This document shows, piece by piece, positions 1 to 47,133 of a DNA stretch of 47,133 nucleotides (positions within the stretch are counted from its first letter, which is position 1; each line of letters begins with the position of its first letter). The translations under genes and the position numbers were made by a program. Below the pieces are notes generated by a model. The model worked only from the letters and a program-made list of their open reading frames with translations. It did no database searches and was not told where the DNA came from. Source of the stretch: Lacticaseibacillus suibinensis (lineage in GTDB: Bacteria > Bacillota > Bacilli > Lactobacillales > Lactobacillaceae); NCBI RefSeq assembly GCF_003946175.1, contig NZ_RHOK01000020.1, positions 1 through 47,133 on the forward strand, read 5' to 3'.

Positions 1-120
1 TTGGGACACGAGCCTCTTCCAGAGGCAGTTAAAGTGGCAATCGCAGTAGGCCTTGAACGCAGTGAATGAGGCCAGCGCCTTGAGACGCAGCCAGTAGCGG
101 GGGCTTATAGCCCCAGTGAA

Positions 121-139
121 AACCACCCGTTTTACGGGT
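121..139. terminator. Bidirectional terminator hairpin
   Basis: A perfect 9-bp stem (AACCACCCG with CGGGTGGTT) around a 5-base loop, with T-rich sequence on the + side and a run of four As on the left side, which reads as Ts on the minus strand. It lies just after the stop codon of the leftward small membrane protein gene and can end that transcript, as well as one arriving from the left edge. Confidence 0.8.
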
Positions 140-144
140 GGTTT

Positions 145-615
145 TTATTGGACTTGTTGAATTTTGATTTCGATGGCTTCAGGCACCCGTGGCCGCAGCA
201 CGTTGAACAAGGTCTGCAAGTCAGAGCGGAAGGTCAAGCGGATGTAGCGCCGTGGTGAGATACCGAAAACGCCGACCACCAGGCTTTGGCCATTGGGCAA
301 GGTGAGGGGCGTCAAGGTGACGCCGACGAGCTTGGTGTAGGGCACGACGCGGGCAAAAATCCCGACATTAATCAGGCGGGTAGGCGTGAGGCCGGTACTG
401 CCGGACATCACGGTGAGCGTGATGAACGCGGCGATGAAGACAATGTACCAGATATTCGCGATGCCAGTGGTTAAAAACCAAAAGCCCAGCACCACTGCCA
501 TGAACAGCTGAAAGGTGCTGTACGAAGCCCGAAAGTCGATGCGACTTTGCCAAAACAGATAGTAGCCGCTTAAGGCGAGCAGGGCGACGTCAAGTAAAAT
601 TAGGAATCCATTCAT
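145..615 (-). CDS. Small membrane protein coupled to the AI-2E family gene
   Basis: A 156-residue protein of unknown function. The first 75 residues hold about three hydrophobic segments (roughly 3-20, 36-52 and 54-70). The second half is soluble and rich in beta-forming residues, with a basic patch (RRYIRLTFR). This layout, membrane segments followed by a small PH-like or regulatory domain, is common in Firmicutes proteins with no assigned role. Its ATG overlaps the TGA of the upstream gene by four bases (ATGA), so the two are almost certainly one operon with coupled translation. I do not recognise a named family and assign no function. Confidence 0.75.
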   Translation of the reverse strand: MNGFLILLDVALLALSGYYLFWQSRIDFRASYSTFQLFMAVVLGFWFLTTGIANIWYIVFIAAFITLTVMSGSTGLTPTRLINVGIFARVVPYTKLVGVTLTPLTLPNGQSLVVGVFGISPRRYIRLTFRSDLQTLFNVLRPRVPEAIEIKIQQVQ

Positions 616-1775
616 TTTTCAGGGCCAACTTTCTGTGTGATGGTTTGCGGTGACTCTTTCGGGTACAGGCCAGAGACTTGCTGATACCAGCGGAACAACC
701 GGGTCACAATGATTTTAAGCACTGCAAAGCCGGGGATGCCGAGAATCACGCCGAGCAAACCGAACATGTTACCAGCAGTGAGCAGCACCACGACAATGGT
801 AATCGGGTGCATCTCTAGTTTACTCCCCATGACAAATGGTGAGATTAATTGCGTTTCCAGTAGCCATTCGACGAAGAACACGATGATGACCGCGATGAAC
901 ATCTTAGGGCCTTGAATGGCACCCATCACCAGCGCTGGGATCATCGCCACCGCTGAACCAAAGTACGGAATGAGATTGAGGGGGCCGGCCAGCAGTCCGA
1001 AAATCAACCCGTAGCGCAGCCCAATCACGGTGTAACCCAGCATGAAAATCATCGCGACGGCCATGGCGACCGTTAACTGACCCTGCACATAAGAGCCGAC
1101 TTTGAGGTTCATTTCATGGAGCATATCGCCAATACCGCGGCGCTGGCGGGTCGGGACGAGCTGGAGAATCATCGGGGTAAACTTGTTGCCTTCTTTGAGC
1201 ATGAAGAACAAGACGATTGGGGCCGTGGCAATGGTGACGACGACATTGCCCACCGCGCCGACAATGCTGCTCAATGAATTCAAGGTGCCAGACAGAATGG
1301 TCGAGCCGCGGTTGGACAGCCAAGTCTTGATTTCATTGGCGAATTCGTTGATGTCGGATTGCGAGAAGATGTTTTGCTTATCATTGAGATCGGTCAGCAT
1401 CTTGAGCCCGCTTTCCCAATAACTCGGCCAGGCGGCCACGAAGCTACGCACCTGGGCCTCGATTGGCGGTACGACCCGCACAATGGCCAAGACAATCAGG
1501 CCAATCACCACGACGAAAACCAGCAGAATGGCGAGCAGCCGTTTTAGGCCGCGCTTTTCCAGCCAATTCACGACGGGATTGAGCATGTAGAACAAGATCC
1601 CAGCCAAAATGAACGGCGGCGCGATGATGCCAAGAAAGTTCACGGCTGGTTGCAGTAGCCAGGCGACTTTAGTGAAGATCCACACCGCTAGTAGCGTGAG
1701 CACCAAGTCGAAAATCACGACAGCGAATTTACTATCTAAGAACCGGTGATAGAACCAAGAATTTTTCTTTTCCAT
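612..1775 (-). CDS. AI-2E family transporter (PerM/YdbI-like)
   Basis: A 387-residue polytopic membrane protein of the AI-2E family (PF01594). Members have about eight membrane segments and a soluble insert after the third. Here hydrophobic segments near residues 20-40 and 43-62 are followed by another near 80-100, a soluble stretch of about 100 residues, then the typical C-terminal helices with GPLNLIPYFG and a GLLGVILGIPGFAVLK motif, which is diagnostic. Some members export autoinducer-2, others are Na+/H+ antiporters or of unknown substrate, so the name is only a family label; LuxS is encoded elsewhere in the window but not nearby. The chosen ATG has GGGAGG eight bases upstream; a longer reading frame upstream lacks a ribosome site. 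A -10-like TATGAT lies on the minus strand near 1807-1812. Confidence 0.85.
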   Translation of the reverse strand: MEKKNSWFYHRFLDSKFAVVIFDLVLTLLAVWIFTKVAWLLQPAVNFLGIIAPPFILAGILFYMLNPVVNWLEKRGLKRLLAILLVFVVVIGLIVLAIVRVVPPIEAQVRSFVAAWPSYWESGLKMLTDLNDKQNIFSQSDINEFANEIKTWLSNRGSTILSGTLNSLSSIVGAVGNVVVTIATAPIVLFFMLKEGNKFTPMILQLVPTRQRRGIGDMLHEMNLKVGSYVQGQLTVAMAVAMIFMLGYTVIGLRYGLIFGLLAGPLNLIPYFGSAVAMIPALVMGAIQGPKMFIAVIIVFFVEWLLETQLISPFVMGSKLEMHPITIVVVLLTAGNMFGLLGVILGIPGFAVLKIIVTRLFRWYQQVSGLYPKESPQTITQKVGPEK

Positions 1776-1929
1776 TCCGGCTTCCTCCCTCTTGCTTATC
1801 AGTTTTATCATACCTAAAAAGCGGCGTGAAAGCGAATAGGACGCGGGACCGATTTTACCCACAGTGACGCCCGACGAATCTTTACATTACTGCTGTTGTT
1901 TGTATCGAAAAAATGCTAAATCCCCGCTC

Positions 1930-1979
1930 GCCGGCTTTAAGTGTAAATTGTTAGATACAATAACTTTACAAAAGCCGGC
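1930..1979. repeat. Long inverted repeat overlapping a promoter
   Basis: The outer arms GCCGGCTTT (1930-1938) and AAAGCCGGC (1971-1979) are perfect inverted copies. Inside them TGTAAA (1942-1947) pairs with TTTACA (1965-1970), and ATTGT (1947-1951) with ACAAT (1957-1961). The right inner arm is also the -35 box of the promoter of the 64-residue protein. It could be an operator or a cruciform; it lacks the T-run of a terminator. Confidence 0.6.
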
Positions 1980-1992
1980 GTTTCTGTATAAT
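1965..1992 (+). promoter_or_regulatory. Sigma-A promoter of the 64-residue membrane protein
   Basis: -35 TTTACA (1965-1970) and a consensus -10 TATAAT (1987-1992), 16 bases apart, 36 bases before the start codon. The -35 is embedded in the right arm of the inverted repeat just upstream, so anything bound there would control access to the promoter. Confidence 0.7.
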
Positions 1993-2027
1993 AAGGAGTA
2001 TCAAATCTCGCGGGGGAGGGAAACACA

Positions 2028-2222
2028 ATGTCACTGAAAATGTTGAAGTGGAGTTTACGGGCGCTGATCGTGCTGACCGTCATCTTGCTATTCACCAATG
2101 CTGCTGCCATCGGCATCGGGCTGATGGCAGTCGATATGATTGTCGGCGGTCTGTATCTCATGCATAAGTCGGCGTGCGACCGCCGCCAAATGCACCATTT
2201 AAGCTTAATGCACCGGCTGTAA
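2028..2222 (+). CDS. Small membrane protein, unknown
   Basis: A 64-residue protein with hydrophobic stretches at about residues 10-30 and 32-46, followed by a basic, His-rich tail (KSACDRRQMHHLSLMHRL). The ATG is preceded by GGGGGAGGG with suitable spacing, there is a good promoter upstream and a terminator directly downstream, so it is a self-contained transcription unit. I recognise no family. The cytoplasmic tail with one Cys and four His could bind metal, but that is only a guess from composition. Confidence 0.7.
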   Translation: MSLKMLKWSLRALIVLTVILLFTNAAAIGIGLMAVDMIVGGLYLMHKSACDRRQMHHLSLMHRL

Positions 2223-2231
2223 AGGTCGGCA

Positions 2232-2261
2232 GTCGTTGCCAAAATTGGCAGCGGCTTTTTT
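2232..2261 (+). terminator. Terminator after the 64-residue protein gene
   Basis: GTCGTTGCC pairs with GGCAGCGGC (two G-U pairs) around a 6-base loop, followed by six Ts. Confidence 0.8.
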
Positions 2262-2297
2262 GTTGCCAGAGAATGCCGATATGACGCGATTTTTCAC

Positions 2298-2326
2298 TTG
2301 CAAACACGCGTTCGCACTGTTATGAT
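2298..2326 (+). promoter_or_regulatory. lexA promoter with embedded SOS (LexA) box
   Basis: -35 TTGCAA (2298-2303) and -10 TATGAT (2321-2326) are separated by exactly 17 bases. Between them lies CAAACACGCGTTCG (2301-2314), which differs in one base from the Gram-positive LexA operator CGAAC-N4-GTTCG. A repressor bound there would block RNA polymerase, so lexA should repress itself and be induced by DNA damage, as known for this family. Confidence 0.85.
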
Positions 2327-2357
2327 GAAAGAAACTAATGAGCGGAGGCGGACGGCG

Positions 2358-2984
2358 ATGCCATCCCAAGCAAGTCAGAAACGTTGGAAACAGATCCTGC
2401 AAACCATTTACGAATCAATCGATGGCCGCGGTTATCCGCCGACGGTGCGCGAAATTGGCAAGGCCGTGGGCTTGAGTTCGTCAAGCACCGTGGCGGCTTA
2501 TTTGGAAAAGCTGCTAGCGGAAGGCTACATCGCAAAAGACCCGGCTAAGCCGCGGACCTTGGAAATCACCAAGGCTGGCCGAGAATACATTGGCGTGGGC
2601 GAAAGCGGCATCCCGATTGTCGGTACCGTCGCCGCTGGGGTGCCGATTACCGCGATTCAAAACGTGGATGACTATTTCCCGGTGCCGGATGACATCCCGT
2701 ATCCCGCAGATGAACTCTTCATGTTGCGGGTGCAGGGGAATTCGATGATCAAGATTGGTATTTTGAATGGCGATCAGATCATCGTCAAAAAACAGGAAAC
2801 CGCCGAAAATGGCCAAATCGTGGTGGCGATGACGGCGGAGGATGAAGCCACCGTTAAGCGGTTCTATAAGGAACCAGGCCGTGTGCGGCTGCATCCTGAA
2901 AACGACATGATGACAGACATGTTCTTCGATGATGTCACGATTTTAGGCGTGGTGGTCAGCTTGTACCGCCCGGCGCTCATTTAA
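2358..2984 (+). CDS. lexA: LexA repressor, SOS regulon
   Basis: A 208-residue transcriptional repressor and self-cleaving protease (S24 family). The N-terminal winged helix-turn-helix spans about residues 5-65 (YPPTVREIGKAVGLSSSSTV holds the recognition part). The bond cut during the SOS response is Ala93-Gly94 in VAAGVP. The catalytic dyad is Ser129 (QGNSMI) and Lys167 (ATVKRF). Length and layout are those of an intact LexA. The start chosen has GGAGG nine bases upstream; a longer frame would start inside the promoter. RecA-ssDNA is the known trigger of cleavage. It is monocistronic: a terminator follows and its own SOS box precedes it. Confidence 0.97.
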   Translation: MPSQASQKRWKQILQTIYESIDGRGYPPTVREIGKAVGLSSSSTVAAYLEKLLAEGYIAKDPAKPRTLEITKAGREYIGVGESGIPIVGTVAAGVPITAIQNVDDYFPVPDDIPYPADELFMLRVQGNSMIKIGILNGDQIIVKKQETAENGQIVVAMTAEDEATVKRFYKEPGRVRLHPENDMMTDMFFDDVTILGVVVSLYRPALI

Positions 2985-2993
2985 AGTCAAATT

Positions 2994-3019
2994 AAAAAGG
3001 CCGCGTTTGCGGCCTTTTT
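2994..3019. terminator. Bidirectional terminator between lexA and the AEC carrier
   Basis: AAAAAGGCCGC and GCGGCCTTTTT form a symmetric perfect hairpin with a GTTT loop. It serves the two convergent genes. The T-run is followed by GCGTG, a tail seen after several terminators in this window. Confidence 0.9.
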
Positions 3020-3026
3020 GCGTGGA

Positions 3027-3971
3027 CTAAAGGTGTTGGACCAGCGTCATCAGAATCGGAATCACCACAATCGCAAACAGTGTGGTGGCAGACACCGTGA
3101 TGGCAGCAGTGCTACTGTCTGCGCCGTACAATTTGGCGACGACCGGGGCATTGGTCATGACCGGCATCGCGGATTGAAGAATGAAGACTTGCTTCATCAG
3201 CAGCGGCACCGGCGCAAACACCACTAACGCATACATAATCAGAGGCGCAAAGAGAAAACGGCCACTGAAGACGCCCAGCAATTCCTTGTTGATGCGAATG
3301 TTTTTGAGCCCCGCTTGGTGCATAGCAATACCGATGAAAAACATGGAGCCGGGAATCGTCAAGTCACCGACGTAAGTGAGGGTGGCGGTGAGAAAACTTG
3401 GCAGCTGCACGCCGAGCAGCACCAGCACCACCCCAACCATAAAGCCCAGCAGCGGCGGGGAGAAAACTTTGCCTAAGGTCTGGCGCCAATCGAAGTGGGC
3501 GGCTTGCTGGCCATCTTTTTGAATCAAGTACACGCCTATCGTCCAAAAAATGGTGGTGTTGGCCATATAGTAAACCAGCACATAAGGCAGGCTTTTCGGC
3601 CCGAACAAGGCCATGTTGACCGGCAAGCCGATGAACACTGTGTTGGAATTGAAAAACATCGACTTGAACAACCCACGGCGTGCGCGCGGCACGGCCAAGG
3701 CCTTAACCACGCCAAACGATAAGCCAAACAAAATGGCCATCGACAGCACCGGAAAGCGCAGATCAGGCAGCAGGCGGGCTAGTTCGTGCGCGGTGAAGCG
3801 ACCACAAATGGTTTCGACCATATAAGCCGGCAGTGCCACTTGGGTCACGACTTTCGCAATGATGCGACTGGAGCGGTCATCGAACCAGCCGCGGGCCGTG
3901 AGCATGTAGCCGAGCGCCACCAGAATCAGAATTTCACTCACGCCACCTAAACTTGATAAAAATGCAGTCAA
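3027..3971 (-). CDS. AEC family transporter (auxin efflux carrier/malate permease type)
   Basis: A 314-residue membrane protein of the AEC family (PF03547), secondary carriers for organic acids such as malate. The N-terminus (ILILVALGYMLTARGWFDD) and the central MFFNSNTVFIGLPVNMALFG segment, which carries the conserved Asn and Gly residues before the helix break, are typical. About ten hydrophobic segments are present. It is a paralogue of the carrier at 9630-10607, which has the same N-terminal and NxNTIFIGLP motifs. This copy is not next to a metabolic gene, so its substrate is open. The start is a TTG with AAGGAG eight bases upstream; no better ATG exists nearby. Confidence 0.85.
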   Translation of the reverse strand: MTAFLSSLGGVSEILILVALGYMLTARGWFDDRSSRIIAKVVTQVALPAYMVETICGRFTAHELARLLPDLRFPVLSMAILFGLSFGVVKALAVPRARRGLFKSMFFNSNTVFIGLPVNMALFGPKSLPYVLVYYMANTTIFWTIGVYLIQKDGQQAAHFDWRQTLGKVFSPPLLGFMVGVVLVLLGVQLPSFLTATLTYVGDLTIPGSMFFIGIAMHQAGLKNIRINKELLGVFSGRFLFAPLIMYALVVFAPVPLLMKQVFILQSAMPVMTNAPVVAKLYGADSSTAAITVSATTLFAIVVIPILMTLVQHL

Positions 3972-4022
3972 CCAGAAGACTCCTTTTATGTAAAACCGGC
4001 CCTGTGGTAGCGGCCGGCGGGT

Positions 4023-4565
4023 TTAAAGCTGAATTAAGGTCTGAATCGGAATATCAAATGACTCGACCGGCCACTGCGGCGTTTCGAAGGCCATCACACT
4101 TGGCACTAAGGCAACGGTAGGGCCGGCGTACTGGGCCAAAAACCGATCGTAGTAGCCGCCGCCAAAGCCAATGCGGTAATGATCCTTCAGGCTAAACCCA
4201 ATCCCGGGCACAATCATTAAGTCTGGGTTTTGATTGACTAAAGTCGCATCATAAGGCGGCTCCGCCAGCCCGAATTTACTCGTGATTCGGCCGGCCGGGC
4301 CAGGGTCCGGTAAAAAGGCCATTTGCCGTTTGGGCAGCACCCGCGCCAGCAGAATTTGCTTGCCGGCCTGTTGCGCGGCGGCCATCAGCGGTGCCGTGGC
4401 CACTTCCAGCGGGGAGCTGACGGTGGTGGCAATCGTCCGGGCTTGTTGCCACAGGGCGGTGGCCATGAGCTTGTTCAGCAAAGCCGCACTTTCGGCTTGC
4501 GTTTGCGCGGCGGCCGCTTTGAGCCGGGCGATTTGGCCAGGGCGGAAGTCATTTTTGTCAGGCAT
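4023..4565 (-). CDS. 5-formyltetrahydrofolate cyclo-ligase
   Basis: A 180-residue ATP-dependent enzyme that converts 5-formyl-THF to 5,10-methenyl-THF, a folate salvage step in the cytoplasm. The C-terminal block with IGFGGGYYDRFL is the family signature (ATP and substrate binding), preceded by DLMIVPGIGFSLKDHYRIG. The N-terminus (DFRPGQIARLK) matches the usual first helix. The start used is the ATG with AAGGAG ten bases upstream; it overlaps the end of the upstream DUF488 gene by eight bases, so the two are cotranscribed and probably coupled. Confidence 0.9.
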   Translation of the reverse strand: MPDKNDFRPGQIARLKAAAAQTQAESAALLNKLMATALWQQARTIATTVSSPLEVATAPLMAAAQQAGKQILLARVLPKRQMAFLPDPGPAGRITSKFGLAEPPYDATLVNQNPDLMIVPGIGFSLKDHYRIGFGGGYYDRFLAQYAGPTVALVPSVMAFETPQWPVESFDIPIQTLIQL

Positions 4566-4923
4566 GGGCGAGCTTCTCCTTGAGGTAGGCGGTGAGCACC
4601 ACCGCATTGTTGTGCGCTTCATCTTTCGCGCCGAACAGCAGGAGCACCGGCTGCTTGGCCGTCTGCGCCTTGACTAAATCTAGCAACGCCGGCGTATCAG
4701 GGTTGGCGTCGAGCTCAGCGGTGTAGCGTTGCTGGAATTCAGGAAACTTTTCGGGATCATGCCCAAACCATTTGCGTAATTCAGTGGAGGGGGCAATGGT
4801 CTTGGCCCAGTCATCGAGGCGGGCATTCACCTTGCTGATGCCACGGGGCCAGACCCGATCCACCAATAAGCGAAACCCTTCAGGCTGTTCGTGACTGTAA
4901 ATCCGGACTGGAGTAAACGTCAT
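4558..4923 (-). CDS. DUF488 family protein (YeaO-like)
   Basis: A 121-residue protein with the DUF488/YeaO signature: RLLVDRVWPRGISK near residues 18-31, followed by WAKTIAPSTELRKWFGHDPEKF and a C-terminal LLLFGAKDEAHNNAVVL. No biochemical role is established for the family. AGAAGGGA lies seven bases before the ATG. It is the first gene of a two-gene leftward operon with the formyl-THF cyclo-ligase. Confidence 0.88.
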   Translation of the reverse strand: MTFTPVRIYSHEQPEGFRLLVDRVWPRGISKVNARLDDWAKTIAPSTELRKWFGHDPEKFPEFQQRYTAELDANPDTPALLDLVKAQTAKQPVLLLFGAKDEAHNNAVVLTAYLKEKLAHA

Positions 4924-4948
4924 GTTTTCCCTTCTTTCTGAAAATACC

Positions 4949-5116
4949 TTACCCCTTGATTAAAGGCGCTTCAGGCATGAACGTCAAGTCAGGGCGATGA
5001 AAATTGACATGCGGGGATGGTGCAATAATGGCTCGGCGTTCGCTTACAGTGTTTGCGATTGCCGATTTAGCTTGAGCAGCATCAGTAAAATATAGTTTCC
5101 AGTCCGCCTGCGCATT
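4949..5116 (-). pseudogene. Possible 3' remnant of an unknown gene
   Basis: Between the DUF488 gene and the XRE gene the minus strand keeps a 55-codon open frame (from NAQADWKLYFTDAAQAK to MPEAPLIKG, then TAA) with natural-looking amino acid composition but no start codon or ribosome site. Just upstream in the same frame is ATG-TCA-ATC-ATG-ACG-CCA-GCA followed by a stop. The simplest reading is the decayed tail of a lost gene. I cannot name the family. The rest of this gap of about 320 bases holds only the XRE gene's terminator. Confidence 0.35.
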
Positions 5117-5140
5117 TTATGCTGGCGTCATGATTGACAT

Positions 5141-5187
5141 AAAAATCCCATTTCTCCAGGGTACGGATACCCTGAACAAATGGGATT
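5141..5187 (-). terminator. Terminator of the XRE regulator gene
   Basis: AATCCCATTT (5144-5153) pairs with AAATGGGATT (5178-5187), and inside AGGGTA pairs with TACCCT around a 4-base loop. On the minus strand the stem runs into TTTTT, so it ends leftward transcription from the XRE gene. Confidence 0.85.
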
Positions 5188-5247
5188 AAGTGTTGGCTGC
5201 TCTTACCGTTTTATTCCTGTCGACGATCTTGTAAATCTAATCTGTTT

Positions 5248-5508
5248 TTAGGCGGTGATTAACAGCTTTAATTTTAGGCCCAGGCCTGCTGCATAGCGAT
5301 TAAGCGTGCTCAGAGAGGGAACAGAGTCTAACCGCTCAATTTTGGCCAGTTGCGGCTGCTTCATGCCTATCCGTTCCGCAAGATCATGCTGAGACAGGCC
5401 CTGACGAATTCGCTCTGCGTAGAGTGATGCCATTGCATCAACCACATCAAGCTCGGCCGCCGGTATGACTGCATCCATTTTCTTTTCAAAGTTCTTCCAC
5501 GTTGCCAT
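5248..5508 (-). CDS. XRE-family DNA-binding protein (antitoxin-like)
   Basis: An 86-residue protein with one helix-turn-helix of the Cro/C1 type at about residues 33-85: RIRQGLSQHDLAERIGMKQPQLAKIER is the classic two-helix motif. Size and the N-terminal extension (EKKMDAVIPAAELDVVDAMASL) resemble HigA-like antitoxins, which usually follow a toxin gene. No toxin is intact here: the 90 bases upstream hold no usable reading frame. A weak AAGGGG site precedes the ATG. It ends at a strong terminator, so it is an isolated unit. The role as an antitoxin is an inference. Confidence 0.75.
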   Translation of the reverse strand: MATWKNFEKKMDAVIPAAELDVVDAMASLYAERIRQGLSQHDLAERIGMKQPQLAKIERLDSVPSLSTLNRYAAGLGLKLKLLITA

Positions 5509-5600
5509 TCTTTTCCCCTTCTGTCATGTGAATAAAAGTTGTTCGGGTGTCTCAATAGGCTATTCGCATAGTGCAGAGATTATTTCCGATGATACCAGCA

Positions 5601-6968
5601 TCACGTTTCCGGTTTCGCCATTTTCAGCGGATCTACCCACTGTTCATATTCTGCCGCTGTGACCTGACCAGAAGCCAGCGCTGCGGCTTTGAGGGTGGTG
5701 CCTTCTTTTTGAGCGGTTTTGGCAATTTTGGCGGCCGCCGCATAGCCGATGTGCGGCGACAATGCGGTGACCAGCATCAAGGAAGCATCTACCAGCTCTG
5801 TCATTCGCGTTGCGTTGACCGTTAAGCCTTGCAGCAGGTGGGTATCGAATTGGGTCATCCCACCAGCCAGCAAGGTGCAGCTTTCCAAAAAGCTACTAAT
5901 GATGACGGGCTTATACACGTTCAACTCAAAATTGCCTTGACTGGCGGCGATGCTGATGGTGACATCATTGCCCATTACCCGGGTGGCCATCATGGTCAGC
6001 GCCTCGGCCTGAGTCGGATTGACTTTGCCTGGCATAATTGAGCTTCCTGGTTCGTTGGCTGGAATATGCAGCTCACCGTAACCGCCCCGGGGGCCGCTGG
6101 CGAGAAAGCGAATGTCATTGGCGATTTTCAGCAGATCAGCAGCCAAAGTCTTGAGCGCCCCATGCACCGCGGTGAGCTCGCTATGGGCACTCAGACCGTG
6201 AAACTTGTTGGCCATGCTGACAAAAGGCAAACCAGTCAGTTCAGCAATGGCCTTGATCATCGCCTGCGTCGCACTTGGCGTCGTATTCAGCCCGGTGCCG
6301 ACTGCAGTGCCGCCGAGGGTGAGCGGCAGTAAGTGGGCTTGCGTGGTTTGGAGCAACACCACATCGGTTTCCAAAGTCGCGCGCCAGCCGCTGACTTCCT
6401 GGCCAAAGGTGAGCGGCGTGGCATCTTGGAGGTGCGTCCGCCCGAGTTTCACCACATTCACATAAGTGGCCTCGTGCTGGCGGCAGGTGGTCATCATTTG
6501 CTGCGCGGCGGTGATGACATGCTGCACCGCGGGATAGGCGGCCATGTGCATGGCCGTGGGGAAGGTGTCATTGGAGCTTTGGCCGCAGTTGACATGGTCG
6601 TTGGGCAGCACGGTTTCGCCGAGCTGCTGCGTGGCCAAATGGGCAATCACTTCATTAACGTTCATGTTGGTTTGAGTGCCGCTGCCGGTTTGATACACAT
6701 GCAGGGGGAAATCAGCCATCAGCGCCTGGTCGTCCAGTGCGAGTAACTGCTGGCACACTTGAATAATGGCCGTTGCAATCGGCTGCGGCAAGGCGTGGCC
6801 ACCGTTCACCTTGGCGGCGGCTTGCTTAATGGTAATCAGCGCCCGAATGACGGCGCTGGGCATCAGCGGTCCAGTGGCAAAGTTATGCCGGGAACGCTCG
6901 GTTTGCGGGCCCCAGGCTGCATGGTCAGGAATTTCAACCGGGCCAATCGAATCATTTTCTATGCGCAT
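5601..6968 (-). CDS. fumC: Fumarate hydratase, class II
   Basis: A 455-residue homotetrameric, iron-independent fumarase, interconverting fumarate and L-malate. Family signature GSSIMPGKVN at residues 308-317; other conserved blocks are QTGSGTQTNMNVNEV (93-107), CGQSSNDTFPTAMH (128-141) and GRTHLQDATPLT (176-187), the last with the active-site His179. The length is normal for FumC. AAAGGAG lies seven bases before the ATG. The upstream lysR gene ends inside its first codons (17-base overlap), so fumC is expected to be read from the lysR promoter. Placement opposite mleS ties it to malate metabolism. Confidence 0.95.
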   Translation of the reverse strand: MRIENDSIGPVEIPDHAAWGPQTERSRHNFATGPLMPSAVIRALITIKQAAAKVNGGHALPQPIATAIIQVCQQLLALDDQALMADFPLHVYQTGSGTQTNMNVNEVIAHLATQQLGETVLPNDHVNCGQSSNDTFPTAMHMAAYPAVQHVITAAQQMMTTCRQHEATYVNVVKLGRTHLQDATPLTFGQEVSGWRATLETDVVLLQTTQAHLLPLTLGGTAVGTGLNTTPSATQAMIKAIAELTGLPFVSMANKFHGLSAHSELTAVHGALKTLAADLLKIANDIRFLASGPRGGYGELHIPANEPGSSIMPGKVNPTQAEALTMMATRVMGNDVTISIAASQGNFELNVYKPVIISSFLESCTLLAGGMTQFDTHLLQGLTVNATRMTELVDASLMLVTALSPHIGYAAAAKIAKTAQKEGTTLKAAALASGQVTAAEYEQWVDPLKMAKPET

Positions 6969-7856
6969 GGGTTTCTCCTTTCGCGGCTGCCAGCAGAATC
7001 TGCGTCAGCTGCGTTAATTCCGGCGTCGGGGCGGCGTTTTTGCCGGCGACCAGCGCGATATCAAAAGCGGGTTGATTGGCGGCGATGATGGGAATGGCCA
7101 CCAGATTATCGCTGGGCAGCACTGCCATTTGGGCGAGCAGCGCAATGCCGACGTGGGTTTGAATCATCCGCTTGAGCAATGTGACATCAGCAGTGCGATA
7201 AACAATGCTCGGCTGCACGCCGCTGGCATGGGTGAACCAAGCGAAGGCCTTCGTGTGGACGAAACCTTCCGTCAACGTGACAAAGGGTTCATCGGCTACT
7301 TCCGCAAAGGTCACCGCCGCTTTGTGCGCCAGGGGATGGTCCGGGGGCACGACTATCGTGAAGGGACTGGCGGTGAGCGGCTGCACCTCAAGCGCCGGGG
7401 CATCCAGCGGACCGCTGGAGCCGAGTAGCCCTATATCCAGGCTGCCGGCGCGCAGGGCCTCGAGCAAGTTCGCCGAGCCTTTTTCCAGCGGCTGAATGTG
7501 CTGCATTAGGTCGGCGGCGACGAGCTGCGGCGCGAGCTTGGGAAAATAGAAGTTCCCAATGATTGGCGGCAGCCCCAAGCGGATTTTAGACGAGCGGGCC
7601 CGGGCCAACTCGGCTTCGGCTGCGGTCAGCTCGGCAATGATGACCTGCACATGCCCAGCCAGCTGCTCCCCAGCTGGGGTGATTTTGATCACACCATGGC
7701 TTTGGTCCCGGTCAATCAGTTGAATCCCGAAATGACTTTCCAGCCGCTTCACCGCCATGCTGATGGTGGCTGAGTGACGTGAAAATTCGCGGCTACTTGC
7801 GAAAAACTTTTTATTTTTGTCAGGGCCTGAAAATATTGCAAGTCTCTGGTGTTCAT
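6952..7856 (-). pseudogene. LysR-type regulator of the malate locus, frameshifted
   Basis: A LysR-type regulator (N-terminal winged helix-turn-helix, C-terminal inducer-binding domain) split by one missing base. The first part starts at an ATG with AAAGGA upstream and reads MNTRDLQYFQALTKIKSFSQ, then VAANFHVTQP, the usual LysR helix-turn-helix start. Near 7765-7772 it leaves the frame and stops within about six codons. The other frame continues exactly where family members would, with (T)ISMAVKRLESHFGIQLIDRD, and runs 268 residues through the substrate domain to the normal end. Adding one base in CAGCCACCATC restores a protein of about 301 residues. It is divergent from mleS, the typical place for the MleR regulator. 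It is either a real inactivating mutation or a sequencing error. An internal ATG would give a protein without DNA-binding helices. Confidence 0.85.
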
Positions 7857-7883
7857 TAGCGCCCGTCCTTTCGTCTCATATCA

Positions 7884-7894
7884 ATAAATTTTAT
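7884..7894. promoter_or_regulatory. Candidate LysR-type operator
   Basis: ATAAATTTTAT, a near-perfect palindrome in the 114-base divergent region between lysR and mleS, has the T-N-A dyad shape of LysR-type binding sites. It lies 15 bases upstream of the mleS -35 box. Evidence is position and symmetry only. Confidence 0.4.
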
Positions 7895-7908
7895 CACAAA
7901 CGGGCGGT

Positions 7909-7938
7909 TTGACTATATTTTTTTCCGCCGCGTATGCT
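7909..7938 (+). promoter_or_regulatory. mleS promoter
   Basis: -35 TTGACT (7909-7914) and -10 TATGCT (7933-7938), 18 bases apart, 33 bases before the mleS start codon. Confidence 0.7.
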
Positions 7939-7970
7939 AAGTCTTGTCAATGAGGAAAGGACCGATAAAA

Positions 7971-9626
7971 ATGAAATACACACCACAACAATTGCTCCAT
8001 GATCCATTTTTAAATAAAGGGACTGCGTTTAGCCAAGCTGAACGCGATCAATACGGGCTCAACGGCTTGCTGCCAAGCGCCATCCAAAGTCTGAGCCAGC
8101 AAGTGAAGCAGGCCTATGCCCAATACGAAACCAAGCCCACTGCGCTGCTCAAGCGGCAGTTTTTGATGCAGCTGTTCAACACCAACCACGTTTTGTTCTA
8201 TCAACTGTTCTCAAAGCACATCGCTGAATTCATGCCGATCGTGTATGATCCAACGATTGCTGATACGATCGAAAATTACAGTGCGTTGTTCGTTGAACCG
8301 CAAAACGCGACTTATTTGAACATCAATGCTCAAGATCAGATCGAATCGGCCTTGAAGCACAGTGCCAATGGCCGCGATATTCGTTTGATTGTGGTCACCG
8401 ATGCGGAAGGAATTTTAGGGATTGGCGACTGGGGCACCCAAGGCGTCGATATCGCCGTGGGTAAGCTGATGGTTTATACCGCCGCCGCCGGGATCGACCC
8501 GAGCCAAGTTTTGCCTGTCGTTTTGGATGCCGGCACCAACAACCAGGCGCTGCTCGATGACGACCTGTACCTGGGCCTGCGGCAAAAGCGCGTTTATGGT
8601 GAAGCCTACCATGCCTTCGTTGACCGCTTCGTGGCCGCGGCAGAAAGCATGTTCCCAAATCTGTACCTGCACTTTGAAGACTTCGGCCGCGCCAACGCTG
8701 CTGACATTTTGGATCAGTACCAGGATCAATACACTGTCTTCAATGATGATATTCAAGGCACTGGCATCATCGTGCTGGCTGGTTTGCTGGGCGCGATGAA
8801 CATCTCCAAGCAAAAGCTGACCGATCAAGTTTACATGAGTTTTGGCGCTGGGACGGCCGGCGCCGGCATCGTGGCCCGCGTGTATGATGAATTCATCCAG
8901 CAAGGCCTCAGCGCAGACGAAGCCCGCAAGCATTTCTACTTGGTGGACAAGCAAGGCTTGCTCTTTGATGATGATCCAACGCTGACGCCGGCGCAGAAGC
9001 GCTTTGCCCGCAGTCGCAGTGAATTTGCTCATCCAGAGACGTTGACCAGTTTGGCCGCCGCAGTGGCTGCGGTGCACCCAACCGTGTTGGTCGGTACCTC
9101 GACCCAACCAGGCACTTTCACCCAAAGCATTGTGGAAGACATGGCGGCGCACACCGAACGCCCCATCATCTTCCCGCTGTCCAATCCAACCAAGCTGGCG
9201 GAAGCGACCGCTGAAGACTTGATTAAATGGACGGATGGCCGCGCTTTAGTGGCCACCGGGATTCCGGCCGCTGACGTGACCTATGATGGCGTGACCTACG
9301 CGATTGGCCAAGCCAACAACGCACTGGTTTATCCTGGCCTGGGCCTAGGCACGATTGCTGCCACCAGTAAGCGGCTAACCGATGGCATGATTTCGGCCGC
9401 TGCTCACAGCTTGGGCGGCTTGGTCGACGTTGACCAGCCTGGCGCTGCTGTACTGCCCCCAGTCACGAAGCTGGATCAGTTCAGTAAAACGGTGGCCAAT
9501 GCCGTGGCTGCTCAGGCAGTGGCAGAAAAGCTGAATCAAAGCCCGATTGCGGATGTCAAAGCCGCTGTCGCAGCGATGCAGTGGCAGCCCGTCTATCACG
9601 ACCTTGATATCGAACCGGAGGTGTAA
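7971..9626 (+). CDS. mleS: Malolactic enzyme
   Basis: A 551-residue NAD- and Mn-dependent enzyme that decarboxylates L-malate to L-lactate and CO2 without net redox change, giving acid tolerance and proton motive force. From memory it follows the lactococcal and lactobacillar MleS sequences closely: N-terminal [21 protein letters not shown] with the catalytic Tyr near residue 92, [19 protein letters not shown] (147-165) with the catalytic Lys165, [17 protein letters not shown], and the nucleotide loop GAGTAGAGI (292-300). The long [20 protein letters not shown] block is shared with malic enzymes, but the N-terminus and length favour MleS. The start has AGGAAAGG ten bases upstream. The carrier gene follows after three bases. 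Confidence 0.93.
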
Positions 9627-9629
9627 ACG

Positions 9630-10607
9630 GTGACCGCATTATATACTTCAATTGAAAGCATTTTGACCATTGTGCTGATGATTGCCCTTGGCTATCTCTT
9701 GCAGCACAACGGCTGGTTCGATGACAATTTCGGCGGCACCATTTCCAAACTGCTGATGAAAGTGGCCTTGCCAGCTTCCATCTTTATCTCGGTGCTGCAG
9801 CGCCTCACGCTGAAAAAGCTAGTGAGCTTAAGCTCTGGGCTAGTGTACGGTTTCGGTGCGGTCATTCTGGGCTACCTGATTGCCTTCTTGCTGGTTAAAC
9901 TGCTGAAGGTCAAGCCCGGCCGGCGCGGGACGTTCATTAACATGTTCGTCAACGCCAACACGATTTTCATCGGCTTGCCGCTGAATTTGGCCTTGTTCGG
10001 CGACCAAGCCACGCCGTACTTCCTGATGTACTACGTGGTCAACACGGTTTCCACTTGGACGCTGGGCGCGTTCTTGATGAGCTGGGATGACCCGACCAAG
10101 GATGGCAGTACCAGTTCTTCCTTTAACTGGAAAAAGCTGTTGCCAGCCCCGCTCGTTGGCTTCCTAGTGGCCTTGGTGTTCTTGCTGCTGAATATTCCAT
10201 TCGTGAATGTCGGCTGGTTAGGCTTTGCCGTCAACACCTTGACGTATGTGGGTAACTTGGTCACGCCACTATCCTTGATCTACATCGGGATCATTTTGGC
10301 CAAAGCGGGCTTCAGTACCATTTGCTTTGACCGTGACTCCGTGGTGGCCCTGCTTGGCCGCTTCGTGTTAGCGCCGGCTTTGATCTTCACCTTAATTATG
10401 CTGGGTGCGCATGCCGGCTTTGGCATGCCAAGTCTGGAAGCCAAGACTTTGATTATTCAAGCCTCGGCGCCTGGCCTAGCAGTACTGCCAATTCTGGCCA
10501 CCGAAGGGCACGGGGATGTCGAATATGCGACGAACGTGGTCACCTTGTCGACTGTGTTGTTCGCGGTGGTAGTGCCGATCATCATGTTGCTGATTCAAGG
10601 CATCTAA
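9630..10607 (+). CDS. AEC family malate carrier of the malolactic operon
   Basis: A 325-residue secondary carrier (AEC family, PF03547) with about ten membrane segments. N-terminal TIVLMIALGYLLQHNGWFDD and central MFVNANTIFIGLPLNLALFG match the paralogue at 3027-3971. In lactobacilli the carrier cotranscribed with mleS (MleT/MleP) exchanges malate for lactate or imports malate with protons, and this gene has exactly that position: the GTG start is three bases after the mleS stop, with GGAGGTG overlapping the end of mleS. The inference that malate is the substrate is strong from context. A terminator follows. Confidence 0.9.
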   Translation: MTALYTSIESILTIVLMIALGYLLQHNGWFDDNFGGTISKLLMKVALPASIFISVLQRLTLKKLVSLSSGLVYGFGAVILGYLIAFLLVKLLKVKPGRRGTFINMFVNANTIFIGLPLNLALFGDQATPYFLMYYVVNTVSTWTLGAFLMSWDDPTKDGSTSSSFNWKKLLPAPLVGFLVALVFLLLNIPFVNVGWLGFAVNTLTYVGNLVTPLSLIYIGIILAKAGFSTICFDRDSVVALLGRFVLAPALIFTLIMLGAHAGFGMPSLEAKTLIIQASAPGLAVLPILATEGHGDVEYATNVVTLSTVLFAVVVPIIMLLIQGI

Positions 10608-10619
10608 AACTCAAGTTAA

Positions 10620-10646
10620 GTCGATCGCAGCTGCGGTCGGCTTTTT
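10620..10646 (+). terminator. Terminator of the mleS-carrier operon
   Basis: GTCGATCGCA pairs with TGCGGTCGGC (two G-U pairs) across a 2-base gap, then five Ts followed by GCGTG. Confidence 0.8.
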
Positions 10647-10656
10647 GCGTGCAGTG

Positions 10657-10799
10657 AAGTGTGCTGGCCTTCGCAGCCTAGTTGCGCTCAGGCCAGCAAC
10701 GCCTGAGTGAATAGCTACGCCTCGGCCCTCGCCGCGGGCCGCAGCAATGACCAAGGCTAGGCTAATCATCAGGCTAAGTGCGCTGGCCTTCGCAGCCTA
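10657..10799. repeat. Structured repeat element, copy 1
   Basis: A core of about 95 bases flanked by a 24-base direct repeat (10657-10680 and 10776-10799, one mismatch; both hold GCTGGCCTTCGCAGCCTA). The core folds on paper: GTTGC/GCAAC hairpin, an outer stem AGGCCAGC (10690-10697) with GCTGGCCT (10782-10789), and a long hairpin from GCCTGAGTGAATAGCTACGCC to GGCTAGGCTAATCATCAGGC with CGGCCC/GGGCCG near its tip. Copies 2 and 3 lie at 23371-23644. It sits after a terminator and before the YitT-like gene. It encodes no plausible protein. Whether it acts as RNA or DNA is unknown. Confidence 0.75.
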
Positions 10800-10872
10800 A
10801 CCGTGAAAAGGCTTTATCTTGGTTCCCGCCTGGTGTAACCTGTATGCATTAAAGCAAAAAGGACGGTTTAAG

Positions 10873-11469
10873 ATGAAGAGGCAACGCAACGCGCTTTTGC
10901 TGATCGTCGCCGGTGATGCGGTGATGGCCTTCGCGTATGCCAAATGGCTGGTTCCCAATCAAATTATTAATGGTGGGGTCACCAGTTTGGCCCAGATTAT
11001 GCATCAGTTAGTGCCGGCCGTCAGTATTCCGGTGGCCAACAATCTGTGGCTGGCGGGTTTACTGATTTTGGCCCTGGCTTTCTTGGGCCGCGAGGTATTT
11101 TTGAAGTCGCTGTTTTCGAGCATCGTCTACTCACTGTGTTTCACACTGTTTTACGATTGGTCGGTGCAAGTCACGATTCAGCCGCTGGTTGATTTGCTGC
11201 TGGCGTCGGGGTTGATTGCCTTTGGCTATTTTGCCTGTTTGACAGCGAACGCTTCGACCGTGGGGGTGGATGTGTTGGCCCTGATCATGCAGCGCTTTCG
11301 GCCGCAGACCAATCTCAGTCATGCCATTAGGGGCTTCAACATTGTCGTGCTTGCCGCCGGGCTGCTGGTCTTTGGCTGGCAAGCGGTAGCCTTGGGCATT
11401 GTGTTTGCCGTGATCTATACCGCAGAATTGAATTGGATGTTGCAACATTGGGGAAAGGAGGCCGCGTGA
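10873..11469 (+). CDS. YitT/YczE-type membrane protein (DUF161)
   Basis: A 198-residue protein with five or six hydrophobic segments. GDAVMAFAYAKWLVPNQIINGGVTSLAQIMH resembles the start of the DUF161 membrane domain of the YitT family, including the conserved NG-G-T pattern, and TANASTVGVDVLALIMQRF matches its second repeat. Full YitT proteins carry a C-terminal DUF2179 domain of about 90 residues, which is absent, so this is a membrane-only member. Its transport role is unknown. The ATG has AAAAAGGA upstream. The TGA overlaps the ATG of the next gene by one base, which indicates coupling. Confidence 0.75.
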   Translation: MKRQRNALLLIVAGDAVMAFAYAKWLVPNQIINGGVTSLAQIMHQLVPAVSIPVANNLWLAGLLILALAFLGREVFLKSLFSSIVYSLCFTLFYDWSVQVTIQPLVDLLLASGLIAFGYFACLTANASTVGVDVLALIMQRFRPQTNLSHAIRGFNIVVLAAGLLVFGWQAVALGIVFAVIYTAELNWMLQHWGKEAA

Positions 11470-12971
11470 TGGCCTTGAAGCAGGGATTAAATCTGTTTTT
11501 ACTGGCGGACTTGCACCTTGGCAGCGAGCGGCATACGACTGCCGCCTTCCACCATGCGCTGGTGAATATGCGGCATCTGGATCCCGAGGCTGCCGTGGTG
11601 ATTGCCGGTGATATCACCGATACCGGCGAAAAAGATCAGTTTCAGGATTGCTGGAAGAGCCTTGACCGCGTGCCGGCGGAGCAACTGATTGTTGGGTTAG
11701 GCAACCACGATGTCCGCGGGCCTGACCCGCTGACTTGGAACAACGATCAAGCGGCCGATCCCGCGTATTTTCGCCAAAACGTGTTGCCTGAGTACAGTCG
11801 CCACTATTTACGGCGGCTCAAACCCGACCAACCCTGGCAACCTTATTTCAGCCAGCGGCTCGGGGACTACCAGTTTATCGTTTTAAACACGGAAAAAGGC
11901 TTGAAAGACTGCGCCTACCTTTCTGCCGCGCAGGTGCGGTGGCTAGATGCCCAGTTGCAGGCAGGGGAAAACAGCGGCTGCATTAACATTGTGCTGTCAC
12001 ACCAGCCGCTGCGCGACACGCATTGGCGGAGCAATTTTGGCGGGGGCTTTGGCCTTCAAGACGCGGTGGTGAAAGACGTGCTGCGGCGCCACCCCAATAC
12101 CTTCATTGTCAGCGGCCACATTCACAACGGCTTTGGCGTGGCAGAGGTCATCCCGCGGTCATACGGCACCTGCATTGACCTGCCAGCCTTTGCCTTAAGT
12201 GAAAATGGCCGCACCGGATCGGGTCTGGGTTATTACTGCACCTGGACCCATGACGCCATGAAGTTTGAAGCCTGGGATTTTGCCATCAATCGGCCTTTGG
12301 CGGCTTACGACTTTACCCTGAAAACCACCACGCTGGCGGCGGCGATGCCAGATCTCAGCGTCTTACATCCGGAGTCCGCGCAGCATGCCTTGCAACTGCT
12401 GTACCGCAGCTATGATACCCGGTTGTTCGATGATCCGCGCACCGATCAACATACGGCGCCGCCGGTCCAACCTTTATTTGGCCCGGAAGTGCAGGCTCAG
12501 ATTCAGGAGCTGTTGGCCAGTGCCTATCCGCGGCCGGCGCAACGGCCGCCGATTGACTTGCGCCCTTATCATGGCTATTTTGCCCAGCGCGATGAGTATG
12601 TGGCGGCCATTGAACGGTTCACGGAGAATCTCGCTGGCAATATGCGCAGTGGTCAGATTGAAGCGCAGTTAACGCGGCAATTCGTCGCCGCCCGGCTCAA
12701 TGTGCTGCGGCCGCAACTGGCGCGCTTTGATGATGCGACGCTCAAAGCCGCCATGGAGGAAGCTCAGCATGTGCTGGTGGGGGTCTTTCCGCGCGTCGAC
12801 TTTAGCCGGTTGCAAGCCTTGATCGATGAGCATGCGGCCGCGACCAGCGCCGAATTGCAGCTAGCTTTAAGCGCCGGTCGTTATTTAATTAAAGACCGCG
12901 CTGCGACTCAGCCAGCTATAGACGGCATGATTGCTGAAATAAAACGGTTATTGCAGGAAAAGACAAATTAA
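11469..12971 (+). CDS. Calcineurin-like metallophosphoesterase
   Basis: A 500-residue protein. The N-terminal 260 residues form a metallophosphoesterase domain with all five motifs of the fold: ADLH (Asp14, His16), GD (Asp48), GNHD (Asn79, His80), SHQP (His178) and GHIH (His217, His219). These bind two metal ions for phosphoester hydrolysis. The remaining 240 residues form a C-terminal part that I do not recognise. There is no signal peptide. The substrate is unknown; family members include cyclic nucleotide phosphodiesterases and phospholipid or cell-wall phosphatases. The start has AAAGGAGG seven bases upstream and overlaps the stop of the YitT-like gene, which suggests a joint function. 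Confidence 0.9.
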   Translation: MALKQGLNLFLLADLHLGSERHTTAAFHHALVNMRHLDPEAAVVIAGDITDTGEKDQFQDCWKSLDRVPAEQLIVGLGNHDVRGPDPLTWNNDQAADPAYFRQNVLPEYSRHYLRRLKPDQPWQPYFSQRLGDYQFIVLNTEKGLKDCAYLSAAQVRWLDAQLQAGENSGCINIVLSHQPLRDTHWRSNFGGGFGLQDAVVKDVLRRHPNTFIVSGHIHNGFGVAEVIPRSYGTCIDLPAFALSENGRTGSGLGYYCTWTHDAMKFEAWDFAINRPLAAYDFTLKTTTLAAAMPDLSVLHPESAQHALQLLYRSYDTRLFDDPRTDQHTAPPVQPLFGPEVQAQIQELLASAYPRPAQRPPIDLRPYHGYFAQRDEYVAAIERFTENLAGNMRSGQIEAQLTRQFVAARLNVLRPQLARFDDATLKAAMEEAQHVLVGVFPRVDFSRLQALIDEHAAATSAELQLALSAGRYLIKDRAATQPAIDGMIAEIKRLLQEKTN

Positions 12972-12978
12972 TTTTCGT

Positions 12979-13012
12979 CCCAGGTTAGTTATTTCTAACC
13001 TGGGCTTTTTTT
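12979..13012 (+). terminator. Terminator of the yitT-like/phosphoesterase operon
   Basis: CCCAGGTTAG and CTAACCTGGG form a perfect 10-bp stem with a 6-base loop, followed by seven Ts. Confidence 0.95.
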
Positions 13013-13600
13013 GTTTCCGAAAATGATAGTTACGACGTTCTAACTAGATAGTAATCAATCAAACATACAATATACTACCTGCGATAATGATAGGTTAAAA
13101 TTCAGCCAAAACCAAAATAACGAACAAAAAATCGTCTTTTCACAGTGTCCTTACTGTCAAAAAATAACAATATTTTACCTGATGAGATTTAGGGTACCAC
13201 TGGCGCCATATCGTGATATTTTGACTCGAATACTCGACTTATGGGTTCATTGTTACAACGATTCCAAACGCGGAATAGGCGGGATAAACATTGATTTAAG
13301 TGTATTTTGCGGGCTTTCGCTGGTTAAAATTTAATTTTTGAGAATTGAATTGAAAACCGGTCATTACAAACCGTACCACTGTGCGGTTTGTGACTGATTG
13401 ACTCCAAATAATCGGGTGACAGTGAAACGGAGATTCCAAAAATACCAAAAATTTTACGTCTTTTCTGCGCGGGTTATCATAGACAATAATTTATATCGGT
13501 ATTACAATTTAGGCGATATCCGTAGAGAAAAACTCATAATAAGCGATAAAGGGGAATTTGGCGGATATAAATTTGCATTATCCTATGGGAGGAATTTGAT
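13013..13600. other. AT-rich intergenic stretch upstream of the surface protein
   Basis: About 590 bases with visibly lower GC than both flanks and no convincing gene. A frame of 68 codons near its end has no ribosome site. The perfect inverted pair ACAAACCG/CGGTTTGT at about 13365-13390 could form a hairpin in a long 5' leader. A TATCAT -10-like box near 13476-13481 is possible. The base composition suggests foreign origin or a conserved long untranslated leader; neither is proved. Confidence 0.5.
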
Positions 13601-15127
13601 ATGAAGAATCGTCAAGGGGCAAAGAAACTCTATAAGGCTCACAAGACCTGGATTGCAGCTGGTCTTGCGGCAGCAACGCTGTTCAGTGTTCAAGCCTTGG
13701 GTACGCAAACCGTAGCTGCTGATACTGATACTGCACCGATCACGGAAACGGATGCTAAAACCGAGTTGCTGAATGTTATCGCCAAAAATAAGACTGATTT
13801 GCAAAGCATTGGCAACGTACAGGATAAGGTTACCGGCAGATCTTTTTTTGGTGATCTTGATGCACTGAGCGCGGAGGTCCAAGCCGGCAAGTACACGACC
13901 AAAGAGCAGCTCTATGATGCCATGAAGCCGATGATGCAGGGTTATAAAGAATACCTCAAAGATTCTTTAAAGAGCAAAGTCGCTGCTGTTGGCAATGATA
14001 CTTATGGCGAAACTGGCCGTACTTTCTATGGGGAAATTGATGCTCTGATCAATAGCTCCACTGTGTCCGCTGATGACACTGGTGTGAAAGCTGACGTTGA
14101 TACTGATGCCTTACAAGCCGTGCTTGCTGCCGCTGAAGCTGCCAATACCAAGACCATCAACATTGACTTGGTCGATACAACCTCAAACGTTGTTGTTAAG
14201 CAATTAAGCTATGAGACCACTAAGAACGGCGGAATTGACCTGGCTCAGGTCGAAAATGATTTACCATCTGGCTATCGAATTGATAAAACCAAGGGCCACC
14301 AAGATCCAAAGACTGGTAAATATTATGTTGGTGTTTACAATGTTGCGGATGTAGAAGCTAAGGCTAAAGATGCCGCCAACCAGATTGCCGATGCCGCCAA
14401 GGCCGCTACAAAGACAATCAACGTTGATTTCATTGACACCACGAGTAACGAAGTCGTCCAGCAGTCCAGCTTTATTGTTGGTAAGAATTCTGGGGTTAGC
14501 CTAGAAAAGGCTGCCACTGCGCTTACTGATACGACTTATAAGATTGATGCCACTCAAGAGGGCCGAGACCCTAAGACTGGCAAGTATTACGTCGGAGTAT
14601 ACAATACCAAGGATCCTCAAGCTGTCGAAACAGCCGCCAAGAATGCCGTTGATGCAATTGCTCGGGGCATTAAAGATGCGACAAAGACAATCAAGATTGA
14701 CTACATCGACATCAATACGAACGAGGTCGTAAAGCAGACTTCCTTTGTTGTGCCAAAGGGTGGTCATCTGAGTATCGAAGAAGGTACTTCCAAAGCACCT
14801 GAGGGCTATGTCATCGATTGGGCGCAGATACAATATCGTAAGGACACTGGTAAGTACTACATCGGCGTCTTCAAGCCGACAAGCATCGCTGATACGCCTA
14901 ACATGTCTACCTTAGCTTCAGAAAAGGCTCGCCGGGATGCAGAAAGTCAGAAACCAACGCCTAAGCAGGTTTCAACTAAGGCTGCCGCTACGACGTCAGC
15001 TAAGAAAGCAACCAAGACCTTGCCTAAGACAGGCGACAGGACCAACACGGTTGCTTCCTCAATCGGGGTAGTTGCGGTGATTGGTGCCCTGTTTGGCCTG
15101 GCCGGCACCACCAAGAAGCGTGCCTAA
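13601..15127 (+). CDS. LPXTG cell-wall-anchored surface protein with three repeats
   Basis: A 508-residue secreted protein. The N-terminus KKLYKAHKTW is a KxYKxGKxW-type signal with His in place of Gly, followed by a hydrophobic run and a likely cut after VAA (residue 40). Two related helical segments follow (GRSFFGDLDALSAEV, 79-93, and GRTFYGEIDALINSS, 139-153, 60 residues apart). Then come three repeats of about 65 residues (183-247, 270-335, 361-425), each starting TKTI(N/K)(I/V)D and ending DPKTGKYYVGVYN or a variant, joined by Ala/Lys-rich helical linkers. The C-terminus has sortase motif LPKTG (474-478), a hydrophobic helix and KKRA. It should be attached to peptidoglycan by sortase A. 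The repeats resemble adhesin beta-modules; the ligand is unknown. GGGAGG precedes the ATG. Confidence 0.9.
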   Translation: MKNRQGAKKLYKAHKTWIAAGLAAATLFSVQALGTQTVAADTDTAPITETDAKTELLNVIAKNKTDLQSIGNVQDKVTGRSFFGDLDALSAEVQAGKYTTKEQLYDAMKPMMQGYKEYLKDSLKSKVAAVGNDTYGETGRTFYGEIDALINSSTVSADDTGVKADVDTDALQAVLAAAEAANTKTINIDLVDTTSNVVVKQLSYETTKNGGIDLAQVENDLPSGYRIDKTKGHQDPKTGKYYVGVYNVADVEAKAKDAANQIADAAKAATKTINVDFIDTTSNEVVQQSSFIVGKNSGVSLEKAATALTDTTYKIDATQEGRDPKTGKYYVGVYNTKDPQAVETAAKNAVDAIARGIKDATKTIKIDYIDINTNEVVKQTSFVVPKGGHLSIEEGTSKAPEGYVIDWAQIQYRKDTGKYYIGVFKPTSIADTPNMSTLASEKARRDAESQKPTPKQVSTKAAATTSAKKATKTLPKTGDRTNTVASSIGVVAVIGALFGLAGTTKKRA

Positions 15128-15145
15128 TTCAAGTTTCACTCGAAA

Positions 15146-15169
15146 GTCTCTCTGCGGAGAGGCTTTTTT
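15146..15169 (+). terminator. Terminator of the surface protein gene
   Basis: GTCTCTC pairs with GAGAGGC (one G-U) around TGCG, followed by six Ts and GCGTGG. Confidence 0.85.
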
Positions 15170-15178
15170 GCGTGGAAT

Positions 15179-15207
15179 CAAAGAGCCTGCCGCGAGGCGA
15201 CAGGCTC
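15179..15207 (-). terminator. Terminator of the thiol peroxidase gene
   Basis: GAGCCTG (15183-15189) and CAGGCTC (15201-15207) form a perfect stem; on the minus strand it is followed by TTTGATT, a weak T-run. Confidence 0.6.
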
Positions 15208-15218
15208 AAAGGTGGGCG

Positions 15219-15716
15219 TTACTTGGCGTGAGTTTCGAGGTAGGCCAAGGCGCTATCATAATCTGGTTCTTCAGTTTGTTCTTCAATCAGTTCGCGGTAA
15301 ACAATCTTGCCTTCAGGATTGGCAATCCAGACGCTGCGAGCATTGGTGTTGTTATCGGCAACATACAGGCCCATCGCTTGGCCAAAGCTGCCGGCTTCGT
15401 CAGAGAGCAGTTGCATCTGCTTCACGCCTTCCGCCGCACACCAGTTTTGCTGCTGAGCAATGGTGTTGGTGGAAATGGTGAAGAAGTTGATATCAGCAAA
15501 GCCATCGGCGGCTTGATTGAAGTTCTTGGTGGAGACGCTGCAAACGCGGGTATCGATATCTGGCACCACGCTGATCAGGCTGTAGTGGCCGGCCAGGTCG
15601 TGGTTAGAAACGGTGTGGCCATCGGCGGCTTTGACGGTAAAAGCCGGCAAGTCATGGCCAATCATTGGGGGTTCGCCGTTTGTTTGCTGCGGCGCACCAT
15701 GACGGGTGATTTTCAA
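15219..15716 (-). CDS. tpx: Thiol peroxidase (atypical 2-Cys peroxiredoxin)
   Basis: A 165-residue cytoplasmic peroxidase that reduces hydroperoxides with electrons from thioredoxin. The peroxidatic Cys59 lies in SVVPDIDTRVCS, the usual Tpx motif, and the resolving Cys93 in QNWCAAEG. The N-terminus (MKITRHGAPQQ) is that of Tpx when translation starts at the TTG preceded by AGGAGGG; a longer frame upstream is not supported by a ribosome site. It stands alone and convergent with the surface protein gene. Confidence 0.92.
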   Translation of the reverse strand: MKITRHGAPQQTNGEPPMIGHDLPAFTVKAADGHTVSNHDLAGHYSLISVVPDIDTRVCSVSTKNFNQAADGFADINFFTISTNTIAQQQNWCAAEGVKQMQLLSDEAGSFGQAMGLYVADNNTNARSVWIANPEGKIVYRELIEEQTEEPDYDSALAYLETHAK

Positions 15717-15861
15717 AACAATCCCTCCTATTGAACGAATCGGCAGTCCAACGACTGCGCTCATCTTCAGTTTAGCATAGAAAAGCCTGGGTGTGTTTCT
15801 TTGCGGCTAGCGCCTACGGGTTGCTACAATTGAAGTGAGCCTTTGCAAAGGAGGTGCAGCC

Positions 15862-16353
15862 ATGGCTAAGGTGGTCGTTGTCTATTTATCGCAGTCGGGG
15901 TTTACTCAGAAATACGCGATGTGGATCGCGCGTGAGCTGCACTGCGAGGTGGTGGATAGTCAGTTCGTCACCACCCCAGATTTGGTGCAAGCGCGCCTGG
16001 TGGTGTACGGCGCGCATGCCAAAAATTCTGGTGTGATGGGTTTTCGCCAGTTCTATGCTCGGTTTCAGCTGGCGTTGCCGCAGCAACTGATTGTGTTTGG
16101 CACTGGGATTCAACCGGCGGCGCAACTGGATCTGCCAGGGATTCGGGCGAAAACTTTTCGCAAATGTACCCGCGAGCCGCAGCTGTTTTACTTCAATGGT
16201 CAGGTCGATGAATCGGCGCTGCCGCTGCGGTTGAAGCTGCCGTACCATTACCATCAGCGCAAGCTCACCGAAGCGCCGCAGCAATGTGGGGTGGGCACGA
16301 TTTTGCCACTGCTGGAAGCGGTGGACCGGCTGGATGAAAAAGGGCTGCTGTAA
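15862..16353 (+). CDS. Flavodoxin-domain protein
   Basis: A 163-residue protein with a flavodoxin-like fold: VVVVYLSQSGFTQKYAMWIA (residues 4-23) is the first beta strand and the FMN phosphate loop, as in the HemG-type flavodoxin_5 group (PF12724). Later strands are LVVYGAHAKNSGVMGFRQFY and LIVFGTGIQP. The C-terminal third is basic. Members of this group include flavodoxins and protoporphyrinogen oxidase; lactobacilli usually lack haem synthesis, so a redox role of unknown partner is more likely. AAAGGAGGTG precedes the ATG. Its stop codon directly abuts that of the convergent pepF gene, with no bases between. Confidence 0.75.
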   Translation: MAKVVVVYLSQSGFTQKYAMWIARELHCEVVDSQFVTTPDLVQARLVVYGAHAKNSGVMGFRQFYARFQLALPQQLIVFGTGIQPAAQLDLPGIRAKTFRKCTREPQLFYFNGQVDESALPLRLKLPYHYHQRKLTEAPQQCGVGTILPLLEAVDRLDEKGLL

Positions 16354-18162
16354 TCAGCCGTTGATTTGGGTGGTTAAAGCTTCGATTTGGCGTTCCGTGT
16401 CATCTAGGAAGTTGATCATTTGCTTCAGTGGCGCATCGGTACTGATGTCCACACCGGCGACTTGGGCGGCTTCAAGCGGGGCCTTGGTGTCACCAAGGGC
16501 TAAGAAGCGCTGCCAATCAGCAATCGCCGCGTCACCATCTTTGGCGAGCCGCAGGTACGCCGCAGTGGAGATGACCATTGAGGCCGAGTAGGTGTAGGAA
16601 TACAAGCCCATATAATAATGACTCTGGCGCATCCACGTCAGTTCCGGCATGCCATCGTCCAAATCAACGGCATTGCCCCAGAACTGGTGCAGGACGCCTT
16701 TTTTAATCGCGTTCAACTTAGCAGCGTCGAAGGACTCGCCGGCATCGATCAAGGTGTACACTTCGCGCTGGAAGGCTGCTTCCAGCAAGTGGGTGACACA
16801 GTTGTGGAAGTAGGTATCAGAAAGCAGCCGGCTCAAGGCGTAGCGCTGCAGCCGCGGTTCCTGATGCTCACTGAGCAGACTGTGCGTCAGTAGCAGTTCG
16901 TGGAACGTGCTGGGGGCTTCACTGATGTAGGTCGATTGCCCACTGGCCAAAATGCTGTGCTGCTCGCCAGCCAAAGTCATTTGTCCCGTGTGGCCGAGTT
17001 CGTGCACCAAGGTGTATAGTGCCGGCAGCGTATCAGCCCAGCTCATTTCGACATACGGATGCACGCCGTAAACGCTGGCCGCAAACGCGCCGGATTCCTT
17101 ACCCTGATTAGCCGCAAAATCGACCCAGCGCTCTGGGAAGGCTTGCATGATCCGGTCTTGGTAAGCCTGGCCCATGGGCGCAATGGCCTTGGCAATGGCG
17201 GCCGGCGCTTCCGCTAACGAGATGGTAGGCGTGTAGGTCGGATCCAAGTCGATTTGTAAATCGGTGTAGCCAATGTGATCGAGGCCCCAGAGCTGTTTGA
17301 TGAGCGTGACATAGCGCCGCATGATTGGTGCCAGGCCGTTCATCAGGCCGTCGATTTGGCGATCGAACATTTCACGGGTGACTTCCTGAGGCGCTAGTAA
17401 GTAATCGAAAACGGAGTCAAACCCGCGCATGGTCGCCAGCGTCTTTTCCTTGGCCACTTGCGCATAGTAGCCAGCCGCCATTGTGTTTTGGTAGCGCGCA
17501 AGGGTGGCGCAGAACTGATGATACGCGGCGCGGCGCACTTTGGTGTTGGGATGTTTTTGGTATTCCTCTTCATATAGAACAAAGGAAAGGGGATACGTTT
17601 CGCCATCCACCTCGAAACTGCCAAAGTCCATGTCACCAAAAATGGCTTGGCTGCGCATGGCATCCGGGGCGTTCAAAGCAGGATCGAGTTCAGCCAGCAC
17701 TTGTTCTGCGGCTAACGGCAAGGCGTGATGCTTTTCGAGCAAAATATGCCGGATGAAAGCGGCATGGTCTTCAGTGTCTGCCGCGGCTTTGAGCACTGTT
17801 TCCGGCTGGCCTTGCAGCTCGGTGGTGAAGAATTGCAGCTGGGCATCGTTTTGCGCCAGCAGGCTCTCCACGCGATGCAGGCGTGCATTGGCCTTGGGGT
17901 CGGTGGTGTCGGCAGATTGCGGCAGGAACGCGTAAGCGCTAATGTGATCGGCCAGCACTTGTAAGGTGGCGTAGTCGTCGAGCGCGTCGTCAATGACCGG
18001 CGCCTCGGTCAACCGACCCGAGTAGATGCGGATGAAGTCGGTGGTGAGGGCTTGCAGTTGCTTGATGGCACTTTCAAAGTCGGTTTCCGTGGCAAAAATG
18101 GCAGTGAGGTCCCAAGTTAGCGCGGGATCAACGGCGCTGCGCGGTGGTAAAGCGGTAGGCAT
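16354..18162 (-). CDS. pepF: Oligoendopeptidase F
   Basis: A 602-residue cytoplasmic zinc endopeptidase of family M3B that cuts peptides of about 7-17 residues, part of the proteolytic system used on milk or plant peptides. The zinc motif HELGH (His387, Glu388, His391) is followed by the third ligand region SEAPSTFHELLL. The N-terminal RSAVDPALTWDLTAIFATETDFE is the family's usual opening, and the length of about 600 residues is normal. AAGGAG lies seven bases before the ATG. It is monocistronic. Confidence 0.94.
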   Translation of the reverse strand: MPTALPPRSAVDPALTWDLTAIFATETDFESAIKQLQALTTDFIRIYSGRLTEAPVIDDALDDYATLQVLADHISAYAFLPQSADTTDPKANARLHRVESLLAQNDAQLQFFTTELQGQPETVLKAAADTEDHAAFIRHILLEKHHALPLAAEQVLAELDPALNAPDAMRSQAIFGDMDFGSFEVDGETYPLSFVLYEEEYQKHPNTKVRRAAYHQFCATLARYQNTMAAGYYAQVAKEKTLATMRGFDSVFDYLLAPQEVTREMFDRQIDGLMNGLAPIMRRYVTLIKQLWGLDHIGYTDLQIDLDPTYTPTISLAEAPAAIAKAIAPMGQAYQDRIMQAFPERWVDFAANQGKESGAFAASVYGVHPYVEMSWADTLPALYTLVHELGHTGQMTLAGEQHSILASGQSTYISEAPSTFHELLLTHSLLSEHQEPRLQRYALSRLLSDTYFHNCVTHLLEAAFQREVYTLIDAGESFDAAKLNAIKKGVLHQFWGNAVDLDDGMPELTWMRQSHYYMGLYSYTYSASMVISTAAYLRLAKDGDAAIADWQRFLALGDTKAPLEAAQVAGVDISTDAPLKQMINFLDDTERQIEALTTQING

Positions 18163-18286
18163 ACAATCACTCCTTCAATTCAAGTTTGCCTCAGTATAGC
18201 ATGCAAGCTAATGGGATTATCAGCTGTGCGTTTTTTTCCGTGGTCATTTTTGGTAAACTAAATGAAAACAAATAAGGAGGCCGCGC

Positions 18287-18631
18287 ATGATTAACAATAA
18301 TCAACTGGTGACACGGTACTACAATCTCAAGGCCAAAAATAATGAGTTGTTCAAGGTCACAGAAGGTTATGTCGACGAACAGGTCAAGGCGTTGTACGAG
18401 GAGCTTGACCAACATTTTGTTGATCGGCTGGAAATCGATGTGCAGGTGGCCATGGACAAGGGCCAAAAAGCCGCGCCTGAGCTCGATCCGGCGGAATTAG
18501 AAGTGGCCGTGACCAACAACATCATGAAGCATCTCGATGATTTGGGGCTTTCGGTGTTGCCACCGCGCTTAAGCGAGCCGAACACCATCGTTGCCCATTT
18601 GAACTTCTTCAACCACAGTCGGTACTACTAA
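18287..18631 (+). CDS. Conserved-looking small protein, unknown
   Basis: A 114-residue, acidic, soluble protein rich in predicted helix (NNQLVTRYYNLKAKNNELFK, then DEQVKALYEELDQHFVDRLEIDV). There is no signal peptide, Cys or metal motif. A strong AAGGAGG lies before the ATG and a strong terminator follows, so it is a single-gene unit. I recognise no family and give no function. Confidence 0.75.
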   Translation: MINNNQLVTRYYNLKAKNNELFKVTEGYVDEQVKALYEELDQHFVDRLEIDVQVAMDKGQKAAPELDPAELEVAVTNNIMKHLDDLGLSVLPPRLSEPNTIVAHLNFFNHSRYY

Positions 18632-18680
18632 AAACATCCCACCTGACTTCACTCTTTAAAGTCAACGGTGGGATGTTTTT
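18632..18680 (+). terminator. Terminator of the 114-residue protein gene
   Basis: ACATCCCACC pairs with GGTGGGATGT, with an inner TGACTT/AAGTCA stem, followed by five Ts and GCG. Confidence 0.9.
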
Positions 18681-18688
18681 GCGCTGCC

Positions 18689-18917
18689 GCGGGTGAGGTC
18701 GTGGTGGCTCCGGGGCGCGGCGGTCTGGCTGCGGGGGACGGCTGGAGCCAAAAGGCGGTCTCCAGCCTCAACTGCGAGCCAGCATCGCGCATACGCGCTC
18801 AACGCTGTCTCGCAGTTGCCCCCAACCAGCACAGGAGCAGCCTGCAAAGTGCGCAGTCTACTCGTGTGCTGGTTGTTTCGCGGCTGGACCGCCACGCCCC
18901 TCCGCCACCCCGCCCGC
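18689..18917. repeat. Large multi-branched palindromic element
   Basis: About 230 GC-rich bases with a long imperfect outer stem (left arm 18689-18725, right arm 18887-18917; GGCGGTC/GACCGCC and GGGGCG/CGCCCC are its perfect parts). Inside are three perfect hairpins: GGCTGGAG/CTCCAGCC (18740-18767), AACTGCGAG/CTCGCAGTT (18770-18817, itself with AGC/GCT and GCGC/GCGC inside), and CAACCAGCACA/TGTGCTGGTTG (18823-18875). The shape is a giant cloverleaf. It starts just after a terminator and codes for no plausible protein. It could be a structured RNA, a mobile hairpin element or a DNA cruciform. The rest of this 400-base gap holds only a weak short frame (18937-19080). Confidence 0.7.
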
Positions 18918-18936
18918 ACTCGCTGGATAACAGAAG

Positions 18937-19080
18937 ATGATTCGCGACGTCTGTCGGTTATTAGAAAATGATGTTTGGCTGACCGGCGGCAAGTGGGCAG
19001 CGGAAAGTGACTGGCTGTTTTTCACCAACGACTCAAGTTACTGCTGGGTGCTCAGCCATTCACCCAGGTGCTTGAAGTAA
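18937..19080 (+). CDS. Short reading frame, possible gene fragment
   Basis: A 47-codon frame, MIRDVCRLLENDVWLTGGKW then AAESDWLFFTNDSSYCWVLS, with protein-like composition up to about codon 35. It has no ribosome site and runs into the end of the convergent peptidase gene, where its last codons are antisense coding. It may be the 5' piece of a gene whose remainder has been lost. Weak evidence. Confidence 0.25.
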   Translation: MIRDVCRLLENDVWLTGGKWAAESDWLFFTNDSSYCWVLSHSPRCLK

Positions 19081-19934
19081 TCGTCGGGGTTATCGAGCAT
19101 TTGGCCGTGGCCGGCGTCTGGGGTGATGTGCAAGGTGGCGTTGGGGATGGTGGCGGCCATTCGCCGCGCTGCGGTTAGCGGCATGGTTTCGTGGCCCCCA
19201 AAGGTCAGGTAGGTGGGCACGGTGATGTTGTGAATGTCGGCGCGCCGGTCCCAATCTTTCAAGGCGCCAACCATGACGAATTCGTTGTCGCCTTGGAAGT
19301 AGTTATAAACTGGCGTGCCCATGACCGAGATCAGGTGCCGCGGCTGGGGGTCGCTTTGGTGATGCAGGTAATGTTCGCCCAACTCAGCCACTAGGGCTTG
19401 ATACTTGGCATCCGTGAAGGCGTGGTCGGCTTCGATTTGCTTCATGTACGCGACCTGATCGGGCGTGAACATGCTTTCACGAATCGCATTGATGTTGACG
19501 ATGTATTCATCCAAATTGTCAATCATCGAGCTGAGAATCAGGCCTCTGAGGTGCTCACCGTAGCGCAAAGCGTACTCGATGGCGAGCACGCCGCCCCAGC
19601 TTTGGCCTAACAAGAAAAAGTGGTCGAGGCCGAGTTTTTGCCTTACTTCTTCGACTTCATTGACGTAGTAGTCAATAGTCAAAAATTGCTCGCGAATGGC
19701 GGGGTCGGTCCAGTCTGGTTGATCCGAGTACCAGGAGCCGAGTTGGTCATAGCGGGTGGCCGTGACGCCATAAGGGGCGAGGCGTTCACCGAAGTTTTCA
19801 AAAACCTCATTGGTGCCGCCAGGCCCGCCATGCAGCGTCATCAGCTGAATGGGGCCGTTGCCGCGAGTTTGCGTCCAAAGATGGTAGCCATTGGCCAAGG
19901 TGACAAAATGGGTACCGTTTTTTGCTGTTTTCAT
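19038..19934 (-). CDS. Proline iminopeptidase-type alpha/beta hydrolase
   Basis: A 298-residue cytoplasmic serine peptidase of family S33 that removes N-terminal proline from peptides. LHGGPGG (34-40) forms the oxyanion hole, GQSWGG carries the nucleophile Ser112, and DAGHGQ carries His276. At the usual place of the catalytic acid the sequence reads FGGHETMP, so the acid would be Glu249 rather than Asp, as far as I can align by eye. A helical cap spans about residues 140-215. Lactobacilli use PepI/PepR enzymes of this type in proline-rich peptide use; PepI and PepR cannot be told apart here. Confidence 0.88.
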   Translation of the reverse strand: MKTAKNGTHFVTLANGYHLWTQTRGNGPIQLMTLHGGPGGTNEVFENFGERLAPYGVTATRYDQLGSWYSDQPDWTDPAIREQFLTIDYYVNEVEEVRQKLGLDHFFLLGQSWGGVLAIEYALRYGEHLRGLILSSMIDNLDEYIVNINAIRESMFTPDQVAYMKQIEADHAFTDAKYQALVAELGEHYLHHQSDPQPRHLISVMGTPVYNYFQGDNEFVMVGALKDWDRRADIHNITVPTYLTFGGHETMPLTAARRMAATIPNATLHITPDAGHGQMLDNPDDYFKHLGEWLSTQQ

Positions 19935-20060
19935 TGTCTCACCTCATTGTGGTATGCCTTATTCTACCGCGCAGGCACCTAAAAATCTCTTAATTCAAGG
20001 CGTTCGCCGGCATTTTCCCGCGGCTATCGGCTAGAATGAGAATAGAAGGAAGGTGGCCAG

Positions 20061-22406
20061 ATGGCAGAGCAGTCCACAAATGCAAGTGGGTTAACCAATG
20101 AAGAAGTGGCAAAGCGCGAGCAGGCGGGCCAAGTCAACACCCAACCAGCAGCGCTGACGCCTTCAATCGGCCAGATTGTCAGCGGCAATACGTTCACTTT
20201 GTTCAATTTCGTGAACTTGGCTTTGGGTGTCCTGATTGCCACCACTGGTAGTTACAAAAATCTGCTGTTTTTGTTCGTGGCGATTATCAACACCGCGATT
20301 GGGACGTTCCAGGAAATTCGAGCCAAGATTCAAATCGACAAAATGCGAATTTTAGCCGAAACCCCAGCCCATGTCCGGCGAGGCGGCACGTTGCACACCA
20401 TTGCGCAAACCGCTATTGTGTTGGGCGACCTGCTGGTGCTCAAACGCGGCGATCAAATTCCGGTCGACGGGGTGGTCCGCGAAACTAGCGGCGTGGAAGT
20501 GGATGAAAGTCCGCTGACTGGGGAAGCCAATCCCATCAGTAAACAGGTTGATGATCCGCTTTACTCCGGCAGCTTTCTGGTCGCGGGGCAAGTGGTGATG
20601 CAGGCCACGGCGGTGGGGGGAACCACTTTTGCCGCCAAGCTGGCCAATGAAGCCAAGGCGGGGCCGCAAACGCAAAGCCAGTTGCTGGCCACCATCAACC
20701 GCATTATTCAGGTGCTGACCTACGTGCTGATTCCGCTGGGGGCCGCGTTATTTATCGTGTCCATGGTGCGGCGTGGTAATTACAACCGGGCGATTTTGTC
20801 GACCAGTGCTGCCATGATTGGGATGATTCCCGAAGGCTTGGTGCTGTTGACCAACGTCGCGCTGGCGGTATCGTCGCGCAACTTGGCGAAGCGGCGCGTG
20901 CTGGTGCGAGCGCTGCCGGCGATTGAGGCCTTGGCGCGGGTTGATGTGATGTGTTTGGACAAAACCGGCACCATTACCTCCGGCAAACTGCGCATCAGCG
21001 GCGTGTATCCGGCGGCGACGAGCAGTGAAGACGCGGTAATCAAGGCGGCCACCGCGGTGGTGTACGCCTTAAATGATGATAACGAAACCGCACTGGCCAT
21101 CAAACAGGCCTGGCCGCAGCAACCGAGCGTCACCGTGGTGAATACCGTGCCGTTTTCGTCGGCGCGAAAATGGTCTGGCGCCAGCTTCAGCGATGGTACC
21201 AGCGTTGTGATTGGGGCACCGGAGTTTGTCTTTCCTGCCGGCCTGCCGCAAACCGTTAGTCAAACCATTGCTAAGGCGACTCGCGCGGGGTACCGCGTGC
21301 TCGCCGTGGCTGAGACCCAGCAAGGCTTGGCGCTGCCACTGGCCGGTATGCAGCTGCTGGGCTATCTCACCATCAGCGATGAAGTCCGGCCTGCCGCCGC
21401 TGAAACGTTGGCCTTTTTCGAAACGCAGGATGTCACGCTGAAAATTATTTCCGGTGACAATCCGCTCACCGTGGCCAACGTGGCCCAGCAAGCTGGCCTG
21501 ACTCACGCGGATCACTGGGTGGACATGCAAACTGTGCCGAACGAGGCGGATTTCAACCAGCTGGTGCAGGATTATACCGTGTTTGGCCGCGTGACGCCGA
21601 CGCAAAAAAAGCACCTGATTCAGGCGCTTCAACAAAACGGTCATACCGTGGCGATGACGGGTGATGGGGTCAACGATGTGTTGGCGCTAAGACAGTCGGA
21701 TTGTGCGATTGCCATGGCTTCTGGAGCAGAGGCGGCGAAGTCGATTGCCGACTTTACCTTGCTGGATTCCAACTTCGACGCGATGACCGGCGTCTTAAAT
21801 GAAGGCCGCCGGGTCATCAACAACATTGAGCGGGTGGCGTCGATGTATCTGGTCAAAACTATTTTCTCAGTGATTTTAACCGCGATTTTTGTCTTTCTGC
21901 CACTGGATTATCCGATTACCCCGATTAACCTGACCCCGGTGTCTGCGATTGCCGTGGCCATTCCGTCGTTCTTCTTGACCCTGGAACCGAACTTCCAGCG
22001 CGTTACCGGCCAATTTTTCCAAAAAGTGATGACCATCGCCGCGCCGGCGGCCTTAGCCGTTGTCGGTTACACTTTGCTGCTGACGCGTTTTGAGTACCTG
22101 TGGCACTGGGACTTTGCGTTCACGTCGACGCTGGTGGTGTTCATGATTGGCGTCATCGAGCTGCATGTGGTGGGCCTAGTGTCACGGCCATTCAATCGGT
22201 TCAAAACGCTGATGCTGGCACTTTTGCTAGTGGCTTTTTTCGGCGTATTCTTTGTGGTGAATGGCGTGTTCTCACTGGCCAACTTATGGCGGTGGGATCG
22301 GGCGTTGGTTTATGTGCCGATGCTACTGTCCAGTCTGCCGGTGTACCTCCTGCTCCAAGAGGTGCTGGGCAAGCGGGTGTTATCCAGGATTAACTGGCGT
22401 TTCTGA
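20061..22406 (+). CDS. Cation-transporting P-type ATPase (P2-like, CtpE-type)
   Basis: A 781-residue membrane ATPase. The TGE actuator motif lies near Thr153, the phosphorylated Asp300 is in CLDKTGTITS, and the hinge is AMTGDGVNDVLALRQSDCAIAM near 530-550. GMIPEGLVLLTNVALA before the phosphorylation site replaces the CPx motif of heavy-metal pumps, so it is not a copper or zinc pump. It lacks the long N- and C-terminal parts of SERCA-type pumps. From memory this group includes mycobacterial CtpE and pneumococcal Exp7, linked to calcium uptake; the ion here is not proved. The ATG has AAGGAAGG upstream and a TAGAAT -10 near 20031. Its last 27 bases overlap the end of the convergent stress protein gene. 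Confidence 0.88.
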   Translation: MAEQSTNASGLTNEEVAKREQAGQVNTQPAALTPSIGQIVSGNTFTLFNFVNLALGVLIATTGSYKNLLFLFVAIINTAIGTFQEIRAKIQIDKMRILAETPAHVRRGGTLHTIAQTAIVLGDLLVLKRGDQIPVDGVVRETSGVEVDESPLTGEANPISKQVDDPLYSGSFLVAGQVVMQATAVGGTTFAAKLANEAKAGPQTQSQLLATINRIIQVLTYVLIPLGAALFIVSMVRRGNYNRAILSTSAAMIGMIPEGLVLLTNVALAVSSRNLAKRRVLVRALPAIEALARVDVMCLDKTGTITSGKLRISGVYPAATSSEDAVIKAATAVVYALNDDNETALAIKQAWPQQPSVTVVNTVPFSSARKWSGASFSDGTSVVIGAPEFVFPAGLPQTVSQTIAKATRAGYRVLAVAETQQGLALPLAGMQLLGYLTISDEVRPAAAETLAFFETQDVTLKIISGDNPLTVANVAQQAGLTHADHWVDMQTVPNEADFNQLVQDYTVFGRVTPTQKKHLIQALQQNGHTVAMTGDGVNDVLALRQSDCAIAMASGAEAAKSIADFTLLDSNFDAMTGVLNEGRRVINNIERVASMYLVKTIFSVILTAIFVFLPLDYPITPINLTPVSAIAVAIPSFFLTLEPNFQRVTGQFFQKVMTIAAPAALAVVGYTLLLTRFEYLWHWDFAFTSTLVVFMIGVIELHVVGLVSRPFNRFKTLMLALLLVAFFGVFFVVNGVFSLANLWRWDRALVYVPMLLSSLPVYLLLQEVLGKRVLSRINWRF

Positions 22407-22841
22407 CGCGGTGACGATGAGCACGTCACAAGGCGCATTTTCCGTGACAAAACTGGCCACTGAGCCCATGAACATGCGGGCGGCGGCATGTTTGGTCGCC
22501 CGGCCCAGAATGATCAGGCTGGAATGGTATTCTTGCGGGAAGTCAAGCGCGATCACCGTCCGCGGATTACCGAACCGCAAATGATACGCCACAGTCAGAC
22601 CTTGCGCCTGCAGCTTTTTGGCTTGCTCATCCAGCTCAAGCTCGGCGCGCGTTTCGGCGTTGTATAAAATCGTCCCATCGACGTCAGGTTGTTGATAAAG
22701 ACCCACATGGTAAGAGCGGGTATCGATGACGTAGAGCAGATCGATCACCACATCTTCTCGCGTTGCGATGGCTTGCGCGGTCGCGACTGCTTGGCCTGCT
22801 GCTGGGGAGCCATCAAAGGCCACCAAAATGCGTTCTGTCAT
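22380..22841 (-). CDS. Universal stress protein (UspA family)
   Basis: A 153-residue UspA-fold protein. It starts RILVAFDGSPAAGQAV, with the conserved Asp of the ATP-binding type, and ends ILGRATKHAAARMFMGSVASFVTENAPCDVLIV, close to the GxxGx(9)GS(V) nucleotide loop, though the second Gly of that loop seems to be missing. Family members help survival under stress, often as ATP-binding dimers. The ATG was chosen because AAAGGA is ten bases upstream; the GTG nine bases earlier is too close to it. It overlaps the convergent P-type ATPase gene by 27 bases. Confidence 0.88.
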   Translation of the reverse strand: MTERILVAFDGSPAAGQAVATAQAIATREDVVIDLLYVIDTRSYHVGLYQQPDVDGTILYNAETRAELELDEQAKKLQAQGLTVAYHLRFGNPRTVIALDFPQEYHSSLIILGRATKHAAARMFMGSVASFVTENAPCDVLIVTASETPVNPG

Positions 22842-22983
22842 GTTCGCCACATCCTTTCTGTCTTTGTTGTACCATATCTGGCCTCACCAAGGGGATGAAA
22901 AGGCCTTGCTGCCTCGACAAAGATAGCGTTTTCCCTCGCAATTTGGTGGCGAATTGGTATGATAGAGACAGGAGGCGATGGCC

Positions 22984-23286
22984 ATGTTCAAAGAAACCAA
23001 AGCAATTGCAAAGCAGTTCGTCGAAACGGCACAAGAGCCCATTCACACGTTTGATAATATGCTGAAGGATGACCCAGAACTCGTGATTCCCTTGGCCATT
23101 ATTCACACCGTGCCAGTGGCGCTGATGATTATCGGCACCACCCAGATTATTATCGGACACCAAAAACTGCGGGCGGAAAAAGAACGCACCAAGCAAATCA
23201 GACTCAAGGCAATGCTGCACCACGGCTGCCGGCACCACCATGGCATCAAGCCGCACATGCACAAACTGGCCAAGCCTGAAGTTTAA
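22984..23286 (+). CDS. Small membrane protein with His-rich tail
   Basis: A 100-residue protein with one hydrophobic segment (about 35-58, LVIPLAIIHTVPVALMIIGT) between a charged N-terminus and a basic C-terminus rich in His (MLHHGCRHHHGIKPHMH). The tail could bind metal; that is only from composition. The second of two nearby ATGs is preferred because GGAGG lies eight bases before it. TATGAT with an upstream TG (extended -10) near 22957 is a likely promoter. It is divergent from the stress protein gene and followed by a strong terminator. No family recognised. Confidence 0.65.
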   Translation: MFKETKAIAKQFVETAQEPIHTFDNMLKDDPELVIPLAIIHTVPVALMIIGTTQIIIGHQKLRAEKERTKQIRLKAMLHHGCRHHHGIKPHMHKLAKPEV

Positions 23287-23306
23287 TGGCTATTTTGGCA
23301 TCATGG

Positions 23307-23348
23307 ACACCCCTAGGTAACTTGAATTCGAAGTTGCCTAGGGGTGTT
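23307..23348 (+). terminator. Terminator of the His-tail protein gene
   Basis: ACACCCCTAGG and CCTAGGGGTGT form a perfect 11-bp stem with an inner AACTT/AAGTT stem; the T-run is short (GTGTTTGCG). Confidence 0.8.
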
Positions 23349-23370
23349 TGCGCGTCTGATCGTCAGGCTG

Positions 23371-23510
23371 AAAGCGGCCTCACGCCACAGCCTTCATAGT
23401 TGCGCTACGGTTGGCAACGCTCGAGCAGCTAGCTACGGCAGAAGCCTCGAAGCCAGGAACCAGCTTCAATGCTTCTGCCTAGGCTAACTGTCGAGCTAAG
23501 CGCGCCAACC
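23371..23510. repeat. Structured repeat element, copy 2
   Basis: First of two tandem copies of the element seen at 10657-10799. It shares TAGTTGCGCT, GCAACGC, AGCTACG and AGGCTA with the others. Its outer stem is GGTTGGC (23409-23415) with GCCAACC (23504-23510), and its long hairpin runs from TAGCTACGGCAGAAGC to GCTTCTGCCTAGGCTA (GGCAGAAGC/GCTTCTGCC perfect) with GAAGC/GCTTC at the tip. The stem sequences differ from copy 1, the pairing does not. Confidence 0.7.
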
Positions 23511-23644
23511 TTCGCAGCCTAGTTGCGTTACGTGAGGCCAACGCCAGAGTGAATAGCTACGCCAGCTGGCCCGCCACCCAAAAGCGGTGGCAAACCAGCT
23601 GGCTAGGCTATTCATCCGGCTAAGTGCGGCCTCACTCCACAGCC
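23500..23644. repeat. Structured repeat element, copy 3
   Basis: Second tandem copy. It shares CCTTCGCAGCCTAGTTGCG and GAGTGAATAGCTACGCC exactly with copy 1. The outer stem is GTGAGGCC (23532-23539) with GGCCTCAC (23628-23635). The long hairpin runs GAATAGCTACGCCAGCTGG to CCAGCTGGCTAGGCTATTC with GCCACC/GGTGGC at its tip. The pair of copies is bounded by a 19-base direct repeat, GCGGCCTCAC(G/T)CCACAGCC, at 23374-23392 and 23626-23644. Confidence 0.75.
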
Positions 23645-23662
23645 TTTTTTGTAGTATGTTGA

Positions 23663-23812
23663 GGGCAACCGGAGCGGGGAGGGGCTCAGTGGTGAAATTG
23701 TTCTTAGCCAGCGGTTTTGGCTGGCTTAGAACAAGCCGCGACTTTGAGACTCGCAAAGCGAGGCTCAAAGCGCTGGCCACCACGTTCCAGCCCCTCCCCG
23801 CGGAGGCTGCCC
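23663..23812. repeat. Second multi-branched palindromic element
   Basis: An outer stem of 24 positions with 20 pairs (23663-23686 and 23789-23812; GCGGGGAGGGGCT pairs perfectly with its partner). Inside are GTGGTG/CACCAC (23689-23694 and 23778-23783), a hairpin GTTCTTAGCCAG/CTGGCTTAGAAC (23700-23732) and a hairpin CTTTGAG/CTCAAAG with inner CTCGC/GCGAG (23742-23770). The architecture is like that at 18689-18917, with different sequence. With the three entries above it fills most of the 600-base gap before the GNAT gene. Confidence 0.7.
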
Positions 23813-23885
23813 GGACTGGCCGGAGATTGCTAAATAACCGTTTTTGCGCGACAATAAGAGCACTATCTTTTAGTGGAGGCACAGC

Positions 23886-24404
23886 ATGGCAACAATTTAT
23901 ATGCGGCAAGGCACACCGGCGGACATTCCGGCGATTATGGGCATCATTGATGACGCCCGCGCGTTTTTGCACGCCCAAGGCATCAACCAGTGGCAAGGCA
24001 CCTATCCGGATCAGCCAGCAGTTGAGGCGGACTTGGCGAAAGGGACCAACCGCCTGCTGATTGTGGATGGCCAGGTGGCTGGTAACGCCAGTCTGCTGGA
24101 AGGACCCGATCCGTTCTACGGCACAATCGATGGGCCGGGTTGGGTTGGCGATGCGCCTTACATGATGATTCATCGCTTTGCCGTGTCAGCCAAAATTCGC
24201 GGCCAGCACCTCAGCAAGTTGTTCATGTCTAATCTCATCACCGAAGCCTATAAGAGCGGGTTTTACGACCTGCGCATCGACACGCATGCCCAAAATGAAA
24301 TCATGCAGCATGTCATTTTAGGCAACGGCTTTGAGTATCGCGGCATTGTCTACCTGGATGAGCCTGTCCCAGAACGAAACGCGTATCAGTTGTTATTGAA
24401 GTAG
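23886..24404 (+). CDS. GNAT family N-acetyltransferase
   Basis: A 172-residue acetyltransferase of the GNAT fold. It starts IYMRQGTPADIPAIMGIIDDAR (strand 1 and helix 1). The acetyl-CoA site lies around MIHRFAVSAKIRGQHLSKLFMSNLI (about 96-120), where the usual R/Q-x-x-G-x-G/A loop is KIRGQHLS, followed by LRIDTHAQNEIMQHVILGNGFEYRGIVYL, the final strands. The acceptor is unknown; small-molecule or ribosomal N-acetylation are possible. GTGGAGG lies before the ATG. Confidence 0.85.
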   Translation: MATIYMRQGTPADIPAIMGIIDDARAFLHAQGINQWQGTYPDQPAVEADLAKGTNRLLIVDGQVAGNASLLEGPDPFYGTIDGPGWVGDAPYMMIHRFAVSAKIRGQHLSKLFMSNLITEAYKSGFYDLRIDTHAQNEIMQHVILGNGFEYRGIVYLDEPVPERNAYQLLLK

Positions 24405-24428
24405 GCGTCGACGCAGAAGGGAGCGGCG

Positions 24429-25589
24429 ATGGGGTATTTAGGCGTGTTGGCGTTGATTTTGTTAGCAACGCTACTGCTCAGTCACTTTAGTTTGAAAATT
24501 GGCATTCCCGCAGTGATCGGCGAACTCGTGGCCGGGATTGTGTTTGGGCCAGCGCTACTGAATTGGATACAGCCGAGCCACATGATTAGCGAATTCAGCG
24601 AAATCGGCGTGATTGTCCTGATGTTCATCGCCGGGTTGGAAAGCGACCTGACGATGCTCAAGAAATATTTCCGTCCGGCAGTGCTCGTCGCTGTGATTGG
24701 GGTCATCGTGCCCACCGGCGTGATTTTCGCCTTTGCCTCGGCTTGGGGCTTTTCCTCTGTCGCGGCTGCTTTTCTTGGCATCACCTACGCGGCGACCTCG
24801 GTGTCAATTTCCGTTGAGGTGCTCAAAGAGCTCAATGCCCTCGACAGCAAAAGCGGTGCCACCATTTTAGGCGCGGCGGTGGTGGATGATATTTTGACGG
24901 TCATCATTTTAAGTGTGGCAGTCGGTGTCTTTGGTACCGGCGCCAAGGCCACGGTGCCGTTATGGTTGACGCTGATCGAGCAGGTGCTGTATTTTGGGTT
25001 GATTTATCTAGTGGTCAAATGGTTGGCCCCGCTGATCATGCACCTGGCCCAGCATCTGTTGCCGGTGGCTTCGGTGACGTTAGGGTCGCTGCTGCTTTGT
25101 CTAGGGATGGCGTACCTGGCAGATTTGCTGGGGCTGTCCGCAGTGATTGGCGCCTTTTTTGCCGGGGTCGCCGTGAGTGAAACCAAGTATCGAGCTGAAG
25201 TGGACCAAGCGCTGGAAGCGATTGGCTACGGCGTGTTCATTCCCGTGTTCTTCGTGTCGATTGGTCTGAATATGCGCTTTGATGGCGTGCTACACGATTT
25301 CTGGTTCATTGTGATTTTGACGGTGTTGGCTTTGCTCACCAAGTGGCTGGGTTGCGGCGCCGGCGCTAAGTTCGCGGGGATGGCTTGGTCAGATGCCAAC
25401 ATCATCGGCAGCGGCATGGTCAGTCGCGGCGAAATGGCACTGATTGTGGCCCAGATCGGCTTTGATGCCCACTTGCTCCATCGCGATTTTTATTCCAGCG
25501 TGATCATTGTGATTGTGCTGACGACGTTGATTGCCCCGTTCATGTTGAAAGCTGCGTTGAAGCGGCAAGCAAAGGAGATTGATGAATGA
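24429..25589 (+). CDS. Cation:proton antiporter (CPA2, NapA/KefB type)
   Basis: A 386-residue membrane protein with about twelve helices, Na+/H+ exchanger domain PF00999. Helix 2 reads IGIPAVIGELVAGIVFGPALLNW, and GAAVVDDILTVIILSVAV carries the Asp pair that binds the cation in electrogenic antiporters; the preceding TYAATSVSISVEVLKEL is also conserved. There is no C-terminal TrkA-N domain as in KefB. It should exchange Na+ or K+ for protons in the cytoplasmic membrane. AGAAGGGAG precedes the ATG, and the stop overlaps the ATG of the following HAD gene by four bases. Confidence 0.9.
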   Translation: MGYLGVLALILLATLLLSHFSLKIGIPAVIGELVAGIVFGPALLNWIQPSHMISEFSEIGVIVLMFIAGLESDLTMLKKYFRPAVLVAVIGVIVPTGVIFAFASAWGFSSVAAAFLGITYAATSVSISVEVLKELNALDSKSGATILGAAVVDDILTVIILSVAVGVFGTGAKATVPLWLTLIEQVLYFGLIYLVVKWLAPLIMHLAQHLLPVASVTLGSLLLCLGMAYLADLLGLSAVIGAFFAGVAVSETKYRAEVDQALEAIGYGVFIPVFFVSIGLNMRFDGVLHDFWFIVILTVLALLTKWLGCGAGAKFAGMAWSDANIIGSGMVSRGEMALIVAQIGFDAHLLHRDFYSSVIIVIVLTTLIAPFMLKAALKRQAKEIDE

Positions 25590-26242
25590 AGTCCCTGTTT
25601 TTTGATTTTGATGGTACGATTGCGAATTCCGAAAAAGGGATTATCGATAGCATTCACTACATGATCGATGCCATGCACTTGCCGCAACTCGATGATGCGA
25701 CGTACCGCAACTTTATTGGCCCGTCACTGACTACCAGTATGAATAAATACTACCCGGCCTTGAGTGCCGCAGAAGTGACGCGCACGATTGGCTATTACCA
25801 GAAACACTATCAAGTTGAGGGGATCTTTGAGCTTAGCCTTTATCCTGGCGTGACTCAGGCGCTGGATCAATTGCGGCTGGCGGGCTATCAGCTGAATGTT
25901 GCTTCCGCCAAGCCAGAGCCCATGATCAAACGGATTGCCGAACACTTTGATTTGAATCAATATTTCTCTGGGTTATATGGCGCGACGCTGGATGAACGCA
26001 TCCGGTCGTCGAAAACCGCGGTACTGGAATACGCCATTGCTTCTGCGAACGCCGACCCGGCCCATAGTGTGATGATTGGCGACCGCGATACCGATATGAT
26101 TGGCGGCGAAAACAATCACGTCAAAACGCTAGGCGTCACTTATGGTTTCGGCGACGCGCAGGAGCTCAACGGCGCCCACGCCATGGCGCTGGTCGCCAGT
26201 CCGAGTGAATTACCGGCAGGAGTCGCCCAACTGCTAGCCTAG
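25586..26242 (+). CDS. HAD hydrolase, phosphoglycolate phosphatase-like
   Basis: A 218-residue haloacid dehalogenase-type phosphatase. Motif I is FFDFDGTIANS (nucleophile Asp7, Asp9), motif II falls in NVASAKPEPM, motif III Lys in RSSKTAVLEYA, and motif IV is MIGDRDTDMIGGENN. The helical cap between residues 15 and 85 is the C1 type of phosphoglycolate phosphatase and nucleotidase-like proteins. The physiological substrate is open. It is coupled to the antiporter gene by an ATGA overlap, with AAAGGAG upstream. Confidence 0.88.
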   Translation: MKSLFFDFDGTIANSEKGIIDSIHYMIDAMHLPQLDDATYRNFIGPSLTTSMNKYYPALSAAEVTRTIGYYQKHYQVEGIFELSLYPGVTQALDQLRLAGYQLNVASAKPEPMIKRIAEHFDLNQYFSGLYGATLDERIRSSKTAVLEYAIASANADPAHSVMIGDRDTDMIGGENNHVKTLGVTYGFGDAQELNGAHAMALVASPSELPAGVAQLLA

Positions 26243-26250
26243 ACCAAACG

Positions 26251-26283
26251 AAAGCCGCATCCTCACAAGCAGGATGCGGCTTT
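26251..26283. terminator. Bidirectional terminator between HAD and marR genes
   Basis: AAAGCCGCATCCT and AGGATGCGGCTTT form a perfect 13-bp stem with a 7-base loop, usable by both convergent genes. Confidence 0.9.
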
Positions 26284-26289
26284 CATTGC

Positions 26290-26742
26290 TTATTTAGTGG
26301 TTGGCGCCGGCGTATCTAACAGTAATTCGCTGGCGGTTTGAAGCATCGTCAGCAGATCCAGTAGCTTGTCTTCGCCCATGATCGCCACCCAACGATCAAA
26401 TTCGGCTTTGCTCAAGGCGCTGGCTTGTGCTTCGACCCGCTTGCCCAGTGGGGTCAGTTGGAGCAGCCGGCGGCGGTGATCGCCATTGTCAGAGGCCTGG
26501 GTCACATACCCTAAGTCGCGTAGCACCCGCAGCTGGCGGGCGATGGCGGGCTTGGTAACATGCCGCTTGGCCACAATATCAGTGAGCGTGGCCACCTCAT
26601 GAGTCGCCAAATCGTTCAGAATCTGGTATTGTTCAAAAGATAACCGAAATTGGGTCAACGGTCTGGAAATTTCAGTTTCGATATGTTTGATCGTCGTGAA
26701 GTAAATATTAATGAATTCGCGGCGCAGTCTTTGTTCTTCCAT
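26290..26742 (-). CDS. MarR family regulator (first)
   Basis: A 150-residue winged helix repressor. Helix-turn-helix and wing lie around residues 45-95: TLTDIVAKRHVTKPAIARQLRVLRDLGYV, then the wing with SDNGDHRRRLLQLTPLG. The N- and C-terminal helices form the dimer face. The ATG with AAGGAG seven bases upstream is used; another ATG six bases earlier is too close to it. It faces the alpha/beta hydrolase gene across a short region holding a perfect palindrome, the probable operator for both genes. The ligand is unknown. Confidence 0.88.
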   Translation of the reverse strand: MEEQRLRREFINIYFTTIKHIETEISRPLTQFRLSFEQYQILNDLATHEVATLTDIVAKRHVTKPAIARQLRVLRDLGYVTQASDNGDHRRRLLQLTPLGKRVEAQASALSKAEFDRWVAIMGEDKLLDLLTMLQTASELLLDTPAPTTK

Positions 26743-26773
26743 ACCCATGCTCCTTATTGTCTCGATACCGTTA

Positions 26774-26796
26774 GTCTATCTCAAATAACGATAGAC
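26774..26796. promoter_or_regulatory. Candidate MarR operator
   Basis: GTCTATC and GATAGAC, a perfect 7-bp inverted repeat with a 9-base spacer, in the divergent region between the marR and hydrolase genes. Centre-to-centre spacing of 16 bases fits a dimeric winged helix protein. Confidence 0.6.
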
Positions 26797-26842
26797 GCCA
26801 AACCTTTCCCGTGCCAATATAGATAAAATAGGGGGCCGAAAT

Positions 26843-27763
26843 TTGAAACGAAAATGGACAATCATCTTAACTACTTTAGGGATGGTCATTTGTGGCGGCT
26901 TGGCCGGCGCTTCGCTTTATTTTTACCAATTCGCCTTTGTGCCTAGTCGTAAGACCTTTTTGAGTCACACCACCAGTCCCGCGGTGGCCAAGGCGCAGCA
27001 CTGGCTTGCCCAGACGACCAAAACCACCTGGCAGCAGACGACCCCGGACGGCTTAAAGTTAGTGGCGGATTACGTCCCCGCGGCCAAGCCGACGTTGAAA
27101 ACAGTGGTGGTGGCGCATGGTTATATGAGTACCAAGGAAAAAATGGCCCGTCAAATCAAGCTCTTTCATGACGCCGGCTTTAATGTGCTGGCGCCAGATG
27201 ATCGCGGCCACGGCCAATCGGCGGGCAACACCATCGGCTATGGCTACCAAGACCGGGGCGACTACCTGCGTTGGCTGAACCAAGTCATTAAGCGCGTGGG
27301 CAGTCGCAGCCAAATCGCCTTGTATGGCGAATCCATGGGCGGGGCCACGGTGATGTACCTCAGCGGCGAAAAGCTGCCCAGTCAGGTCAAAGTCATTGTT
27401 GAAGATTGCGGCTATACCAGCATCATGGATGAACTGGCCGCGCAAGCCAAAGAAATGTATCACCTGCCGCGCTACCCATTGGTGCCAACCGTCGCTTTGA
27501 CGGCCAGCCTGAAAGCAAAATACAACGTTTTTCAGGCGTCAACGATTGCGGCCTTGCATCACAACACGCGGCCGATTTTCTTCATTCATGGCGGCAAAGA
27601 CAACTTCGTGCCCACGGCGATGGTGCATCGCGAGTATGCCGCCACCAGTGCACCAAAAAAGCTCTGGGTGGTCCCGAAAGCCGGACATGCCCAGAGCTTG
27701 GCCAAAGCGCCAGCCGAGTACCGACAGCGCGTGATTGGCTGGATTGATCGTTATTTCGCCTGA
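26843..27763 (+). CDS. Membrane-anchored alpha/beta hydrolase
   Basis: A 306-residue serine hydrolase with an uncleaved N-terminal membrane segment (residues 5-30), so the catalytic domain is probably extracellular. Catalytic triad: Ser164 in YGESMGGA, Asp253 in HGGKDNFVP, His282 in KAGHAQS. The motif AHGYMSTKEKM forms the oxyanion region and PDDRGHGQSAG is typical of the YqkD/BEM46-like group. The substrate is unknown, possibly a lipid or peptide ester. The start is a TTG after GGGGG. It is divergent from and probably controlled by the neighbouring MarR. Its last 13 bases overlap the end of nrdI. Confidence 0.85.
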   Translation: MKRKWTIILTTLGMVICGGLAGASLYFYQFAFVPSRKTFLSHTTSPAVAKAQHWLAQTTKTTWQQTTPDGLKLVADYVPAAKPTLKTVVVAHGYMSTKEKMARQIKLFHDAGFNVLAPDDRGHGQSAGNTIGYGYQDRGDYLRWLNQVIKRVGSRSQIALYGESMGGATVMYLSGEKLPSQVKVIVEDCGYTSIMDELAAQAKEMYHLPRYPLVPTVALTASLKAKYNVFQASTIAALHHNTRPIFFIHGGKDNFVPTAMVHREYAATSAPKKLWVVPKAGHAQSLAKAPAEYRQRVIGWIDRYFA

Positions 27764-28215
27764 TTGGCCTCACTGGTTTGGACTAAGATGGCATAAATGC
27801 GCTGGGCATCCGGATCGTTGCCGCGCAGTTCATAGTCCGCTAAAAATGGGACGTCGAATTCACGGCAGTATTCTTTGGCGGTTAAGCAGTATTGTTCGTT
27901 GAAGTTGCGATTGCCTGAGCCGATGATTCCGCGACACCACGCGGCGTTGCCAGGCTCGCGCATGTAATCACCCATGGCTGTGGTCATGAGTTCATTGAAG
28001 CCATTATCGATGCCATTGCCGCCGTCCAGGTAGGTGGGAATCATCACAAAATAAGGTGCCGTTTCCCCTTCGGCCTGCGAGGCGTCAGAAATTTCTGTTA
28101 AGTGAATCAGTGGTTGCGTGGAATCAGCCTCATGCTGCGCCTCGGCGTAGCGCACCAGACGCTGGGCGAAGGCCCGGGTATTACCGGAAATTGAGATGTA
28201 GAGTAAATTAATCAT
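27751..28215 (-). CDS. nrdI: NrdI-like flavodoxin
   Basis: A 154-residue FMN protein of the NrdI family. NrdI supplies an oxidant to build the Mn(III)-tyrosyl radical cofactor of class Ib ribonucleotide reductase NrdF. The FMN loop is ISISGNTRAF (about 7-16), and IIGSGNRNFNEQYCLTAKEY matches the characteristic second loop near the flavin. nrdE, nrdF and nrdH are not adjacent, so this copy is orphan in the window. AAAGGAG lies seven bases before the ATG. Confidence 0.85.
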   Translation of the reverse strand: MINLLYISISGNTRAFAQRLVRYAEAQHEADSTQPLIHLTEISDASQAEGETAPYFVMIPTYLDGGNGIDNGFNELMTTAMGDYMREPGNAAWCRGIIGSGNRNFNEQYCLTAKEYCREFDVPFLADYELRGNDPDAQRIYAILVQTSEANQAK

Positions 28216-28232
28216 GAAGGGACTCCTTTGCG

Positions 28233-28261
28233 GCGGCAGTCGGTGGCGACTGCCGCTTTTT
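28233..28261 (+). terminator. Hairpin with T-run upstream of nrdI
   Basis: GCGGCAGTC and GACTGCCGC form a perfect 9-bp stem with a 6-base loop and five Ts on the + strand. It lies upstream of the leftward nrdI and may stop rightward read-through antisense to it, or be a hairpin in the nrdI leader. Confidence 0.6.
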
Positions 28262-28394
28262 GTTACGCTAACTTTACCACGAAAGCACCCACCACCGGTA
28301 GTGAAGATTTTGGCTTGCACTACCAGATACAGTGGCTCACGCGGTCGCAGAATCGCGGTGGTTCAGGTATAATGAGAGGAACGGAGGCACACAC

Positions 28395-29303
28395 ATGCGA
28401 GGAAAATACACGGGGGTCAGTCGCGGCTGGCTGGGGTTATTCAGTTTGATTTATACGGTGCTGCTCATCGTCTTTGGGGTGGGCCTCAGCTTTGCGTTGA
28501 CTTTTGGCCGGGAAACGCAGATGCGGCGAGCGCTGACCAACTCGGCGAGTCTGACCAGTTTTCAGCAGACCATCACGGCTTCGGCGGTCAAAGTGGCCAC
28601 CGGCGCAGATATACCGGTGGTTCCGCAAGGCAACCTCGTGACCAAGAAGATGCTGGCCCGCGGCCTGCGCACCGGGCTGGCGGTCAGTGCAAACTTTGGC
28701 CAAGTGCCCCAAAAGAGCAAAGCGATTGATTGGGCGTTTATCAGTACCAATCCGGATTCGGCCAGCAAACTGACCTTAGCCCCCATGCTAAAAGAAATCG
28801 ATCAGCGGACCGCCGCCTCGCTGTCAAAGCAAGGACAGGCCTATCCTGCCGCGATTCGGACGCAGGTGAAGGCCGCAGTGCAGGAACATTTTAACCAGGT
28901 TATTTTGGATACTATGATGGCGCATGGGATTGGGTTAGCCTATCCGATGTTTGCGCTATTTACCCAAACCGCGGCGATTGTCGGTGGCATCCTAGCGGTG
29001 ATCGTGCTGCTGGTCATGCGCGCCGTCAGTCACAGCTGGTCGCGGTGGCTACGCGTCAGCGGCCGGATTACTTACCTGATTGCCTTGCTGGCTGGGCTAG
29101 GGGCCTTGCTCGCAGCGGTTCCTGCGTTTGCGCCTTATATCAAGCTCAGCGGCGTTGGCACGCCGGTCATTCTTCAAATGCAGGCTCAGTTTGTGCCAGT
29201 GTGGCAGCATGTCGCCGGGATTGTCGCCATTGTGGGCCTCGTGATGGCCGGTTTGGGGCAGCTGCTGCGGCTGCGGGAGAAGCGCACGCCGGCTTCAAAT
29301 TAA
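28395..29303 (+). CDS. Membrane protein, unknown
   Basis: A 302-residue protein. One helix near residues 12-35 is followed by a soluble, probably extracellular domain of about 160 residues (to about 190), then three hydrophobic segments (roughly 195-215, 230-250, 265-290). The soluble part is helical and Ala/Lys-rich without Cys. I recognise no family. CGGAGG precedes the ATG. The downstream T-box has its own promoter, so this gene is separate from the methionine operon. Confidence 0.75.
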   Translation: MRGKYTGVSRGWLGLFSLIYTVLLIVFGVGLSFALTFGRETQMRRALTNSASLTSFQQTITASAVKVATGADIPVVPQGNLVTKKMLARGLRTGLAVSANFGQVPQKSKAIDWAFISTNPDSASKLTLAPMLKEIDQRTAASLSKQGQAYPAAIRTQVKAAVQEHFNQVILDTMMAHGIGLAYPMFALFTQTAAIVGGILAVIVLLVMRAVSHSWSRWLRVSGRITYLIALLAGLGALLAAVPAFAPYIKLSGVGTPVILQMQAQFVPVWQHVAGIVAIVGLVMAGLGQLLRLREKRTPASN

Positions 29304-29312
29304 AAAAGAATG

Positions 29313-29341
29313 TTGACATTATGAGAATAAGGCCATAAGAT
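29313..29341 (+). promoter_or_regulatory. Promoter of the methionine T-box operon
   Basis: Consensus -35 TTGACA (29313-29318) and -10 TAAGAT (29336-29341), 17 bases apart, just upstream of the leader. Confidence 0.8.
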
Positions 29342-29347
29342 GACCTT

Positions 29348-29605
29348 ATTCATATCACGTGCTTTGCGGAGAAGAGAGCCAAGGCGCGACGGACAGAGAA
29401 CCCGGTTGGTGAGAAAGGGGCCGTCGTTTATTGGTGAAAATGAGCTCCAAATAGCTGACCTTCAGTTCACGCTGTTGGTCCGATTGCGGTCGTTACCCCG
29501 CCGAGTATCAACAGGTACTTAAGCCGAGCTTGGCTCGGGAACAAGGGTGGCACCGCGAGTTTTCGCCCCTTGATTTGGCATTTTGCCGAATCAAGGGGCT
29601 TTTTT
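29348..29605 (+). ncRNA. T-box riboswitch, probably methionine-specific
   Basis: A tRNA-sensing leader that lets transcription continue when uncharged tRNA binds. The conserved T-box AAGGGTGGCACCGCG lies at 29543-29557, followed by a terminator with arms 29565-29575 (GCCCCTTGATT) and 29589-29599 (AATCAAGGGGC) and six Ts. Stem I shows its distal features: GACGG/CCGTC (29388-29392, 29421-29425) enclosing AGAGA and GGTTGGTGAGAA. The specifier loop GTGAAAATGAGCTCC offers AUG (29440-29442) followed by a purine, so tRNA-Met is the expected ligand, in line with the methyltransferase downstream. The leader fills the 338-base gap before that gene. Confidence 0.92.
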
Positions 29606-29641
29606 CATGCCAGCACGTGGCTCATCAAGGAGGAAATACTC

Positions 29642-30769
29642 ATGACTGCACAAACAGATAGAATTCCATTCAGCGCTGATTTAGTTGGCTCACTACTGCG
29701 CCCGCAAACCCTCAAAGATGCCCAAGCCGCCTTGGCCGCCGGCGACATCACCGCCGCCGAGGCCCTGGCGGTGCAGCATCAGGAGATTAAACGCGTCGTT
29801 GACCAGCAGGTGGCGTTAGGCTTCAAAGCCGTCACCGATGGCGAATTTTCGCGCCAGTATTGGCACTTAGACTTCTTGTGGGGGCTTAATGGCATCGATG
29901 AGATTAAGCATGCCACGTATGAGCATAACTTCAAAGGTGATATCAACGCTGCGGCGAATGTCACGTTAACTGGCAAACTCAGCTACAACCCAGACCATCC
30001 GTTTTTCGCCGCCTTCAGCTACCTGCAATCAATTGTGCCGGCGGGCGTGCTGGCCAAGCAAACCATTCCCAGCCCGGCGCTGCTGTTCCGCGATCACCGC
30101 AGCGACAACTGGGCGAAGTATTATGCCACGTTTGCCGATTACGAAGCCGCGGTGGTGGCTGCGTATGTGGCGACCATTCAGCATTTTTATGACCTGGGCT
30201 GCCGCTACTTGCAAATTGATGACACGAACTGGGCGTTTCTGATTCAAAACCTGCGCGAAAATGAGCACGATGCAGCCGCCAAACAGCCTTATGTCGAACT
30301 GGCGGAGCGCGCGCATCGCGTGCTGGCGGCAATTTTGCCCCAGCTGCCAAAAGATTTGACCGTGACGTCGCATATTTGCCGCGGCAACTTCCAGTCAACT
30401 TACCTGTTTGCCGGTGGGTATCAGTACGTGGCGGATTACATCAAGGACTTGCCTTACGCCGGCCTGTTCCTGGAGTATGACAATGACCGCGCCGGAGACT
30501 TTACGCCGCTAGCCAAGCTGTGGAATCACGATGACCACAAGCGCATTGTGCTAGGGCTAGTCACCTCAAAGTTTGCTGAGTTGGAAGACCCGGCCGCGAT
30601 TAAGGCGCGTATTCAGGCGGCAACGGCTTTTGTCCCGCTGGATCATCTCGCCTTATCCACCCAGTGCGGCTTTGCCTCAACGGCGGAAGGCAACAAGGTA
30701 ACAGAAGCGCAGCAGTGGGCCAAGCTCAAATTAGTGCAAGAAATTGCCGCCGAGGTTTGGGCCAAGTAG
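29642..30769 (+). CDS. Cobalamin-independent methionine synthase-like protein (YxjG/YxjH group)
   Basis: A 375-residue protein corresponding to the catalytic C-terminal half of MetE. Zinc ligands typical of MetE are visible: His244 and Cys246 in TSHICRGN, Glu278 in LFLEYD, Cys342 in TQCGF. The start FSADLVGSLLRP and the DGEFSRQYWHLDFLW block are family marks. It should transfer a methyl group to homocysteine; the donor may be a methylfolate or another methyl compound, since the N-terminal half of MetE is missing. The ATG follows AAGGAGG. It is under a methionine T-box and shares its transcript with luxS 42 bases downstream. Confidence 0.88.
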   Translation: MTAQTDRIPFSADLVGSLLRPQTLKDAQAALAAGDITAAEALAVQHQEIKRVVDQQVALGFKAVTDGEFSRQYWHLDFLWGLNGIDEIKHATYEHNFKGDINAAANVTLTGKLSYNPDHPFFAAFSYLQSIVPAGVLAKQTIPSPALLFRDHRSDNWAKYYATFADYEAAVVAAYVATIQHFYDLGCRYLQIDDTNWAFLIQNLRENEHDAAAKQPYVELAERAHRVLAAILPQLPKDLTVTSHICRGNFQSTYLFAGGYQYVADYIKDLPYAGLFLEYDNDRAGDFTPLAKLWNHDDHKRIVLGLVTSKFAELEDPAAIKARIQAATAFVPLDHLALSTQCGFASTAEGNKVTEAQQWAKLKLVQEIAAEVWAK

Positions 30770-30811
30770 CGTTACACTAGAAGTAGCAAGAGAATAAGGA
30801 GGAATTTTCAC

Positions 30812-31285
30812 ATGGCAAAAGTTGAAAGTTTTACGTTGGATCACACAAAAGTGAAGGCCCCTTATGTGCGGCTGATTACCGAGGAACACGGGCCCCAAGG
30901 CGATGTCATTTCCAATTATGACTTGCGGTTGGTGCAGCCCAACCAGGCCGCCATCGATACGGCTGGCTTGCACACCATCGAACACCTGCTGGCGAGCTTG
31001 TTGCGCGACCGGCTGGATGGCGTGATTGACTGTTCACCCTTTGGCTGCCGCACCGGCTTTCATTTGATTACCTGGGGCACCCACAGCACCACTGAGGTCG
31101 CTAAGGCTTTGAAGTCCAGTCTTGAAGCCATTGCCAATGAGATCACCTGGGCTGATGTGCCGGGCACGACCATCGAGTCCTGCGGGAACTACAAGGATCA
31201 CAGCCTCTTTTCTGCTAAGGAATGGGCGAAGTTGATTCTGAGCCGGGGGATCTCCGACCAACCGTTTGAACGACACGAGGTTTAA
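30812..31285 (+). CDS. luxS: S-ribosylhomocysteine lyase LuxS
   Basis: A 157-residue iron/zinc homodimeric enzyme that splits S-ribosylhomocysteine into homocysteine and DPD, the precursor of autoinducer-2. Metal ligands are His54 and His58 in HTIEHLL and Cys124 in ESCGNYKDH; Glu57 and Cys79 (FGCRTGF) are catalytic. Full length and unbroken. AAGGAGG lies before the ATG. In operon with the MetE-like gene, so the homocysteine it makes can be remethylated by its neighbour; this makes a metabolic (methyl cycle) role at least as likely as signalling. Confidence 0.97.
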
Positions 31286-31303
31286 GATAAGGTTACCCGA
31301 ATC

Positions 31304-31343
31304 AAAACAGCGCTTCGCTCGTACCATGAGCGAAGCGCTGTTT
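31304..31343 (+). terminator. Terminator of the methyltransferase-luxS operon
   Basis: AAACAGCGCTTCGCTC and GAGCGAAGCGCTGTTT form a perfect 16-bp stem with a 7-base loop, usable by both converging genes. Confidence 0.9.
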
Positions 31344-31355
31344 GCGTTAGGCGGA

Positions 31356-32171
31356 CTATGCTTTACCGCCGAAGAAGTCGTCAAGAAAAGCCGCCACGCC
31401 ATCATGATCGATGTCGAGGGTATGAAACTTGGTCGCGGCTTTGACTTCGGCGTTGGCGTTGCCCATGGCGACACCGTAATGCACGGTGGTCAGCATTTCC
31501 AAATCATTGCTGCCGTCGCCAAAGGCCATTGTGCGCGCCATGGGCTGATTGAGCCGTTCGCAGACCCGCAAAATGGCGGTGGCTTTGTTGATGCCATGGC
31601 CGGTAATCTCAATGTTATCCGGCGAAGAACTGGAGGTATCGATATCTTGGACTTGCGCCATGGCAACGCGCGCCTTGGCCAAGTTGGCCGGGTCTTGATC
31701 GAAGGCAATCGCGTTGATAATACGGTCTGACCAGCGCTTGAGCTGCTCGACCGAGTCAATGGCGACGTAATGGTTCGGGTCTTCCCCCGCAATGCGCACC
31801 TGACTATCTTCAGAAATGCCTTTGGTCATCGGCCGCAGATACAGCACCTGAGATTGGGTGAAAAAGTACTGCGGCAGCTGATACTCATGCGCCACCCGGT
31901 AAATACCTTCCAGTGCCCGGGGGGTGAGATGCTGCACATCCAGCTTTTCATCCACGCGACTGATGGTGCCGTTGGAGCAAATAATGTCCAAATCCGGGCC
32001 GATGCGATCCGCCATTTCGGTGGCGGAAAACAGTGGCCGGCCGCTGGCGATGAAGAAGCGATGACCTTGCGCGCGGTACTTGGCAATGGTGTCTACCGTC
32101 CGTTTGGAGGGATACTGACTGGGCCCGACAATGGTGTTGTCGATGTCCATAAAAATGGCATAAGGCGACAT
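31356..32171 (-). CDS. Cof-type HAD phosphatase
   Basis: A 271-residue phosphatase of the HAD IIB (Cof) subfamily. Motif I is FMDIDNTIVG (Asp9, Asp11), motif II GHRFFIASGRP, motif IV MAFGDGSNDLEML. The large C2B cap lies between about 85 and 195. Such enzymes act on sugar phosphates, flavin or pyridoxal phosphates; no substrate can be named here. AAAGGAAGG precedes the ATG. Confidence 0.9.
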   Translation of the reverse strand: MSPYAIFMDIDNTIVGPSQYPSKRTVDTIAKYRAQGHRFFIASGRPLFSATEMADRIGPDLDIICSNGTISRVDEKLDVQHLTPRALEGIYRVAHEYQLPQYFFTQSQVLYLRPMTKGISEDSQVRIAGEDPNHYVAIDSVEQLKRWSDRIINAIAFDQDPANLAKARVAMAQVQDIDTSSSSPDNIEITGHGINKATAILRVCERLNQPMARTMAFGDGSNDLEMLTTVHYGVAMGNANAEVKAATKFHTLDIDHDGVAAFLDDFFGGKA

Positions 32172-32247
32172 AATGACCTTCCTTTATCCGTGATTAGCTT
32201 CAGTCTAAGCGTTTTCACAGGCAGGAACAAGGCCTTTTCGGCAATAA

Positions 32248-32271
32248 AAAAGCGGTGTTACCACCGCTTTT
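32248..32271. terminator. Terminator of the first MFS exporter gene
   Basis: AAAAGCGGTG pairs with CACCGCTTTT. On the minus strand it is followed by a T-run (CTTTTTTATT), so it ends the leftward exporter gene. Confidence 0.8.
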
Positions 32272-32276
32272 AAAGA

Positions 32277-33698
32277 TTATTTAACCGGTACATCTTGGCT
32301 TTGAACTTTGCCCCGAATGCCAAAAGAAATGACGAACGCGACAGCGGCAATGATCAAAACGAAGATGAAGCCGTAGTGGGCGCCGATGGTCCAACCAGCC
32401 GCACCGGCGGCTTGCCGGCCGCCAACGGCCAACATGCTCGTTGCCACCGCAGTCGCGACGGCGCCGACGATTTGTTGCAGGGTGTTGAGCACCGCGCTAC
32501 CGTCAGCACTTTCAGCGCCGTTCAAAGAGTTCAGGCCGTAAGTTTGGGCTGGGGACATGGCTAAAGGCGCCCCAATCATCAAGACAATATGACCAGCAAT
32601 CACTTGCCCTAATGAGCTGTCGGCGTTGGTCATCAGCAAGATCAACACGCCTAGCATGGCGATGATGAAGCCGCCGCGGGTCAACCATTTGGCGCCGAAG
32701 CGGTCATACATGCGACCAGCCACCGCGGAGACCAAAGCGTTGACCACGCCCCCTGGCAGCATGGCAATCCCGACCATGGCGACTGGCAGGTTCATGACCC
32801 GTTGCAGGTATTGAGGTAGCAGGTACATGGAAGCCAAAATCACCCCGAAGTCGAGCATCACCAGCAAGGTACCGGTGGTAAAGGCGCGGTTTTGGAAAAC
32901 GTGCAGGTTCAGCATCGGGGCCTGATCATGCAACTGGCGGGTAGCATAAGCCGCCAAAGCCGCAATGCCGACGACCAAGGCCAATAGCACGCGGGCGGAC
33001 AACCAGCCTGCGTCGCTGGCCATGGAAGTGCCGACGACGATGCCGGCAAAGCCGATGGTTGACAGCAGAATTGACAGCCAGTCAACCGGGACCGCTTTTT
33101 GTTCAAAGGCGGTGTCCATCGCAATGGCGGCTAAGATGAAGGCGACCACCAAGAATGGGACGAACAACCAGAAAATCGCATGCCAAGAGGCGACGCCAAG
33201 CAAAATGCCGATGACGGTGGGACCAATGGCAGGGGCAAACATGATGACCAGTGCGGCGAGCCCCATGACAGTGCCAAGCCGTTGCGGCGGGAAGATTTGC
33301 ATCGCGACTGAAAACATCAGTGGCAAAATCAACCCGGTGCCGATGCCCTGCATCATCCGGCCAATCAAGACGACTGGAAAGACGCTAGCGGTGGCGGAGA
33401 TGATGGCACCCAAGGCGAAGGCCCCAAGCGCGAATAAGACGATTTTCTTGGTGGCAAAGCGCTTGGACAACAAGCTCGACAGCGGCATGCAGATGCCGAT
33501 AACCAGCATGTAGCCGGTGACCAGCCATTGGATGGTGCCTTGCGACACATTCAAAGCCGCCATCAGGCTAGGCAGTGCGATGTTCAAGGCAGTTTCGGAA
33601 AACATGCCAACGAATGACCCGATCATGAGACCGAGCATGGCTAAAGCGGGATGGGCAATTTGCACCCGCGCTTTAGGTAATGATTGTGATAACTCCAT
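32277..33698 (-). CDS. MFS drug exporter, DHA2 (14-TM) family, first
   Basis: A 473-residue major facilitator of the DHA2/EmrB-QacA group, proton-driven efflux of hydrophobic or cationic compounds. ALNIALPSLMAALNVSQGTI with QWLVTGYMLVIG is the typical helix 1-2 region, LSKRFATKKIVLF the motif A loop, GRMMQGIGTGLILPLM motif B, and GLAALVIMFAPAIGPTVIGIL motif C of exporters. Fourteen hydrophobic segments are present. The start is the ATG with AAGGAG nine bases upstream. Transcription starts about 150 bases upstream and passes a terminator-like hairpin first. It is divergent from the marR-MFS operon. Confidence 0.9.
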   Translation of the reverse strand: MELSQSLPKARVQIAHPALAMLGLMIGSFVGMFSETALNIALPSLMAALNVSQGTIQWLVTGYMLVIGICMPLSSLLSKRFATKKIVLFALGAFALGAIISATASVFPVVLIGRMMQGIGTGLILPLMFSVAMQIFPPQRLGTVMGLAALVIMFAPAIGPTVIGILLGVASWHAIFWLFVPFLVVAFILAAIAMDTAFEQKAVPVDWLSILLSTIGFAGIVVGTSMASDAGWLSARVLLALVVGIAALAAYATRQLHDQAPMLNLHVFQNRAFTTGTLLVMLDFGVILASMYLLPQYLQRVMNLPVAMVGIAMLPGGVVNALVSAVAGRMYDRFGAKWLTRGGFIIAMLGVLILLMTNADSSLGQVIAGHIVLMIGAPLAMSPAQTYGLNSLNGAESADGSAVLNTLQQIVGAVATAVATSMLAVGGRQAAGAAGWTIGAHYGFIFVLIIAAVAFVISFGIRGKVQSQDVPVK

Positions 33699-33748
33699 GT
33701 GTAAAAACTCCTTACGTTTAATGATGACAGAACCGGCCATGCCGGGGC

Positions 33749-33845
33749 AAAAAAAGTCCCCATGGCTTGGCCATAGGGACTTGGCAGCGCCATAATAGGC
33801 GGAATGACGCTGCGATTTGTTCTGTTTAGGGCAGATGCCCAACGA
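33749..33845 (-). ncRNA. 5' leader with terminator hairpin (attenuator or riboswitch) of the first MFS exporter
   Basis: On the minus strand, from the start site expected near 33845, the leader contains GGGCA/TGCCC, then CGCAGCG/CGCTGCC enclosing about 20 bases, then a hairpin AAGTCCC/GGGACTT (33754-33782, with ATGGC/GGCCAT inside) followed by seven Ts. This is a rho-independent terminator standing between promoter and gene. It would keep the pump off unless a ligand, a ribosome or a protein prevents its folding. No leader peptide with a ribosome site is evident. I recall a published candidate RNA motif before emrB-type genes in lactobacilli; whether this is it needs a covariance search. Confidence 0.65.
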
Positions 33846-33851
33846 GTGATT

Positions 33852-33880
33852 ATCATACCGGTTTGGCGAAAGTTTTTCAA
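33852..33880 (-). promoter_or_regulatory. Promoter of the first MFS exporter
   Basis: Read on the minus strand: -35 TTGAAA (33880-33875) and -10 TATGAT (33857-33852), exactly 17 bases apart. Confidence 0.75.
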
Positions 33881-33909
33881 CTATTTTCTGAAAATCGTGT
33901 TAAACTAAA

Positions 33910-33925
33910 CGTTAGCGTGCTAACG
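33910..33925. promoter_or_regulatory. Candidate operator of the second MarR regulator
   Basis: CGTTAGC-GT-GCTAACG is a perfect 16-base palindrome, 14 bases before the marR start codon and 30 bases upstream of the exporter's -35 on the other strand. It is a natural site for MarR autorepression. Confidence 0.7.
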
Positions 33926-33939
33926 AAAGAAGGATAAAG

Positions 33940-34356
33940 ATGATAGAAAACTATGGCCGTTCGATCAAGCTGGCGGCTAATCATATGACCCAAAACATGG
34001 ATGCTTATGCCCAGCAGTTTGACCTGACTGGCACGCAGATGTCGATTCTTGACTTTATTGTCCACGCGCCGGCTGTGTGCTTGCAGCGGGACATTGAAGC
34101 CGAATTTGCTATTCGGCGTTCGACTGCCACCGGGCTGCTCAAACGCATGGCGGCGCGCGGCTTGATTGTGGAACAGCGCTATGCAGGCGATACCCGGCAG
34201 AAGCAAGTGACGTTGACGGCGAAAGGCCAGGCGCTGCAGGAAGCCACGTCGGCCTATATTCAGCGCTCACAAGCGGCATTCGTCGCGGCATTTTCGCCAG
34301 CGGCGCGGGCGCAGTTCAGTGAGATGTTGGCTTATTGGCGAAAGGTGAGCGAATAA
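33940..34356 (+). CDS. MarR family regulator (second)
   Basis: A 138-residue winged helix regulator. Recognition region: CLQRDIEAEFAIRRSTATGLLKRMAARGLI (about 47-76), wing RYAGDTRQKQVTLTAKG. MarR proteins of this type bind drugs or phenolics and then release DNA. AGAAGG precedes the ATG; the perfect palindrome upstream is the likely target. It is followed after one base by an MFS exporter, so one ligand should induce its own pump, and perhaps the divergent pump too. Confidence 0.9.
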   Translation: MIENYGRSIKLAANHMTQNMDAYAQQFDLTGTQMSILDFIVHAPAVCLQRDIEAEFAIRRSTATGLLKRMAARGLIVEQRYAGDTRQKQVTLTAKGQALQEATSAYIQRSQAAFVAAFSPAARAQFSEMLAYWRKVSE

Positions 34357-34357
34357 A

Positions 34358-35719
34358 GTGAGTAATGAACGTAAAGTCATGGGGGCGATTTTCGCCACCG
34401 GTTTGTTGTCTTTCAGCGGGGTGATTGTGGAAACCGCGATGAACATCACGTTTCCTACCGTGATGCGTGAATTTAATGTCGGGACAAGCACCGTGCAGTG
34501 GCTGACCACGCTGTATCTGTTGATTGTGGCCACTGTCATTCCCTTGTCGGCGTTTTTGAAGCGCCGCTTTAAAATGCGCCAGCTGTTCCTGGTGGCCAAT
34601 TTGCTCTTTATGCTGGGCCTGATTTTGGATGCTACGGCGCCAGCGTTCTGGGTGTTACTCCTTGGGCGCGCCGTGCAAGGCCTCGGGACTGGGATTGCGC
34701 TACCCTTAATGTTCAACATTATTTTGGAACAAGTCGCTCCGGCTAAAATTGGCATGATGATGGGGGTTGGGACCTTGATCACCGGGATTGCGCCGGCGAT
34801 TGGCCCCACGTTTGGCGGGTTGATCACCACCTATCTCAGCTGGCGGTATATTTTTGTCTTCCTGTTGCCGGTACTGCTGGTTTCCCTCGGCCTGGGTTGG
34901 ACCTGCATTCTGCAGAAGAGCGCCTTGGCCCCGAGCCGTCTGGACAAACTCAGTGTGGGCTTGCTGGTGTTGGCCTTTGCCGGGTTGATCTATGGTGTCA
35001 GTACCATTAGCGGCGAAAACGTGCTGGTCAGCGTGCTGGCCATTGTGATTGGAGCGCTGGCGCTGAGTGCCTTTGCGCTGCGCTCAAGGCACCAGGACCA
35101 GCCGATTTTGGATCTGTCACCCTTCAAGCAAAAGAAATTCGCTCAATTTGCCATCGCCTTCGTTTGTTTTCAAATGATGGCTTTGGGGCTGTCATTTGTG
35201 CTCCCGAATTACCTGCAATTGGTTAACCAAGCCTCGGCCTTGGCTGCCGGGTTGACTGTGCTACCTGGGGCCGCGATCGGGGCGGTGCTCGCGCCGATCA
35301 GTGGGCGCCTGTATGATCATTTTGGTCCGAAGCGCCCGATTATCAGCGGCGTCACGGTGGTGCTCTTGGGGATGCTGGTGTTTGTCCTCAGTGGCATGCC
35401 GCTCAGCGATGCGCAGGTGCTCTGGTGCTATGTGCTGTTCATGTTTGGGGTCGGCTTAGCCTTTGGCAACATTTTGACCACGACCTTAGCCCAGCTGCCC
35501 AAGCAGCAACAAGCCGATGGCAATGCCATCATGAATACTCTGCAGCAGTTCACCGCGGCGCTGGGGACAGCCATTGCCTCAGCCATCGTGGCAGGCGGAC
35601 AAGCGGGCCGCAGCCAAATTGGCGGCACGATGCTGGGCAGTCAGTGGGCGCTGTGGTTCCTGCTGGGCTTGGCCGTGGTGGCCTGGTTGCAGTTGACTTG
35701 GACCTTGCGCCGGCAATAA
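34358..35719 (+). CDS. MFS drug exporter, DHA2 family, second
   Basis: A 453-residue 14-segment MFS exporter. ETAMNITFPTVMREFNVGTS with VQWLTTLYLL (helices 1-2), LKRRFKMRQLFLV (motif A), GRAVQGLGTGIALPLMFNII (motif B) and MGVGTLITGIAPAIGPTFGG (motif C) all match DHA2 pumps. The GTG start lies one base after the marR stop, with AAAGGTGA upstream, so it depends on the marR transcript. No clear terminator follows; the ABC permease begins 112 bases downstream. Confidence 0.9.
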   Translation: MSNERKVMGAIFATGLLSFSGVIVETAMNITFPTVMREFNVGTSTVQWLTTLYLLIVATVIPLSAFLKRRFKMRQLFLVANLLFMLGLILDATAPAFWVLLLGRAVQGLGTGIALPLMFNIILEQVAPAKIGMMMGVGTLITGIAPAIGPTFGGLITTYLSWRYIFVFLLPVLLVSLGLGWTCILQKSALAPSRLDKLSVGLLVLAFAGLIYGVSTISGENVLVSVLAIVIGALALSAFALRSRHQDQPILDLSPFKQKKFAQFAIAFVCFQMMALGLSFVLPNYLQLVNQASALAAGLTVLPGAAIGAVLAPISGRLYDHFGPKRPIISGVTVVLLGMLVFVLSGMPLSDAQVLWCYVLFMFGVGLAFGNILTTTLAQLPKQQQADGNAIMNTLQQFTAALGTAIASAIVAGGQAGRSQIGGTMLGSQWALWFLLGLAVVAWLQLTWTLRRQ

Positions 35720-35831
35720 AGGTCTAGAATTACCCGTTTTTTCAACCTAATCACTTCATAACTTTCTCACATTTGCTCCGTACCCTGAACTTAGTCATTG
35801 TGACAAATAGTTCAGATGGGAGCGAAAAGCG

Positions 35832-37271
35832 ATGAATTTTGTGAAACGTGCATGGTTGAACTTGATTGCCAAGAAAGGCCGCACGCTATTATTGGTCTTG
35901 GTGACGTCTGCCATTATGTTATTCGTCATGGCGGGGCTGCTGATTAAAGCCGCCGCCGATCAAGCTACGACCAATGCCAAAGCCAGCATCGGGGCGACCT
36001 TAACCCTGAGCGCCAACCGGGAGGCGGCGTTTAAGGCGATGCGCAGCAGTAGCGGCACCCCGCCCTCAGGGACGAGCGGGCAAAAGCCTTCCTTATCGAT
36101 GAGCCCAGTCAAACTCAGCACCGCCAAGAAGATTGCGGCGCTGCAAGGCGTTGAAAGCTACACGGTGAGTGTTTCGACCTCGGTCAATGCCAAGAGCTTT
36201 GACGCGGTCAGCACCACCAGCTCCAGTCAGGGGCCAGGGGGCCAGGATAGCAGCCGCGGCGACATTACGGTGGCTGGGGTCTCCAGCACTGCCAGCAGCA
36301 GTGAATTTAGCCAAGGCAATTACACGATTACCAAAGGCCGCGGTTTAACCACCGCAGATGAAGGCACCCAAAATGTCGTCATCGAAAGTGAACTGGCCAA
36401 AGCCGATAGCCTGAGTGTTGGTGACACCATCACGGTCAAAAAGACCAGTGGTAGCGGCACCTACAAGCTGAAAATTGTCGGCATCTACAAAGCCAAGAGT
36501 AGCGCCACCGCTTCGATGGGGCCGATGGCCAGCGACCCAGCGAATACGATTTACACCAGCTACACTTTGGCCAATACCATTAAAGGCACCAAGTATGCCA
36601 ACACGGCCGATTCGGTGGTCTTCACCGTCAGCACCCCAAGCAAGGTGGCCAGCGTGAAGAAGACAGCTTCCAAGCTGATTTCCAGTAAGTTCAGCCTGAG
36701 TGCCGATGATCAGAATTACCAAATGGTGAAAGCGTCGATGCAATCCGTCACCAGCTTTGCGGATAAAATCGTGTGGCTGGTCGCGATTGCCGGAACCATC
36801 ATTTTAGCCTTGATTGTCATCTTGATGATCAGAGAACGCCGCTATGAAATTGGCATCCTGCTGTCCCTAGGGGAACGGCGGTTCAAAATCATTGCGCAGT
36901 TCTTCGTTGAATTGTTGGTGATCTTGCTGGTTGGTGTCGGCATTGCCAGCGCCGGCGGTAAATTCGTCGGCGACAAACTCGCGGCGCAAGTCATCAGCAG
37001 TCAAACGACCACAACCAGCACCCAAGGGATGCAAGGGCCAGGCGGACAACCTGGCGGCAGTGGCACAGGCACCAGCAAGAGCGGCACGCCAGGGCAGATG
37101 CCAGGGCGGACGCAAGCCGCTCAGCAGAAACAAACCCAGCTGGCCGTGAAAGTGACACCGCAAGCCATTCTCCTGTTGTTCGGCCTAGGGCTGGCGATTA
37201 TCTTGATTGCGATTTTAATTGCCGCCGCCGGCATTTTGCGCCTGCAACCGAAGACCATTCTGATCCAATAA
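35832..37271 (+). CDS. ABC exporter permease, MacB/FtsX type
   Basis: A 479-residue permease. One N-terminal helix (residues 18-42), a large outer domain of about 265 residues, then three helices (about 313-337, 357-380, 440-470). FRRERRYEIG-like sequence (MIRERRYEIGILLSLGERRFKI) after helix 2 is the FtsX signature that touches the ATPase. Two stretches rich in Ser, Gly, Pro and Gln stand out: SSGTPPSGTSGQ near 75 and an outer loop around 395-430 (GPGGQPGGSGTGTSKSG). Such exporters move peptides, macrolides or lipids through a mechanotransmission cycle. The ATPase gene follows after 19 bases. Confidence 0.88.
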   Translation: MNFVKRAWLNLIAKKGRTLLLVLVTSAIMLFVMAGLLIKAAADQATTNAKASIGATLTLSANREAAFKAMRSSSGTPPSGTSGQKPSLSMSPVKLSTAKKIAALQGVESYTVSVSTSVNAKSFDAVSTTSSSQGPGGQDSSRGDITVAGVSSTASSSEFSQGNYTITKGRGLTTADEGTQNVVIESELAKADSLSVGDTITVKKTSGSGTYKLKIVGIYKAKSSATASMGPMASDPANTIYTSYTLANTIKGTKYANTADSVVFTVSTPSKVASVKKTASKLISSKFSLSADDQNYQMVKASMQSVTSFADKIVWLVAIAGTIILALIVILMIRERRYEIGILLSLGERRFKIIAQFFVELLVILLVGVGIASAGGKFVGDKLAAQVISSQTTTTSTQGMQGPGGQPGGSGTGTSKSGTPGQMPGRTQAAQQKQTQLAVKVTPQAILLLFGLGLAIILIAILIAAAGILRLQPKTILIQ

Positions 37272-37290
37272 GCGGAGAAGGGAGCCAACA

Positions 37291-37977
37291 ATGTTAACGA
37301 CTGAAGATTTAAGTTACTGGTACACCGTTGAAGAAGACTACTTGTTCAAAGACGTGAACTTGCAATTCACCGCTGGGCACTCCTACGCCATCGTGGGTCA
37401 GTCGGGTTCCGGCAAAACGACCATGGTGTCGTTATTGGCCGGCCTAGATACGCCCAAAGCTGGCAAAATTTTGATTGAAGGCGTCGATATTCGCAAAATT
37501 GGCCTCACCCAGTACCGGCAAAGCAAGGTCAGCATTGTGTTCCAGGCGTACAACCTGTTCACGTATATGTCGGCGTTGGAGAACTTAATGACCGCCATGG
37601 CCATTACGAAAGCCGAACACCGCGGCGACCGCGAGTTTGCCAAAGGAATGCTGCGCAAACTGGGGTTGACCGACCAGCAAATGACCCAAAACGTCCAACG
37701 CCTGTCCGGGGGCCAGCAGCAGCGGGTCGCCATCGCGCGGACCATGGTGTGCGATGCCCCGCTGGTGGTCGCCGACGAACCTACCGGCAACTTGGATGAA
37801 GGCAACACCGATGAAGTGATTGCTTTGTTCAACCAGATTGCCCATGAACAGCAAAAATGTGTGATTATCGTCACCCATGAACCCACCGTGGCCGCCCAGT
37901 GCGACGGCGTGTTGCGCCTCGCTAAGCGAGAATTCACCTGGGAAAAACAGCCGGCGCTGGCAACGCAGCCCGCCTAA
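37291..37977 (+). CDS. ABC exporter ATPase, MacB/LolD type
   Basis: A 228-residue ATPase. Walker A GQSGSGKTT (36-44), Q-loop FQAYNLF, signature LSGGQQQR (138-145), Walker B LVVADEPTGNLD with Glu163, H-loop His196 in IIVTHEPT. It couples to the permease just upstream to form a homodimeric exporter. The C-terminus is slightly short compared with LolD but complete. Ribosome site GAAGGGAG. A terminator follows. Confidence 0.95.
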   Translation: MLTTEDLSYWYTVEEDYLFKDVNLQFTAGHSYAIVGQSGSGKTTMVSLLAGLDTPKAGKILIEGVDIRKIGLTQYRQSKVSIVFQAYNLFTYMSALENLMTAMAITKAEHRGDREFAKGMLRKLGLTDQQMTQNVQRLSGGQQQRVAIARTMVCDAPLVVADEPTGNLDEGNTDEVIALFNQIAHEQQKCVIIVTHEPTVAAQCDGVLRLAKREFTWEKQPALATQPA

Positions 37978-37986
37978 ACTGTGAAC

Positions 37987-38023
37987 AAAAAGCTCTCCTT
38001 GCCGCTTGGCAGGGAGAGCTTTT
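37987..38023. terminator. Terminator between ABC operon and DUF4811-like gene
   Basis: AAAAGCTCTCCTTGCC and GGCAGGGAGAGCTTTT form a near-perfect stem (one side offset) with a short loop; it works in both directions. Confidence 0.85.
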
Positions 38024-38026
38024 GCG

Positions 38027-38521
38027 TTACTTCTGCACGAGTTTCCAGCTGACTGGCACCGTGAACTGATAAGCACGATGCAGCGTCTGCTGGTTTTGCC
38101 CCGACCAGGCAAACAAAAAGGCGTAGAAGGTGTTTTGATAACGTAACTGTTTGGTTTTGATGGTCAACGTGGCCGTTTGACCGCGCTTGATTTGAACGGT
38201 TGTCGTGACGCCGGGTTTAGCGGTGACGGTTTTGTTACTCAGCGGGTTAGGCCGATACACCACGACCTGGTTTTTACCGTTCGTCCCAATCGGCTTCACT
38301 AACAGCGAGTTACCTTTGACGCCGGCAATGCGCTGAGTCGTCGTGGTCGTGACGGTTTTTAGTCCGAAATGGCTGAGGTCATTAGCGGCAATCGCGAGCA
38401 CGCTGGCGATCAAGATGAGGGCCAAGGCGCCCATCCAGCCGCTGCGGGCGCGTCCGCGCGGGGCGAGCACGGCGACCAAGAAGAAACAGAAGGCGGCGAG
38501 CACTAGAATGGCAAGTATCAC
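38027..38521 (-). CDS. Membrane protein coupled to MFS pump (DUF4811-like)
   Basis: A 164-residue protein with two N-terminal hydrophobic segments (1-20 and 29-46) and an outside domain with Thr-rich start (TVTTTTTQRI) and beta-strand pattern. From memory it resembles DUF4811 proteins, which sit behind DHA2 pumps in lactobacilli and have no known function. The GTG start overlaps the pump's TGA by four bases (GTGA) and is preceded by GGAGGTGA. It is likely an accessory of the pump. Confidence 0.7.
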   Translation of the reverse strand: MILAILVLAAFCFFLVAVLAPRGRARSGWMGALALILIASVLAIAANDLSHFGLKTVTTTTTQRIAGVKGNSLLVKPIGTNGKNQVVVYRPNPLSNKTVTAKPGVTTTVQIKRGQTATLTIKTKQLRYQNTFYAFLFAWSGQNQQTLHRAYQFTVPVSWKLVQK

Positions 38522-39978
38522 TGCGCATCACCTCCCTGATCGATGGGGTCTTTCTTTAGCATGAACGACAAGGCGAACCCTAGCGCGGCCAGGATCAGCG
38601 ATACCACGAAGGCCGCGCGATAACCGGCCACGGTAGCATTGTTCATGGCCCGGGCAAAGGCGATTGGGTCAGTTTTGGCCAAGGCACTGGCCGGGGTTTG
38701 ACCTTTGGTGACCGTGGACAACACGGAAACCAAAATCGCCGTCCCGATGGAAGCCGCAACCTGGCGAATCGTGTTGTTGACGGCGGTGCCATGGTTGATC
38801 AGGTTATTCGGCAGACTGTTCATGCCAGCCGTGGTGACCGGCATGGTGACCATGGTGATCCCGAACATCCGCACAGTGTACAGCACCGTGACGAACAAAA
38901 TTGGGGTGTCAGCGGTTAACGTGATCAGCGGGAAGGTGCCCACCAGCAACAAGAACAAGCCGCAAGTGGCCAGACGTTTGGCGCCGATGCGGTCAAAAAT
39001 GCGGCCGGTGACGGGGCTCATAATTCCCATCATGATGGCCCCAGGCAGCAAAATCAGCCCTGAGTGGAAGGCACTTTGACCGCGAATGGTTTGAATGTAC
39101 ATCGGCAGTACCATTTCGACGCCGACCATGGACATGAACGCCACCGCAGTCAAAATCACGGACAGGGTAAACGATTTGCTTTGGAACACCCGCAGCTCCA
39201 GGAGCGGTTTTTCGAGGTGCAACTGGCGCCGGACGAACAAACCAACGACAATGGCCCCGAAGAGCAAGGTGCCTAGCACTAGCGGCGACCCCCAGCCGGC
39301 ATCACCGACACTTGAGAACCCGTACAGCAGCGAGCCAAAACCCAAGGTGGATTCGACGACCGATAAGAAGTCGATTTTGGGATTGGTGGTAGGCAGCACT
39401 TTGCGCATGCTATACGCAGACAGCAAGAGCACTAGCGCTGCAATCGGCAAAATCACTGAGAACAAGGAGCGCCAGCCGTGATTAAGGAGCACCCAGCCGG
39501 AAAGCGTTGGTCCCACCGCTGGGGCGAGGCCGATGACGATACCGGCAATCCCCATGGCCGAACCACGCTGGCTCGGCGGGAAAATGGAATACATTACGGT
39601 TTGGAAAGTCGGGGCCGACATGCCGACCCCCATGGCCTGAATGAGGCGCCCGGTCAAAAGCATCGGGAAGCTGGTCGCAAAGCGCGACAGCAAGGTCCCT
39701 AAGAAAAAGATCGTGATCGCTGTCATATAAAGATATTTGACATTGAATTTACTCAGCAACCACGCGGAAACAGGAATCATAATTCCCATCACCAGCATAA
39801 AGCCGGTGGTCAACCATTGGACTGCGCTGGCATTGATGTTAAAGTCACGCATCAAAGTGGGAAACGCAGTGGTCAGAATCGTTTGCGTCAGAAAAGTCGT
39901 AAACGTCCCAATCAGCATGGTGATCACCAACAAGTTGCGGTTATACGGTTTACCGTTAACATCTGTTGGCTGATTCAC
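38518..39978 (-). CDS. MFS drug exporter, DHA2 family, third
   Basis: A 486-residue 14-segment exporter. QTILTTAFPTLMRDFNINAS with VQWLTTGFMLVMG (helices 1-2), LSKFNVKYLYM (motif A), GRLIQAMGVGMSAPTFQTVM (motif B) and MGIAGIVIGLAPAVGPTLSG (motif C). It is nearest to the lincomycin/LmrB-like side of DHA2 by general look, which is only an impression. The GTG start has AAAGGA eight bases upstream. A TAGAAT -10 lies upstream on the minus strand within a palindrome. Confidence 0.9.
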   Translation of the reverse strand: MNQPTDVNGKPYNRNLLVITMLIGTFTTFLTQTILTTAFPTLMRDFNINASAVQWLTTGFMLVMGIMIPVSAWLLSKFNVKYLYMTAITIFFLGTLLSRFATSFPMLLTGRLIQAMGVGMSAPTFQTVMYSIFPPSQRGSAMGIAGIVIGLAPAVGPTLSGWVLLNHGWRSLFSVILPIAALVLLLSAYSMRKVLPTTNPKIDFLSVVESTLGFGSLLYGFSSVGDAGWGSPLVLGTLLFGAIVVGLFVRRQLHLEKPLLELRVFQSKSFTLSVILTAVAFMSMVGVEMVLPMYIQTIRGQSAFHSGLILLPGAIMMGIMSPVTGRIFDRIGAKRLATCGLFLLLVGTFPLITLTADTPILFVTVLYTVRMFGITMVTMPVTTAGMNSLPNNLINHGTAVNNTIRQVAASIGTAILVSVLSTVTKGQTPASALAKTDPIAFARAMNNATVAGYRAAFVVSLILAALGFALSFMLKKDPIDQGGDAQ

Positions 39979-40017
39979 ATTTTCAGTCCTTTCATTATGA
40001 AATTACAAAGAATTATT

Positions 40018-40044
40018 CTAGCACTTATTTTTAGTGAGGGCTAG
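40018..40044. promoter_or_regulatory. Palindrome over the promoter of the third MFS exporter
   Basis: CTAGC...GCTAG outside and CACT/AGTG inside form an imperfect dyad of 27 bases next to the -10 (TAGAAT on the minus strand, 40020-40015). A repressor site is plausible; no regulator gene is adjacent. Confidence 0.4.
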
Positions 40045-40050
40045 TGGGCT

Positions 40051-40089
40051 ACCAGCAGGCAAGCCCGATTTGACGGGCTCGTGCCTGGT
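40051..40089. repeat. GC hairpin, possible terminator of the CNNM-type gene
   Basis: ACCAGCAGGCAAGCCCG pairs imperfectly with CGGGCTCGTGCCTGGT around ATTTGA. The T-run is on the + side only, so it is not a normal terminator for the leftward gene ending at 40215. Confidence 0.4.
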
Positions 40090-40214
40090 TTTAAACAAGA
40101 CTGGTTCAAGGCCAGCTCGCCAAAATGAAAACGGCCGGTAGTAAGCTTTCATTGCTATTTTCATCTTTATTTTCGCATACTAAAAGGACGCCTGTCAGCA
40201 TCCTTGCTTGGTGC

Positions 40215-41603
40215 TTATTGTTGCGGCAAATCTTCTTCTTCACCGTCGCCATCCACATCCATGGTGCGCGGAATTTCAGGGCCCACCGTGACTTCAAACC
40301 AATTGGCAAAGCCGCGGCTGTAGTCGGTGACGGTTAAGTTGAAGCGGTCAATCACCACTGAATCGTTGCGGCGCAGATCTGGATGGTCCTCCATCAAAAA
40401 GCCGGCGATGGTGACAATATCCGATTCCTGGAACTGGCGCAGGTTCGTGTGGAAGAACCGTTCGAAATCATAAAGCGTGGTTTTACCGGAGATTTTGTAA
40501 ACATTTGGCTGGTCGGTTTTGATGATGTATTCATCGGAGACGTCATCGATTTCATCTTTGACGGTCCCGAACAATTCTTCATAAATATCCTTGTCTGTCA
40601 CAATCCCGGAAGTGCCGCCATACTCGTCGACGACGACCACAATCGGGGTCTGCTTTTTAATCATTTGTTGCAAAATATTGTGAATCGGCGTCGCTTCAGG
40701 CACCGTGATCATCGCTCGCAGCAGTTTGGACACGCGCACGGTGTCATCGACTTGCGCCTGCTTAACCAGATCGTAGATGTAGACGTAACCCAGCACCTTA
40801 TCCTTATCGCCATCGGCCACGACGGGGAAGCGGCTGTAGCCTTCCTGCAGGTAGTCGCGGATGACCTCATGCACGGTGGCTTCGATGTTGATGACCACCA
40901 AGGACGTCCGATCAACCATGATGTCATGCGCGGTTTTGTCATTCAAATCAAAGGCGCGCTGCATGTAGGTGACATCGTTTTGGTCCATGTCGCCAGTGGT
41001 GACGGCGGCTTTGGATAAGTTCAGAATTTCGGCCTGCGAGAAGGCTTCGTTGCCTTCATCCGCTGGCTTCATGCCCATCAAGCGCACCAGACCATTGGCG
41101 GAGGTGTTCAGCAGCCAGACAAAAGGATAGAATGCAAGGTGGAAGTAGTGCAGCGGTGTGACAATCAGCATTAACACTTTGATGGGAATATCAATGGAGA
41201 TGTTCTTCGGCACGATTTCGGTGATGACGACTTCTAAGTAGGTCAAAATCAACACGCCAATCACGGCGCCGGCGGCATGCAGCCCGCCTTGCGGTAGTTG
41301 CAGATGGGTGAGTTGCATCAAATCGATCAGCAAAAACTCAACGGTTTCTTCCCCAATCCAACCCAAAATGATGCCGCACACCGAAGTGCCAACTTGGGTG
41401 GTCGAGAGATATTCATTTAACCGGTGAACCATATTAAGCGCCCGTTTGAGCTTGGCGCGGTTGCCTTCGCCGTTATCAATCATTTCTTCTAGCGCACTCG
41501 GGCGGCTTTGCACCAACGCAAATTCCGCCGCCACGAAGAACGCAGCGAAGATAAAGGTAACGACCATGACCAGCAAATTAGAGGCGACTTGGCCACTTGC
41601 CAT
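40215..41603 (-). CDS. CNNM/CorC-type membrane protein (DUF21-CBS-CorC)
   Basis: A 462-residue protein of the hemolysin C/YhdP-MpfA family. DUF21 membrane domain with four helices (about 8-190; FIFAAFFVAAEFALVQSRPSALEEM, TYLEVVITEIVPKNISI), a CBS pair (about 208-330; DIMVDRTSLVVINIEATVHEVI, QTPIVVVVDEYGGTSGIVT) and a C-terminal CorC_HlyC domain (about 350-445). It ends in an acidic tail. Homologues export Mg2+ (MpfA in Staphylococcus). The ATG nearest GGGGAATTAG is preferred; an upstream TTG is possible. Confidence 0.88.
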   Translation of the reverse strand: MASGQVASNLLVMVVTFIFAAFFVAAEFALVQSRPSALEEMIDNGEGNRAKLKRALNMVHRLNEYLSTTQVGTSVCGIILGWIGEETVEFLLIDLMQLTHLQLPQGGLHAAGAVIGVLILTYLEVVITEIVPKNISIDIPIKVLMLIVTPLHYFHLAFYPFVWLLNTSANGLVRLMGMKPADEGNEAFSQAEILNLSKAAVTTGDMDQNDVTYMQRAFDLNDKTAHDIMVDRTSLVVINIEATVHEVIRDYLQEGYSRFPVVADGDKDKVLGYVYIYDLVKQAQVDDTVRVSKLLRAMITVPEATPIHNILQQMIKKQTPIVVVVDEYGGTSGIVTDKDIYEELFGTVKDEIDDVSDEYIIKTDQPNVYKISGKTTLYDFERFFHTNLRQFQESDIVTIAGFLMEDHPDLRRNDSVVIDRFNLTVTDYSRGFANWFEVTVGPEIPRTMDVDGDGEEEDLPQQ

Positions 41604-41722
41604 TTTTCTAATTCCCCATTTCAATCAATTCAGTATGGGTATATTGTAGCATCTTTCGTTTGGATATGAGCGACGGCGGTGAAAGCAGCAAAAAATCCGC
41701 CCAGCCGCCTCAGGAGGAACCC

Positions 41723-42460
41723 ATGAATCAAGTACAGATGTTAAAAGCAGTCCTAGCCGCATACGCCACCGATTCTGACCGGCCGCATAGTCAACTGATT
41801 GCGGCCCGCATGCCGGCCACGCCGCCGCTTGGCGTTCAGCCGGTGCGCTGGCGGCTGGTGAATCAGGATGTGGTGCAAACGATGCGCGAAGCTACCGGCC
41901 ACATTGGGGTGATGAACTTCGCCAGCCCCACCAATCCTGGCGGCGGGGTGGAATATGGCGCCAAGGCCCAGGAAGAAAGCATCGCCAAATGCACCTACCT
42001 GCTGCCGCAGCTGCGCCTGTTTGAAGCGACCTATTACGCGCCCAACCGAGCGGACGCCCATCACGGCCTGTTCAGCGCCAGTTTGATTTACTCCGCCCAC
42101 GTGCGGCAAATGTTTGGCGAAAATGGGCAACGGTTAACCAATCATTTCGTGGATGTGGTGACGGTGGCGGCGCCTAATCGCAGCTCGTTTCGCCGCTTGA
42201 CCGCGGAACAAACAGGGCCGGATTTGCAATTGAAAATCAGCCAAACTCTGCGCGCATTCAAGGCCAATGGTGCGCGGGTCATCATTTTAGGCGCCTTTGG
42301 GACTGGGGTGTTCGCTAATCCAGCCGCCCAAGTGGCCACGATTTTCCGGGAAGAATTGACGCGGCCTGAATTTGCCGGAGCGTTTGACGACGTGATTTTC
42401 TCGATTTACGACCAGGCTGGGCGGACCTTCGCGGCCTTTCAAGCCATCCTTGGTGAATAA
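41723..42460 (+). CDS. PARG-like macrodomain protein (TIGR02452 family)
   Basis: A 245-residue protein of the bacterial poly(ADP-ribose) glycohydrolase-like group. NFASPTNPGGGVEYGAKAQEE (65-85) carries the catalytic GGG...QEE motif of PARG; the two Glu of QEE cut the ribose-ribose bond in true PARG. HFVDVVTVAAPNRS and VIILGAFGTGVFANPAAQVA form later strands of the macrodomain. Cellular substrates in bacteria are poorly known; removal of ADP-ribose from proteins or nucleic acids is expected. AGGAGG is five bases before the ATG. It is a single gene with a strong terminator. Confidence 0.88.
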   Translation: MNQVQMLKAVLAAYATDSDRPHSQLIAARMPATPPLGVQPVRWRLVNQDVVQTMREATGHIGVMNFASPTNPGGGVEYGAKAQEESIAKCTYLLPQLRLFEATYYAPNRADAHHGLFSASLIYSAHVRQMFGENGQRLTNHFVDVVTVAAPNRSSFRRLTAEQTGPDLQLKISQTLRAFKANGARVIILGAFGTGVFANPAAQVATIFREELTRPEFAGAFDDVIFSIYDQAGRTFAAFQAILGE

Positions 42461-42464
42461 AAAT

Positions 42465-42505
42465 CGCGCCTTGGTCCCGCCAAGCTGGCGGCGCCAAGGC
42501 GCGTT
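42465..42505. terminator. Terminator between the PARG-like and methyltransferase genes
   Basis: CGCGCCTTGG and CCAAGGCGCG form a perfect 10-bp stem with an inner CGCCA/TGGCG stem, then TTT; on the other strand four to five Ts also follow (ATTTTTA). Confidence 0.85.
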
Positions 42506-42512
42506 TGATGAC

Positions 42513-43076
42513 TTAATGTTGGCGGCGGGCCTTAGGGTTCCCGGCGGCTTTGGCGCGCTGGGCAATGATGATGAGGCTGCCAGCCAGTTCAGACTGTTTG
42601 GGCCGGAAGCATTCGGTGACCGTCAGCCAAGAAGATAGCTTACTGCGCACCTGACCGTCGCTTTGACCGCCGGACACGGCCAGCAGCATTTGCCCATTTG
42701 GCCGCAACAGTTTGGCGAGCAAATGGGAGCTGCGGCGCAGGTCATCCGTAGGTAAACTAAACGGTCCGACAATCAAATCGTAAGGCCCAGTGAGCAGATC
42801 ATAGCGGCGATCAGGCATGATGCGAAACCGTAGCCGATCCGAACTGGCCAAATCACGCGCATGGCTAATGGCAGTGCCATCATGATCCACGCCTAAAACG
42901 GCAATGGCACCAGCGTTAATGGCCGCGCGGCAAAAGGCGCCATCATGACAATGCAGCGCTAGTACGCGGGCCCCAGCCAGCGGCGGTACTTTGGCCTGCA
43001 GCACCTGCCACAGCGGTTCGTGACTCGCTGTGGGCAGGGTGGCAGCCTCTGGTTTCATTTGCGGATAGGGTTCCAT
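42513..43076 (-). CDS. Class I SAM-dependent methyltransferase-like protein
   Basis: A 187-residue protein. VLALHCHDGAFCRAAINAGAIAVLGVDHD (about 39-67) is motif I and the acidic end of strand 2 of the class I methyltransferase fold; the usual E/D-x-G-x-G-x-G is changed to LHCHDGAF. YDLIVGPFSLP matches motif IV and LLRPNGQMLLAVSGG motif V/VI. The substrate is unknown. The ATG has AAAGG ten bases upstream. It is 65 bases downstream of lysA and may be cotranscribed with it. Confidence 0.8.
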   Translation of the reverse strand: MEPYPQMKPEAATLPTASHEPLWQVLQAKVPPLAGARVLALHCHDGAFCRAAINAGAIAVLGVDHDGTAISHARDLASSDRLRFRIMPDRRYDLLTGPYDLIVGPFSLPTDDLRRSSHLLAKLLRPNGQMLLAVSGGQSDGQVRSKLSSWLTVTECFRPKQSELAGSLIIIAQRAKAAGNPKARRQH

Positions 43077-43141
43077 CTCAGCACGACCTTTCACATCTAT
43101 TATAAGGGAATTGGCCCAGCCAGGAAAGCGCCGGCCAGGGC

Positions 43142-44431
43142 TTACAGATAAGACAGGTCGTTTTGCACCAAATCAGCATAGGTTTCGCGGCGCACCACCA
43201 GTTTCGCTTGGCCATTTTCGGCAAAAACCACGGCTGGCCGCGGGTTACGGTTGTAGTTGGACGCCATTGAGTAGCCGTAAGCACCAGTCGCCAACACGGC
43301 GATCACATCGCCAGGTTTGGTCGGCGGGAGCGGCGCTTCATCAATCAAAATATCGCCGGATTCGCAGTATTTGCCAACCAAGTGCACTGTTTCGATGGCT
43401 GGGGCGTGCGGCGAGGCGGCTTTGACTGCGGTGTAGTTAGCCTGGTAAAGAGCGGGCCGAATATTGTCGCCCATGCCGCCATCAACGGCCACATAGGGTC
43501 GCAACCCTGGCACGTCCTTGCGACTGCCGACCCGGTATAGCTGATAGCCCGCTGGTCCGACAATCGAGCGGCCGGGTTCAATCCAAATGGCCGGCTGCGC
43601 GAAAGGTAAAGGACTGGAATGCAGGGTAGCTAGAATCGCATCAACAAAGTCCGCGGCTGGCAAGGGGTCATCGCCATCGGTATAGCGAATGCCAAAGCCG
43701 CCGCCTAAATTCAGCACTTGCGGCGTGAAGTCGAAGTCCTGGTGCCAAGCCTTCAGCACCGACAGGAGTTTGGTGGCCGCGGCTTGAAAACCGGCCACCT
43801 CGAAAATCTGACTACCAATATGAGCGTGAACGCCCAATAAGTTGAGCTGCGGCGCGGCTAAAGCCAGCTTGGCGGCTTGCTTGGCTTGCCCGGATTCGAG
43901 GTCAAACCCGAACTTGCTGTCGGTTTGGCCAGTTTGATCATACGCGTGGGTGTGGGCCGAAATGCCTGGTGTTAAGCGTAGGAGGATATTTTGCTGTTTC
44001 GCCGGCGTGGCCTTGAGCAAGGTTTGCAGCAAGGCGAGCTCGTAGAAATTATCCACGATAATGGTGCCAACGCCAGCCGCCAGGGCCGCTTTGAGTTCCG
44101 CTTCACTTTTATTGTTACCATGAAACGAAATGTTGGCCGCTGGGAAGTTTGCCTTCAAAGCCGTGTAAAGCTCACCGCCGGAGACCACGTCGACATGGCA
44201 ATGCTCTTGCGCTGCGACTTGATACATCGCGACTGTGGCAAAGGCTTTGCTGGCATAGCTGACTTCATAAGGCACCTGACGTTGTTCAAACACCGCGGCA
44301 AAGGCCCGAATTTGCTGACGAATCGCGGTGACGTCATAAATGTAAGCGGGGGTATCGAATTCCTTCGCCAAAGCTAAGGCGTCGCAGCCGCCAATGGTGA
44401 GATGACCGGCTGCGTTAGTGGTAATGTCCAT
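43142..44431 (-). CDS. lysA: Diaminopimelate decarboxylase
   Basis: A 429-residue PLP enzyme (fold III) that decarboxylates meso-diaminopimelate to L-lysine, the last step of lysine synthesis. The PLP-binding Lys62 is in VSYASKAFATVAM; HAHIGSQI and NLGGGFGIRY are the phosphate and cofactor loops; EPGRSIVGPAG and Cys356 in GKYCESGD are active-site parts. Full length. GGAGGAG precedes the ATG. It is divergent from dapF across 145 bases. Lysine synthesis is therefore at least partly encoded here. Confidence 0.96.
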   Translation of the reverse strand: MDITTNAAGHLTIGGCDALALAKEFDTPAYIYDVTAIRQQIRAFAAVFEQRQVPYEVSYASKAFATVAMYQVAAQEHCHVDVVSGGELYTALKANFPAANISFHGNNKSEAELKAALAAGVGTIIVDNFYELALLQTLLKATPAKQQNILLRLTPGISAHTHAYDQTGQTDSKFGFDLESGQAKQAAKLALAAPQLNLLGVHAHIGSQIFEVAGFQAAATKLLSVLKAWHQDFDFTPQVLNLGGGFGIRYTDGDDPLPAADFVDAILATLHSSPLPFAQPAIWIEPGRSIVGPAGYQLYRVGSRKDVPGLRPYVAVDGGMGDNIRPALYQANYTAVKAASPHAPAIETVHLVGKYCESGDILIDEAPLPPTKPGDVIAVLATGAYGYSMASNYNRNPRPAVVFAENGQAKLVVRRETYADLVQNDLSYL

Positions 44432-44576
44432 GTGAGCTCCTCCTTGAGAACATGCGCGTTTGACTAGCAGTCTAGTCTAGTTGAAGGTTGAGGGTCAAGG
44501 CCATTATGGCAATTCCGTGCAGGTTGTGCTACAATTCGTTAAAAATTCACTTAGTATTTTCTCATGGAGGTCAATC

Positions 44577-45566
44577 ATGGCAGAATTGCGCAAGGTCCAC
44601 GGCTCGGAAAACAGTTTCTTTTTACTCGATCAAACCACGCTGGCCCAGCCGCTTCCTGCTGCAACGCTCAAAGCTTTCACCCAGCGCATCACCGACCACC
44701 AAACCGGGTTGTTAGGCGGCGCCGATGGGGTGCTGGTGGTGGATGATGCGCCTGGTGCGGCAGGCCGGATGACGGTGATCAACGCTGATGGGACCTACGC
44801 CAAAATGTGTGGGAATGGCCTGCGCACCGTGGCGCGTTACTTAGGCGAGAAAACCGGCCAGCCGCAGTTTACCGTTCAAACCGCGGAAGCCAAGCTAGCA
44901 GTGCACCGCGAGGCTGACCTTGCGCCGCAAGTACCGGCATACAGTGTGGAAATCTCGCCGGTCAGCTTCGAACCCTCAGCGCTGCCGTTTGCCGAACTGA
45001 ACACAACGAAAATCATCGATCAAGTCTTGCCCGCTATCGACCCAGAGTTACACTTCACGGCAGTGGCAGTGCCCAATCCACACTTGATTGCCTTCGTGCC
45101 AGAAGCCGAGTTGAACGGGGATAAAATCGGCGCAATTGGCCAGCGGCTGAATGCCCCGAATCCGTATTTCCCTGAAGGCGTCAATGTCACCTTTGCCACG
45201 ATTGAAGCCCCGCACACCTTGTTTGCTCGAACCTATGAGCGTGGCGTGGGCTTCACTAACGCTTGCGGGACGGGGATGGCCGCTACCAGCTTGGCCTTTG
45301 CCTTGACTTCAGACCAAACCGATTTCGATCAGCTGAACACGGTCTATAACCCCGGTGGCCTGGTGCAAACCGTGGTGCATGAGGCGAATGGGAGTTACTG
45401 GATTGAGCTGATCGGTAATGCTACGGTGACAGATTTGATCGACGTGCCGGATGCAGCGCTAGCAGCTGGCGAGTTCACCGGCGCGCAGGTGGCTTCAACC
45501 GGCGAGGAAGCGGCCTATCAAGCTTTCGTCAAGCAATTACCATACCGGCTGGTCGCTACGCGTTAA
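44577..45566 (+). CDS. dapF: Diaminopimelate epimerase
   Basis: A 329-residue PLP-independent epimerase converting LL- to meso-diaminopimelate, needed for lysine and, where used, peptidoglycan. The two catalytic cysteines are Cys78 in AKMCGNGLRT and Cys230 in TNACGTGMAA. The HGSENSFFLLD start equals the usual HGxGNDF region with a Ser-Glu change. The ATG follows GGAGG; a longer frame would begin before the -10 TACAAT near 44530 and is not used. The substrate and product directly feed the divergent lysA. Confidence 0.94.
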   Translation: MAELRKVHGSENSFFLLDQTTLAQPLPAATLKAFTQRITDHQTGLLGGADGVLVVDDAPGAAGRMTVINADGTYAKMCGNGLRTVARYLGEKTGQPQFTVQTAEAKLAVHREADLAPQVPAYSVEISPVSFEPSALPFAELNTTKIIDQVLPAIDPELHFTAVAVPNPHLIAFVPEAELNGDKIGAIGQRLNAPNPYFPEGVNVTFATIEAPHTLFARTYERGVGFTNACGTGMAATSLAFALTSDQTDFDQLNTVYNPGGLVQTVVHEANGSYWIELIGNATVTDLIDVPDAALAAGEFTGAQVASTGEEAAYQAFVKQLPYRLVATR

Positions 45567-45784
45567 CGTTGAAAAGGCGTTGATTGTCATTTACATGCTC
45601 AGTTAAACTGCCCGGCTAGCGTAAGCAATCTCGAAAGACCAGCCCTGAATGTGTGGGATAGATGAGCGCATAAGTGACTTCAGACGTTGAACTCCTCACG
45701 CACCAGAAACACTTTCCCCAACGTCATATGGTGTCGTGCTGATTTGTATAATGAAGGCATCAACCATTCTCTGGAGGGAAAGTC

Positions 45785-46444
45785 ATGAAGAAGCGTTTAG
45801 TGTCGAAATTGGCTACGGCCGTCGCCATGGCCATCGTTGTGCTTGGCGTTGCAGCTTGCAGCAAAGCAAACGGTAAAAGCAGCGATAACAGTTCCAACTC
45901 CTCGTTGGCTAAGGCGGATAAGAAAGCCACCGCGAAGGCATCGAGCCGGAAAGCAGCGAAAGAGGCTGCTAAGCAAGAGAAGGCGAAAAAGGCAGCTTCG
46001 TCATCTTTAGCAGCCAAGGCATCCTCAGAGTCCGCTGCGGCCGCTTCATCTGCTGCCGCGGCCAGCTCGGAGAAAGTTGCCGCCGCGCAACAACAGGCCG
46101 CAGCCAACCTCGCAAAGGCGAAGCAATCGTTGATTGGCAAAACTTTTACCTGGAGCCCGGTTCTATTCAATGGTGGAGATATCCAAACGGCAATGGATTC
46201 TGGGGTGGCACCTCAGAATATTAACGCTGATGGCACCAAGACCATCAACTTTATCGGCCCATCGAGTGCCAAAGTTCACCAAATGGGTACGGACTTTAGT
46301 GTCTCGTATTCATTCTCTGACAGTAGTCTCATGATTGACGGCGTCACGATTCCGTTCACAGTAGACGCGAGTGGCTTCCATTGGAGGACAGTAGTCAAAA
46401 ATGATTTTGGTGGCAACGTCACCTATGGCATGACCCAGCAATAA
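45785..46444 (+). CDS. Lipoprotein with Ala/Ser/Lys-rich linker
   Basis: A 219-residue lipoprotein. The signal peptide ends in the lipobox VAAC with Cys25 as the lipidated residue. Residues 26-115 are a low-complexity linker of Ser, Ala and Lys (ASSESAAAASSAAAASSEKV), then helical to about 118. The C-terminal 100 residues form a small beta-rich domain (KTFTWSPVLFNGG to MTQQ). The domain looks like those of lactobacillar exported proteins of unknown role. A TATAAT box lies near 45749-45754, and GGAGG precedes the ATG. Confidence 0.8.
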   Translation: MKKRLVSKLATAVAMAIVVLGVAACSKANGKSSDNSSNSSLAKADKKATAKASSRKAAKEAAKQEKAKKAASSSLAAKASSESAAAASSAAAASSEKVAAAQQQAAANLAKAKQSLIGKTFTWSPVLFNGGDIQTAMDSGVAPQNINADGTKTINFIGPSSAKVHQMGTDFSVSYSFSDSSLMIDGVTIPFTVDASGFHWRTVVKNDFGGNVTYGMTQQ

Positions 46445-46500
46445 GCTGATGATTGGCAATGTTGATGGGCTCAATTAAACTAGTATTTCTATGACAAAAA

Positions 46501-46536
46501 ATGGCCTGCCCCAGTTGAAAAACGGGAGCAGGCCAT
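46501..46536 (-). terminator. Terminator of the 121-residue protein gene
   Basis: ATGGCCTGC pairs with GCAGGCCAT; on the minus strand it runs into TTTTTTGTC, so it serves the leftward gene. Confidence 0.7.
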
Positions 46537-46562
46537 CGTTGATGAATTCAAAAAATGATCAA

Positions 46563-46599
46563 GGGTTCTATGTGTACTGCAGATAATAGAGCCTTTTTT
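46563..46599 (+). terminator. Terminator of the lipoprotein gene
   Basis: GGTTCTAT pairs with ATAGAGCC (one G-U), followed by six Ts. It overlaps the stop codon of the convergent gene. Confidence 0.75.
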
Positions 46600-46963
46600 A
46601 GTCGACGAAGACCAACTGGAATTCATTCGCTTTGGTGTCAATATTGACGGCAACGTGGCGGTTGAGATCGGCCACCAGGTTGCGAGTGAATTTCATTTTA
46701 TCTTCGAAGTCGGTGTAATCCTTAGTTTCAGGGATGCTAGTGAAGTCAAAATTCTCGCCGATAAAGGCGGCATCGGTGACGTAGCGCAGGTTGTTTTCAT
46801 CGTGGCGGCTACCAGGTTTAAGCACACTGTCGATGTAGTGGTAAAGCGTCGCTGGAGCGAAATTCAATGGCCGGTCCAATTCGGTTTTGATCGTGAAGTT
46901 CGGCACATCATCCGCCAGTGTATCGTTGACTTGAACCTGAGTTAACCCTTGATAAAGTTTCAT
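46598..46963 (-). CDS. Small soluble protein, unknown
   Basis: A 121-residue acidic protein (MKLYQGLTQVQVNDTLADDV, then PNFTIKTELDRPLNF). No signal peptide or Cys, no family recognised. The inner ATG is preferred because AAGGGA is suitably spaced; the GTG nine bases upstream touches it. The pattern of short strands and helices looks like a stand-alone domain. It has a terminator of its own. Confidence 0.7.
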   Translation of the reverse strand: MKLYQGLTQVQVNDTLADDVPNFTIKTELDRPLNFAPATLYHYIDSVLKPGSRHDENNLRYVTDAAFIGENFDFTSIPETKDYTDFEDKMKFTRNLVADLNRHVAVNIDTKANEFQLVFVD

Positions 46964-47070
46964 TGTTTTCACTCCCTTTTTTCTACCTCAATTTTCAAGT
47001 CAAGTGCAACGATGATAACGAATTCTTGATAGTGGTCTAGTCTGTTACGCCATGCATCGGTAGTAATCGC

Positions 47071-47133
47071 ATGGGCGAAGATAGTTCAGAATACGTCTGG
47101 GACGATGGTTCAGTGCGGATTGGACTGCTTGAA
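47071..47133 (+). CDS. Possible 5' end of a gene cut by the window edge
   Basis: An open frame from an ATG to the window end, MGEDSSEYVWDDGSVRIGLL, with protein-like composition. The frame is open from 47041 and there is no clear ribosome site, so start and identity are uncertain. Confidence 0.3.
   Translation, partial: MGEDSSEYVWDDGSVRIGLLE

Follow-up and report, generated by a model that had tools for sequence, protein, structure and literature searches.

A dispersed family of long-hairpin repeats in Lacticaseibacillus suibinensis and other lactobacilli

The stretch of DNA analysed here (the window; 47,133 nucleotides of contig NZ_RHOK01000020.1 of Lacticaseibacillus suibinensis) carries three copies of a sequence whose stems differ in letters while remaining complementary. 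A first-pass annotation read this as compensatory change implying selection on structure, and proposed either a small structured RNA or a mobile hairpin element. We asked what the repeated unit is, which strand carries the structure, and whether the copies are maintained by the host or are mobile. The evidence leans towards a mobile element with a single-stranded structured stage.

The hairpin unit and its copies in the window

The unit defined by the boundaries of covariance model R1 is 119-125 bases long. Two places in the window hold the following features:

10620-10646, plus strand: terminator-like hairpin with T run before unit 1, judged by eye
10659-10680, minus strand: remnant of the 3' end (as drawn) of another unit, from sequence comparison; direct repeat of 10778-10799
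10680-10798, minus strand better supported as structured: unit 1, single copy, 119 nt; model R1, 115 bits
10690-10697 (left arm) and 10782-10789 (right arm): P1 outer stem of unit 1; the P1 columns covary
23307-23348, plus strand: terminator-like long hairpin before units 2 and 3, judged by eye, a self-complementary match
23371-23397, minus strand: remnant of the 3' end (as drawn) of a further unit, preceding units 2 and 3; GGCCTCAC at 23376
23398-23520, minus strand: unit 2, first of a head-to-tail pair, 123 nt; model R1, 127 bits
23409-23415 (left arm) and 23504-23510 (right arm): P1 outer stem of unit 2, from sequence
23521-23645, minus strand: unit 3, second of the head-to-tail pair, 125 nt; model R1, 122 bits
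23532-23539 (left arm) and 23628-23635 (right arm): P1 outer stem of unit 3, from sequence

The units are shorter than the copies first delimited (10657-10799, 23371-23510 and 23500-23644), whose left ends at 10657 and 23371 take in a remnant of another unit; remnants like 23371-23397 also precede other arrays. The described outer stems are indeed three different sequences, each complementary: AGGCCAGC at 10690 with GCTGGCCT at 10782, GGTTGGC at 23409 with GCCAACC at 23504, and GTGAGGCC at 23532 with GGCCTCAC at 23628. The exact blocks said to be shared by all three copies are present, each at two places and in units 1 and 3 only: CCTTCGCAGCCTAGTTGCG at 10668 and 23509, the start of these units, and GAGTGAATAGCTACGCC at 10705 and 23547, inside them. 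Direct repeats were said to bound the copies, and they do so around unit 1 (10659-10680 and 10778-10799, one mismatch); by eye, terminator-like hairpins precede both places, as had been proposed.

Each unit forms a single long hairpin, some 120 nt in length, in which an outer helix P0/P1 is followed end to end by P2, P3 and P4, with conserved internal loops separating the stacked helices and a short tip. The three tips compared as the varying end of the long hairpin belong to different helices. Unit 2 contributes its third stem (GGCAGAAGC/GCTTCTGCC) and unit 3 its fourth (GCCACC/GGTGGC); CGGCCC/GGGCCG comes from unit 1, where it belongs to an alternative plus-strand fold. The complement of unit 1 keeps the usual third and fourth stems of the family through G-U pairs. 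The unit ends, GTTGCG/CGCAGC, form an imperfect six-base inverted match within the hairpin, and none of its six pairs covaries in this genome. Ends vary by species (GTCGAGC, AAACGYG) yet can pair; units in other genera begin AAACGYG. The base preceding AGTTGC is variable among units, and some units start with GTAG or CGTC. A GTTG/CAAC hairpin at the 5' end, considered as a switch, is found in most units and hardly varies, so that it neither supports nor opposes the switch idea.

Covariation and the structured strand

Pairing is kept as letters change. In an alignment of 71 units from this genome (72 units minus a near-copy of another), both partners vary in 34 of 44 base pairs, and 91% of cells remain paired. 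Both-side changes occupied 610 cells compared with 173 in shuffles, and the covariation score was 0.495 compared with 0.139 in shuffles and 0.04-0.10 when slid. The covariance model was also run on related genomes, as the first-pass annotation had suggested, and returned many further copies with covarying pairs.

The structure is better supported on the complement of the strand first drawn. Units 1, 2 and 3 gave folding values of -60.5, -61.5 and -68.4 on the plus strand and -71.7, -72.7 and -81.8 on the minus strand. The corresponding z-scores against shuffles were -4.2, -6.0 and -7.7 as drawn and -6.8, -7.0 and -9.2 for the complement, and in all six copy-strand tests none of 200 shuffles matched the native fold. 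As drawn, the stems are dominated by Watson-Crick pairs, and within P1-P4 there are 85 A.C cells against 30 G.T (39 units against 7; 22 columns with an A.C excess against 5, p 0.0015). The same count in other species gave 30 units against 5 among 44 units, these being 44 of 79 rows after removal of eight reverse readings of the palindrome, the G015 rows, rows more than 90% identical and the P0 pairs. In an alignment-free comparison of 196 units, the complement had more G-U pairs in 165 and fewer in seven, and it folded more stably in 180, by a mean of 7.8 kcal/mol; 140 of the 196 units come from two sister species. Because units are related by descent, the strand counts do not represent independent events. 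G-U makes up about 10% of complement-strand pairs. The control for the strand test consisted of three tRNAs, all read correctly, and is weak. These data indicate that the complement of the drawn strand is the better supported structured strand and tolerates G-U pairs. The G-U-tolerant strand and the conserved internal loops recur across genera.

Copy number, distribution and placement

The family comprises about 100 copies scattered through this genome and also occurs in other lactobacilli. We found 112 matches, 85 of them full length, in 694,182 of the 2,560,295 bases, and a genus-wide model search gave 11 more places beyond these bases; the 11 matches in 20 stretches picked outside known clusters underestimate the density. 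A single copy gave 66 blast matches. In Lactobacillaceae, the covariance model matched 47 of 301 genomes, from 11 of 40 genera, under filters stricter than those of the genus scan, and missed G027, which the genus scan matched once. In the genus, 20 of 30 genomes had matches, the present one included, four of the 20 with a single match. Matches per genome were counted to 11 in the family scan and to 59 in the genus scan, and per-genome counts are thus at-least values. The distribution across Lactobacillaceae is patchy, and a search with R1 of 23 genomes in the order but outside the family gave no match.

The proposed Rfam comparison was also carried out and found no relevant match to the family. 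At the gathering threshold, release 15 gave no match in the window and, at the loci of 10 relatives, only the SRP RNA adjoining the repeats; a cut-off of E ≤ 10 added three families, far below threshold, whose names refer to microRNA and long RNAs. One unit searched against a phage collection and one array against a plasmid collection had no match. A full-text literature search covering few subscription papers returned no title or abstract describing the hairpin family, which does not establish its absence from print.

On crude gene maps of script-picked ORFs, the copies are mostly intergenic, with 4 of 52 rows (one locus twice) overlapping an ORF. They often lie in head-to-tail arrays, and with their many intergenic copies and common fold they constitute a structured dispersed repeat. 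Orientation relative to genes is random: among 42 clusters both neighbouring genes run along the complement in 16, against it in 15, and otherwise in 11. No recurrent mobile gene was found among the genes adjoining copies; judged by eye, the larger groups resembled ABC transporter ATPases and glycosidases, or were one locus present in both species.

Comparison with relatives shows that these arrays change. The sister species has a different number of units at 16 of 27 sites. Site 1, holding unit 1, has in the sister species the repeated end once and no unit; the gene following it is not kept in 24 relatives. The gene pair at site 2 is kept without a unit in five relatives (G001, G008, G014, G017 and G024), where by eye a hairpin with a T run lies at the position of the 23307-23348 hairpin, and G006 and G020 hold units in the orientation opposite to the window. 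The relatives without a unit at site 2 are too diverged to yield element ends or a target duplication, and none of 32 clusters set against the sister species (27 + 5) showed a clean empty site.

Mobility, host function and other explanations

We consider the copies, with a probability of roughly 0.58, to be small non-coding mobile elements that are non-autonomous, have a single-stranded, folded stage and change today by recombination. High copy number, intergenic position, random orientation, arrays, patchiness and arrivals at one place in different lineages favour this. Copies would have spread through a single-stranded intermediate that had to fold, either RNA or, with lower likelihood, single-stranded DNA, mobilised in trans by an enzyme. 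A landed copy would then drift roughly neutrally, and arrays would lengthen or shorten by recombination between repeated ends. Against mobility count the lack of a clean empty site, of a mover and of a recurrent mobile gene. Y1_Tnp (PF01797) occurs in 13 of 30 genus genomes and does not track the repeats; it gave no match in repeat-rich G014, G006, G011 and G001, and its matches in G000 and G015 were all partial or stop-bearing. RVT_1 occurs in 11 of 30, likewise without tracking them, and had no match in repeat-rich G015, G006, G011 and G001. A Y1 transposase and a reverse transcriptase were accordingly rejected as movers, although a past or distant reverse transcriptase is possible.

Alternatively, the units could be structured RNAs kept by the host as parts of transcripts (UTR hairpins, RNase III sites or protein-binding RNAs), which we regard as unlikely. 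The recurrence of the G-U-tolerant strand and internal loops in several genera would fit such a role, as would the T and A runs seen among 40 arrays: 9 T runs on the left and 6 A runs on the right are oriented towards the array, as if it followed a terminator, compared with 1 and 2 facing away. However, orientation to genes is random, and site 2 lacks the unit in five relatives and holds it reversed in two. A promoter search of the flanks showed no clear bias, with mean best scores of 7.9-8.7 in all four flank/strand combinations. T runs of at least 5 within 50 bases past the unit end were few on the complement (0 of 42 in G000 and 2 of 41 in G015, compared with 2 of 42 and 10 of 41 on the drawn strand). 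Moreover, divergence in place is similar at paired and unpaired sites: in 21 unit pairs compared between the sister species, with at least 80% identity, paired positions differed at 7.0% and unpaired positions at 5.5%, and 853 base pairs held 80 single and 12 double Watson-Crick changes. Source copies therefore seem to bear most of the constraint, and the selection on each copy that had been read from the compensatory changes is not well supported. The 12 double changes exceed a chance estimate of about 4 double changes, compensatory or otherwise, of which roughly one in three would be compensatory; two unit pairs below 85% identity, which may not be orthologous, account for 6 of the observed 12. 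This excess counts against the mobile reading, and some in-place upkeep of pairing is possible.

The excess would also suit upkeep at the DNA level alone, in which replication template switching rewrites one hairpin arm from the other without selection on the folded strand. Template switching is described as a mechanism that can yield paired changes (PMC8794818), and Watson-Crick pairs dominate the stems as drawn. It leaves unexplained the conservation of unpaired loops across species and a strand bias fixed to the unit while units lie in both orientations, and we hold it to be quite improbable as the whole account. A classical MITE, an insertion-sequence deletion derivative moved by a DDE transposase acting on terminal inverted repeats, is less probable still. 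The inverted ends, the size, the intergenic placing and the arrival at one place in different lineages would fit, but the end similarity is short, belongs to a single hairpin and differs between species while still able to pair; no target duplication is readable in the compared sites, and strand bias is unexpected. REP/BIME-type repeats moved by a Y1 (RAYT) transposase are likewise intergenic, palindromic and clustered, and some units begin with GTAG or CGTC, but at 119-125 nt against 20-40, with no fixed start tag and a Y1_Tnp distribution that does not track the repeats, this explanation is very improbable.

Among known repeats, Efa-1 is also called EFAR, BOX contains repeated inner modules, REP elements move as a folded single strand, and ERIC, at about 126 bp, is close to the present unit in length; ERIC is not known to form head-to-tail arrays. 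Compared by description, Efa-1 of Enterococcus faecalis resembles this family as an intergenic Firmicute repeat of 163 bp with dozens of copies and a predicted structure, but has two adjacent stem-loops (PMC2267715). The same text lists BOX and RUP of Streptococcus pneumoniae, and presents ERIC of enterobacteria as one long dispersed intergenic stem-loop (PMC2267715). ERIC differs from the present family in hosts and sequence. BOX and RUP are also high-copy, intergenic, structured and non-autonomous, but have other lengths and another architecture; here the whole hairpin repeats. REP/BIME/REPIN elements with RAYT are palindromic, often clustered and intergenic; they differ in being 20-40 bp with a GTAG or CGTC tag, the GTAG families being tied to transposases (PMC3733652). 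The words 'Lactobacill' and 'firmicutes' are absent from that text.

The findings add to a bacterial family of food and probiotic relevance a large family of structured repeats that Rfam 15 lacks. Compensatory change among copies within a genome is by itself no proof that each copy functions. Array lengths that differ between sister species may be of use as typing markers and may preserve a natural record of hairpin recombination. Speculatively, the family could be the bacterial equivalent of SINEs. A short structured RNA would then be copied into DNA in random orientation by machinery supplied in trans and grow into arrays, and its copies would still show on their complement strand the G-U pairs and purine-rich internal loops of that RNA. 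The strand-fixed G-U signature in randomly oriented copies makes spread via a folded RNA or a folded single-stranded DNA testable.

Hairpin units in the window and in its own genome

The strings named in the first-pass annotation are present at their positions and its three copies are real, but the boundaries are better redrawn as follows (window coordinates).

Unit 1: 10680-10798
Unit 2: 23398-23520
Unit 3: 23521-23645

At both window sites (site 1, around unit 1; site 2, around units 2-3), the first unit is preceded by the leftover 3' end of another unit, as drawn, that is, on the strand on which the units were first read. All three units folded better than shuffled sequence on both strands. 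The adjoining window genes encode a Mem_trans transporter, a YitT protein and a GNAT-family acetyltransferase. A second, different hairpin repeat of ~160 bp lies beside units 2-3 (23663-23822); it has 27 matches in the same genome, and six of its copies lie within ~150 bases of first-family copies by coordinates.

With one copy as a probe, we obtained 66 matches in the window's own genome. Their surroundings were fetched and yielded 72 full-length units, 71 of which were aligned and used to build a covariance model, R1. Altogether, 112 distinct matches (85 full length) were found in 694,182 of the 2,560,295 genome bases, and 11 further match places from the genome-set search fall outside the bases read. 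Some units occur singly and others are joined head to tail, with at most five per array, and an inverted neighbour accompanies some units or arrays. Three inverted pairs (fetched loci L009:2216-2505, L032:2349-2625 and L027:2472-2763) have their 5' ends (as drawn) pointing toward one another across ~30-45 bases and form larger potential cruciforms. Two broken units (L019 near 2570-2602 and L182 near 17204-17242) are split by alike short sequences of the CGTAGCGCAxAGCGCGTAC...GCTGACATGCG type, which may represent another small insert.

Crude ORF picking places the copies in intergenic positions (4 of 52 rows overlap a picked ORF), and the genes beside them are ordinary. The earlier placement of the copies after terminators fits a run bias in 40 arrays, where T runs on the left (9) and A runs on the right (6) face the array as behind a terminator, versus 1 and 2 facing away, a bias also expected between genes. 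At L185:15718-18803 (contig C12), three units lie between putative histidine kinase and response regulator genes (walK/walR-like by eye); the sister species, G015, has two units at the counterpart.

The ~120-nt hairpin comprises five helices, given from outer end to tip as columns of the 71-unit alignment, as drawn.

P0: columns 2-7 with 118-123
P1: columns 11-19 with 108-116
P2: columns 23-37 with 87-100
P3: columns 41-49 with 75-83
P4: columns 53-58 with 66-71

Both sides change in 34 of the 44 base pairs. Paired cells reached 91.0%, versus 71.2% in shuffles and 24-41% when the alignment was slid, and cells with both sides changed numbered 610 versus 173 in shuffles. P0 showed no covariation within the genome (0/6 pairs), and pair 11-116 formed in only 13 of 71 units. 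Unit ends differ across species (AGTTGCG/CGCAGC, GTCGAGC/GCTC, AAACGYG/CRCTCT), with pairing still possible as judged by eye. The TAC/TAG internal loop between P2 and P3 is present in most units and missing from some distant ones.

The structured strand

The variable stems contain, as drawn, 85 A.C cells versus 30 G.T, which on the complement are G-U and A.C, respectively. The bias persists by unit (39 versus 7) and by column (22 versus 5), and recurs among 44 units from other species (30 versus 5), where pyrimidine-pyrimidine mismatches outnumber purine-purine ones by 86 cells to 17. Without alignment, the complement was richer in G-U in 165 of 196 units and poorer in 7, a count in which conserved loops give many units the same G-U (the stem-only count avoids this); the units counted are related by descent, 140 of the 196 coming from two sister species. 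The complement was also more stable in 180 of 196 units, or 192 with DNA parameters, and had the lower consensus energy (-67.7 versus -51.6). Unit 1 shows the effect: its tip misfolds as drawn, whereas the complement has P3 and P4 intact. The conserved loops of the complement, GGAG/GGAG, AUU/GAG and CUA/GUA, may allow tandem G.A, U-A and U.G contacts, judging from their sequence.

Taking the complement as the RNA, 42 single-orientation clusters of the window's genome had both neighbour genes along it in 16 cases, both against it in 15 and another arrangement in 11 (14, 21 and 7 in G015). Local replication or transcription can therefore hardly account for a strand bias that follows the unit. 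The strand test does not separate RNA from single-stranded DNA; an RNA kept by the host ranks second among the accounts of the family and is rather improbable.

Distribution and turnover

R1 matched 20 of 30 genus genomes (own included; four matched just once), 1 of 7 other family genomes outside the genus and none of 23 from the rest of the order. Among 301 family genomes drawn, searched at E 1e-4 with stricter filters than the genus search, 47 matched, spanning 11 of 40 genera. A pattern scan over named genomes matched Lacticaseibacillus camelliae, L. suilingensis and L. jixianensis. The second repeat occurs in four genomes lacking a first-family match (G005, G010, G022 and G028), and also in G027, where the first family has one match.

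Site 1 was unusable for judging arrival in other species because its downstream gene is missing there in the species examined. At site 2, five genomes (G001, G008, G014, G017 and G024) retain pieces of both neighbour genes and a terminator-like hairpin close to the next gene's start; R1 found no unit in the loci of these five (L122, L120, L116, L114 and L115). The window and G015 carry units and the second repeat, and G006 and G020 each carry two units in this interval, in the orientation opposite to the window's. The site-2 units are best explained as separate arrivals, with loss and inversion less likely; their exact ends are obscured by sequence divergence.

The sister species G015 is closely related (91-92% DNA identity around site 1); at that site it retains a single leftover end but no unit. 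Full-length unit number differs at 16 of 27 sites matched between the two species. Five additional sites were compared: two gave a continuous alignment, in another a single unit stands opposite two, and the last two have just a 3' leftover. None of the 32 sites compared resembled a clean empty site, which suggests that most places were inherited by both species.

For divergence in place, we compared 21 unit pairs with at least 80% identity (853 base pairs). In 80 cases a single change created or removed a non-Watson-Crick state: 35 of G-U type on the complement, 19 of A.C type (p 0.04 for 35 versus 19) and 26 others. There were also 7 changes between mismatches and 16 double changes (12 Watson-Crick, 4 other). 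Unpaired sites differed at 46 of 844, and divergence per site was 7.0% paired and 5.5% unpaired. Single copies thus show little sign of protection and a weak sign of upkeep in place. Pure template switching, ranked third, is an unlikely account, behind the host-kept RNA.

Nature of the family

A Y1 transposase occurs in 13 of the 30 genus genomes and a reverse transcriptase in 11; neither was retained as the mover, since their occurrence does not follow the repeats, and the mover may since have been lost. Locus L044 (C54:50550-50831 of the window's genome) holds a match to a Y1 (IS200-type) transposase that contains two in-frame TGA stops.

The most likely reading, with a probability of roughly 0.58, is a mobile element that passes through a folded, single-stranded stage. 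The units are a new family among small dispersed structured repeats, a known kind to which BOX, ERIC and Efa-1 belong (PMC2267715). The family stands out for a G-U signature that stays fixed to one strand of the unit in copies oriented at random, and for a reach of at least 11 genera.
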